A DNA stretch of 34,391 nucleotides from Thermoflexales bacterium (GTDB lineage: Bacteria > Chloroflexota > Anaerolineae > B4-G1 > DUEL01): positions 1 through 34,391 of the forward strand of contig JACIWQ010000004.1 of assembly GCA_014360895.1 (NCBI GenBank). Reading direction: 5' to 3'. Numbering within the stretch: position 1 is the stretch's first letter; each line of letters opens with the position of its first letter. The notes under the pieces are model-generated. The model searched no databases. It saw only the letters and a list, made by a program, of their open reading frames with translations, and was not told the DNA's origin. The translations under genes and the position numbers were made by a program. This document shows positions 1 through 34,391 of the stretch, piece by piece.

Positions 1-18
1 GAGCGAGGAGTTTCCCCT

Positions 19-76
19 CACCCTTCCCCTGCCCCCTCCCCTCTCCCACAAGGGGCGAGGGGAGGGGGGAAGGGTG
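19..76. repeat. Imperfect C-rich/G-rich inverted repeat
   Basis: A C-rich arm beginning cacccttcccc is followed by a G-rich arm ending aagggtg, so the segment can fold into a long imperfect hairpin. It lies downstream of the minus-strand enoyl-CoA hydratase gene and could act as a terminator, but it has no clear T-tract and looks like a dispersed intergenic repeat. No gene is supported in bases 1-240. Confidence 0.6.
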
Positions 77-93
77 TGCGGGGAGCGGCGAGA

Positions 94-119
94 TAGGACA
101 ACTGCTCGCAGTTGTCCTA
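94..119. repeat. Perfect 12-bp palindrome with 2-nt centre
   Basis: The arm taggacaactgc is followed by tc and then its exact reverse complement. It lies about 120 bases past the end of the minus-strand hydratase gene. It could be a REP-like element or part of a transcript end; the sequence does not decide. Confidence 0.6.
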
Positions 120-240
120 CTTCCAAGCCGCCTTTCCGAAAAAGGCCAAACTTCAGGAGAGGGGGTTTGGAGAGTGGGGGGTAAGGGTAAAGGCTGTCCC
201 GCCCACGCCTGCCTGTTTCCTTGCCTACTTGTTTCCTTAC

Positions 241-1041
241 CTACTTATCCTTAAATTGGGGTTGCCGCTTCTCCAGGAAGGCGTTGATGCCCTCGCGGAT
301 GTCCTCGGTCTCGGCCAGGCTGACGAACTGCTCGGCCTCCGTTCGCAGGCCCTCCTCAATGGGCCGCTCCAGGCCCTGCTCAATGGCCCGCAGCGCGGCG
401 GCGATGGGGAATTTGGACTTGGAGACAATCTTGCGGGCCAGGTCGCGCGCTTCCTTGAGGACGGCGCCCGCCGGGACGACCTTGTTGACCAGGTTGAGGC
501 GGTAGGCCTCCTGGGCGGTGATCATATCGCCGGTGAGGATGAGTTCTATGGCTTTCCCCTTGCCGACGATGCGGGGGAGCCGCTGAGTGCCGCCCCAGCC
601 GGGGATAATGCCCAGGTTGATCTCCGGCTGGCCCAGGCGGGCCCGGTCGGAGCAGACGCGCATGTGGCAGGCCATGGCCAGTTCCAGCCCACCGCCGAGC
701 GCGAAGCCGTTGATGGCAGCGATGATGGGCTTGGTGGCCCGCTCAATCTTCAGGAAGAGCCGCTGCCCTCTTTCCAGAAACTCGCGGGCTACGGAGAAGT
801 CCTCCCCCGGCTGCTCCAGCGACGCTTTGATCTCCGGAATATCTGCCCCAGCGACGAAGGCGTTGGTCCCGCCGCCGGTGATGACGATGGCCTTCACCTC
901 GTCGTTGGCCAGCAGTTCGTCAATGGCCTCCTCCAGTTCGGCCACCACCTGACGGTTGAAGGAGTTGACGGGTGGGTGGTCAATGGTGAGGGTAGCGATG
1001 CGCTCTTCAATCTCGGTTCGGATGTACTGCCAGTTGCCCAT
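241..1041 (-). CDS. Enoyl-CoA hydratase (crotonase family)
   Basis: The product (266 aa) is a normal-length crotonase that should hydrate trans-2-enoyl-CoA to 3-hydroxyacyl-CoA in the cytoplasm. The oxyanion-hole segment GADI lies near residue 65. The two catalytic glutamates are visible as E120 (in GGGLE) and E140 (in LGQPE), with the 20-residue spacing of true hydratases, so I favour a hydratase over a decarboxylase or isomerase. The ATG at 1039-1041 is supported by an AGGAGG six bases upstream. It is the last visible gene of a block running thiolase, 3-hydroxyacyl-CoA dehydrogenase, hydratase, a complete set of C-C cleaving beta-oxidation steps apart from acyl-CoA dehydrogenase. Exact substrate chain length cannot be read from the sequence. 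Confidence 0.93.
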   Translation of the reverse strand: MGNWQYIRTEIEERIATLTIDHPPVNSFNRQVVAELEEAIDELLANDEVKAIVITGGGTNAFVAGADIPEIKASLEQPGEDFSVAREFLERGQRLFLKIERATKPIIAAINGFALGGGLELAMACHMRVCSDRARLGQPEINLGIIPGWGGTQRLPRIVGKGKAIELILTGDMITAQEAYRLNLVNKVVPAGAVLKEARDLARKIVSKSKFPIAAALRAIEQGLERPIEEGLRTEAEQFVSLAETEDIREGINAFLEKRQPQFKDK

Positions 1042-1090
1042 GATGTTCCTCCTCGTGGTATCAGCTAACGAATACTACAGACTACGGAGT

Positions 1091-1132
1091 ACGGAATACG
1101 GAGTACGGAATACTGCGTACTCCGTATTCCGT
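1091..1132. repeat. Palindromic 'acggaatacggagtacg' repeat
   Basis: A 17-bp arm (1091-1107) and its exact reverse complement (1116-1132) flank an 8-nt loop. The unit is made of the motifs acggaatacg and acggagtacg, which recur at 8261-8288, 9943-9964, 23494-23578, 24093-24163, 28562-28585 and, inside fdhA, 30047-30074. It fills the gap between the hydratase and dehydrogenase genes. Confidence 0.9.
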
Positions 1133-1158
1133 TTCAGCGCGGTGCAGTTAGGAGCTGG

Positions 1159-2382
1159 CTACGCGTATTCGTGGAACCCCTTGCCCGTCTTCACGCCCAG
1201 GTGCCCGGCGCGGACGCGCAGTTTCAGCGGGCGGGAAGGCAGGAATCGCGGGCCCAGTTCCTTCGCCAGTTCCTCCAGTTTGGCGACGACCACGTCCAGG
1301 CCGATTTTGTCGGCAATCGCCAGCGGGCCGATGCGCTCGCCGCCGTAGGTCATCCCGGTCCCAGCGACCATCGCCATATCAATGTCGTTGATGCTGGCGA
1401 TGTGTTCCTGGACGCAGAGGGCCGCCTCGTTGATGAGCGGGAACATCACCCGCTCCACCGAGAACTTCGTCCCGGTGCGGACGGCGCCCGACTCCTGGAG
1501 TTCCTTGATCATCTTGTAGACGACCTCGGACTCGCCGCCGGGGTGGTCGTAGAACCCGGCGCCGGTCTTCTCCCCCAGGCGTCCGGCGGCGACCAGTTTC
1601 TCAAAGAGGCGGGCCGGCTCCATCCGGTCGCCGTACTCGGAGTAGAGGTACTGGCCAACGTGCGCGCAGACGTCCAGGCCCAGCATGTCCATCAGCGTGA
1701 AGGGCCCCATCGGCATGCCCCACTCCACCACCGCGCGGTCAATCTCGGTGGCGGTGGCCGCGCCCTCCTCCAGCGCCTTCGTCGCCTCGTTCAGATAGGG
1801 CATCAGCAGACGGTTGACCAGGAAGCCGGGGCACTCCTGGACGACGACGGGGATTTTGCGCAGACTCTCGGCGAACATCACCACGTCGTCCACCGTCTCC
1901 TGGCTGGTGTCCAGGCCGGGGATGACCTCCACCAGTTTCATCACACTGGCGGGGTTGAAGAAGTGCATGCCGACCATCTTGTGGGGGCGCTTCGTGGCGG
2001 CGCCCATCTCGGAGATGGAGAGGGCCGAGGTGTTGCTGGCGAAGATGGTCTGCTCCGGGCAGACCTCATCCAGTTCCTGGAACACCCGCTTCTTGATGTC
2101 CATCCGCTCCGGGACGGCCTCAATGACGATGTCCACGTCCTCAAAGCCGTCGTAGGTGAGAGTGGGGGTGATGAGGTCCATCTTGGCCTGCATCTCGCCC
2201 GCGCTCATCTTGCCCTTTTCCACCCGACGCTGGTAGATTTCGCGGGCCTTGGCCATCCCCCGTTCCAGCATCGTCTGGTCAATATCTTTGAGGACAACGG
2301 GCAGGCCGGAGAAACTGATGACCTGGGCAATCTCGCCGCCCATTGTCCCGGCACCGACCACAGCCGCTTTGAAAATATACAT
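1159..2382 (-). CDS. 3-hydroxyacyl-CoA dehydrogenase
   Basis: This 407-aa protein should oxidise L-3-hydroxyacyl-CoA to 3-ketoacyl-CoA with NAD+. The N-terminal Rossmann motif GAGTMGGEIA begins at residue 10. The catalytic pattern of the family is complete: S119, H140 (in GMHFFNP), E152 (KLVEVI) and N190 (GFLVN), with the same spacings as mammalian HAD. Two C-terminal helical domains follow (about 185-280 and 305-407), so it has the tandem C-domain form of FadB/FadJ without the hydratase half, which is encoded separately next door. The ATG at 2380-2382 follows a GGAGGTG. It is co-directional with the thiolase upstream and hydratase downstream, with repeats in both short gaps. Confidence 0.95.
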   Translation of the reverse strand: MYIFKAAVVGAGTMGGEIAQVISFSGLPVVLKDIDQTMLERGMAKAREIYQRRVEKGKMSAGEMQAKMDLITPTLTYDGFEDVDIVIEAVPERMDIKKRVFQELDEVCPEQTIFASNTSALSISEMGAATKRPHKMVGMHFFNPASVMKLVEVIPGLDTSQETVDDVVMFAESLRKIPVVVQECPGFLVNRLLMPYLNEATKALEEGAATATEIDRAVVEWGMPMGPFTLMDMLGLDVCAHVGQYLYSEYGDRMEPARLFEKLVAAGRLGEKTGAGFYDHPGGESEVVYKMIKELQESGAVRTGTKFSVERVMFPLINEAALCVQEHIASINDIDMAMVAGTGMTYGGERIGPLAIADKIGLDVVVAKLEELAKELGPRFLPSRPLKLRVRAGHLGVKTGKGFHEYA

Positions 2383-2398
2383 CTTTCACCTCCTCACA

Positions 2399-2434
2399 TT
2401 TCATGTTTCACGTTTCACGTTTTACGTTTCACAC
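2399..2434. repeat. Short tandem repeat, 'tttcacg' type
   Basis: Degenerate iterations of cgtttcacg occupy most of the 58-bp gap between the thiolase and dehydrogenase genes. The same unit in opposite orientation (cgtgaaacgtgaaacgtg) fills the fdhA-hypA gap at 30656-30703. Confidence 0.75.
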
Positions 2435-2440
2435 CTCGCG

Positions 2441-3655
2441 CTAATCCATCGGAATCCGCTCCAGGATGAGGCACCCGCCCTGGCCGCCGCCGACGCACAT
2501 TGTGTCAATCCCGTAGCGGGCCTTGCGGCGCTGCATCTCGTTGGTGAGCGTGGCGACCAGTTTGGCGGCCGTGCAGCCCACGGGGTGCCCCAGGGCGATG
2601 GCGCCGCCGTTGGGGTTGACCTTGTTCCAGTCCCAGTCGTAGCCCTGGTTGCGCATCTCTATCGCCACGGCCAGCACCTGCGCGGCGAACGCCTCGTTCA
2701 GTTCAATGACGTCAATGTCCTCCAGTTTGAGGCCGGCCCGCTTCAGGGCTTTGGGCATCGCATAGGCGGGGCCGATGCCCATATAGGCCGGGTCCACGCC
2801 CGCGTAGGCGTAGGAGACGATGCGGGCGGTGGGCTTGAGGCCCAGTTGAGCCGCCTTCTCCGCCGTGCAGACAATCATCGCCGCCGCCCCGTCGGAGATC
2901 GGGCAGGCGTTGGCCGGGGTGACCGTGCCGCCCTCCTTGAAGACCGCCGGGTAGAGGGCCGCCTTCTGGACGGTGAGGCCGGGGTTGATGGTCTCGTCCT
3001 GGGTGATGACTTCCTTAGCCACTTCCTGCCCGGCGACTTTCTTGACGACCTCCACGGGGACAATCTCGTCGTTGAACTTGCCCATCCGCTGGGCCATAAA
3101 GGCCTTCTTGTGGGATTGGACCGCGTACTCGTCCTGCTCCTGGCGGGAGATGTTGTACTTTTCGGCGAGGTTCTCGGCGGTGCGGCCCATAATCTGCCCG
3201 CAGATGGGGTCGGTGAGGCCCTCCCAGAGCGCGTCGGTCAGTTCGGCATGGCGGAGTTTATAGCCCCAGCGGGCGCCCTTGAGGATGTAGGGGATGTTGC
3301 TCATGCTCTCGGTCCCGCCCACCAGGTAGATTTCGCCGTCGCCGGCCTGGATGGCCTGATAGGCCGAGGTGATGGCCTGCATACCGGAGGCACAGTTGCG
3401 CTGGACGGTGAAGGCGGGGACATGGATGGGCACGCCGGCCATCAGCGCGGCCACCCGGGCGATGTTCGCCGCGTCGGAGGGTTGGCCGATGTTCGCCAGG
3501 ATGACCTCATCCAGGATGCCCGGGTCTATCCCGGTCCGCTCCAGCACCGCCTTGAAGACGATACAGGCCAGGTCCTGAGCCCGGAGGCTGCGGAGCGCGC
3601 CGCCGTGGGCCCCCACCGGCGTGCGCAGCGGACTGACAATGACCACATCTTTCAC
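2441..3655 (-). CDS. Acetyl-CoA acyltransferase (thiolase)
   Basis: The product (404 aa) is a full-length thiolase, which cleaves 3-ketoacyl-CoA with CoA (or condenses acetyl-CoA in reverse). The acyl-accepting cysteine is C88 in QRNCASGMQA, the catalytic histidine is H357 in LGHPVG, and the second cysteine is C387 in CVGGGQGG; the H-to-C spacing of 30 matches biosynthetic and degradative thiolases. NEAFAAQ is also present. The start is a GTG at 3653-3655 with a strong AAGGAGGT six bases upstream. It heads the three-gene beta-oxidation block and lies 275 bases downstream of the TetR gene. Whether it works mainly in degradation or synthesis cannot be told; the context favours degradation. Confidence 0.95.
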   Translation of the reverse strand: MKDVVIVSPLRTPVGAHGGALRSLRAQDLACIVFKAVLERTGIDPGILDEVILANIGQPSDAANIARVAALMAGVPIHVPAFTVQRNCASGMQAITSAYQAIQAGDGEIYLVGGTESMSNIPYILKGARWGYKLRHAELTDALWEGLTDPICGQIMGRTAENLAEKYNISRQEQDEYAVQSHKKAFMAQRMGKFNDEIVPVEVVKKVAGQEVAKEVITQDETINPGLTVQKAALYPAVFKEGGTVTPANACPISDGAAAMIVCTAEKAAQLGLKPTARIVSYAYAGVDPAYMGIGPAYAMPKALKRAGLKLEDIDVIELNEAFAAQVLAVAIEMRNQGYDWDWNKVNPNGGAIALGHPVGCTAAKLVATLTNEMQRRKARYGIDTMCVGGGQGGCLILERIPMD

Positions 3656-3788
3656 AGCACACCTCCTTTTAAATATTGCGTATTTCGCATTCCGTTCACA
3701 AGCAACGGGGCGTGGGATTCATCGGACGCAAGATTTCTATCTGTGCAGTTACCCACCCGATGGGTTGCTCAAAGAGGTGCTTCTCCAA

Positions 3789-3858
3789 AACCGCAGAGAG
3801 CGCGGAGAACGCAGAGAGAAATACAAAAACCTTTGCGCCCTTTGCGTTCTTCGCGGTG
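3789..3858. repeat. Hairpin unit of the 'accgcaaagagcgcgaaggacgc' repeat family
   Basis: The left arm begins aaccgcagagagcgcgga, the loop is A-rich, and the right arm ends ctttgcgttcttcgcggt, giving a long imperfect hairpin. It lies between tetR and the thiolase gene. Related units occur at 13874, 19429, 20921, 20997, 21441 and 31793. When translated they give the common low-complexity 'AENAE'-type peptides. Confidence 0.85.
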
Positions 3859-3930
3859 AAAGAACCCAGCCGCACCGGTGGCAAGATTTCGCAATCTGTT
3901 GACCTTGCCGGGCGAACTCACATCCGCCGA

Positions 3931-4566
3931 TCACGACACGCGCAGGCCCCGGACCACCGTCTCCAGCGCGGTCCGGTAGAAGGTGTCGGTGCTGACGCCG
4001 ATCATGTCCCGCCGCAGGGGGTGGCTCATCAGTTCCAGCACGCCGTTGAAGGTGGCCCAGAGGGTCGCCGCCGCCTGGCGGGCGTCGCAGCAGGTGAACA
4101 GCCCCTCCTGGATGCCCTGCTCTATGGCCTGGGCCACCAGATTCAACCCTTCCGTGCTGGCTTCTAAGACTTCCTGGTACATTTCGGGGGTAACCGTCTC
4201 GCGGAACCGCTCGCCGTTGACGGCCATAAGGAAGCGGAAATAGTGGGGTTCTTCCTGGAAGAACCGGAAGTAGGCCCATCCCAGCCGACGGAGGCGCTCG
4301 TCGGCAGTCAGAGGACGGTCGGGGGCGAAGGCCTCCTCCAGGTAGGCGTAGAGGGAATCCAGCCCCTCTAAAAGCAAATGAGCAAGGAGGGTCTCCTTGC
4401 TCTCAAAGTACAGGTACAGGGTGCCTTTGCTGACCTCGGCGCGCTCGGCGACATCGTCCATCGTGGCGCGAGAGAAGCCCTTTTCCAGGAAGACCTCTCG
4501 GGCGGCCTGGAGGATGGACTGTCGGCGTTCTTCCTTCTCCCGCTCGCGCCGGGCCCGGGTGGTCAA
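3931..4566 (-). CDS. TetR-family transcriptional regulator
   Basis: This 211-aa protein has a TetR-type N-terminal helix-turn-helix (about residues 18-63, with ATMDDVAERAEVSKGTLYLY) and a helical ligand-binding C-terminal domain. It probably represses itself and the beta-oxidation genes downstream, with a fatty acyl-CoA as likely inducer; that ligand is inferred from context only. I chose the TTG at 4564-4566, which has a run of six G nine bases upstream and a TAG in frame just beyond, so no longer N-terminus is possible. A consensus promoter (4615-4643) and a palindromic operator (4587-4613) precede it. Confidence 0.92.
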   Translation of the reverse strand: MTTRARREREKEERRQSILQAAREVFLEKGFSRATMDDVAERAEVSKGTLYLYFESKETLLAHLLLEGLDSLYAYLEEAFAPDRPLTADERLRRLGWAYFRFFQEEPHYFRFLMAVNGERFRETVTPEMYQEVLEASTEGLNLVAQAIEQGIQEGLFTCCDARQAAATLWATFNGVLELMSHPLRRDMIGVSTDTFYRTALETVVRGLRVS

Positions 4567-4586
4567 CGCGGCAATCCCCCCAACTA

Positions 4587-4613
4587 ACTATTGGTCATAT
4601 ACTGACCGATAGT
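4587..4613. promoter_or_regulatory. Palindromic operator of the TetR regulator
   Basis: The 11-bp arms actattggtca and tgaccgatagt (one mismatch) flank a 5-bp centre, a typical TetR-family operator. It covers the expected transcription start of the minus-strand promoter just upstream and ends about 20 bases before the TTG start, so binding should block transcription of tetR. Confidence 0.85.
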
Positions 4614-4614
4614 C

Positions 4615-4643
4615 ATTATACACCGGAAATGGCCGGTTGTCAA
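4615..4643 (-). promoter_or_regulatory. Consensus sigma70-type promoter of tetR
   Basis: Read on the minus strand, TTGACA (4643-4638) and TATAAT (4620-4615) are both perfect and are separated by 17 bases. The predicted start point falls within the adjoining operator. Confidence 0.88.
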
Positions 4644-4680
4644 GAGGGGGGCGAAAATTTTAAGGTTTCGGGCCGGGGAT

Positions 4681-4708
4681 TTGACAGCGACAGGGCCCGC
4701 GATAGAAT
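4681..4708 (+). promoter_or_regulatory. Sigma70-type promoter for the DUF402-CinA gene
   Basis: TTGACA (4681-4686) and TAGAAT (4703-4708) are separated by 16 bases, about 65 bases upstream of the coding start. It is divergent from the tetR promoter. Confidence 0.75.
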
Positions 4709-4773
4709 AGGCAGGAGTGACACACAAGGGCGTAAGTCCTGATAGGGCTGACAGCCCCTGACCGTTCAGCCGT

Positions 4774-5727
4774 ATGGATCAGCGACAGGCGATCGGTATG
4801 GCCTCAAGTGAACAGTGGATCATCCGAAAGCTGGACCATCTGGGGCGGGAAGTCATCTCGTACCCGGCCCGGCCGCTCTTTCAGACCCCGGCCGCCGTCC
4901 TGATGCGCGCCGTTTGGAACCGGCCACCGATGGACCTGGAGTATGTGCGCCTGGAACCGGACGACCTCTGGCTGGAGACCTTCTACGCCGACCGCTGGTA
5001 CAACGTCCTTGAGATTCGCGCGCCGGATGGAGGGCTGAAGGGCCGCTACTGCAATATCACCCGCCCCGCCCGGATTGCCCCTGGCGAGATTCGCGCAGAG
5101 GACCTGGCGCTGGACCTCTGGGTGGACCCGGACGGCCGGACGCGGGTGCTGGATGAGGAGGAGTTCGCTCGCTTGCCGCTGACGTCGGAGGAGCAGAGGG
5201 CCGCCCGGCAGGCTTTGGAGGGACTTCTGGAAGGGCCCCTGGCCTGCTGGGAAGACCCGCTACCGGAGGTGGTGGTCGGTCACCTCTTGCGGGAGCGGGG
5301 ACTGACCCTGGCGGCGGCCGAATCCTGTACCGGCGGCCTCCTCAGCCACCGCATCACCAACGTGCCCGGCAGTTCGGATTACTACCTGGGCTCGGTGACC
5401 GCCTACGCCAACGCCGTGAAAGAGCGGCTGTTGGGGGTTCCCCGGGGCGTCTTAGAGACCTGGGGCGCGGTCAGCCGGGAAACAGCACTGGCGATGGCCC
5501 GGGGCGCCCGCCGCCTCCTGGGGGCTGACCTGGCCCTCTCCGTCACCGGAATCGCCGGGCCGGGGGGCGAAACCCCCGGCAAGCCGGTCGGGCTGACCTA
5601 CATCGCGCTGGCCGCCTCCGACGGGGAATGGGTGGAGGAGCATCGCTGGACGGGCGACCGGTCGGCCAACAAGGCCGCCTCCGCCTCCGCCGCTCTGGCC
5701 CTCCTCCGCTGGTACCTGGCCCGATAA
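4774..5727 (+). CDS. DUF402 domain fused to CinA-type nicotinamide-nucleotide amidase
   Basis: The 317-aa product joins two domains. Residues about 15-150 resemble DUF402 (YgaC/Ntdp-like), with RYCNITRPA and the acidic VLDEEEF; some members are nucleoside-phosphate phosphatases. Residues about 165-317 are a CinA C-terminal/PncC domain that deamidates nicotinamide mononucleotide for NAD recycling: AESCTGG with the catalytic Ser at residue 184, YANAVKERLLGV, and TGIAGPGG. The MoCF-like N-terminal half of full CinA is absent. An ATG at 4798 is an alternative start. A promoter lies at 4681-4708, and a glycosyltransferase gene follows after 12 bases. I see no frameshift at the junction, so it reads as a real fusion. 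Confidence 0.88.
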   Translation: MDQRQAIGMASSEQWIIRKLDHLGREVISYPARPLFQTPAAVLMRAVWNRPPMDLEYVRLEPDDLWLETFYADRWYNVLEIRAPDGGLKGRYCNITRPARIAPGEIRAEDLALDLWVDPDGRTRVLDEEEFARLPLTSEEQRAARQALEGLLEGPLACWEDPLPEVVVGHLLRERGLTLAAAESCTGGLLSHRITNVPGSSDYYLGSVTAYANAVKERLLGVPRGVLETWGAVSRETALAMARGARRLLGADLALSVTGIAGPGGETPGKPVGLTYIALAASDGEWVEEHRWTGDRSANKAASASAALALLRWYLAR

Positions 5728-5739
5728 TCCACAATCGGC

Positions 5740-6831
5740 ATGCACATCCTCCATCTCTACAAAGACTACCCCCCCATCCTGGGTGGGATTGAGAACCACA
5801 TCCAGGTCCTGGCGGAAGCCCAGGTGCGGGCAGGCCATCGGGTGACCGTCCTGGTCTGCGACCCGGGCCCGCGCACGACGGTCCGGCAGGAGAACGGGGT
5901 GACCGTCATCCGGGCCGGACGGCTGGCGACCGCCGCGTCCATGCCGCTGAGCCTGAGCCAGCCCCTCTGGGTGGCCCGCCTGCGCCCCGATGTCGTCCAC
6001 GTCCATTCCCCCTACCCGCTGGGCGAACTGGCGAACGACCTTCTGGGCCGGGCGCGGGCCACCGTCATCACCCATCACTCCGACGTGGTCCGCCAACGGG
6101 GATGGCTACGCCTCTACGGGCCCCTGCTGCGACGGGTTCTGGCCCACGCCGACCGGATTATCGCCACCAGTCCCCGCTACATAGAGACCTCCCCCTGGCT
6201 GGGGCCGGTGCGGGAAAAGTGCACCGTCGTCCCGCTAGGCGTGGACCATCGCCGGTTTGTTCCCCCTCCGACGCCCTACGACGGGCCGCCGACGTTGCTC
6301 TTTGTGGGGAAACTGCGGTACTACAAGGGGGTGGATACCCTTCTGGAGGCGTTGGCCGAACTGCCCGGGGTCTATCTGGAGGTTGTAGGGGAAGGGCCGA
6401 TGGGGGACGAGTGGGCCGCGCGGGCCGCCCGCCTGGGCCTCTCCGACCGGGTCCGCTTCCGGGGCGAAGTCCCCGATGCCGACCTGCCCGGCTATTACCA
6501 CCGGGCCCACCTCTTCGTCCTGCCCGCCAACGCCCGCGCCGAGGCCTTTGGCACGGTCCTCCTAGAGGCGATGGCCTCAGGCCTGCCATGCGTCACGACG
6601 GAGGTGGGGAGTGGCACTTCATGGGTGGTCCAGGACGGCGTGACAGGACGGGTTGTGCCGCCCCGCGACCCGCAGGCGCTGGCAACGGCCATCCGTCAGT
6701 TGCTGGACCGTCCCGACCTCCGGGTAGAGATGGGCCGGGCAGGACGGGCGCGCGTGGAGGCGGAGTTCACTCAGGAGCGGATGATTGCCCGGGTGGAGGC
6801 GGTTTACCGGGAGGTCGGGGGGCGTTCGTAG
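5740..6831 (+). CDS. Glycosyltransferase family 4 protein
   Basis: The 363-aa product is a GT-B fold retaining glycosyltransferase. The N-terminal half begins with HILHLYKDYPPILGGIENHI, typical of GT4 acceptor-binding domains with the glycine-rich loop. The C-terminal half has the donor-binding LFVGKLRYYKGVDTLLEA, VPLGVD, and the EX7E-like region EAFGTVLLEAMASGLP around residues 266-285. It probably adds a sugar from a nucleotide-sugar to a cell-surface glycan or glycolipid at the cytoplasmic face. It is 12 bases downstream of the DUF402-CinA gene on the same strand and convergent with a second glycosyltransferase gene. Donor and acceptor cannot be read from sequence. Confidence 0.93.
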   Translation: MHILHLYKDYPPILGGIENHIQVLAEAQVRAGHRVTVLVCDPGPRTTVRQENGVTVIRAGRLATAASMPLSLSQPLWVARLRPDVVHVHSPYPLGELANDLLGRARATVITHHSDVVRQRGWLRLYGPLLRRVLAHADRIIATSPRYIETSPWLGPVREKCTVVPLGVDHRRFVPPPTPYDGPPTLLFVGKLRYYKGVDTLLEALAELPGVYLEVVGEGPMGDEWAARAARLGLSDRVRFRGEVPDADLPGYYHRAHLFVLPANARAEAFGTVLLEAMASGLPCVTTEVGSGTSWVVQDGVTGRVVPPRDPQALATAIRQLLDRPDLRVEMGRAGRARVEAEFTQERMIARVEAVYREVGGRS

Positions 6832-6875
6832 TCCGCCCCGGAGCGGCACTCCACTCCGCTTCGTGCCGCACTACG
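6827..6875. terminator. Imperfect hairpin between convergent genes
   Basis: The outer motifs cgtagt and actacg, with GC-rich interior matches, can pair across the 50-bp gap between two convergent glycosyltransferase genes. It may serve as a bidirectional terminator, but there is no T-tract. A related stretch occurs near 8160-8230. Confidence 0.4.
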
Positions 6876-6883
6876 AGCACTTC

Positions 6884-8125
6884 TCAGGCCATCTCCGGTG
6901 CCCGCAGGCCGAATCGTCTTTTCCCGACCCTCTGAGTGCCCGACCAGGTGGCCTCCCAGCGGTCCAGTGCCTCATCCAGATCGTAGCGGGCCCGGACGAA
7001 CTCCTGCCCTGCCTGCCCCAATCGGGCCCGCAGGCCCGGGTCCCGCAACAGCCGGACCACGGCGGCGGCGAACTCCTCGGGTTCGTCGGCGATGAGCAGA
7101 TGGCGGCCCGGGCTGGCCCCGATGCCGTGATTGCTCACCGACGTCGCTACCACCGGCACCCCCATCGCCAGCGCGTCCAGCACTTTCTGCAGGAGTCCCC
7201 CCGCCACCCGCACCGGCGAGACGAAGACCGTCGCGGCCTGATACCAGGGGGTCAGGTCGTCCGCGTAGCCGGTGATGAACACCCGCTCGCCGTCGGCGCG
7301 GGCCAGGACCTGGGGCGGCGGCGCGTACCCCACTGCGTAGAACCGGGCCTCCGGCACCTCCGCCGCCACCTTCGGCCAGACTTGGCTCAGGAACCAGTCC
7401 ACCGCCTCTATGTTCGGCCCCCGGTACATCGCGCCGACGAAGAGGACGTTGGCGCCGGGCGGGGCGGCGGGATGGGACGGAGCCCCGGGGGAAAGGGCCG
7501 GCGCCAGGGGGAGCAACAGGATGGGGGTGGGGCGGCAGCGCAGGGTCAACAGCCGCCGGTCGCCCTCGGAGATGGCCAGAATCTGGTCGTAGCGCCGCAG
7601 GAGCCAGGGCTCCAGTCGCCCAAAAAGCCAGGCCAGGGCCAGGGTCCTCAGGCGCCGCAGCCCCTGCTGGTATTGCGCCCGCTGCTCCAGGAGGAACCAG
7701 TTCACATCGTGGGGACGGAGCGCGGTGAAGGGACGACGTACGCCCAGCAGGACCAGGGCCGTCTGGGTGAACTCCACCAGCATCCGGTCCGGTCGGGTCT
7801 CCCGGAGGGTGCGCGCCACGGCCCGCCGCAGGGCCAGGTAACTGCGCGCGATGCGGAGGGGCAACGGCCCGCTGAGGGCCTGATGGTGGGGCACGGTGAC
7901 GATGCGCTCGCAGAAGGGGCGGGTCTCTTCCACCAGAGGGGCCTCCTCCGGCCGCAGACGGGCGACCAGAATGATAGAATGGCCCCGTCGGTGGAGTGCC
8001 TGGATGAGGCGGAAGACCCCCTGTCCACCGGCATGTCCAACCGATGGGGCGGGGAACTCTTTGTAGGCAATCAGAATGCGGGTTTTTTGCGGGTCTTCTC
8101 CCTGGGTAGAATGTTCTTCGTCCAT
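6884..8125 (-). CDS. Glycosyltransferase (GT4-like)
   Basis: The 413-aa reading from the ATG at 8123-8125 is a second GT-B glycosyltransferase. After a short polar leader the domain starts at RILIAYKEFPAPSVGHAGGQ, and the donor domain contains VLFVGAMYRGPNIEAVDWFL and VAGGLLQKVLDALAMGVPVV. This pattern resembles the sugar transferases found with exopolysaccharide loci. An in-frame ATG at 8194 would add 23 residues that do not look like family sequence, so I prefer the inner start, although its ribosome-binding site is weak. It converges on the glycosyltransferase at 5740-6831 and may act on the same surface polymer. Confidence 0.88.
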   Translation of the reverse strand: MDEEHSTQGEDPQKTRILIAYKEFPAPSVGHAGGQGVFRLIQALHRRGHSIILVARLRPEEAPLVEETRPFCERIVTVPHHQALSGPLPLRIARSYLALRRAVARTLRETRPDRMLVEFTQTALVLLGVRRPFTALRPHDVNWFLLEQRAQYQQGLRRLRTLALAWLFGRLEPWLLRRYDQILAISEGDRRLLTLRCRPTPILLLPLAPALSPGAPSHPAAPPGANVLFVGAMYRGPNIEAVDWFLSQVWPKVAAEVPEARFYAVGYAPPPQVLARADGERVFITGYADDLTPWYQAATVFVSPVRVAGGLLQKVLDALAMGVPVVATSVSNHGIGASPGRHLLIADEPEEFAAAVVRLLRDPGLRARLGQAGQEFVRARYDLDEALDRWEATWSGTQRVGKRRFGLRAPEMA

Positions 8126-8260
8126 TTCACTTTGCGGGTTGCATTCAAGTAGCCCTACAAAAGTCAACGTCGTTCGGAGTGAGCCCCGAAGCACACGCCG
8201 TTTCGCGCCTGACTACGAGCGCTCCACGCTGTAAACAACGCACTCCATATATGCAGGGCA

Positions 8261-8288
8261 CACGGAGCACGGAACACGGAATACGGAT
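8261..8288. repeat. Copy of the 'acggaatacg' repeat
   Basis: The sequence cacggagcacggaacacgg and the following atacgg form a direct array in the gap downstream of the RNase J gene, overlapping its stop. The remainder of 8126-8260 shows no gene. Confidence 0.75.
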
Positions 8289-9940
8289 TACTCCTCCACA
8301 GCCACCACCATCACTTCGGGCCGGTTTTTGGTCCGCTGGTAGAAGAATTCGGAGAGGGCGGCCTGGACCTGCCGTTCCACTGTGGCGGGAGGAGTGCCCG
8401 GCCGGGTGTTCTGGACGGTGCGGCGGACGACGTTCACTGCCTCCGTCATCACCTCCTCGGCGGCGTCGCGGGCGGCGAACCCCCGCACCGTCAGCCGGGG
8501 GGTATCCACCAGCGCGCCGCGCCGGGGGCTGTAGCGGAAGACGACCACACATACCCCCGCCATCGCCAGCGACTCCCGGTCCCGGATGACCGCCGGCCCC
8601 ACCGCGTCCCCCACCCAGGAGCCGTCCACGAAGACATAGCCGCCGGGCACCCGCTCGCCCACCCGGATGCGGTCGTCCTCAAAATAGAGCACATACCCGT
8701 TCTCCACCACGGCGATGCGCTCCCGGGGGATGCCCAGTTCCGTCGCCAGTTTGGCGTGTTGTTTCAGATGGCGCAGTTCGCCGTGGATGGGGACGAAGTT
8801 GCGCGGGCGGAGGATGTTCAGCAGGAGTTTCTGCTCCTCCTGGCTGGCGTGCCCGGAGACGTGGACGGGGGCCAGCGGGTGGTAGACGACATCGGCCCCT
8901 TTCTGGAACAGGCGGTTGATGACCCGATGGATCATCTCCTCGTTGCCGGGAATGGTGTGAGAGGAGAGGACAACGGTATCACCGGGCTGGACGCTCAGGG
9001 AGGGGTGTTGTCCCAGGGCCAGTCGGCTCAGGACGGCGGTGGGTTCGCCCTGGGCACCGGTGGCCAGAATCAGGCATCGGGAGGGGGGCAGGGACTCCAT
9101 CTCCCCCAGGCTGACCATCATCCCCTCCGGAATGCGCAGGTAGCCCAGGCGCATGGCCATTTTGACGTTTTCCGCCATCGTCGCGCCGGCGATGGCGACC
9201 CGGCGCCCGTAGCGGGCAGCCACGTCTATCGCCTGCTGGATGCGGGAGATAAGGGAGGCGAAGGTGGCGATGATGACCCGTCCCGGTGCCTTCCGCATCA
9301 CCTCGTCCAGCGCCTGGGTGACCACCTGCTCGGAGGGAGTGGTGCCGGGCTCGGTGGCGTTGGTGCTATCGGCCATCAGGACCAGGACCCCCCGCCCGGC
9401 GAATTCGGCCAGTTTGGCGAAGTCCGTCGGCCAGCCATCCACAGGGGTGTGGTCAAACTTGAAGTCGCCGGAGTGGACGATGAGGCCGGCCGGCGTGGTG
9501 ATGCCCAGCCCCACCGTATCCGGGATGGAGTGGCAGACGTGGAACGGCTCTATGCGGAACGGGCCAATCTGGAGGACATCCCCCGGCGCGCAGGTGTGCA
9601 GTTCCGTCTCCCGCAGGAGATGGGCCTGGCGGAGTTTGACCTCAATGAGGCCGCAGGTCAGCCGGGTGGCGTAGACGGGAACGGGGAATTCCTGCAGGAA
9701 GAACGGCAGCGCTCCGATGTGGTCCTCGTGGCCGTGGGTGATGAAGATGGCCCGGACGCGCTCTTTCTTATCCCGCAGGTAGCCGTAGTCGGGGATGATG
9801 AAGTCCACCCCGTACATATCCGACTCGGGGAACATCAGGCCGGCGTCTATGACCAGGATGTCCTGGCCGTACTCCACGGCCATCATATTTTTGCCGACTT
9901 CCCCTAGTCCGCCCAGGGGGATGATGCGCAGGTCGCTCAT
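8288..9940 (-). CDS. rnj: Ribonuclease J
   Basis: This 550-aa metallo-beta-lactamase/beta-CASP enzyme should act as an endo- and 5'-to-3' exoribonuclease in mRNA decay and RNA maturation. The zinc-binding motif HGHEDHIG is at residues 69-76, with further ligands at H138 (CHSIPD) and D160 (HSGDFK). The beta-CASP domain follows (about 205-350), then PVHVSGHAS and IHGELRH, and the RNase J C-terminal domain. Length and motif order match the family. The translation start is immediately downstream of a 'tactccgtgttcc' repeat copy that leaves little room for a Shine-Dalgarno. It is last in a minus-strand series after a methyltransferase and a toxin-antitoxin pair. Confidence 0.96.
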   Translation of the reverse strand: MSDLRIIPLGGLGEVGKNMMAVEYGQDILVIDAGLMFPESDMYGVDFIIPDYGYLRDKKERVRAIFITHGHEDHIGALPFFLQEFPVPVYATRLTCGLIEVKLRQAHLLRETELHTCAPGDVLQIGPFRIEPFHVCHSIPDTVGLGITTPAGLIVHSGDFKFDHTPVDGWPTDFAKLAEFAGRGVLVLMADSTNATEPGTTPSEQVVTQALDEVMRKAPGRVIIATFASLISRIQQAIDVAARYGRRVAIAGATMAENVKMAMRLGYLRIPEGMMVSLGEMESLPPSRCLILATGAQGEPTAVLSRLALGQHPSLSVQPGDTVVLSSHTIPGNEEMIHRVINRLFQKGADVVYHPLAPVHVSGHASQEEQKLLLNILRPRNFVPIHGELRHLKQHAKLATELGIPRERIAVVENGYVLYFEDDRIRVGERVPGGYVFVDGSWVGDAVGPAVIRDRESLAMAGVCVVVFRYSPRRGALVDTPRLTVRGFAARDAAEEVMTEAVNVVRRTVQNTRPGTPPATVERQVQAALSEFFYQRTKNRPEVMVVAVEE

Positions 9941-9942
9941 TC

Positions 9943-9964
9943 GTGTTCCGTACTCCGTGTTCCG
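9943..9964. repeat. Copy of the 'acggaatacg' repeat before RNase J
   Basis: gtgttccgtactccgtgttcc occupies the 24-bp gap between the DUF3368 toxin gene and the RNase J start, covering the expected ribosome-binding region. Confidence 0.75.
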
Positions 9965-10468
9965 CTACAATTCCGCTTCGTCTTCCAGCACTCGTTGATA
10001 GAGGTCATCCCGAATGCGGAAGCCCGCAATATCTCGCAGCATATCCAGGTAAGGCTTTATTGCCCGAATCATGCCCCGATGTTTGGCTTCTACCAGTACG
10101 CCGATTAGCCCCATACACCGCAGCCCCAGGTGGCGTGCGGTTTCCCGGCCCAACCGTTCATCCATCAGGAGTAGGTCTGCTCCCAACTCGGCGGCTAAGG
10201 TGATAGCCTCGGCCTCTCCAGCATCCAGGTCCTGGCGCAGAGCGTTGACCAGGTGGCGATTGGTGACGGGGCGGACCCGAATCCAATCAGCCTGGCGGAC
10301 CTGCTCTGCCCCCAGCTGCCCGGCTCCGGCCACAACCACTTCTTCCCAGACGGCCTCCGGGATCACCAGTTCGTTGTAAACGGCTTGCAGGAGGTCCAGG
10401 TGACCGATACGGGCCAGGTTGATGAGCAGAGAGGCGTTACTCACAATGACCGGCTTTTCGGAATTCAT
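9965..10468 (-). CDS. DUF3368 PIN-like toxin
   Basis: The 167-aa product matches DUF3368 proteins, a PIN-like family usually paired with UPF0175 antitoxins. The N-terminal IVSNASLLINLARIG, the central LDAGEAEAITLAAELG and LLLMDERLGR carry the conserved polar and acidic residues expected of a PIN-type metal site. It probably acts as an RNase toxin; activity is inferred from family. Its start overlaps the end of the UPF0175 gene by 4 bases (ATGA), so the two are translationally coupled. The pair sits between a SpoU methyltransferase and RNase J genes and looks inserted into a housekeeping transcript. Confidence 0.85.
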   Translation of the reverse strand: MNSEKPVIVSNASLLINLARIGHLDLLQAVYNELVIPEAVWEEVVVAGAGQLGAEQVRQADWIRVRPVTNRHLVNALRQDLDAGEAEAITLAAELGADLLLMDERLGRETARHLGLRCMGLIGVLVEAKHRGMIRAIKPYLDMLRDIAGFRIRDDLYQRVLEDEAEL

Positions 10469-10722
10469 ATCCGACCCAGTTCCCGCAGGGTTTCCCGGTC
10501 CTCCTCATACTCTTCTATCCCGTAGTGAATGGGAATGCCCCGGCTACCCAGGAGTTGCTGGAAAGCCCATGCCGACATTCCGGCCATCTCCCGGGCCTTT
10601 CCAAATGAAAGTTTCCCTTGCTGGAACAGATGGAGAGCCAGTTCCCTGGTTAATTCCTCCGGGGTCATCCGGGTCGCGTGGATAACCTCGCGGGGAATAT
10701 GAATGGCAATGGTAGAAGCCAT
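10465..10722 (-). CDS. UPF0175 family antitoxin
   Basis: The 85-aa product has the UPF0175 pattern: an N-terminal beta strand (IAIHIPREV), the segment LTRELALHLFQQGKLSFGKA, and a short helix-turn-helix-like stretch AREMAGMSAWAFQQLL followed by an acidic tail. It is the probable antitoxin and DNA-binding autoregulator of the DUF3368 gene downstream, which it overlaps by 4 bases. The ATG at 10720-10722 follows a strong AGGAGG. Only 11 bases separate it from the methyltransferase gene upstream. Confidence 0.87.
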   Translation of the reverse strand: MASTIAIHIPREVIHATRMTPEELTRELALHLFQQGKLSFGKAREMAGMSAWAFQQLLGSRGIPIHYGIEEYEEDRETLRELGRI

Positions 10723-10733
10723 TTTTTCCTCCT

Positions 10734-11537
10734 TCAGGCGGCAGTTCCCTCCGTGGATAGCAATACCCGCCGCTGGCGCGCGGCTTCAAATAGGAGGACT
10801 GCCGCCGCAACCGCCGCGTTGAGGGACTCCACCCCCGCCGCCAGGGGAATCGCGACGGTCGCCTCGGCCAGTGCGCGGGCCCGACTCCCCGCCCCGGCGG
10901 CCTCCCCGCCCACGATGAGGGCCACCCGGCCTGTCCAGTCCGCATCGGTGTAGAGGACGGCCCCCCGGGCATCCGCCAGATAGACCCGGCATCCGGCAAC
11001 CGCGCGGGCGATTTCGTCCCAGTCCATCGCGACGATGGGCAGGCGGAAGTGGGCGCCCATCCCGGCCCGCACTGCCTTCGGGTTGGTCGCGTCTACCGTG
11101 CCCGGGGCCAGGAGAACCCCATCCGCCCCGGCAGCTTGGGCGGTGCGGAGAATGGTGCCCAGATTGCCCGGGTCGCGCAGCCGGTCCAGAATCAGGGTCA
11201 GCGCGGGGTGGGAAGGGAGGGAGAGGTCGGGGATGGGGACGACCGCCAGAAGCCCTTGCGGGGTCTCCGTATCGGAGCAGGCCGCCATCACTTCGTCGCT
11301 CACTTCTTCGCAGGGGATGCCCGCCTCCTGCCACGCGGTCAGCAGGGCCTGCCCCCGGGGGTCCTCCCGAATGCGGGCAGTGTAGAAAGCAAAGTGGGGA
11401 CGCGCGCCCGCCCGGGCTGCTTCCTCGCAGAGGCGGACACCCTCCACGACGAAGCGCCGCTCCCGCTGACGGACCCGTCGCCGCTCCTGAAGCGCCCGTA
11501 CCAAGCGGACCCGGTCGTTCTTTAGGCTGGTGATCAT
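10734..11537 (-). CDS. SpoU/TrmH-family RNA 2'-O-methyltransferase
   Basis: The 267-aa product has an N-terminal RNA-binding domain (about 1-100, substrate-binding type) and a C-terminal SPOUT knot methyltransferase using S-adenosylmethionine. Motif 1 is visible as LDRLRDPGNLGTILRTAQ (about 114-131) and motif 3 as IPLAAGVESLNAAVAAAVLL. Motif 2, usually GNEGxG, reads GGEAAGAG here, a small departure at the cofactor loop. The likely substrate is rRNA (RlmB-like) but tRNA cannot be excluded. It follows a YbjN-like gene by 13 bases and precedes the UPF0175 gene by 11, so probably shares the promoter at 12054-12081. Confidence 0.93.
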   Translation of the reverse strand: MITSLKNDRVRLVRALQERRRVRQRERRFVVEGVRLCEEAARAGARPHFAFYTARIREDPRGQALLTAWQEAGIPCEEVSDEVMAACSDTETPQGLLAVVPIPDLSLPSHPALTLILDRLRDPGNLGTILRTAQAAGADGVLLAPGTVDATNPKAVRAGMGAHFRLPIVAMDWDEIARAVAGCRVYLADARGAVLYTDADWTGRVALIVGGEAAGAGSRARALAEATVAIPLAAGVESLNAAVAAAVLLFEAARQRRVLLSTEGTAA

Positions 11538-11550
11538 TCAGGTGCCAGAA

Positions 11551-12012
11551 TCACCCCTCAATGGCGGCGATGGCTTGGGCGGGGTCCGCGTTGCCGAAGG
11601 CGACGCTCATAATCCCCGGCAGGTAACGGTCCATCATCAGGACGTTAATGTAGACCATCTGCTTGATCAGCGCCGAGGTCAGGCGGTCGCCCTCCACGTC
11701 AATGCTGGTCTTGTAGCGGACCTCGCCGTCGTTGAAGTCCATCTCAAAGTTGCCGATGACCAGGCCGTAGTTGGCGCGGGTGAGGAATTCGGCCATCGCC
11801 TGGCGGCGGTTGGGAGGAACGTTGACATCCAGGATGGAGTAGAAGACGAACTGATGCTGCGGCTCGCGCGCCTGGGCGTAGCAGTTCCAGGTCCCGTTCT
11901 CCCCCCGAAAGCCCAGCCGGAGGATGGGCTTCCCCGGCAACTGTTCAAAGTGCCAGTTGTCTTCCCGGAAGAAGCGCACCATAGCATCAAAGATGGGGCC
12001 GGTTGAGGACAT
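11551..12012 (-). CDS. YbjN domain-containing protein
   Basis: The 153-aa product matches the YbjN family, small soluble proteins with a type III secretion chaperone-like fold and no known enzymatic activity. The typical features are FDAMVRFFREDNWHFEQLPG at the N-terminus, FVFYSILDVNVPPNRRQAMAEFL in the middle and YKTSIDVEG later. There is no signal peptide. The ATG at 12010-12012 is preceded by AAAGGAG, and a good promoter lies at 12054-12081. It is the first gene of a tight series with the SpoU methyltransferase. The cellular role is unknown. Confidence 0.85.
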   Translation of the reverse strand: MSSTGPIFDAMVRFFREDNWHFEQLPGKPILRLGFRGENGTWNCYAQAREPQHQFVFYSILDVNVPPNRRQAMAEFLTRANYGLVIGNFEMDFNDGEVRYKTSIDVEGDRLTSALIKQMVYINVLMMDRYLPGIMSVAFGNADPAQAIAAIEG

Positions 12013-12053
12013 GTTTTCTTTCTCCTTTCCATTTGGAGCGAAACCTGTTCATA

Positions 12054-12081
12054 AGTATAGTGGAACGGGCCGATCTGTCAA
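12054..12081 (-). promoter_or_regulatory. Sigma70-type promoter for the YbjN-SpoU transcript
   Basis: On the minus strand TTGACA (12081-12076) and TATACT (12059-12054) are separated by 16 bases, about 40 bases upstream of the YbjN start. Confidence 0.78.
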
Positions 12082-12093
12082 GCGCGGGGGCAG

Positions 12094-13728
12094 CTATTCC
12101 CACGGCACCTGCGGCGAGCGGTAGAAGTTCACCCCCAGTGCCTCCAGGCGCGGCCCGTGCCGCCCCAGGCGGACCCGGTACTCTTCCCAATCCCGCCCCG
12201 GGGCCGGAGACCAGCCGATTTCGGCGTAGCCCATCAGCCGGGGGAAGGTCATCCACTCTATGTCCGCCATTGTCTGGACTGTTTCGGTCCAGAGCGGGGC
12301 CTCCACGCCCAGGATGTGCTCTTCTCCGATGCCCTCCGCCACCGTCGCCGGGTCCCACTCGTAGGCGTCCCGGACCTCTATGTACCCGGCCCAGTGGAGC
12401 CCCAGGGGGGTATCCGGGGTGTACTTCATGTCCAGATACGCCTTGAAGGCCGGAGACATAATGACCGGGTTTCCCTGCCGGACAGCCTCCCGGCCCATCC
12501 CGCCGTGCCAGACCTGGGCGACGGAGGTAGGGAGCAGGGAGGCCTGGGCGATTTCCTCCCAGCCCACCATCTGCTTGCCGTGGGACTGGACGATGCGCTG
12601 CACCCGTTCCACGAAGGCGATGTAATGGGGCAGAGGGGTCGCCATCGCCTCATCGCCGCCGATGTGGAAGTACGGACCGGGCGTCAGCGCGGCGATTTCG
12701 CCCACCACGTCGTCCACGAACCGGTAGGTGACCTCTTTCTCCAGGCAGAGGGAACTGAAGCCGACCTCGGTGCCGGTGTAGAGGGGACGGGCCACCCCGT
12801 CGCAGTTGAGTTCCGGGTAGGAGGCGAGCGCGGCGTTGGTGTGGCCGGGCATATCTATCTCCGGGACGATGACGATATGCCGGCTCTGAGCATAGGCGAC
12901 CAGCGCGGCGTATTCCTCCTGGGTATAGTACCCGCCCGGCCCGCCGCCGACCTGGGTGCTACCGCCGTGGAGGGCCAGGTTGGGCCAGGAGCGAATCTCT
13001 ATCCGCCACCCCTGGTCATCGGAGAGGTGAAGGTGGAGACGGTTGATTTTGTAGAGGGCCAGCAGGTCTATCAGACGCCGGACTTCCTCCGGGCCGAAGA
13101 AATGGCGGGAGACATCCAGCATCATCCCCCGCCAGGGGAAACGGGGCCAGTCCCGGATACTCCCCGCCGGGATGGTCCAGGGGCCGGCCTGGGTGGTAGG
13201 GGATTCCACCGCCGGAGGGAGCAGTTGGCGGAGGGTCTGGACGCCCCAGAACAGCCCGGCCGGACGGGGGGCGGAAAGGACGACGGCCTGCGGGGTGACG
13301 GTCAATTCGTACCCTTCCTCGCCCAGGGCGGGGTCGCGGCCGGAGGTAGTCAGGTAGATGGAGCCGGGGGGCGGCGCGCCGGTAGCGGCCTGGACCGGCA
13401 GGGGGTAGCTGGTGGCGGGCCGGAGGCGCTCCGCCAGATACTCCCCGACGGCCCGGCATTCCGGGCCCTCGGGCTCCACCAGAATCTGCGTGTCCGCTGT
13501 CAGGGTGAACGTCTCCCCGGTGAGGGTGACCGAAACCGGTCGGGGGATGAGGGCGATGGTGGACGTAGGGGCGGTTTTGCTGACGGATGGAACGGTTTCT
13601 GTAGCGGATGAGCTCATGGGAACCTCCGTCGGTATCCGGCAGGATGCCAGGATGAGCGCAGCAGCTATCAGCGCCGCGCGGAAACGGGATGGTAAAGCGG
13701 AGCGGCGGACACTTGACAAATTCGGCAT
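12094..13728 (-). CDS. GH20 beta-N-acetylhexosaminidase, lipoprotein
   Basis: This 544-aa protein should remove terminal beta-linked GlcNAc/GalNAc from glycans outside the cell. The N-terminus is a lipoprotein signal: basic residues, hydrophobic AALIAAALIL, lipobox LASC with Cys30. A GH20b domain spans about 55-185, and the catalytic barrel starts about residue 195 with WRGMMLDVSRHF and HLHLSDDQGW. The catalytic pair is D359-E360 in HIGGDEA, consistent with substrate-assisted catalysis through the acetamido group. It is divergent from the tRNA-Leu, and the tRNA promoter overlaps its first codons. It could recycle cell-wall amino sugars or degrade external glycans. Confidence 0.95.
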   Translation of the reverse strand: MPNLSSVRRSALPSRFRAALIAAALILASCRIPTEVPMSSSATETVPSVSKTAPTSTIALIPRPVSVTLTGETFTLTADTQILVEPEGPECRAVGEYLAERLRPATSYPLPVQAATGAPPPGSIYLTTSGRDPALGEEGYELTVTPQAVVLSAPRPAGLFWGVQTLRQLLPPAVESPTTQAGPWTIPAGSIRDWPRFPWRGMMLDVSRHFFGPEEVRRLIDLLALYKINRLHLHLSDDQGWRIEIRSWPNLALHGGSTQVGGGPGGYYTQEEYAALVAYAQSRHIVIVPEIDMPGHTNAALASYPELNCDGVARPLYTGTEVGFSSLCLEKEVTYRFVDDVVGEIAALTPGPYFHIGGDEAMATPLPHYIAFVERVQRIVQSHGKQMVGWEEIAQASLLPTSVAQVWHGGMGREAVRQGNPVIMSPAFKAYLDMKYTPDTPLGLHWAGYIEVRDAYEWDPATVAEGIGEEHILGVEAPLWTETVQTMADIEWMTFPRLMGYAEIGWSPAPGRDWEEYRVRLGRHGPRLEALGVNFYRSPQVPWE

Positions 13729-13740
13729 TTGCAGTAGAAT
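13713..13740 (+). promoter_or_regulatory. Promoter of tRNA-Leu
   Basis: TTGACA (13713-13718) and TAGAAT (13735-13740) are spaced by 16 bases, 12 bases before the mature tRNA 5' end. A TATAAT at 13740-13745 is also present but is too far (21 bases) from the -35. The element overlaps the start codon of the divergent hexosaminidase gene. Confidence 0.75.
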
Positions 13741-13752
13741 ATAATCACCAGC

Positions 13753-13836
13753 GCCGAAGTGGCGGAACTGGCAGACGCGCTGCGTTCAGGGCGCAGTGGC
13801 CGTACGGCCGTGTGGGTTCAACTCCCACCTTCGGCA
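13753..13836 (+). tRNA. tRNA-Leu (anticodon CAG)
   Basis: The acceptor arms GCCGAAG and CTTCGGC pair perfectly, with discriminator A at 13836. The anticodon stem CTGCG/CGCAG encloses the loop TTCAGGG, giving CAG, which reads the CTG leucine codon. A long variable arm (class II) and the T-arm GTGGG-TTCAACT-CCCAC are present. CCA is not encoded. It decodes the leucine codon CTG, abundant in this GC-rich sequence. A promoter lies just upstream and a rho-independent terminator just downstream, so it is a single-gene unit. Confidence 0.97.
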
Positions 13837-13838
13837 TC

Positions 13839-13872
13839 GCCGCCTGAACCGAACGGTTCGGGCGGCTTTTTT
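13839..13872 (+). terminator. Rho-independent terminator of tRNA-Leu
   Basis: The arms gccgcctgaacc and ggttcgggcggc (one G-T pair) form a 12-bp stem with a 4-nt loop, followed directly by six T. It starts three bases after the tRNA discriminator base. Confidence 0.92.
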
Positions 13873-13873
13873 G

Positions 13874-13925
13874 TTCACCGCAGAGGACGCGGAGGAGCTT
13901 TGCTTTTCCTCTTTGCCTTTGGAGG
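13874..13925. repeat. Partial unit of the 'accgcagaggacgc' repeat family
   Basis: caccgcagaggacgcggag followed by ctttgcttttcctctttgc matches the left and right arms of the family seen complete at 3789-3858 and 20921-21511. It follows the tRNA terminator. Confidence 0.65.
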
Positions 13926-13969
13926 CGGGCAAGAAAGGTGAAGCGGCGCAGTTTGGAGAAATCACGGGG

Positions 13970-14353
13970 CTATATTGCGGCCCGGGGGCGCGCAAGAGAG
14001 CGAATCTCCCGCACCAGATGGGCGGAATCAATCTCTTTCAGGAGATACCGGGCGGCTCCGGCCTGGAGAGCCTGTCGCTGCTCCTCCGGGTCGGGATAAG
14101 AGGTAAGGACAACAGCCTGAACGCCGGGGCACTCGGCTTTCAGCCGACGCAGGGCGGCCATTCCCTGACCGTCCGAGCGTTTGGTCTCTAGGATGACCAC
14201 GTCGGGAGTCCGCTCCGCTGCCAGAAGGACCCCCTCCTGCCAGCAACCGGTGCAGCCGACAATCTCCACGCCCTCAGCGGAGCGCAGACGGGCCTCCAGT
14301 GCCTGGCGAACGACGTCGTGGTCGTCTATGATCAGCACCCGAATCCGTCCCAC
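13970..14353 (-). CDS. Stand-alone receiver-domain protein with Glu at the phospho-acceptor site
   Basis: The 127-aa product is a single CheY-like receiver with no output domain. The acidic pair D10-D11 (LIIDDHD), the switch residue T84 (VVLTSY) and the lysine K106 (YLLKE) are in their usual places. The position that should be the phosphorylated Asp (57 in CheY) is Glu56 in VVILETKRSDG. Glu often mimics the phosphorylated state, so this may be a constitutively active or phosphorylation-independent pseudo-receiver. The start is a GTG (14351-14353) with AAGGAGAGGG upstream. No kinase gene is adjacent; it follows the pyrophosphatase gene by 156 bases. Its partner is unknown. Confidence 0.85.
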   Translation of the reverse strand: MGRIRVLIIDDHDVVRQALEARLRSAEGVEIVGCTGCWQEGVLLAAERTPDVVILETKRSDGQGMAALRRLKAECPGVQAVVLTSYPDPEEQRQALQAGAARYLLKEIDSAHLVREIRSLARPRAAI

Positions 14354-14440
14354 GGTTCCCTCTCCTTCGGTTTCCCAGTATACCGGGAGAGGGTCGGGGT
14401 AGTTAGTGTTATCTGTCCCTCAATTGGGATGACGTTATGC

Positions 14441-14519
14441 AGACCACTGCCGACTGACCACTGCCGACTGCCGACTGCCCACTGCCCACTGACCACTGTC
14501 ATCTGTCGTCTATCGTCTG
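14441..14519. repeat. Low-complexity 'ccgactgcc/ccactgacc' tandem repeat
   Basis: Degenerate iterations of cgactgcc, ccactgacc and atctgtcgtctatcg fill the gap downstream of the pyrophosphatase gene and reach its stop codon. A similar stretch is found in frame inside the FtsK-like gene at 32495-32560. Confidence 0.75.
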
Positions 14520-15055
14520 GACCGCAGCATGTCCACATACATCTGGATGGCCCGCTCTATCTCCTGGTAGGCCCGCTCCAGCCCTTCCCAGCCCAGCGCT
14601 TTTACCTCCGCCTGTTCCAGGTCTTTGTAGACGCTGAAGAAATGGCTCACCTCCTCCAGAAAGTGGGGTGGAACATCGTCCAGGGAGCGGTAATCGTTGA
14701 ACAGGGGGTCGGTGTGGGGAACGGCCAGGATTTTGTCGTCTATCCGGCCCCGGTCCAGCAGGTGAAAGAGGCCCAGCGGTCGGGCCTCAATGACGCAGCC
14801 GGAGAAGGTCGGCTCGTTGGTCATTACCAGCACGTCCAGAGGGTCGCCGTCCTCGTGGAGTGTGCGAGGGATGAAACCGTAGTCACCCGGGTAGTGCAGG
14901 GAGGAGTAGAGGACCCGGTCCAGTTTGATGAAGCCGCCCTGTTCGTCGTACTCGTACTTGTTCCGGGAGCGCTTGGGGATTTCCACCACCACATAGATGA
15001 CCCGGGGGGCATCCGGCCCCGGGGGCAGTTCTCGCCACAGGTTGGTCATCGGCAT
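14510..15055 (-). CDS. ppa: Inorganic pyrophosphatase (family I)
   Basis: The 181-aa soluble enzyme hydrolyses pyrophosphate to drive biosynthetic reactions. Family I features are present: EIPKRSRNKYEYDEQGG near residues 25-41, the metal-binding triad D69, D71 and D74 in EDGDPLDVLV, and the later KILAVPH segment. The length is normal. The ATG at 15053-15055 has a GGGAGGTG upstream. Its neighbours on the same strand are RNase D upstream and a receiver protein downstream. Confidence 0.96.
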   Translation of the reverse strand: MPMTNLWRELPPGPDAPRVIYVVVEIPKRSRNKYEYDEQGGFIKLDRVLYSSLHYPGDYGFIPRTLHEDGDPLDVLVMTNEPTFSGCVIEARPLGLFHLLDRGRIDDKILAVPHTDPLFNDYRSLDDVPPHFLEEVSHFFSVYKDLEQAEVKALGWEGLERAYQEIERAIQMYVDMLRSRR

Positions 15056-15098
15056 CGTCTCACCTCCCGCTTTTTCTGAAATTACCAGGACACGAAGT

Positions 15099-16256
15099 TC
15101 ATGATGCCCTTCGCGTCTTCGCGCTTTCGGGATGACAGGAAGATTTCAGAACCTGCAGGATGTCCGGGCCCCAGGTCTCGCGGGCCCAGGGGCCCATGCT
15201 GTCCACCTCTGCCAGTTCGTCCGGAGTCTGCGGGTTGCGTGCGGCCAGGGCCTGCAGGACAGCGTTAGGCAGGATGACGTCCGGGGCCACGCCGCGCGCG
15301 GCGGCGACCCGACGGCGCCATTCCCGGAGGGCCCGGTACCGCTCCCGCTCGTCGTCCGAATAGGTCGCGCAGGGGGGCTCGGGGACCGGTCCCTCTTCGC
15401 CCCGCGCGACGGCCTCCAGAAGGGCCGGCCCGTACCGGCGGACCCAGTGCCGGGGGAATCCGTCCAGCGCGGCCAGTTCGGCCAGGGTGCGGGGGCGGGT
15501 CCGCGCCAACCGGACCAGGATTTCGTCGCTCATCACCCGGAACGGGGGACGGTCCAGCGAGCGGGCCCGTTCGTCCCGCCAGAGGTAGAGTTGCCAGAGG
15601 ACGGCCCGTTCCCGGTCGTTCAGCGAATAGACGGCCCGCACCCGCCAGAAGGCCGCCGGGCCGTGGTGGGGGCCGGCGGGCGGGGTCTCGGCCAGGCGGG
15701 CGAAGGATTCGGCGGCCTGCCGGACCCGGCCCGTCCGCTGCAACTCCCGCATCTGCCGATCCCGCAGGGGGAGCAGGTAGCGGGTGTCCCAGGCCGCGTA
15801 CCGGAGCGCGTCCGGGCTCAGGGGCCGCTGGCCCCAGTTGTACCGCTGGTAGCGCTTGTCGGTGTGGACGCCGAAGTGTTCCCGCAGCAGGTGGGCCAGC
15901 CCTGCGCGCGGCCAACCCAGGATGCGGGCCGCCCGCATCGTGTCAAAGAGGTTGGCGAACCGGAAGCCGAAGTCCCGTTTCAGCCCGGCGATGTCCTGCT
16001 CCGCCGCGTGGAAGACTTTCTGGACTCCCGGGTCGGCGAAGACCTGGCCCAGGGGGGAAAGGTCCAGCCCGGCCAGCGGGTCCACGATATAATCAGTCCC
16101 GGGGACGGAAATCTGGATCAGGCAGACCCGTTCGTAGTACGCGTAGAGGGAGTTGGATTCGGTGTCCACGGCGATGGCGGGCTGATCTTGCAGAACCCGT
16201 ATCAGGGCCTGCAGGTCGTCCTCGCTGGCGACGAGAGTCCAGGTTGCCTCGCTCAT
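15099..16256 (-). CDS. rnd: Ribonuclease D-like 3'-5' exonuclease with HRDC domain
   Basis: The 385-aa reading from the ATG at 16254-16256 has an N-terminal DEDD exonuclease domain: D31/E33 in AVDTESNSL, AEQDIAGL, and AAWDTRYLLPLRD with the final Asp. The middle and C-terminal parts contain one or two HRDC-like domains (LNDRERAVLWQLYLWRDERA; RALREWRRRVAAARG). It should trim 3' ends of tRNA precursors and other RNAs. An ATG five codons earlier (16271) lies next to the tandem repeat and is possible. The last residues, HPESAKTRRAS, are rich in repeat-like sequence, so the natural C-terminus may have been changed. It lies 43 bases before the pyrophosphatase gene. Confidence 0.93.
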   Translation of the reverse strand: MSEATWTLVASEDDLQALIRVLQDQPAIAVDTESNSLYAYYERVCLIQISVPGTDYIVDPLAGLDLSPLGQVFADPGVQKVFHAAEQDIAGLKRDFGFRFANLFDTMRAARILGWPRAGLAHLLREHFGVHTDKRYQRYNWGQRPLSPDALRYAAWDTRYLLPLRDRQMRELQRTGRVRQAAESFARLAETPPAGPHHGPAAFWRVRAVYSLNDRERAVLWQLYLWRDERARSLDRPPFRVMSDEILVRLARTRPRTLAELAALDGFPRHWVRRYGPALLEAVARGEEGPVPEPPCATYSDDERERYRALREWRRRVAAARGVAPDVILPNAVLQALAARNPQTPDELAEVDSMGPWARETWGPDILQVLKSSCHPESAKTRRAS

Positions 16257-16268
16257 AGGCCATTCCGC

Positions 16269-16310
<42 letters not shown>

Positions 16311-16324
16311 GTCATTGGTCATTC

Positions 16325-17677
16325 TCACAATCCCATAATCGCGCGGGCGATGAGGAAGTAGATGACCAGCCCGGTGGCGTCCACCAGGGTGCTCATCGCC
16401 GGGCCGGAGACGACGGCCGGGTCAATCCGCAGGCGGTGGGCGATGAGGGGAAGGCTGGCGCCGATCAGAGCGGCCCAGACGACGATGGCGCTCAGGCTGA
16501 CGCCAACGGTGATGGCGAGAAGAGGCGGGGAGTGCCAGGTGAGGGCACGGATCACTCCCACCACTCCCATGGCCAGTCCCAGCAGGAAGGCGGTGCGGAT
16601 TTCCCGCCAGACGACGATGAACAGGTGGCGGAAGGTCAGTTCGCCCAGGGCCAGGGCGCGGATGACGGCGCTGGCGACCTGGCTTCCGGAGTTCCCGCCC
16701 GTGCCGATGAGCAGGGGGACGAAGAAGGTGAGCGCAATCGCTTCGGCCAGTTCGTGCTCAAAGAAGCGCAGGACGCTGCCGGTGAAGGTCTCCGTCACAA
16801 AGAGCAGGAGGAGCCAACCGATGCGTTTGCGGAACATCTTGGAGATGGAAGTATCCAGGTACGGCTCGTCCAGCGGCTCTGATGCGCCCAGGCGGTAGAT
16901 GTCCTCGGTAGCTTCGTCCTCCAGGACGCCGACCAGGTCGTCGTGGGTGATGAGACCCAGGAGACGGTCCTCGTCGTCCACGACCGGGAGGGCCAGCAGG
17001 CCGTAGCGGGACATCAGGCGGGCGGCCTCTTCCTGGTCGGCGCCCGCGTGGATGTGGATGACTTCGGGGTCCATAATGTCCCGGATGCGGGTGGTGGGCG
17101 GGGCCACGATCAGTTGCCGCAGGGAGACGACGCCGACCAGGTGGTTCTCCTGGTCCACGACGAAGAGGTAGTAGACCGTTTCGGAGTCGGGGGCCAGGGC
17201 GCGCAGGTGGGCGATGGCCTCCTCAGTGGTCATGTCCTGGCGGAGGGTGACAGTGGGGGGGGTCATCAGGCCGCCGGCGGTCTCGTCGGGATGGGCCAGG
17301 AGGGGCTCCACCTCGTCGGCCTCCTCCATCGCGGAGAGGGCCTGGATGGCCTGAGCGGGGGGGATGTCGCCCAGGAGGTCGGCGGCCTCGTCCGGCTCCA
17401 TTTCGTCCAGGATTTGGGCCAGGGTCTCCGCGTCCAGGCGCGCGGCCAGTTCGGCGGCCTCGCGATCTTCCAGTTCCTCCAGGATGTCCGCCGAGTCCTC
17501 CACGTCCAGGCGTGGCAGCAGGGCGTCCTGTTCCTCCGGCGGCAGTTCGCTGAAGAGGTCGGCCTGGTCGGGTGGGCGGAGGGATTCTATCAAGGCCACC
17601 GCCCGGTCCCATTCCCCCGCCGCGAGAGCGGCCCGCACCTGGTTCAGAATGAGGTCTATATCCACTGCCTGGCCCAT
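16325..17677 (-). CDS. mgtE: MgtE-type magnesium transporter
   Basis: The 450-aa product is an MgtE/SLC41-type Mg2+ channel. It has the N-terminal superhelical MgtE_N domain (about 20-125; LFSELPPEEQDALLPRLD), two CBS domains (about 130-255; IRDIMDPEVIHI and LLALPVVDDEDRLLGLIT) and a C-terminal membrane domain with about five helices including FFVPLLIGTGGNSGSQ, the conserved pore motif. Cytosolic Mg2+ binding by the N and CBS domains normally closes the pore. I chose the ATG at 17675-17677, with GGAG seven bases upstream, over a TTG five codons earlier. It is followed after 68 bases by the RNase D gene. Confidence 0.96.
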   Translation of the reverse strand: MGQAVDIDLILNQVRAALAAGEWDRAVALIESLRPPDQADLFSELPPEEQDALLPRLDVEDSADILEELEDREAAELAARLDAETLAQILDEMEPDEAADLLGDIPPAQAIQALSAMEEADEVEPLLAHPDETAGGLMTPPTVTLRQDMTTEEAIAHLRALAPDSETVYYLFVVDQENHLVGVVSLRQLIVAPPTTRIRDIMDPEVIHIHAGADQEEAARLMSRYGLLALPVVDDEDRLLGLITHDDLVGVLEDEATEDIYRLGASEPLDEPYLDTSISKMFRKRIGWLLLLFVTETFTGSVLRFFEHELAEAIALTFFVPLLIGTGGNSGSQVASAVIRALALGELTFRHLFIVVWREIRTAFLLGLAMGVVGVIRALTWHSPPLLAITVGVSLSAIVVWAALIGASLPLIAHRLRIDPAVVSGPAMSTLVDATGLVIYFLIARAIMGL

Positions 17678-17840
17678 AACTCGCTCCTGCAATCGGATGG
17701 CTTGTATATTATCCTACTGTTTTGTAAATCGGCAAATCCGAGGTGACTTCTCCGGAGAGGGGCGGTGAGCCGCCGTCCCCAAACTCCCTATACCCCTGCC
17801 GGAGGTGCGAAGGGAGGCCAGGAGGCGGATGCCCCACGTT

Positions 17841-17869
17841 TGACAAACTGCGCTTTCCGCGCTATCATC
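17841..17869 (+). promoter_or_regulatory. Promoter of the mvhD-lplA-hdr operon
   Basis: TTGACA (17841-17846) and TATCAT (17864-17869) are separated by 17 bases, about 78 bases upstream of the first mvhD. It is the only strong promoter I see ahead of the plus-strand redox cluster. Confidence 0.8.
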
Positions 17870-17946
17870 GGGTGCTGACGGCCCTGAGGTGGGATTAGAC
17901 GAGCGGGCCGAGATGAGCCCTCATTTGTGGGATCGGGAGGTCCGGT

Positions 17947-18360
17947 ATGGCCGGTTACGAACCGAAAATCATCGGCTTCCTCTGCAACTGGTGCAGTTAC
18001 GCCGGGGCGGACCTGGCGGGCGCCACCCGATTGAAGTATCCCCCCAACCTGAAAATCATCCGTGTCCCCTGCTCCGGACGGGTCGCCCCGGAACTGGTCA
18101 TTCGGGCCTTCAAGGAAGGCGCCGATGGCGTGATGGTCCTGGGCTGCCACATCGGCGATTGTCACTACGCCACCGGCAACCACCGGACGGCCCGCCGGAT
18201 GCCCGTCCTGCGGGCGCTTCTGGAGTTTACCGGCATTGAGCCGGAGCGATTTCTGGTGAAGTGGGTCTCTTCCTCGGAAGGGGAACTCTTTGCCCAAACA
18301 GTGCGGGAATTCACCGAGCAGGTCCGCGCGCTCCCTCCCCTGCGGGATCGTCTGAAGTAA
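17947..18360 (+). CDS. mvhD: MvhD/FlpD-family iron-sulfur electron-transfer subunit (copy 1)
   Basis: The 137-aa product matches the MvhD (FlpD) [2Fe-2S] protein that carries electrons from a hydrogenase or formate dehydrogenase to HdrA. Conserved cysteines are C13 and C16 (LCNWCSYAGAD), C42 (PCSGR), C67 and C72 (GCHIGDCHY). Some relatives have Sec near the first site; here it is Cys. GGGAGGT precedes the ATG. It is first in the operon, 25 bases before lplA. A second copy at 24168-24581 is similar throughout, so the cluster may serve two electron donors or build alternative complexes. Confidence 0.94.
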   Translation: MAGYEPKIIGFLCNWCSYAGADLAGATRLKYPPNLKIIRVPCSGRVAPELVIRAFKEGADGVMVLGCHIGDCHYATGNHRTARRMPVLRALLEFTGIEPERFLVKWVSSSEGELFAQTVREFTEQVRALPPLRDRLK

Positions 18361-18385
18361 AAAACCACGAATTCCGGAGGTCACC

Positions 18386-19426
18386 GTGAAACTCTACCGA
18401 CTGGAAACCGTCCCCTGGGCCGATTCCCAACTCCTCTACCATGCCCTTCCCCGCATCGGACGGGAAGGGCTGAACCTTCTATCCCCCGGGTCCCCCTACG
18501 TCTGCATCGGGTATTTCCAGGACGTGGAGCAGGAAGTGGACCTGGACTACTGCCGGGCGCACGGCATCCCGGTCTTCCGGCGGGAGGTGGGCGGAGGCGC
18601 CGTCTACCTGGATGGCGAACAACTCTTTTACCAGTTAATCATCCACCGGGATAACCCACTGGTCCCGAAGGACAAGGCATCGTTCTACCGGAAGTTTCTC
18701 CAGGCGCCCATCGCGGCCTACCGGGCCCTGGGTATCCCTGCCGAGTACAAACCGGTCAACGACATCATCGCCAACGGCCGCAAGATTTCCGGTAACGGCG
18801 TGGCGGAGATCGGCGACTACATCGTCTTCGTCGGCAACCTGATTGTGGATTTTGACTACGAGACGATGGTGCGGGTGCTGCGGGTGCCCGACGAGAAGTT
18901 CCGGGACAAGGTCTACAAGACCTTGCACGATAACCTCTCCACGATTCGGCGGGAACTGGGCACGGCACCGCCGCGCGAGGAACTCTGGAACCTGCTGGCA
19001 GAGAAGTTCATGGAAATTCTGGGCCCGCTGGAGGTGGAGATGACGGTGGACGCGGAGTGGCGGGCCGAGGCGGACCGGCTGGCTCAGCGGATGTTGACCG
19101 ACGAGTGGCTCCACCGCCGGGGTCGGCCGCAGATGGGCCGCGAGGTCACCATTCGCGCGGGCGTGCAGGTCTGGCAGAAGGCCTACAAGGCCCCCGGTGG
19201 CCTCATCCGGGCGGTCGCGGAGGTCCGCGAGGGCGTCATTGCCGACATCTCCCTCTCCGGCGACTTCTTCTTCTACCCCGCCGACCGGCTGGCCGACCTG
19301 GAGCGGGCACTGGTGGGGGGGCGGGTGGAGGAGGTGGAGAACGTCGTCGCCCGCTTCTACGCCGAGCAGGGCGTGGAGAGCCCCGGCGTGACCCCCGCCG
19401 ATTTCGCCACCGTCCTGCGCGGTTGA
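18386..19426 (+). CDS. lplA: Lipoate-protein ligase A
   Basis: The 346-aa enzyme should activate lipoate with ATP and attach it to a lysine of an acceptor protein. The catalytic domain shows RREVGGGAVY (residues 65-74) and the lipoyl-AMP-binding NDIIANGRKISGNG with K133. A complete LplA C-terminal accessory domain (about 240-346, ending in SGDFFFYPADRLADLERAL) is present, as in enzymes that do both steps. The start is GTG at 18386 after GGAGG. It lies between mvhD and hdrC, where a lipoate ligase is not an obvious member. Lipoate ligases are known to accompany Hdr-like sulfur oxidation (sHdr) systems that use a lipoate-binding protein; no such acceptor gene is seen here. Confidence 0.94.
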   Translation: MKLYRLETVPWADSQLLYHALPRIGREGLNLLSPGSPYVCIGYFQDVEQEVDLDYCRAHGIPVFRREVGGGAVYLDGEQLFYQLIIHRDNPLVPKDKASFYRKFLQAPIAAYRALGIPAEYKPVNDIIANGRKISGNGVAEIGDYIVFVGNLIVDFDYETMVRVLRVPDEKFRDKVYKTLHDNLSTIRRELGTAPPREELWNLLAEKFMEILGPLEVEMTVDAEWRAEADRLAQRMLTDEWLHRRGRPQMGREVTIRAGVQVWQKAYKAPGGLIRAVAEVREGVIADISLSGDFFFYPADRLADLERALVGGRVEEVENVVARFYAEQGVESPGVTPADFATVLRG

Positions 19427-19428
19427 AT

Positions 19429-19471
19429 TCACCGCAGGGACCCCCGAGGACGCAGAGCTTTTGCGGTTGCG
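19429..19471. repeat. Partial unit of the 'accgcagggac...gcggtt' repeat family
   Basis: accgcagggacccccgagga and cgcagagcttttgcggttgcg occupy the 74-bp lplA-hdrC gap. The unit is short and diverged compared with those around the GxxExxY gene. Confidence 0.6.
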
Positions 19472-19500
19472 TTGTCAGAACTGACGCTGGAGGGAAAAGG

Positions 19501-20079
19501 ATGTCCGTCAACTCCGAAACCCTGGACCTCACCCACGTGGACCGGACCCTGGCCCAGCAGGTGACCCCCGGTCGCTGGGAGAAGATGCTCTCCTGCATCC
19601 AGTGCGGGACCTGTACCGCCTCATGTCCCGCCGCCCACGCGATGGACCTCTCCCCCCGCCGGATGTGGCGGATGGTTCAGTTAGGGATGACCGAAGAGGT
19701 CCTCCGTTCCAGGAGCATCTGGCTCTGCAGCCTCTGCTATACCTGCCACGTCCGCTGCCCGCGCGGGATCCCCCTCACGGAGACGATTGTCCGCCTGAAG
19801 GAACTGGCGATAGAGCGCGGCATCGTCTCCTCGCCCCAGAGCGGCGCCTTCTACCGGACCTTCGCCGAGGTGATGCGCCGCTACGGGCGGATGCGGGAGG
19901 TGGAGTTTATGGCCCGCTACTTCCTGGCTTCCAGCCCCCTGGCCGCGCTGGGCTTCGCCCGCCTGGGCCTGACAATGCTGGCACGGGGCAAAATCGGCCT
20001 GGAACTGCCCCGACTGGGCGGCGAGGGCCGGCTGGACCGGCTCTTCCAGCGGGTAGCTGAACTGGAGGCGCAGCGATGA
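19501..20079 (+). CDS. hdrC: Heterodisulfide reductase subunit C
   Basis: The 192-aa HdrC links HdrA to HdrB through two [4Fe-4S] clusters. Both motifs are complete: C32-C35-C38-C42 (CIQCGTCTASCP) and C76-C79-C82-C86 (CSLCYTCHVRCP). No membrane segment is seen, so it belongs to the soluble HdrABC type rather than HdrDE. The ATG at 19501 has GGAGGGAAAAGG before it. Its stop overlaps the hdrB start (ATGA at 20076-20079), showing translational coupling. Confidence 0.95.
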   Translation: MSVNSETLDLTHVDRTLAQQVTPGRWEKMLSCIQCGTCTASCPAAHAMDLSPRRMWRMVQLGMTEEVLRSRSIWLCSLCYTCHVRCPRGIPLTETIVRLKELAIERGIVSSPQSGAFYRTFAEVMRRYGRMREVEFMARYFLASSPLAALGFARLGLTMLARGKIGLELPRLGGEGRLDRLFQRVAELEAQR

Positions 20080-20957
20080 GGTACCGCTTCTACCCCGGAT
20101 GTTCGCAGGAAGGGACGGCGCGGGAGTACCGGGATTCCACGCTGGCGGTGCTGGAGGCGCTGGGCGCGGAGGTCCAGGAACTGGAGGACTGGACCTGCTG
20201 CGGGGCCAGCGTCGCCCCGGTGATGAGCGACCTGCTGGGATTGGTCCTCCCGGCCCGCAACCTGGCGCTGGCGGAACAGCAGGGCGACGGTCGGGACATG
20301 CTCACCGTCTGCAGCGCGTGCTACACCAACTTCCGCCGGACCGCCGCCACCCTGGCCGGAGACCGCAAACTCCACGAGACGGTCAACCGGGCCCTGGAGG
20401 TGGAGGGCCTGACCTACCGCGGGACGGTGACGGCCCGGCACATTCTGGACGTCCTGGCGAACGACTTCGGGCCGGAGGCGGTCCGGGCGCGGGTCCGGAA
20501 GCCCCTGGCAGGGCTGACCGTCGCCCCCTACTACGGCTGCCAGACGGTCCGCCCCTACAGTCCCTACGACAACCCCCAGCGCCCCACCTCTATGCTCCCG
20601 ATTCTGGAAGCGCTGGGAGCGAAGGTACACCGTCATCCCCGCGAAGCGTCCTGCTGCGGGACCTCGCTGCTGATGACCAAACCGGAGGTGGGCCTGACGA
20701 TGGCCGGCGCGGTGCTGGCGGCCTGCGAGGGCGCGGACTGCATCGTCACCGTCTGCCCGATGTGCCATATGAACCTGGACGCCTATCAGGATAAGGTCTC
20801 CCGGCTGCTGGGCCGGACGGTGCGCATCCCCGTCGTCCACCTGCCCCAACTGATGGGCCTGGCCTTCGGGCTGCCGGAGGAAATCCTGGGCCTCCGGCGC
20901 CACGTCACCCCGGTAAAGTTAACCGCAAAGAGCGCGAAGGACGCAAAGGAAAACTAA
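20076..20957 (+). CDS. hdrB: Heterodisulfide reductase subunit B
   Basis: The 293-aa HdrB is the disulfide-reducing subunit. It has two complete CCG domains for noncubane [4Fe-4S] clusters: C9, C41-C42, C79, C82 (CX31CCX36CX2C) and C155, C193-C194, C227, C230. In methanogens the substrate is CoM-S-S-CoB; in bacteria it is usually unknown. The final residues, about LTAKSAKDAKEN and the stop codon, are encoded by the left arm of a repeat unit starting at 20921, so the natural C-terminus has been replaced or extended. The next conserved gene, hdrA, is 568 bases away, past three repeat units and a GxxExxY gene. Confidence 0.95.
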   Translation: MRYRFYPGCSQEGTAREYRDSTLAVLEALGAEVQELEDWTCCGASVAPVMSDLLGLVLPARNLALAEQQGDGRDMLTVCSACYTNFRRTAATLAGDRKLHETVNRALEVEGLTYRGTVTARHILDVLANDFGPEAVRARVRKPLAGLTVAPYYGCQTVRPYSPYDNPQRPTSMLPILEALGAKVHRHPREASCCGTSLLMTKPEVGLTMAGAVLAACEGADCIVTVCPMCHMNLDAYQDKVSRLLGRTVRIPVVHLPQLMGLAFGLPEEILGLRRHVTPVKLTAKSAKDAKEN

Positions 20958-20988
20958 AAACTTCGCGCTCTTTGCGCCCTTTGCGGTT
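20921..20988. repeat. Repeat unit A (hairpin) overlapping the hdrB end
   Basis: The left arm starts aaccgcaaagagcgcgaagg, a short A-rich loop follows, and the right arm ends cgccctttgcggtt, forming an imperfect hairpin. The hdrB stop codon lies in the loop region (20955-20957). It is the first of three consecutive units. Confidence 0.9.
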
Positions 20989-20996
20989 GGATCCCG

Positions 20997-21433
20997 AACC
21001 GCAAAGAGAGCGAAGAACGCAGAGAAGTGGATGAGAACGCTCTTTCCAACCGGATTATTGGTGCTGCTCTGGAGGTTCATCGCCAGTTAGGGCCAGGTTT
21101 GCTGGAATCGGCTTATGAAGAGTGCCTGGCCTACGAATTGAGTCTGCACGGTATCCCATTTGAGCGGCAAAAGCCTATCCCAGTAGTTTACAAAGGCATC
21201 CGCTTGGATTGCGGTTTCCGGGTGGACCTGCTGGTAGATAACCTGGTCGTTGTGGAACTAAAGGCTGTAGACACTTTGATGCCCATTCATCAAGCACAGG
21301 TGCTGACATACTTGAAATTGACAGGATGTCGGTTGGGTTTGTTAATCAACTTTAATGTGGTCAGGCTGCGGGAAGGGATCAAGCGAGTCGTTCTAAACCT
21401 GTAACCTTCGCGCCCTTTGCGTCCTTTGCGGTT
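20997..21433. mobile_element. Repeat unit B: inverted repeats enclosing a GxxExxY gene
   Basis: The left arm (20997-21026, aaccgcaaagagagcgaaga...) and right arm (21405-21433, ...tttgcgtcctttgcggtt) are the same arms as in the short units A and C. Here the loop holds a complete GxxExxY gene whose GTG start directly follows the left arm and whose stop touches the right arm. Spacers to units A and C are 8 and 7 bases. The layout resembles a gene-bearing element next to two gene-less copies of the same termini. No target-site duplication is evident by eye. Confidence 0.75.
21027..21404 (+). CDS. GxxExxY protein (PD-(D/E)XK nuclease-like)
   Basis: The 125-aa product carries the motif that names the family: G24-L-L-E27-S-A-Y30. 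A possible nuclease core follows: D67 in RVDLLVD and E77-L-K79 in VVELKAVD, fitting D-X9-ExK. The family is assigned to PD-(D/E)XK-like folds; biological role is unknown. The start is GTG at 21027, just past the left repeat arm, with little ribosome-binding sequence. The gene is visibly more AT-rich in third positions than hdrB and hdrA around it, suggesting transfer. It is enclosed in repeat unit B and breaks the hdrB-hdrA order. Confidence 0.9.
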   Translation: MDENALSNRIIGAALEVHRQLGPGLLESAYEECLAYELSLHGIPFERQKPIPVVYKGIRLDCGFRVDLLVDNLVVVELKAVDTLMPIHQAQVLTYLKLTGCRLGLLINFNVVRLREGIKRVVLNL

Positions 21434-21440
21434 CATTCCC

Positions 21441-21511
21441 AAACCGCAAAGAGCGCGAAGGACGCAGAGAAAACCTGAAAACCTTTGCGCTCTTCGCGTC
21501 CTTTGCGGTTT
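21441..21511. repeat. Repeat unit C (hairpin) ahead of hdrA
   Basis: aaaccgcaaagagcgcgaag begins the left arm and ctcttcgcgtcctttgcggt lies at the end of the right arm around an A-rich loop. It ends just before the AAGGAG ribosome-binding site of hdrA, so it lies in the hdrA leader and could affect transcript processing. Confidence 0.9.
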
Positions 21512-21525
21512 AAAGGAGAGTCACT

Positions 21526-23484
21526 ATGGAACAACCCCGAATCGGCGTCTACATCTGCGAGTGCGGCGTCAACATCTCGGCGACGGTGGACACGAACGCG
21601 GTGGCGGAGATGGCGGCGAAACTCCCCGGCGTCGTTGTCGCCCGCGTCTACAAGTACATGTGCTCCGAGCCGGGCCAGTTGATGATCCAGGAGGACATCC
21701 GCAACCTGGGCCTGAACCGGATCGTCGTCGCGTCCTGCACCCCCCGGATGCACGAGACCACCTTCCAGCGGGCCCTGGAGACGGCGGGCCTCAACCCGTA
21801 CTACTTCCAGATGGCCAACATCCGGGAGCATGTCTCCTGGATCACCGACGACCGGGAGGCCGCCACGGAGAAGGCGAAGCGGCTGGTACGGGCCGCCGTC
21901 TTCCGGGTGCCGTACCAGGCCCCCCTGGAGCCCCGTCGGGAGCCGGTGGTGAAGGCCGCTCTGGTCGTCGGCGGCGGCATCGCGGGCATCCAGGCCGCCC
22001 TCTCCATCGCCGACGCGGGCTACCAGGTCTACCTGGTGGAACGGGAGCCCTCCATCGGCGGGCGAATGGCCCAACTGGATAAGACCTTCCCCACCCTGGA
22101 CTGCAGTACCTGAATTCTCGGCCCCAAGATGATGGATGCCGGTCGGCATCCCAACATCACCCTGCTCACCTACAGCGAAGTGGAGGCGGTCTCCGGCTAT
22201 GTGGGCAACTTCACCGTCCGCATCCGCAAGCGGGCCCGGTCGGTAGACGAGGAGAAGTGCACCGGCTGCGGCCTCTGCCAGGAGAAATGCCCCACGAAGG
22301 TCGTGGACACGGCCTACGAGGCCGGAATGGGCAAGCGGAAGGCCATCTACCGCCCCTTCTCCCAGGCCATCCCCAACATCCCCGTGATTGACCGGGAGAA
22401 CTGCCTCTTCTTCACGAAGGGCCGCTGCAAACTCTGCGAGAAGGTCTGCCCGGCGGGCGCGATTGACTACAACCAGCAGGACCAGTTGCTGGACGTGCAG
22501 GTGGGGGCCATCATTGTCGCCACGGGCTACGAGATGTGGGACCCCCGCAAACTCCCCCAGTACTCCTACGGCCTCTCGCCCAACATCATCACCGGCCTGC
22601 AGTTTGAGCGGCTGGTGAGCGCCACAGGTCCCACCGGCGGGCACATCGTCACCGCCGAAGGGAAGGAGCCGGAGCGGGTCGCCATCATCCACTGCGTCGG
22701 GAGCCGAGACGTCAACGCCCATCCTTACTGCTCCCGTTTCTGCTGCATGTACTCCCTGAAGCACGCGCACCAGGTCCGGGAGAAGACGGGCGCGCAGGTC
22801 TACGAGTTCTATATGGACATGCGGGCCTTCGGCAAGGGCTACGAGGAGTTCTACGAGCGGGTGCAGGAGGACGGCGTCATCTTCGTCCGGGGCCGGGGCG
22901 CCGAGGTGGAGGTCCTGCCCGACGGCAAACTGCGGGTCAAGGGCGAGGACGCGGACCTGGGGCGGCTGGTCTCAGTGGACGTGGACATGGTCATTCTGGC
23001 CTCGGCGATAGAGCCGCAACCGGACGCGGACCGGGTGGCGGCGATTTTCGGCCTGGGCCGGACGCCCGACGGCTGGTTTGCCGAGGCGCACCCCAAGTTG
23101 CGCCCCGCGGAGACGGCGACGGCGGGCATCTTCCTGGCGGGCTGTTGCCAGGGCCCCCGCGACATCCCCGATACCGTCTCCCACGCCGACGCGGCGGCGA
23201 TGCAGGTGGTCCGTCTCTTCAACCAAGGCGAAGTGACCATCTCGCCGACGGTCGCGGTGGTGGACGAGGTGAAGTGCGTGGGCTGCGGCGAGTGCATCCT
23301 GGCCTGCCCGTACTCGGCGATTGCCCGCAACCTGCGGGGCAAAGCGGAGGTCAACCCCGCCCTTTGCCAGGGCTGCGGCACCTGCGTCGCCACCTGCCCG
23401 TCGCACGCCATCACCGGCCTGCACTTCACCGACGAGCAGATTGTGGCGCAGATAGAGGGTCTGCTGGAAGGGGTGCTGGTGTAG
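21526..23484 (+). CDS. hdrA: Heterodisulfide reductase subunit A, selenoprotein (Sec196)
   Basis: Read through the in-frame TGA at 22111-22113, this is a 652-aa HdrA, the flavin subunit that bifurcates or confurcates electrons. Without read-through two fragments result. The N-terminal region has CEC (residues 11-13). The FAD Rossmann motif VVGGGIAGIQAA begins about 147, and IGGRMAQLDKTFPTLDCST leads into U196 followed by ILGPKMMDAG; this position is Cys or Sec in HdrA. Ferredoxin-type motifs follow: C245-C248-C251-C255, a second group in GRCKLCEKVCPAGAI, and two [4Fe-4S] sites at 583-630 (KCVGCGECILACP; LCQGCGTCVATCP). AAGGAG precedes the ATG. A SECIS-like hairpin lies at 22134-22151. Confidence 0.93.
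22134..22151 (+). promoter_or_regulatory. Predicted bacterial SECIS hairpin in hdrA
   Basis: A perfect 7-bp stem (ggatgcc/ggcatcc) encloses the loop ggtc, 27 bases after the TGA. Bacterial SECIS elements are hairpins shortly downstream of the UGA with G and U in the apical loop, recognised by SelB. Confidence 0.75.
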
Positions 23485-23493
23485 CAAAGGAAA

Positions 23494-23578
23494 ACGGAAT
23501 ACGGAATACGGAATACGGAATACGGAGTACGCAGTACGCACGTATTCCGTATTCCGTACTCCGTATTCCGTACTCCGT
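23494..23578. repeat. Palindromic 'acggaatacg' array, left of the four-helix-bundle gene
   Basis: Four to five direct copies of acggaatacg/acggagtacg are followed by the reverse-complement array (cgtattccgtattccgtact...). The array starts 10 bases after the hdrA stop and ends just before the GGGAGG of the next gene. Confidence 0.9.
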
Positions 23579-23593
23579 TTCGGGAGGGTGGCG

Positions 23594-24091
23594 ATGACGT
23601 ATGAGGAGTGGCTGCAGAGCGTGCCGCCGGAGATTACGGCCGACCCGCTCTGGCAGATGCGGGTGTACCGCTTGGCCCTCTTCGCGGGCGACCTGGGCTG
23701 GCACGACGTCTCCATACTGGCCCAGGATGCCCGAACGCGCGGTCTGGCCGACCAGTTGTATCGGGCCCTGGGCTCCATTGCCGCCAACATCGTCGAAGGG
23801 TACAGCCGCCACTCCGGGAAAGAACGGGCCCGCTTCTACGAATACGCCCTGGGCTCCGCGCGCGAGGCCCGGACCTGGTACTACGAAGGGCGACACGGCC
23901 TGCGGGACGCGGTCGTAGACCACCGGCTCCGCCTGCTCACCCAGATTGTCCGCCTGCTCCTCTCCATCATCCCCGCGGAGCGAGAAACGACCGGTATCCT
24001 GCAACTGCGGGAAGGGAGCGGGCTCTATCTCTACAGCACCGACCCCGATACCGAACTCTCCCAACTTCTGAGCGAAGTCCCTATGCCATAA
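23594..24091 (+). CDS. Four helix bundle protein (S23/Avd-like)
   Basis: The 165-aa product is all-helical and matches four helix bundle proteins, the family that includes 23S rRNA intervening-sequence proteins and diversity-generating-element accessory protein Avd. The diagnostic region is LADQLYRALGSIAANIVEGYSR (residues about 50-73) followed by ERARFYEYALGSAREARTWY. I chose the ATG at 23594, with GGGAGG six bases upstream, over GTG at 23588. It lies between hdrA and the second mvhD, with arrays of the same short repeat on both sides. No reverse transcriptase or template repeat is nearby, so there is no sign of a diversity-generating element. Function unknown. Confidence 0.82.
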   Translation: MTYEEWLQSVPPEITADPLWQMRVYRLALFAGDLGWHDVSILAQDARTRGLADQLYRALGSIAANIVEGYSRHSGKERARFYEYALGSAREARTWYYEGRHGLRDAVVDHRLRLLTQIVRLLLSIIPAERETTGILQLREGSGLYLYSTDPDTELSQLLSEVPMP

Positions 24092-24092
24092 A

Positions 24093-24163
24093 ACGGAGTA
24101 CGGAACACGCAATACGGAATACGCAATACGGAATACGCAACACGGAATACGCAATACGGAGTC
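24093..24163. repeat. 'acggaatacgcaatacgg' direct array, right of the four-helix-bundle gene
   Basis: About seven degenerate copies of acggaatacg/acgcaatacg run in one direction from two bases after the stop of the four-helix-bundle gene to the start of mvhD2. Confidence 0.9.
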
Positions 24164-24167
24164 CGCC

Positions 24168-24581
24168 ATGTTTGAACCCCGAATTGTCGCTTTCTTGTGC
24201 AACTGGTGCTCCTACGCCGGAGCGGACAACGCCGGCATCGCGCGGATGAAGTCGCCGCCGAACATCCTGCCCATCCGGGTGATGTGCTCCGGGCGGGTCT
24301 CGCCGGAGATGATTCTGCGGGCCTTCCGCGCCGGCGCCGACGGCGTCCTGGTGCTGGGCTGCCACATCGGCGACTGCCACTACATCAACGGAAACCACCG
24401 CACCGCGAAGCGCATCCCGCTCCTGCGCAACCTGCTGGCCTACGTGGGCATCAACCCCCAGCGGCTGCGGCTGGACTGGGTCTCCTCGGCGGAGGCGCCG
24501 AAGTTCGCCCAGGTCACCGCCGAATTCGTGGAGACGGTCCGCGCCCTGGGGCCCATCAAGGACGAATTGGGCCTAAAGTGA
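24168..24581 (+). CDS. mvhD: MvhD/FlpD-family iron-sulfur electron-transfer subunit (copy 2)
   Basis: The 137-aa product is a close paralogue of the first MvhD, with C11, C14 (LCNWCSYAGAD), C40, C65 and C70 in the expected places. It should pass electrons to HdrA. It follows hdrA in the cluster, separated only by the four-helix-bundle insertion. The repeat array directly upstream leaves no obvious ribosome-binding site, so translation may depend on coupling or be weak. A strong hairpin overlaps the stop codon, so the Hdr transcript probably ends here. Confidence 0.93.
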   Translation: MFEPRIVAFLCNWCSYAGADNAGIARMKSPPNILPIRVMCSGRVSPEMILRAFRAGADGVLVLGCHIGDCHYINGNHRTAKRIPLLRNLLAYVGINPQRLRLDWVSSAEAPKFAQVTAEFVETVRALGPIKDELGLK

Positions 24582-24616
24582 CAGTCACCTTTGAGGTGAC
24601 TGTCACTTTACTTTTT
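24575..24616 (+). terminator. Rho-independent terminator after mvhD2
   Basis: A perfect 16-bp stem (aaagtgacagtcacct / aggtgactgtcacttt) with a 3-nt loop is followed by acttttt. The left arm includes the mvhD2 stop codon. The perfect symmetry could also reflect a dispersed palindromic repeat used as a terminator. Confidence 0.85.
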
Positions 24617-24635
24617 GGACAACATTGGCTATAAT
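24607..24635 (+). promoter_or_regulatory. Promoter of the toxin-antitoxin island
   Basis: A perfect TATAAT (24630-24635) has a weaker -35, TTTACT (24607-24612), at a 17-base spacing. The -35 overlaps the tail of the preceding terminator. The alternative TTGGAC is only 9 bases away and is not credible. Confidence 0.6.
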
Positions 24636-24653
24636 TGGATTGCGTTAGCCAAT
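24624..24653. promoter_or_regulatory. Inverted repeat over the -10 region (candidate antitoxin operator)
   Basis: The 8-bp arms attggcta (24624-24631) and tagccaat (24646-24653) are exact reverse complements with a 14-bp spacer. The left arm overlaps the TATAAT, and the antitoxin start is 18 bases downstream, as expected for autoregulation by a Phd-type antitoxin. Confidence 0.65.
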
Positions 24654-24670
24654 TAGGGGGGGGTCAAGGG

Positions 24671-24952
24671 ATGCCCACGGTCATATCGGCGACGGAGGCG
24701 AAGAACCGTTTCGGGGAGGTCATCCGCCGGGTCTACCGGGACGGCGAGACCTTCATCGTGGAGCGGGACGGTCTCCCGGTGGTAATGATTGTGCCGGTGC
24801 GAGAGACGGCAATGGCCAGTCTCCGGCGATTTGCGCGCGCGGTTCGGGCCGCGGCTCAGGAAGCCGAGACGCTGGGAATCACCGAGGAGGGCGTGGAGCA
24901 GAGCGTAGAGGAAATCCGGGAGGAACTCCACCGGGAGCGCTGGGGTGGGTAG
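24671..24952 (+). CDS. Phd/YefM-type antitoxin
   Basis: The 93-aa product has the Phd/YefM N-terminal DNA-binding fold (VISATEAKNRFGEVIRRVYRDGETFIVERDGLPVVMIVP) and a charged C-terminal toxin-binding tail. It should bind the PIN toxin encoded next and repress its own promoter. I start it at the ATG at 24671 because the family begins with this sequence; an earlier TTG at 24635 falls within the promoter. It opens a run of seven small overlapping or closely spaced genes of toxin-antitoxin type. Confidence 0.87.
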   Translation: MPTVISATEAKNRFGEVIRRVYRDGETFIVERDGLPVVMIVPVRETAMASLRRFARAVRAAAQEAETLGITEEGVEQSVEEIREELHRERWGG

Positions 24953-24968
24953 AGGACCGTTGCGGGTT

Positions 24969-25454
24969 ATGGCGGATACCAACATCCTCATCAGCGGCGT
25001 GATTTTCCCTCGCGCGGCCTATGAGTTCCTGCGACATGCTTTGCGAGGGGACTTCACCCTGGTCGTCTCGGAACAAATCTTGGCCGAAGTACGCCGCTGG
25101 ATGGAGAAGAAAGCGACACCGCTCCAGCGCGCTGCGCTGGAGGTTTTCCTGGAAGAGGGGGCCTTTGAGATTGTACCGGATCCCCCCGCAGAGGAAATTC
25201 GTCAGCATACTAACCTGGTGAGGGATGTCAAAGATATTCCGATCGTCCTCGCTGCGATACAAGCGGGCGTAGATTTCCTTGTCACCAACGACCAGGATTT
25301 GATCGCCGAAGGTGAGACAACGGCTCTGCTCCGCCGCTACGTATCCCCGATGCATGTAGTAACCTTTCTACGTGAAGTGATGGGCTGGAGCCCGGAGGAA
25401 CTGGAGGCGGTCCGGCAACGGACGTGGGAGGAGGTAGAAGATGAGACTGCATAA
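24969..25454 (+). CDS. PIN-domain toxin (VapC-like)
   Basis: The 161-aa reading has a PIN domain: first acidic residue in MADTNILISGV, a conserved Glu in SEQILAEVRRW, and TNDQDL near the C-terminal part of the domain. These acidic residues bind Mg2+ in RNase toxins. The start is uncertain: ATG at 24969 gives the usual family N-terminus, while TTG at 24960 and GTG at 24945 are in frame and would overlap the antitoxin gene. It overlaps the HicB-like gene by 14 bases. Paired with the Phd-type antitoxin upstream. Confidence 0.85.
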   Translation: MADTNILISGVIFPRAAYEFLRHALRGDFTLVVSEQILAEVRRWMEKKATPLQRAALEVFLEEGAFEIVPDPPAEEIRQHTNLVRDVKDIPIVLAAIQAGVDFLVTNDQDLIAEGETTALLRRYVSPMHVVTFLREVMGWSPEELEAVRQRTWEEVEDETA

Positions 25455-25683
25455 ACTGCCCCTTGTATTTGAGCCTCAGCCGGAAGGCGGATACACGGTG
25501 ACCTGCCCGCTGATTCCGGAACTGATCACCGAAGGGGATACCGTTGAGGAGGCGCTGGAGAACGTCCGGGATGCCTTGGTTGCAGTGATGGAGGCCTGTG
25601 AGGACCTGAATCGTCCTGTGCCGCCAATTTTACAGCATTTGGCAGATGTTAGCCCGCCATTCGGCACTCCAGCAACTCTGTGA
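25441..25683 (+). CDS. HicB-like antitoxin-type protein
   Basis: The 80-aa product matches the HicB N-terminal fold: LPLVFEPQPEGGYTVTCPLIPEL, then EEALENVRDALVAVMEAC. HicB normally neutralises HicA, but no HicA gene is next to it; its neighbours are a PIN toxin gene (14-bp overlap) and a nucleotidyltransferase gene (38-bp overlap). No C-terminal DNA-binding domain is visible. It may be an orphan or may have adapted to one of the neighbouring toxins. Confidence 0.83.
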   Translation: MRLHKLPLVFEPQPEGGYTVTCPLIPELITEGDTVEEALENVRDALVAVMEACEDLNRPVPPILQHLADVSPPFGTPATL

Positions 25684-26071
25684 ATCCTTCGGCGTGGACA
25701 TCCTCTACGCCTTCGGCAGCCGGGCCGGGGAGGTCCGGGCCTGGCTGGAAGGGAAGGCTGATGCGCTTGCCCCCGGCCCTTCGGATGTGGATATCGGGGT
25801 GAAGCCCGCGCGGGGGGTTCACCTCTCCGTCCACGACAAGGTCCGGCTGGCGGTCGCGCTGGAGGACCTCCTCGGCGTCCACCGGGTGGACCTGGTTTCG
25901 CTGGACGACGCGGACCCCTTTCTGGCGGCGGAGATTATCCGGGGCGAGCGCCTCTACGCCCGCGACGAGGACGACGCCGACGAGTACGACCTCTACGTCC
26001 TGCGCCGCGCGGGGGACCTGGCCCCGCTGGAGCGGGAACGGCTCGCGTTGATTCTGGGAGAGGCGGTATGA
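25646..26071 (+). CDS. MntA-like minimal nucleotidyltransferase antitoxin
   Basis: The 141-aa product has the nucleotidyltransferase pattern, with GS at residues 24-25 (YAFGSRAGEV) and the metal-binding pair D47-D49 (SDVDIGV), then HRVDLVSL carrying a third Asp. In MntA antitoxins the toxin HepT is inactivated by AMP transfer. The gap between GS and DXD is 21 residues rather than the usual 10, because of an extra stretch RAWLEGKADALAPG. It overlaps the HicB-like gene at its start and the HepT gene by 4 bases at its end. Confidence 0.86.
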   Translation: MLARHSALQQLCESFGVDILYAFGSRAGEVRAWLEGKADALAPGPSDVDIGVKPARGVHLSVHDKVRLAVALEDLLGVHRVDLVSLDDADPFLAAEIIRGERLYARDEDDADEYDLYVLRRAGDLAPLERERLALILGEAV

Positions 26072-26526
26072 CGCCCGGCAAAATCTCCCAGCGGGTGGTG
26101 GCGGACCGGCTGGCCTGGGTGGAGCGGATGCTGGGGGAAATCCGCTCCCTTCCGCTGGCCGACCGGGAGGCCTTCTTCGCCGACCGGCGCAACCTGTGGG
26201 CGGCGGAATCCTGCCTGCGGCGGGCGCTGGAGGCGCTGCTGGACCTGGGCCGGCACATCCTGGCGAAGGGTTTCGGTGTCGGAGTGACGGAGTACAGGGA
26301 AATCGCGGCAGCCCTGGGAGAGCGCGACGTTCTCTCTCCCGACGAGGTGGCCCTCTTGAGAACATTGGCCGGATACCGGAACCGGCTGGTCCACTTCTAC
26401 CACGAAGTGAGTCCGGAGGAACTCTACGAGATTTGTCGCCAGCGCCTGAGCGACGTGGAGGAAATCGCGGCGGCATACCGGCGCTGGCTGGGAGAGCATC
26501 CGGAATGGCTGAACGAACGGCTGTAG
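26068..26526 (+). CDS. HepT-like HEPN ribonuclease toxin (DUF86)
   Basis: The 152-aa helical protein matches HepT. The catalytic RX4H motif is R104-NRLV-H109, and Y111 completes RX4HXY, where the tyrosine is the AMPylation target in studied MntA/HepT pairs. It should cleave RNA (tRNA in known cases) when not AMPylated. It overlaps the MntA-like gene upstream by 4 bases, the usual order and coupling, and the next nucleotidyltransferase gene by 22 bases. Confidence 0.9.
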   Translation: MTPGKISQRVVADRLAWVERMLGEIRSLPLADREAFFADRRNLWAAESCLRRALEALLDLGRHILAKGFGVGVTEYREIAAALGERDVLSPDEVALLRTLAGYRNRLVHFYHEVSPEELYEICRQRLSDVEEIAAAYRRWLGEHPEWLNERL

Positions 26527-26882
26527 GGTTTCCCGCTGTGATTCGGGCCCGAGGCTTCCCGGAAGTGGACGCCCAGGCCTTTCGCGCGCTGGTCCAGCGG
26601 CTGGTCAAAGCGCTGCACCCAGAGAAAATCATCCTTTTCGGGTCTTACGCCCGGGGCACCGCCACAACCGACAGCGACGTGGACCTGCTGGTCGTGATGG
26701 AAACCGGCGATCCTCCTGTTGAGCGATACCTGAAAGTATCTCGCCTGTTGCGCCCCCGTCCCTTTCCGGTAGACATCCTGGTCAAGACTCCGGAGGAAAT
26801 CCAACAGGCATTAGCGAAGGGGGATTTTTTCATCCGGGAAATTCTCCAGCACGGTCTGGTTCTGTATGAGCGCCATCCTTGA
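26505..26882 (+). CDS. Minimal nucleotidyltransferase (second MNT)
   Basis: The 125-aa product has the canonical GSX10DXD motif: G46-S47 in ILFGSYARGTA and D58-D60 in SDVDLLVV, with a later Asp in FPVDILV. It belongs to the MNT group usually coupled to HEPN proteins. The ATG at 26505 lies inside the HepT gene; GTG at 26538 is an alternative. It overlaps the downstream HEPN gene by 17 bases. Base composition is less GC-rich than the redox genes around the island. Confidence 0.87.
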   Translation: MAERTAVGFPAVIRARGFPEVDAQAFRALVQRLVKALHPEKIILFGSYARGTATTDSDVDLLVVMETGDPPVERYLKVSRLLRPRPFPVDILVKTPEEIQQALAKGDFFIREILQHGLVLYERHP

Positions 26883-27252
26883 CCCAAAAGCATGGGTTGC
26901 CAGAGCCGAGGAGGATTACCGGCTGGCCCAATCAGCGTTGCGCCGGAAGCGGCCGTTGTTGTACGGTGCCTGCTTTCACGCCCAACAGTGCGCCGAGAAA
27001 TATCTGAAAGCCTTGCTGGTTCTCCGTGAACGAGACTTTCCGAAGACGCATGACCTGACCGCCTTGGTCGCTCTGTGTGAAGAGGTGGGCATCATCGTGC
27101 CCGTCCATCCGGACGACCTGGACCGGCTCTCCGCTTATGCTGTCGGCGTCCGCTATCCGGGCGAGGAACCCCTTCCAGAAGAAGCCCGGGCGGCCGTGCA
27201 AATAGCGGGAAAAGTCCGGCGGTTCGCCCGCCGATTGCTGGGACTCAAATAA
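26866..27252 (+). CDS. HEPN domain protein (second MNT/HEPN pair)
   Basis: The 128-aa product has the HEPN pattern LLYGACFHAQQCAEKYLKALL and KTHDLTALV. Unlike the HepT protein upstream it lacks a clear RX4-6H catalytic motif, so it may bind nucleotides or a partner without cutting RNA, or use other residues. It overlaps the second nucleotidyltransferase gene by 17 bases and closes the island; the iron-sulfur gene of the redox cluster starts 21 bases later. Confidence 0.88.
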   Translation: MSAILDPKAWVARAEEDYRLAQSALRRKRPLLYGACFHAQQCAEKYLKALLVLRERDFPKTHDLTALVALCEEVGIIVPVHPDDLDRLSAYAVGVRYPGEEPLPEEARAAVQIAGKVRRFARRLLGLK

Positions 27253-27273
27253 CACCGAGAGGAGTACCTGCGA

Positions 27274-28098
27274 ATGGCTCCAAACGACCTTCTGGACACC
27301 CTGCGCGCCCACGTGGCGGAGAAACTCCCCGAACTGGACGGCGTCGTTGGCCTGCGGCGGACCGTCGTGGGCACCGCGCCGCATCTCTTCCGCCAGGGGG
27401 ACGACCTCTCCGAACTGGTCCTCTTCCCCCGCTACCCCCTGGCCCCGGTGGTCTCCCTGCTCCAGAAGCGCTACCCGCAGGCCCGCTTCGGCATCGTCGC
27501 CCGCGCCTGCGACCTGCGCGCGCTGGTGGAGATGGCCAAGCGGAACCAAGTGGACCCCGACCGGCTCTACATCCTGGGGGTCGCCTGCACCGCAGAGGAG
27601 GCGGAAGAGTGCCACTGCGACGCCTCCTTCCCGAAGACGGAGGGCTGGCCGCAGGCGGTGGCGTTGGGGACGCCATCTCCCGCCGGCTCGCCCAATCCCA
27701 TCATCGCCCGGTATGAGACGATGGGCCTGGCGGAGCGCTGGGCCTTCTGGCGGGAACAGTTCGCCAAGTGCATCAAATGCTACGGCTGCCGCAACATCTG
27801 CCCGGAGTGCTTCTGCGAGGCCTGCGCGCTGGAGGACCCGTTGTGGGTGGAGCCGGGGGTGCTGGCCCCGCCCTTCCCGTCCTTCCACCTCATCCGAGCC
27901 ATGCACATGGCGACCCGCTGCGTCGGCTGCCGCCAGTGCGAGTTGACCTGCCCGGCCCACATCCCGCTGACCGTCCTCTACGACCTCCTGCGGCGGGACG
28001 TAGCGGAACTGCTGAGCTACGAAGTCGGCGCCGACCTCTTCGCCGCCCCGCCGCTCTCGCTGACGCTGGCCGACGCGCCGATTGTAGAGGTGGAGTGA
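27274..28098 (+). CDS. FrhB/FdhB-like iron-sulfur subunit with two [4Fe-4S] motifs
   Basis: The 274-aa protein probably transfers electrons between formate dehydrogenase and the MvhD-Hdr complex. Residues about 50-110 (YPLAPVVSLLQKRYPQARFG, ACDLRALVEMAKRNQVD, LGVAC) resemble the FrhB/FdhB and related N-terminal region. Cysteine groups follow at C166-C169-C172-C176 (CIKCYGCRNICP) with C179, C181 and C184 nearby, and C216-C219-C222-C226 (CVGCRQCELTCP). Whether it binds a flavin or cofactor F420 cannot be decided. GAGGAG lies nine bases before the ATG. It is upstream of fdhA with a YgiT-type gene between them. Confidence 0.85.
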   Translation: MAPNDLLDTLRAHVAEKLPELDGVVGLRRTVVGTAPHLFRQGDDLSELVLFPRYPLAPVVSLLQKRYPQARFGIVARACDLRALVEMAKRNQVDPDRLYILGVACTAEEAEECHCDASFPKTEGWPQAVALGTPSPAGSPNPIIARYETMGLAERWAFWREQFAKCIKCYGCRNICPECFCEACALEDPLWVEPGVLAPPFPSFHLIRAMHMATRCVGCRQCELTCPAHIPLTVLYDLLRRDVAELLSYEVGADLFAAPPLSLTLADAPIVEVE

Positions 28099-28112
28099 GG
28101 CCAGGGGGCATG

Positions 28113-28223
28113 ATGTCTCAAGAGGGCCCTTCGCCTGGATACCTCGGTTGGGATACGGATTTTAACCGCACGCCCCAGAAGCGAAGAACACCGGATGACC
28201 TTCTGCGCGAGTGGGCCAGTTAG
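28113..28223 (+). CDS. Small hypothetical protein
   Basis: A 36-residue reading frame (MSQEGPSPGYLGWDTDFNRT..., ending DDLLREWAS) starts at ATG 28113 (or 28110) after an AGGGGG sequence and ends 10 bases before the YgiT-type gene. I do not recognise it. The position upstream of a YgiT zinc finger gene is where a toxin partner often lies, but this frame is much shorter than such toxins; it may be a remnant. Confidence 0.35.
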   Translation: MSQEGPSPGYLGWDTDFNRTPQKRRTPDDLLREWAS

Positions 28224-28233
28224 GAAAAGCGCT

Positions 28234-28455
28234 GTGGAATGTATTTATTGCACAGGGACACTGGTCCGAAAACCGGTCAGTTACACTGTCTCCCGGAGGG
28301 GGTATCACCTCATTGTGGATGCGGTCCCGGCGTGGGTATGTGACCAATGCGAGGAGGCACTGTTTGACGAAGAGGCCGTCCGGGCCATCCAGGACATGTT
28401 GGCCGAGATTGATCGCAGGGTGGAGAGCCTTTCCCCTTCTCCGGTTCTGGCCTGA
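28234..28455 (+). CDS. YgiT-type zinc finger protein
   Basis: The 73-aa reading from GTG at 28234 has two CxxC pairs (CIYC near residue 3-6 and CDQC near 37-40) flanking a beta-rich segment, the pattern of YgiT/MqsA-like N-terminal zinc fingers. Such proteins are antitoxins in MqsRA-like and DUF4258-containing pairs. AGGAAAA precedes the start. No complete toxin gene is adjacent. It sits between the fdhB-like and fdhA genes, another insertion in the redox cluster. Confidence 0.82.
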   Translation: MECIYCTGTLVRKPVSYTVSRRGYHLIVDAVPAWVCDQCEEALFDEEAVRAIQDMLAEIDRRVESLSPSPVLA

Positions 28456-28504
28456 CCTGTGATAATGGCGGCGCTTCTGGCCCGAATCCGTGCCAATTTC
28501 TTTA

Positions 28505-28561
28505 ATGCTCATGTACGCCGCAATGACCAAACTGGAAAAATTGCTGGCCGAAGAGAACTAA
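28505..28561 (+). other. Very short reading frame, possible gene remnant
   Basis: An 18-codon frame (MLMYAAMTKLEKLLAEEN) ends next to the repeat before fdhA. Nothing identifies it; it may be chance or the tail of a lost gene. The 28456-28589 gap shows nothing else apart from the repeat at 28562-28585. Confidence 0.15.
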
Positions 28562-28585
28562 CACGCAATACGCAACACGGAGTAC
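28562..28585. repeat. 'acgcaatacgcaacacgg' repeat copy before fdhA
   Basis: Direct copies of the acggaatacg-type motif end four bases before the fdhA ATG, in the place where a ribosome-binding site would be expected. Confidence 0.8.
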
Positions 28586-28589
28586 CCCT

Positions 28590-30659
28590 ATGGACTACCG
28601 AAACATCCTCACCGTCTGCCCGTACTGCGGGGCCGGTTGCGGCCTCTACCTGCAGGTCCTGGACGGAGAGATTGTCGGCGTGCTGCCGGCTAAAGAGCAC
28701 CCCGTCAGCGAGGGGAAACTCTGCATCAAGGGCTGGAACGCCGCCGCCTTCGTCCACCACCCGGACCGGCTGACAACCCCCCTCATCCGGGAGGGCAACG
28801 CCTTCCGGGAGGCATCCTGGGACGAGGCGCTGGGCCTGGTCGCGGAGCAGTTGCTCCACATCCGCGATACCTACGGCCCCGACGCCCTGGGCTTCCTGGT
28901 CTCCGCCAAGTGCACCAACGAGGAGAACTACCTGGCCCAGAAACTGGCCCGCGCCGTCTTTAAGACCAACAACGTGGACCACTGCGCCCGTCTCTGACAC
29001 TCCCCCACGGTGGCCGGTCTGGCCGCCGCGTTCGGCAGTGGCGCGATGACCAACTCCACCCCGGAGTTCAGCCAGTACACCCGGTGCTTCCTTATCACCG
29101 GCTCCAACACCACTGAGGCCCATCCCCTGGTCGCCAGCCACGTCCTGAAGGCGAAGGAGCGGGGCGCGAAAGTGGTCGTGATTGACCCGCGCGAGGTGCA
29201 GATCGGCCGCCTGGCCGACCTCTACCTGCGCCCCCGCCCCGGCACCGACGTCGCCTGGCTCAACGGCCTGATGTACGTCATCGTCACCGAGGAGTTGGCC
29301 GACCAGGAGTTCATAGAGAAGCGGACCGAGGGGTTTGAGGAGATGTGGCGGGTGGTCCAGCAGTACCCGCCGGAGCGGGTGGAAGAAATCACCGGCATCC
29401 CCGCGGACGACCTGCGGGCCGCGGCGCGGATGTACGCCCAGAACAAACCCGCCGCCATCCTCTACGCGATGGGCATCACCCAGCACACCACCGGCGTGGA
29501 CAACGTCAAGAGCATCGCCAACCTGGCTATGCTCACCGGCAACCTGGGCATCCCCGGCGGCGGCGTCAACCCCCTGCGGGGCCAGAACAACGTCCAGGGC
29601 GCCTGCGACATGGGTGGTCTCCCCAACGTCTACCCGGCCTACCAGCCCGTCACCTCGCCGGAGGCGAAGGCCAAATTTGAGGCCGCCTGGGGCGTGGAGG
29701 GCCTCTCCGACCGGATCGGCCTGACCGTCGTGGAGATGGTGAACGCGGCGGGGGAGGGGCGGCTGCGGGGCCTCTTCGTAATGGGCGAAAACCCCATGCT
29801 CTCCGACCCCGACATCCAGCACGCGCGGGAGTGTTTGGAGAGACTGGAGTTCCTGGTGGTGCAGGACATTTTCCTCACCGAGACGGCCCAACTGGCCCAT
29901 GTGGTCCTTCCGGGGGCGTCGTTCGCCGAGAAGGACGGCACCTTCACCGCCACCGACCGGCGCATCCAGCGGGTGCGGAAGGCCGTGGAGCCGCCGGGCC
30001 AGGCGAAGGCCGACTGGGAAATCCTCTGTGAACTGGCCAAGCGTCTTACGCAACACGCAATACGCAATACGCAGTGGGACTATCCCTCCCCGGCCGAAAT
30101 CATGTCCGAAATCGCCCGCGTCGCGCCCTCCTACGGCGGCGTCACCTACGAGCGGCTGGACCGGGAGGGCTCCCTCCAGTGGCCCGTCCCGTCGGTAGAC
30201 CATCCCGGCACGCCGTACCTGCACAAGGAGAAGTTCACCCGGGGCCTGGGCCGCTTCCACGCCATAGAGTTCCAGGAGGCGGCGGAACTGCCCGACGAGG
30301 AGTACCCGTTCATCCTCACCACGGGCCGCATGATGTTCCAGTTCCACACCGGAACGATGACCCGCCGGTCGCCCAAACTGGAGCAGGAGGCGCCGGAGCC
30401 CTACGTGGAGATGAATCCCGAGGACGCGGCCCGCATCGGCCTGGACGGCACGCGGCGGGTGCGGGTGGTCAGCCGCCGGGGCGCCATTGAGGTCGCCGTC
30501 CGGCTGACGGAGCGCATCCGGCCCGGCGTTGTCTTCATCCCCTTCCACTACGCAGAGGCCGCGGCCAACGTCCTCACCCACGCCGCGCTGGACCCCGTCG
30601 CCAAAATCCCGGAGTACAAGGTCTGCGCGGTGCGGGTGGAACCGGTGGGGGAAAAGTGA
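28590..30659 (+). CDS. fdhA: Formate dehydrogenase alpha subunit, selenoprotein (Sec136)
   Basis: Read through the TGA at 28995-28997, this is a 689-aa molybdopterin (bis-MGD) formate dehydrogenase. The N-terminal [4Fe-4S] motif is C10-C13-C17-C45 (CPYCGAGC). U136 is in [18 protein letters not shown], aligned with the Sec of E. coli FdhF (CARVUHGPSVAGL). Molybdopterin domains follow ([37 protein letters not shown]) and a C-terminal MGD-binding domain ([20 protein letters not shown]). It is the short cytoplasmic type without NuoG-like extensions. An in-frame repeat insertion (THAIRNTQ-like, near residues 486-495) interrupts a loop. A SECIS-like hairpin follows the TGA. It should interconvert formate and CO2. 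Confidence 0.95.
29008..29028 (+). promoter_or_regulatory. Predicted bacterial SECIS hairpin in fdhA
   Basis: An 8-bp stem (cggtggcc/ggccgccg, one G-U pair) carries the apical loop ggtct. The loop begins 18 bases after the TGA, the same distance and loop sequence as in E. coli fdhF. Confidence 0.9.
30047..30074. repeat. 'acgcaatacg' repeat copy inside fdhA
   Basis: tacgcaacacgcaatacgc followed by aatacgcag lies in frame and encodes about nine residues (TQHAIRNTQ) between an otherwise normal ELAKRL and YPSPAEIM. It is the same motif as the intergenic copies. Confidence 0.85.
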
Positions 30660-30703
30660 AGCGTGAGGCGTGAAGCGTGAAGCGTGAAACGTGAAACGTG
30701 AGG
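30656..30703. repeat. 'cgtgaaacgtgaagcgtgagg' repeat
   Basis: Degenerate copies of gcgtgaa(g/a/c) fill the whole fdhA-hypA gap. It is the same family as 2399-2434 in reverse orientation. Confidence 0.85.
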
Positions 30704-30707
30704 CGGA

Positions 30708-31049
30708 ATGCACGAACTCTCCGTCACCCAATCTATTCTGGACATCGCCCTGGCCCACGCGCAGGGGGCCGGGGCGAGTCGTATTCTGAAGGTGAATCTG
30801 GTCATCGGGGAACTCTCCGGGCTGGTGGGGGAGTACATCCAGTTCTATTTTGACTTCGTCAGCAAGGGGACCCCGGCGGAGGGGGCGGAGTTGACTTTCC
30901 GGCGCGTGCCCGCGCGCTTCCGCTGCCTGGACTGCGGGGCGGAGTACGAGCCCGACGGGGACGACTGGACCTGTCCGGTATGCGGCGCGCTGCGGCCCAT
31001 CGCCGTCGGGGGGAAGGAACTGCTGGTGGAGAGCATAGAGGTGGAGTGA
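30708..31049 (+). CDS. hypA: HypA/HybF nickel metallochaperone
   Basis: The 113-aa product has the nickel-binding N-terminus MHE and a zinc finger with C73, C76, C89 and C92 (CLDC...CPVC), so it should deliver nickel to a [NiFe] hydrogenase large subunit. No hydrogenase or other hyp gene is in the window. It lies between fdhA and mobA, co-directional, which suggests that hydrogenase maturation or a hydrogenase linked to this formate/Hdr complex is encoded elsewhere. No clear ribosome-binding site because of the repeat upstream. Confidence 0.95.
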   Translation: MHELSVTQSILDIALAHAQGAGASRILKVNLVIGELSGLVGEYIQFYFDFVSKGTPAEGAELTFRRVPARFRCLDCGAEYEPDGDDWTCPVCGALRPIAVGGKELLVESIEVE

Positions 31050-31104
31050 GGGGGGCAGAGGGGCGGAGGAACAGGAGAGCAGAGGGGCGGAGGAGCCGGG
31101 GACG

Positions 31105-31698
31105 GTGGAGCGGTTACCGGTGACAGGCGTGGTGCTGGCGGGTGGGACCAGCCGACGGATGGGGAAGGATAAGGCCTTCCTGGAACTGGGGAGCCGCCCG
31201 CTGATTGCCCACGTCCTGGACCGGATGGCCGGGGTTTGCGACGAGGTGCTGGTGGTGGCGAACGACATCCCCCGATATGCCGGGCTGGGCGCCCGCGTGG
31301 TGCCGGACGTGTTCCCCGGCGTGGGGGTCCTGGGCGGCCTGCACGCGGGGCTCCGGGCGGCCCAGCACGACCTGATCCTGGCCGTCGGCTGCGATATGCC
31401 CTTCCTGAACCCGGACCTCCTGCGGGCCTTCGCGGCCTGGGCGGAGGGGTACGACGTCGTCGCGCTCCGGCGGGGAGAGCAGGTGGAGACCCTCCATGCG
31501 GCCTACCGACGCACCTGTCTCCCGGCAATGGAGGCCGCCATTCGGGCCGGTGAACGGCGGATCATCTCCTTTTTCCCGCATGTCCGGGTCCGTTACATGG
31601 CTCCAGAAGAGACCGAAGCGCTGGACCCAGGCCTGCGCTCTTTTCGCAACGTCAATACCCCCGAGGAGTGGGAAGAGGTACTGCGGTTGTTGGGATAA
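31105..31698 (+). CDS. mobA: Molybdenum cofactor guanylyltransferase
   Basis: The 197-aa enzyme should attach GMP to molybdopterin to form the MGD cofactor needed by FdhA. Motifs: LAGGTSRRMGKDKAFLELG (residues 11-29, GTP binding with K23), VGCDMPFLNPDLL with the metal-binding Asp near 98, and NVNTPEEW near the C-terminus. The start is GTG at 31105; GTG at 31120 is a shorter option. It follows hypA after 55 bases of purine-rich short repeats and probably belongs to the same transcript as fdhA. Confidence 0.94.
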   Translation: MERLPVTGVVLAGGTSRRMGKDKAFLELGSRPLIAHVLDRMAGVCDEVLVVANDIPRYAGLGARVVPDVFPGVGVLGGLHAGLRAAQHDLILAVGCDMPFLNPDLLRAFAAWAEGYDVVALRRGEQVETLHAAYRRTCLPAMEAAIRAGERRIISFFPHVRVRYMAPEETEALDPGLRSFRNVNTPEEWEEVLRLLG

Positions 31699-31737
31699 AT
31701 TTCCAGATAAGTCCAGGTCGGTTTTGGGTTAAAAAGC

Positions 31738-31767
31738 TTGACAACGCGGGCGCATCCGGGCTATAAT
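31738..31767 (+). promoter_or_regulatory. Consensus promoter of the FtsK-like gene
   Basis: TTGACA (31738-31743) and TATAAT (31762-31767) are both perfect, separated by 18 bases. The -10 end overlaps the palindrome at 31766-31785. Confidence 0.85.
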
Positions 31768-31785
31768 TAGAACGGGTGTTCTAAT
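31766..31785. promoter_or_regulatory. LexA-box-like palindrome (GAAC-N4-GTTC)
   Basis: attagaac-gggt-gttctaat is a perfect 8-bp-arm palindrome whose core matches the GAACNNNNGTTC boxes of Gram-positive-type LexA. It covers the region just after the -10, where a repressor would block transcription. ftsK of E. coli is itself SOS-regulated, so damage-inducible control is plausible. Whether this organism's LexA uses such a box is unknown. Confidence 0.7.
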
Positions 31786-31792
31786 CCGATGC

Positions 31793-31848
31793 CCGCAGAG
31801 AGCGCCGAGGTGCCTCATTTCTCCGCGTCCTCCGCGCTCTCGGCGGTG
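31793..31848. repeat. Hairpin unit of the 'ccgcagagagcgc' repeat family in the leader
   Basis: ccgcagagagcgccgaggtg and its right arm (tccgcgtcctccgcgctctc...ggcgg) form a hairpin between the promoter and the start codon of the FtsK-like gene. Confidence 0.8.
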
Positions 31849-31873
31849 AGAACTCCGTCCCGGAGGGAGCCCG

Positions 31874-33013
31874 ATGCGCCAGATGCTGGAGTACCAGGCC
31901 GACCGCATTGAGGCGGTCCTGGCCCACCACAAAATCCCCGCCCGCGTCACCGGCGGGACGGTCACCCCGCGCTGGATTCGCTTCCAGGTCGCCCCCGCCC
32001 TGGGCGCTCGCATCGCCTCTATCACCGGCCTGGCGGAGGAACTGGCGGCAGCGCTGAATGCTCCCACCGTCCGCGTGGCCCGGCAGGGCGCCACCATTGC
32101 GGTGGAGGTGCCCCGGGACGACCCGCATCCGGTGCGGTTGCGGCCGCTGCTGCAGGGGCTGCACAATGTCCCGCCGGTCACCGCCGTCCTGGGCATCGCC
32201 GATGACGGCGTCCCCCTCCTCATCCGCCTCCCCTCCCCCGATGTGGCCCACATTCTGGTGGCGGGCACCACCGGCAGCGGCAAGACGGCGCTGCTGCGGG
32301 CGATGGTGCTCTCCCTGGCGTACTTCAACTCCCACCGGAATCTCCGCCTGGTTCTCATTGACCCTAAAGGGAGCGCTTTCGGGGACCTGGAGGGACTTCC
32401 TCACCTGGCCCGCCCCGTCATCACCGACCCGGAGGAGGCCGCCGAGGCCCTGGGGAGTGCTGTCCGGCTGATGGAAGCGGTTAGCCGGAAGGGGGGAGCT
32501 GTTAGTGGGCAGGGGGTAGAGCTACCGTTACCGACTACCAGCTATCGGCTTCCAACTATCGTCCTGGTGATAGACGAACTGGCAGACCTGCTGATGGTGG
32601 CGGGGGCGGAGGCGGAGCGGCCGCTGACGCGGCTTCTGCAGCGGGGGCGGGAGGCGGGGATACACGTGATGGCGGCCACCCAGAAGCCGACGGCGGCGGT
32701 GATCGGGAGTCTGGTGAAGGCGAACTTTCCGGTGCGGCTGTGCGGGAAGGTGGCCAGTCCGGAGGATGCCCGGGTGGCGACGGGCTGGAAGGGGACGGGG
32801 GCGGAGCGGTTGCTGGGCCGGGGCGACTTCATCGCGGTGGCGGAGGGGCAGTTGCACCGGTTCCAGGCGGCGTACATTGCGCCCGAAGAGGTCCGGCAGG
32901 TGGTGGCGGAGATGCAGGGGCAGAGCATCGGAGCATCAACGAATCGGCGGGTAGAGGAATCGCCAGTCCGTTCGGCCCTGCCGCAGGCGCAATCTATGCT
33001 GGGAGTGCGATGA
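31874..33013 (+). CDS. FtsK/SpoIIIE-type DNA translocase, short soluble form
   Basis: The 379-aa product is an FtsK-type motor ATPase. Residues 1-100 resemble the alpha domain (VTPRWIRFQVAPALGARIASI). The Walker A motif GTTGSGKT is at 131-138 and Walker B LVIDELADLL with D234-E235. The C-terminal motor part has MAATQKPTAAVIGSLVKANF. It lacks the N-terminal membrane segments and the C-terminal winged-helix gamma domain of true FtsK. A low-complexity insertion (about 207-228) lies just before Walker B. GGAGGGAG precedes the ATG. It may act on plasmid, conjugative or chromosomal DNA; the exact role is unknown. Confidence 0.9.
   Translation: MRQMLEYQADRIEAVLAHHKIPARVTGGTVTPRWIRFQVAPALGARIASITGLAEELAAALNAPTVRVARQGATIAVEVPRDDPHPVRLRPLLQGLHNVPPVTAVLGIADDGVPLLIRLPSPDVAHILVAGTTGSGKTALLRAMVLSLAYFNSHRNLRLVLIDPKGSAFGDLEGLPHLARPVITDPEEAAEALGSAVRLMEAVSRKGGAVSGQGVELPLPTTSYRLPTIVLVIDELADLLMVAGAEAERPLTRLLQRGREAGIHVMAATQKPTAAVIGSLVKANFPVRLCGKVASPEDARVATGWKGTGAERLLGRGDFIAVAEGQLHRFQAAYIAPEEVRQVVAEMQGQSIGASTNRRVEESPVRSALPQAQSMLGVR
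32495..32560. repeat. Low-complexity repeat inside the FtsK-like gene
   Basis: gttagtgggcaggggg, then ccgactaccagctatcgg and cttccaactatcg, resemble the intergenic stretch at 14441-14519. It is in frame and encodes the segment ending TTSYRLPT before Walker B. Confidence 0.65.
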
Positions 33014-33016
33014 GAG

Positions 33017-33055
33017 ATTTGAATTGACAGGACAAACAGGATTGACAAGATTTCT
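33017..33055. repeat. 'gattgacaggacaaacagg' type short repeat
   Basis: gaattgacaggacaaacagg followed by attgacaagattt consists of degenerate copies of a gattgacaggat-like unit immediately downstream of the FtsK-like gene. Confidence 0.5.
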
Positions 33056-33082
33056 AGCTACTTGACAGTTTCCGTTGGAAAG

Positions 33083-33198
33083 GTCATTGCGAGGGCGCAA
33101 AGCGCCCGCCACGCGGCGAGCCGCTCGCGGCGTGGCCGAAGCAATCTCCAAACAGGTTCTCGGGGATTGCTTCGCCCCCTTCGGGGGCTCGCAATGAC
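33083..33198. repeat. Long palindromic 'gtcattgcgag...ctcgcaatgac' dispersed repeat
   Basis: The outer 11-bp arms (33083-33093 and 33188-33198) are exact reverse complements. Inner arms gaagcaatctcc and ggggattgcttc, and a GC-rich hairpin at 33105-33135, are also present. This kind of element is a common dispersed intergenic repeat in bacteria. It is the main content of the 238-bp gap between the FtsK-like and receiver genes; no gene is seen there. Confidence 0.9.
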
Positions 33199-33251
33199 AC
33201 CCCGGAGAGGTATTCGGTAAGCGTGGAAGAAAAGTGTCAGGTAGATAGTAG

Positions 33252-33620
33252 TTACAGCATTACGCCAAGTGAGGTAACCCGAATCCCGGCACTCACCAGC
33301 GCGTTCCGAACTCGCGAGATAAAGCCGTTTCCCCCCGCCTGACCCTGCACAGGGAAGCGCGCTCCGCCTGGGGGATTCAGGAAGAGAATGGGAGCCGATG
33401 AGAACCGACGAGCCTTGATCGGCAACCCGGCCTCCTGTACCCAGAGCATTCGGGCGTCTATCAGAATCAGGTCGGGCCTGATTTCTGGGAGAAGACGGAG
33501 CGCCGTTTGGCTATCGGTGGCGGTGAAGATGCTCATTTCTCCGCCGGCCTGCAACGCCTGACGAACGGTTGACAGGAATTCCCCGTCCTCTGCCACAATA
33601 AAGATGCGGGGTGTACTCAA
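33252..33620 (-). CDS. Divergent receiver-domain protein
   Basis: The 122-aa reading starts at TTG 33618-33620, five bases after a strong AAGGAGGG, and begins MSTPRIFIVAEDGEF. It resembles a CheY-like receiver: acidic E11-D12, and D55 (LILIDARM) in the phospho-acceptor position. The later half departs from the family: the switch Thr/Ser strand reads APILFLNPP, and the usual lysine is replaced (GFISR). No output domain is present. An ATG at 33662 is in frame but lacks a ribosome-binding site. Partner kinase and role unknown. Confidence 0.72.
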   Translation of the reverse strand: MSTPRIFIVAEDGEFLSTVRQALQAGGEMSIFTATDSQTALRLLPEIRPDLILIDARMLWVQEAGLPIKARRFSSAPILFLNPPGGARFPVQGQAGGNGFISRVRNALVSAGIRVTSLGVML

Positions 33621-33773
33621 GAGGACCCTCCTTACGTGATCAGAAATGTCAACTAATCTCACTCGGTCTCCGGTAGATTCCCTCTATGCTTACTGACGGA
33701 GCAGCCCACGGGCAGTGTTTTGCAACTCCTAATATAAAAGTCGTTTGCAGAGGGGCTTTTCCCGCGCGGTTGT

Positions 33774-34391
33774 CTACCCCTTTCTTCGCCGGACGGCAAG
33801 TCCGACGGCCAACAGGGCCGCTCCTGCGAGGAAAAACGAGCCGAACATCCATCCTTGGGATATAGAAGGCCTCCCCGCTTCGGGCACCAGTGGACAGATG
33901 GGCCGGTCGGGGGTGGGGAGAGGGAAGGGGCCTGTGCTGCGGCCGCCGTCGTACGAAGCCACCGCGATATTTTCCACCGCGGTGCCGGCGGGCACATCCG
34001 CCCGGGCCCGCGCCTCTATGGTGACAATGACCTGGCCTCCCAGCTCCAGCGTCCCCACGGCGACCCGGACCGTCTGACCGGAGATGGCCGGGATGCCCCG
34101 CGTGGAGCGGACGGCGAGCACCTGCAGGAAAGCGGGGAGGGTGTCCTCCACGACCAGGCCCGTTACCGGCCGGGTGCCCGTGTTTCGGACCCTGATGGTG
34201 ATGTGGACCTCCTGTCCCGGCGACACAACGGCAGGGCTGACGTCCTTTTCCACCACCACGCCGGGCACTTCAGGGGTGGCGGTGAAGCACCACGGGGTGG
34301 GCGATGGCCCCCGGGTGGGGGTTCGCGTGGGCCGTAGTGTGGCGGTGGGAGAAGGGGTCGGCGTCTCCGTGGGCGGAGGGGGTGGTGGGGG
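33774..34391 (-). CDS. DUF11-domain cell-surface protein, 5' end outside the window
   Basis: The frame is open to the right edge, so only the C-terminal 205 residues are seen. From the edge inward: a Pro/Thr-rich linker (PPPPTETPTPSPTAT-like, about 35 residues), a DUF11-type beta-sandwich (VEKDVSPAVVSPGQEVHITI, VRNTGTRPVTGLVVEDTLP, VENIAVASY), a short spacer with CPLVPEAG, one transmembrane helix (FGSFFLAGAALLAVGLAV) and the basic tail RRRKG. This is the layout of a surface protein anchored at its C-terminus. A GTG at 34268 could be mistaken for a start, but the preceding linker is clearly in frame. Confidence 0.82.
   Translation of the reverse strand, partial: PPPPPPPTETPTPSPTATLRPTRTPTRGPSPTPWCFTATPEVPGVVVEKDVSPAVVSPGQEVHITIRVRNTGTRPVTGLVVEDTLPAFLQVLAVRSTRGIPAISGQTVRVAVGTLELGGQVIVTIEARARADVPAGTAVENIAVASYDGGRSTGPFPLPTPDRPICPLVPEAGRPSISQGWMFGSFFLAGAALLAVGLAVRRRKG

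Follow-up and report, generated by a model that had tools for sequence, protein, structure and literature searches.

The window analyzed here, positions 1 to 34,391 of contig JACIWQ010000004.1 from a Thermoflexales bacterium (source assembly, 3.57 Mb in 262 contigs, 96% complete), contains on its plus strand an operon with the gene order mvhD, lplA, hdrC, hdrB, hdrA, mvhD, a gene for an iron-sulfur protein in the FdhB position, and fdhA, with predicted selenocysteine residues in HdrA and FdhA. In what follows, G000 is the source genome, other G-numbers are relatives, and L-numbers are loci. The first mvhD copy (17947-18360), of the FlpD family, matched PF02662 with 179.8 bits, and the second (24168-24581) with 178.7 bits. 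The lplA gene (18386-19426) starts with GTG 25 bases past the first mvhD, with a GGAGG-like sequence ahead of the start codon, and encodes a protein of 346 amino acids with a catalytic (PF21948, 138 bits) and a C-terminal (PF10437) domain. The sequence-only reading had placed a full-length lipoate-protein ligase at exactly this distance from mvhD and ahead of hdrC, hdrB, and hdrA, and domains, motifs, and open reading frame coordinates all agree with it. HdrC (19501-20079) has two CxxCxxCxxxC motifs and scored 90 bits against TIGR03290, below the cutoff of 160. In HdrB (20076-20957), PF02754 was matched in two stretches, and both CCG (noncubane cluster) motifs are complete, at residues 9 and 155. 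HdrA (21526-23484; 652 amino acids) has Fer4 and FAD domains and scored 836 bits against NF040770 (HdrA2; cutoff, 1100). The databases give only 4Fe-4S motifs for the iron-sulfur protein (27274-28098), which occupies the same place in loci L034 and L042; its position is what suggests the name FdhB. FdhA (28590-30659), the formate dehydrogenase alpha subunit, matched the whole of TIGR01591 with 904.9 bits and has Pfam molybdopterin domains. The open reading frames downstream of fdhA (30708-31698) resemble hypA and mobA, as judged by eye.

Both hdrA and fdhA are interrupted by an in-frame TGA codon, at 22111-22113 and 28995-28997, respectively. These codons, and that of an hdrA gene on another contig of the source genome (G000:C68:8339-10309), are predicted to be read as selenocysteine. 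A broken hdrA, represented by the open reading frames 21526-22113 and 22129-23484, was considered and rejected, because the two parts are in the same frame, the codon between them is TGA, the genome has a tRNA-Sec (C198:23522-23616; 70.7 bits), and the split of the window hdrA recurs at an identical position in the C68 hdrA of the source genome and in that of a congener.

Several small passenger genes lie within the operon (21027-21404, 23588-24091, and 24635-27252). They encode a PD-(D/E)XK_3 protein, a protein of the 23S-IVP family, Phd/YefM and PIN proteins, and two nucleotidyltransferase/HEPN pairs. The PD-(D/E)XK_3 (GxxExxY-type) gene, located between hdrB and hdrA (21027-21404; PF13366, 157.7 bits), is probably one such passenger. 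Among these small genes, the IVP gene alone was found at the same place in L042.

A bifurcating HdrABC-MvhD complex, the type that the sequence-only reading had assigned, is predicted from the FAD and ferredoxin domains of HdrA, the two CCG motifs of HdrB, and the presence of HdrC, MvhD, and a module for electron input. Such CCG motifs characterize the sites at which HdrB cleaves disulfides. Two complete CCG motifs are present not only in HdrB but also in each of the HdrCB and HdrD proteins described below.

An RRxxGGG motif and a lysine are the catalytic marks of lipoate-protein ligases. In the LplA of the window, the motif is found at residues 65 to 71 and the lysine at position 133, within GRKISG; both arginines, the GGG, and lysine 133 were invariant in all 60 aligned homologues. 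Together with the catalytic and C-terminal domains, these residues place the protein among the lipoate-protein ligases, as do its relatives in the PDB, although its score against NCBIfam TIGR00545 (143.6 bits) is below the cutoff of 280. In a tree built with a quick method, it fell within a well-supported set of 21 rows; the tree resolves that set and not the deeper order, and two long rows in it are meaningless. About a dozen genomes of family f3 have a related LplA in two separate frames (approximately residues 38 to 258 and 265 to 342), a bipartite LplA/LplB-like arrangement of which G041:C24:21002-21896 and G044:C478:4326-5202 are examples.

Orthologues of LplA with at least 56% identity were found in 36 of 119 relatives (one, in G108, partial); the other matches spanning most of LplA had at most 46% identity. 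The neighborhoods of 36 loci were compared, from 35 of the 36 genomes with an orthologue (G108 was left out, and G093 contributes two loci). Within 5 kb of lplA, an Hdr-type gene was present at 22 of the 36 loci, a gene for a GcvH-related protein designated LbpA-like was present at 14, and either was present at 24. Neither was found within that distance at the remaining 12 loci, 4 of which are on contigs shorter than 8 kb. The association of lplA with hdr genes recurs in several families, which rejects the possibility that it is confined to the source strain. Recurring orders were cytochrome b-HdrD-LplA, LbpA-LplA, and LplA-HdrC-HdrB-HdrA. Two congeneric genomes (L129 and L034) share the order mvhD-lplA-hdrC-hdrB-hdrA, and a third (L130) shares mvhD-lplA. 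Within the genus, lplA is part of the formate-type operon in G000, G001, and G002 and lies beside mvhD in G004; in G006, it instead precedes a hydrogenase-type HdrCB-HdrA.

The most complete arrangement was that of G011 (L042/L153), in which a single cluster has the order HdrA-MvhD-LbpA-cytochrome b-HdrD-LplA-HdrC-HdrB-HdrA-MvhD. The order in the window is that of G011 minus LbpA-cytochrome b-HdrD between mvhD and lplA, and those functions are encoded on contig C68 of the source genome. Loss or relocation of these genes would be the simplest reading of the difference.

Clustering of the lplA neighbors identified the LbpA-like protein, a GcvH homologue of about 143 amino acids whose gene immediately precedes lplA in several genomes. 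In the source genome, the gene (C68:4799-5233; PF01597, 125.9 bits) and lplA are on different contigs. On the minus strand of C68, the order is an HdrCB fusion, HdrA (with the TGA codon), MvhD, the small and large subunits of a NiFe hydrogenase, LbpA-like, cytochromes, and HdrD. The cytochromes are a multiheme c/b cytochrome followed by a multiheme cytochrome c with a nitrate-reductase-gamma/DsrM-type cytochrome b. The same order is found in a congener (L105).

The lipoyl-lysine motif ESGKWVGR, in which the lysine is K68, was invariant in all 22 aligned LbpA-like rows. An AlphaFold2 model of the protein (pLDDT, 94) has the H-protein fold, with a TM score of 0.95 to 1onl, and its best PDB matches are glycine-cleavage H-proteins, including the H-protein in the Escherichia coli LplA-apoH complex (3a7a). 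Fold and lysine thus identify a lipoyl protein of the GcvH fold. The score against the model for ordinary GcvH (TIGR00527, 99.3 bits) is below the cutoff of 115.85, and that against the subfamily model NF002270 (132 bits) passes the cutoff of 117. A 61-sequence tree split the canonical GcvH proteins, 23 of its 24 GcvH-labeled rows, from LbpA-like proteins and cysteine-bearing LbpAs with branch support of 98/94, and 28 of 29 LbpA-like rows grouped together with moderate support (87/88). The 24th GcvH-labeled row, encoded on contig C252 of the source genome, formed a long branch on the LbpA side. The fold and the matches to GcvH profiles might indicate a carrier of one-carbon or other units in a glycine-cleavage-like pathway, with Hdr only reoxidizing the dithiol in place of dihydrolipoamide dehydrogenase. 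This seems very improbable, as no gcvT or gcvP was noticed beside LbpA-like genes among the open reading frames that were read, and a dihydrolipoamide dehydrogenase is encoded elsewhere, beside another GcvH-like gene.

The LplA of the window is not the only ligase of the source genome. A second is encoded on contig C9, in an LplA-LipT-LipS2-LipS1 cluster (LipS1, 231 bits against NF053742, cutoff 230; LipS2, 227 bits against NF053743, cutoff 270). The lipoate pathway known from sHdr organisms thus appears to be present, with the LplA of the window as an additional enzyme, and the C9 ligase may carry out or share the lipoylation of LbpA. Also found were an ordinary gcvH on C253, lipA on C183, a LipB/LplA-domain transferase on C230, and a third GcvH-like gene (L250, on C252), which has an ETMKT lysine motif and adjoins a gene for dihydrolipoamide dehydrogenase. 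GcvH and the C252 protein are other possible acceptors of lipoate. No match to the E2 subunit of 2-oxoacid dehydrogenases (PF00198) was found in the source genome (10 of 14 control genomes were positive), and no DsrC was found in a search of the same genome. The lipoate acceptors of the source genome are thus not just the ordinary ones, since E2 was not found and a divergent GcvH-like protein is encoded on C68.

In sHdr-type sulfur oxidation, the gene order is shdrC1B1A-hyp-C2B2. Conceivably, the LbpA-like protein carries sulfur as the LbpA of such a system, operating in oxidation or reduction, and the Hdr proteins handle sulfane sulfur bound to lipoate. The C9 cluster resembles that of sHdr organisms, and the ESGKWVG motif is common to the LbpA-like proteins and the cysteine-bearing LbpAs of L060, L062, and L065, which fall on the same side of the tree. 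However, the LbpAs of sHdr systems are described as having two conserved cysteines, some archaeal proteins excepted (PMC6067878), whereas the LbpA-like protein of the source genome has none and neither do 21 of the 22 aligned rows; L191 and L197, LbpA-like proteins of other phyla, do carry a cysteine. In addition, the neighbors are HdrABC-MvhD of the hydrogenase or formate type and HdrD, with a full-length HdrA and with MvhD, formate dehydrogenase, or hydrogenase as partners, and no gene for TusA, DsrE, or rhodanese was noticed by eye in the open reading frame lists near lbpA or lplA of the source genome. We consider a role in sulfur transfer unlikely. Pairs of cysteine-bearing LbpA genes adjoin LplA at L060, L062, and L065 (in G097, G106, and G095), and L060 and L062 contain Hdr-like matches at other positions; these loci are probably true relatives of the sHdr type within the same class.

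The distributions of the two genes were compared in the 119 genomes, with the threshold between LbpA-like and GcvH matches set by eye at a gap (169 versus 123 bits). Both the LplA orthologue and the LbpA-like gene were present in 32 genomes, LplA only in 4 (G001, G006, G010, and G108), LbpA only in 7 (G003, G005, G017, G025, G031, G077, and G105), and neither in 76 (Fisher test, 6e-18, with genomes counted without phylogenetic correction). After collapsing to 45 families, the counts were 12, 0, 2, and 31, respectively (3e-9). In five of the LbpA-only genomes (G003, G005, G017, G025, and G031), the only ligase is of the C9 type, which indicates that the window type of LplA is not strictly required.

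These distributions bear on the possibility that LplA scavenges lipoate in general, on behalf of GcvH and other enzymes, and that its place in an hdr operon is incidental. The other acceptors and lipoate enzymes of the source genome, and the 12 loci at which neither an Hdr gene nor lbpA lies within 5 kb of lplA, would be in keeping with such a function. However, GcvH or LbpA matches were found in 116 of the 119 relatives, whereas the window type of LplA is present in only 36 and tracks the LbpA-like gene. With the recurrence of the lplA-hdr neighborhood and the lack of E2 matches in the source genome also speaking against it, a scavenger function is distinctly unlikely.

The LbpA alignment was also scanned against 84,980 species, each represented by one genome, which yielded 155 confirmed loci. 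The best 80, chosen by LbpA sequence alone, were examined; by record title, 54 were from Chloroflexota or other groups, 18 were delta-, Pseudo-, or Thermodesulfobacterial, and 8 were from Bacillota. Among these best 80 loci, an Hdr-type gene was within 5 kb at 69 (48/54, 14/18, and 7/8, respectively), LplA at 27, and cytochrome b at 36. At control gcvH loci of the same relatives, Hdr genes were nearby at only 1 of 22; short contigs occur in both sets. At this one control locus (L227, in G099:C70), HdrA-like matches start some 90 bases away from the GcvH, which belongs to family f20. An even draw across the phylum gave an LbpA-like gene in 4 of 400 genomes, which indicates that the system is patchy rather than general. 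LbpA-like genes and DsrC were rarely found together (2 of 39 versus 20 of 80 genomes; P = 0.01, a weak result obtained without phylogenetic correction). Records of Syntrophaceae, Syntrophobacterales, and Syntrophomonadaceae are among the best 80 loci, so that the system may be connected with reverse electron transport in syntrophy.

The genes, their order and co-occurrence, the H-protein fold, and the intact catalytic motifs are observed directly, and from them we infer lipoylation, complex formation, and electron transfer together with its direction. LplA, either by itself or jointly with the C9 system, would load octanoate or lipoate onto the LbpA-like protein, a dedicated carrier with the GcvH fold, and the CCG (HdrB-type) sites would have the lipoyl disulfide of LbpA as their thiol/disulfide partner. 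The carrier would be reduced by the formate-linked FdhBA-MvhD-HdrABC of the window and by the H2-linked MvhAGD-HdrA-HdrCB of C68, with the same complexes pushing other electrons to ferredoxin. A membrane complex of HdrD, cytochrome b, and multiheme cytochrome c would then exchange the electrons of the carrier with menaquinone or periplasmic hemes. Given the potentials of formate (-0.43 V), ferredoxin (about -0.5 V), lipoamide (-0.29 V), and menaquinone (-0.08 V), bifurcation from formate would be slightly exergonic, and passing the electrons on to menaquinone would be distinctly exergonic. Confurcation, in which the electrons run the other way, is just as plausible.

That lipoyl-LbpA is a protein-bound disulfide carrier between the bifurcating HdrABC-MvhD and the membrane HdrD-type complex is, judging from sequence evidence, probable. 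It is supported by the gene context on C68, the G011 cluster, the co-occurrence of the two genes, the contexts of the LplA and LbpA loci, the fold and lipoyl motif, the CCG motifs, and the finding of neither E2 nor DsrC. The carrier function is weakened by the separation of lplA and lbpA in the source genome, the LplA loci with neither neighbor, the genomes with LbpA and no LplA of the window type, the presence of the C9 ligase, the other acceptors, and the low frequency in the even draw. The sequence-only reading had suggested lipoamide or a lipoylated H-like protein as the partner of HdrB; the H-like protein has a candidate in the divergent GcvH-like protein of the hydrogenase-Hdr operon outside the window, electron transfer to it is a prediction, and its ligase may be that of C9. 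Free lipoate and dihydrolipoate are reported to be without effect on the MetVF-Hdr complex of Sporomusa ovata, as part of a study in which free disulfide compounds were tried without success (PMC9430772). This result counts to some extent against LbpA, and its bearing is limited because a lipoyl protein differs from the free acid and MetVF-Hdr is a different complex.

The substrate of HdrB in most nonmethanogenic bacteria is unsettled, and a ligase, a lipoyl carrier, a soluble Hdr, and a membrane HdrD together make a concrete candidate. If this proposal is correct, it answers what HdrB reduces in bacteria without coenzyme M/coenzyme B and without DsrC, and lipoate joins the cofactors of anaerobic energy conservation. 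The broader proposition is that lipoyl-LbpA represents a "heterodisulfide" of a third type, in which protein-bound lipoamide would link the soluble, bifurcating oxidation of formate or H2 to an HdrD-type complex of the membrane in Chloroflexota, Thermodesulfobacteriota, and Bacillota; we regard the chances of this proposition as evenly balanced.

In methanogens, MvhADG/Fdh-HdrABC and HdrDE use CoM-S-S-CoB. Lipoyl-LbpA would be a protein-bound counterpart of this heterodisulfide, or of DsrC. As in the methanogens, a thiol/disulfide carrier would be shared by two complexes, a bifurcating Hdr in the cytosol and an HdrD-type complex in the membrane, except that the carrier would be a lipoylated protein. 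In the DsrC/DsrMKJOP system of sulfate reducers, a protein-borne cysteine disulfide or trisulfide is used by a membrane CCG protein. The proposed system would likewise have a protein-borne carrier, a membrane CCG protein (DsrK-like), and a DsrM-like cytochrome b, without the DsrC that the search of the source genome did not find.

Marine Chloroflexi have the same formate-linked arrangement, HdrBCA-MvhD-FdhBA with a selenocysteine-containing FdhA, and the description of that gene set mentions neither a ligase nor a lipoyl protein (PMC5736913). For the Ehe cluster of Culexarchaeia, which contains HdrA2B2C2 and GcvH, it has been suggested that GcvH could hold the disulfide for HdrB, with the Hdr disulfide itself described as unknown (PMC9723716). 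That case differs from the system of the window in being archaeal, with a group 4 hydrogenase, and in being a single cluster, in the account of which no ligase or membrane HdrD is mentioned (PMC9723716). Titles and opening lines of abstracts in the open-license PMC literature yielded no description of a lipoate ligase or LbpA-like protein with bacterial HdrABC-MvhD, the Culexarchaeia suggestion being the nearest.

The closest experimental precedent is the sHdr-LbpA system of sulfur oxidation, in which LbpA, sLpl(AB), and LipS1/LipS2 take part (PMC6067878, PMC10332631) and whose lipoate pathway has been noted in Chloroflexota as well (PMC10332631). In both cases, a GcvH-like lipoate-binding protein, a dedicated ligase, and Hdr-type proteins are encoded together, and the source genome has a LipS1/LipS2/LipT-like cluster. 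Unlike sHdr, the system described here has a predicted bifurcating HdrABC-MvhD that is paired with formate dehydrogenase or NiFe hydrogenase, a membrane HdrD in addition, and a carrier that lacks the two conserved cysteines and belongs to a different branch of the tree. What the present analysis adds to these systems is the dedicated ligase and the mostly cysteine-free carrier family, which is proposed to couple to Hdr modules of the soluble as well as the membrane type and which recurs across phyla.

Follow-up and report, generated by a model that had tools for sequence, protein, structure and literature searches.

Genes of the S23 four-helix-bundle (4HB) family are generally flanked by tandem arrays of short repeats, and the same architecture recurs across bacterial phyla and in archaea. 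The repeat unit is 7 nt long, sometimes 8 nt, and the arrays on the two sides of the gene are inverted relative to each other. The unit turns over while the complementarity of the two sides is kept, whole blocks are present or absent between relatives, and solo arrays are dispersed through the genome. Our preferred reading, to which we give a probability of about 55%, is a selfish cassette resembling the intervening sequences (IVS) of 23S rRNA, lodged between genes of ordinary operons, with the solo arrays as by-products. No literature joining the 4HB family with such repeats was found in open-access papers.

The cassette between hdrA and mvhD

The window is the whole stretch of DNA that was analysed, 34,391 nt from a contig of a Thermoflexales bacterium. 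The features discussed here are as follows.

20945-21486, + strand: GxxExxY cassette, with its gene at 21027-21404 (TIGR04256, 162 bits)
22129-23484, + strand: main part of hdrA (HdrA2-like), the upstream operon gene (NF040770, 531 bits; Fer4 domains)
23492-23531, + strand: upstream array, forward half, ACGGAAT/ACGGAGT heptamers
23541-23580, - strand: upstream array, inverted half, hairpin partner of the forward half (93% complementary)
23594-24091, + strand: four-helix-bundle gene, 165 aa (S23 / 23S rRNA IVP family; TIGR02436, PF05635)
24093-24160, + strand: downstream array, about 9.7 heptamers
24168-24581, + strand: mvhD (FlpD family), the downstream operon gene (PF02662, 178.7 bits)

An earlier note on this DNA had described a 4HB gene between hdrA and mvhD with a palindromic acggaatacg array on its 5′ side and a second array on its 3′ side. 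Gene and arrays are present as described (23492-23580 and 24093-24160). The note had also called the downstream array direct, which holds only when it is compared with the first half of the upstream palindrome; compared with the second half the array is inverse. Forward ACGGAAT/ACGGAGT copies begin at 23494 and inverted copies occupy 23541-23578, within repeat arms of 40 nt separated by a 9-nt loop. The hdrA stop codon lies a few nucleotides 5′ of the upstream arm, and the downstream array starts directly after the 4HB stop and ends just 5′ of the mvhD start, so that the cassette fills the spacer. All three genes are on one strand, and the 4HB gene has an alternative GTG start at 23588.

Allowing at most one mismatch, ACGGAATACG matches 32 times in the window against 1.27 expected, with a maximum of 4 in shuffles. 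The unit also occurs in the window away from any 4HB gene, at 1084-1132, 8269-8285, 9942-9958 and 30055-30071. RNA folding of the cassette gives z = -3.4 and a predicted 40-bp upstream hairpin, with the upstream array preferring to fold on itself. An Rfam search returned nothing above threshold, only sub-threshold look-alikes of miRNA hairpins.

The encoded protein scores 63.1 bits with TIGR02436 (cut-off 24) and 53.7 bits with PF05635, 23S_rRNA_IVP (cut-off 33.8). Its AlphaFold model (pLDDT 88.5) matches the S23 structures 2gsc and 2rld in Foldseek (target TM-scores of 0.89-0.90 and an rmsd of 1.4-1.6 to 2gsc). The next matches are Avd proteins of diversity-generating retroelements, 4dwl (probability 1.00) and 8ube. 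Only S23/four-helix families match in a profile search, which found no enzymatic domain. We know of no function for the S23/IVP family, although structures were solved and released in 2006-2007; the gene is best known from certain ribosomal RNA genes, in which it is a passenger. In Xanthomonas the S23 protein forms a homopentamer of four-helix bundles, according to work cited in PMC4990558.

Several other features of the neighbourhood deserve mention. A perfect 17-bp inverted repeat lies 3′ of mvhD (arms 24574-24590 and 24594-24610), and a GTGACAGTCACCT palindrome at L392:5246-5314 resembles it. Between mvhD and the next operon gene is a 2.7-kb block of small genes (24579-27284), absent from the same-genus genome G077; the genes look toxin-antitoxin-like (Phd/PIN, the others read by eye). 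The hdrA frame, 21526-23484, is open through a single in-frame TGA at codon 196 (LDCST-U-ILGPKMM), which is conserved in G077 and G045, and judging from sequence the gene probably encodes a selenocysteine HdrA. A VhuD-like gene, among the mvhD/vhuD paralogs, has an in-frame TGA as well (VMVAG-U-LEGECHY, read in L214 and L215), and two other same-genus genomes (L199 and L204) have one TGA each in this gene, which suggests selenocysteine here too.

Inverted arrays at four-helix-bundle genes

The ACGGAAT sequence itself is not what ties repeat to gene; it fails the test set in the earlier note, and we reject it in that role. In the source genome ACGGARTACGGARTACG has 58 matches at about 34 sites (0 for its reversed control), of which just one adjoins a 4HB gene, and only one of the seven TIGR02436 genes carries the unit. 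The more general proposal, of a link between simple palindromic repeats and particular small proteins, is strongly supported: inverted arrays of period 7 (or 8) are usual at 4HB genes, with another unit each time. All seven 4HB genes of the source genome have arrays within 250 bp, with the units GTCGGTA, GGAGTAG, the 8-mer GAATGACA, a GTCGCAG-like unit, the 8-mer GGCAAGTT, ACGGAAT and AGTGAAA. A scan of 4HB flanks in this genome and its class that allowed any period from 5 to 10 found period 7 in 26 and period 8 in 6, with other periods nearly absent.

Arrays of period 7 or 8 lie within 250 bp of 12/29 4HB genes in the class and of 15/20 homologs of the window protein, against 0/30 PIN-domain genes. 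They are also concentrated near the gene: at 20 class loci we counted 17 arrays in 16 kb near and 54 in 351 kb far. Among homologs with at least 43% identity, taken from genomes chosen for having ACGGAAT arrays, all 24 loci (the window's own included) show arrays or clear remnants of arrays upstream and downstream. The operons differ from locus to locus, and in most cases the two flanking arrays are inverse complements of each other (e.g. GTATTGC / GCAATAC). Most of ten additional 4HB loci are alike, with three weak (L328, L332, L336). An Anaerolineae MAG chromosome (L254) and the class genome G030 have the same 4HB flank, which makes Anaerolineae the probable identity of the class. Orthologous sites can differ in unit, with both flanks changing together, as at the gltX-adjacent loci L164 and L170.

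We extended the survey to 80 loci spread over many bacterial phyla, with a few from archaea. The set consists of the best-scoring loci from one peptide motif, taken from a narrow alignment, so it leans towards canonical short 4HB proteins. Across the whole analysis, most genomes are MAGs. Period 7 was found at 39 of the 80 loci and period 8 at 5, with 0-1 for each other period; among random windows from these loci the counts were 18/400 and 1/400. About 45% of the loci had no clean array at our threshold, though many of these nonetheless gave an inverted-repeat score.

Complementarity between upstream and downstream flanks, assessed against permuted partners, gave z = 29 for the 80-locus set (76 usable), 13 for the class and 12 for own plus homologous loci; PIN control genes showed none (z = -1.1). 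Inverted relations between flanks outnumber direct ones by 61 to 11. There is a strand rule as well, with upstream arrays G-rich (skew +0.44, in 86% of 81) and downstream arrays C-rich (-0.44). An inverted score of at least 16 was reached by 71% of 4HB genes and by 1.4% of 220 other genes at the same loci, as delimited by a crude gene caller (p = 6e-27), and arrays within 150 bp accompany 40/76 and 23/220, respectively (p = 3e-13). The PIN and same-locus controls lead us to reject chance microsatellites. Related 4HB proteins tend to have common units (Mantel r 0.24, permutation maximum 0.16): the unit is shared in 49% of pairs at protein similarity 0.6-0.8, compared with 3% of the most distant pairs.

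The GxxExxY genes, to which the earlier note had drawn a parallel, carry inverted arrays too. At 34 such loci the flanks are inverted with z = 15.5, mostly with 8-10-nt units. Inverted 8-10-nt arrays or hairpins can be seen at the GxxExxY (PD-(D/E)XK-like) genes of L018-L023 and L407-L435. A further locus, L389:9915-10728, has an 814-bp intercistronic insertion, absent from G077, whose flanks are an array of the 9-nt unit CACAAAGGA and a long one of the 8-nt unit TCATTCTG; such arrays may carry other small genes too.

Presence, absence and dispersal

A TIGR02436 match is present in 83/120 class genomes. We estimated array densities from sampled genome stretches. Six class genomes with no TIGR02436 match, G077 among them, gave 0 period-7/8 arrays in 366 kb of sampled stretches. 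Nine 4HB genomes gave 10 in 400 kb, unevenly distributed (5/9 gave none), and the source genome 28 in 400 kb. In the source-genome sample, four of six paralog units tested also occur as solo arrays elsewhere, a count to be read with its controls: the best shuffled unit equalled ACGGAAT and GTCGGTA in sites, and reversed AGTGAAA also matches. G077, with no detected 4HB gene, still has two solo-array hits.

The window cassette occurs at the matching site in G045 and G294, with 85-87% protein identity and different array lengths. At the same site G077 has an unrelated 161-bp spacer, and G259 has what looks by eye like a PIN toxin-like gene. A second 4HB cassette, on contig C205, is likewise absent from G077 (spacer 675 bp versus 197 bp). 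We found no target-site duplication or recent jump; at the two empty 4HB sites of G077 the spacers have diverged and the ends are inexact, blurred by a sequence identity between the relatives of only about 88%. At its GxxExxY cassette the window has 542 bp inserted between the two arms of a hairpin, and in G077 the hairpin stands alone at that point. An allele lacking the gene and keeping an array, which the earlier note had proposed to look for, thus exists for GxxExxY; at the 4HB site G077 has neither gene nor arrays.

The operons that harbour 4HB cassettes are unrelated (hdr, gua, acc, nuo, pdh and gltX-adjacent). Cassettes inside housekeeping operons were seen at L313 and L279 (guaB-guaA), L282 (accB-accC) and L165/L167 (nuoJ-nuoK region), with the gua, acc and nuo names read from sequence by eye; in the guaB-guaA spacer a cassette is at the matching site in two betaproteobacterial lineages. 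Cyanobacterial plasmids, some of them conjugative, carry 4HB genes as well (L444, L446 and L448, from Calothrix, Trichormus and Nostoc). Short upstream arrays with inverted downstream counterparts are clear in L444 and L448 and partial in L446. The occurrence of one 4HB gene on two Calothrix plasmids does not count as two independent insertions, since the gene tables of these plasmids have neighbouring genes in common.

Neither a reverse transcriptase nor a Y1 transposase is supported as an obligatory partner of the 4HB gene. Ten 4HB genomes, including G045, match neither RVT_1 nor Y1_Tnp.

Interpretation and comparison with known systems

A selfish, IVS-like cassette would consist of one S23-family gene and its mutually inverted arrays. 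In a polycistronic mRNA the arrays would pair with each other in the cell, or fold on themselves as the upstream array of the window is predicted to do, and form long stems round the gene. RNase III probably cuts the stem, by analogy with the S23-encoding IVS of 23S rRNA. It is probable that the S23 protein, as a multimer, binds the units of its own repeat and helps both the cassette and solo arrays to be copied; each paralog would thereby keep its own repeat family. The cassette itself would be mobile. Its insertion would be tolerated because stop codons and start signals of the genes next to it are left intact. That complementarity is kept while the unit changes points to pairing, or to copying of one array from the other.

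Alternatively, the 4HB protein could be a host regulator that binds the arrays and tunes its own operon, with the dispersed arrays as other targets. The cassettes do occupy co-directional, intercistronic positions in conserved operons (both neighbours on the same strand at 42/64 4HB loci versus 11/27 PIN loci), each paralog has its own unit, and a regulatory role has been assigned to dispersed heptanucleotide arrays in Geobacter (PMC2700814) and Beggiatoaceae (PMC4679880). We nevertheless think regulation unlikely, given that the operons have nothing in common, close relatives do without the insertion and no conserved regulon is visible.

Next in order, and also of low probability, is a REP-like origin, in which IS200-like (Y1/HUH) transposases mobilise the arrays as hairpins and the 4HB gene is a passenger. 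Like REPs, the arrays are palindromic, dispersed and intergenic. The source genome has two Y1_Tnp copies, of which one (C50:7078) shares its contig with ACGGAAT arrays, and Y1_Tnp correlates with 4HB presence (68/83 versus 19/37 genomes, p = 9e-4). Against this, the ten genomes without a Y1 transposase or reverse transcriptase match include one that shares the window cassette, and the arrays track 4HB genes on both sides, with units that correspond to the protein. Known REPs, as PMC3733652 describes them, are palindromes of 20-40 bp rather than arrays of 7-mers.

Lower again we place a retro-element in which the 4HB protein acts like Avd and a reverse transcriptase is supplied in trans. The fold matches Avd (4dwl, 8ube), PF05635 resembles Avd (PMC10053308), and reverse transcriptases are commoner in genomes with 4HB genes (34/83 versus 3/37), but RVT_1 has no match in the source genome, despite its seven cassettes, or in 49/83 4HB genomes overall. 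Neutral growth of 7-nt arrays by slippage in tolerated spacers, where accessory genes merely happen to sit, would fit the orthologous sites of G000, G045 and G294, whose arrays vary in length and in units. It is very improbable, however: the mutual inversion of the flanks, with its strand rule, already contradicts it, none of the 30 PIN genes and only a small share of the other genes at these loci have arrays, the periods are 7 and 8 only, and arrays are absent from the sampled genomes that lack 4HB genes.

If the selfish-cassette reading is right, the S23 protein gains a candidate substrate, its own 7-nt array. A broader proposal, which we put at somewhat below even odds, is that the cassettes form a widespread class of mobile elements in bacteria and archaea, in which a 4HB protein with no known nuclease, transposase or polymerase domain recognises inverted 7/8-nt arrays, moves between operon spacers and seeds solo heptamer arrays; GxxExxY genes, whose arrays have 8-10-nt units, would form another class in parallel. 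Housekeeping operons (gua, acc, nuo, pdh) are among those with such cassettes in their spacers.

Dispersed heptanucleotide arrays as such are not new. They are familiar in cyanobacteria as STRR sequences, which share with ours the 7-nt tandem arrays at many intergenic places. The same form is described in Geobacter metallireducens (GGACCGG/MTYCTGA elements, PMC2700814) and in Beggiatoaceae (TAACTGA, PMC4679880); by word search, these two papers name no four-helix-bundle gene, and no link to the 4HB family was found in the literature searched. The origin of bacterial heptanucleotide arrays is otherwise unexplained, and the tie across phyla explains a class of intergenic repeats.

REP elements with their RAYT (TnpA-REP) genes are similar in that a gene lies between palindromic repeat copies in inverted orientation, non-autonomous copies are dispersed and the repeat family is tied to the protein paralog. 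They differ in that our protein is a four-helix bundle rather than a Y1/HUH transposase and the repeats are 7/8-nt tandem arrays. With diversity-generating retroelements the cassette has the four-helix fold of Avd in common (4dwl), whereas the source genome has no reverse transcriptase match.

The closest comparison is the S23-encoding IVS of 23S rRNA in Leptospira and Coxiella, an ORF within a long stem that is excised by RNase III and has long been suspected of being mobile (PMC4990558). Both enclose an S23/PF05635 ORF in terminal inverted repeats that can form a stem, both sit in a multi-part transcript, with co-directional genes on either side of the cassette at many loci, and the IVS too has been suspected of being selfish. 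Unlike the IVS, the cassette is hosted by a spacer between protein-coding genes, here hdrA and mvhD; its stems are tandem 7/8-nt arrays whose unit varies by locus, and it has solo arrays dispersed through the genome. That S23 intervening sequences might be mobile is an old idea, which thereby becomes testable in cultured hosts.
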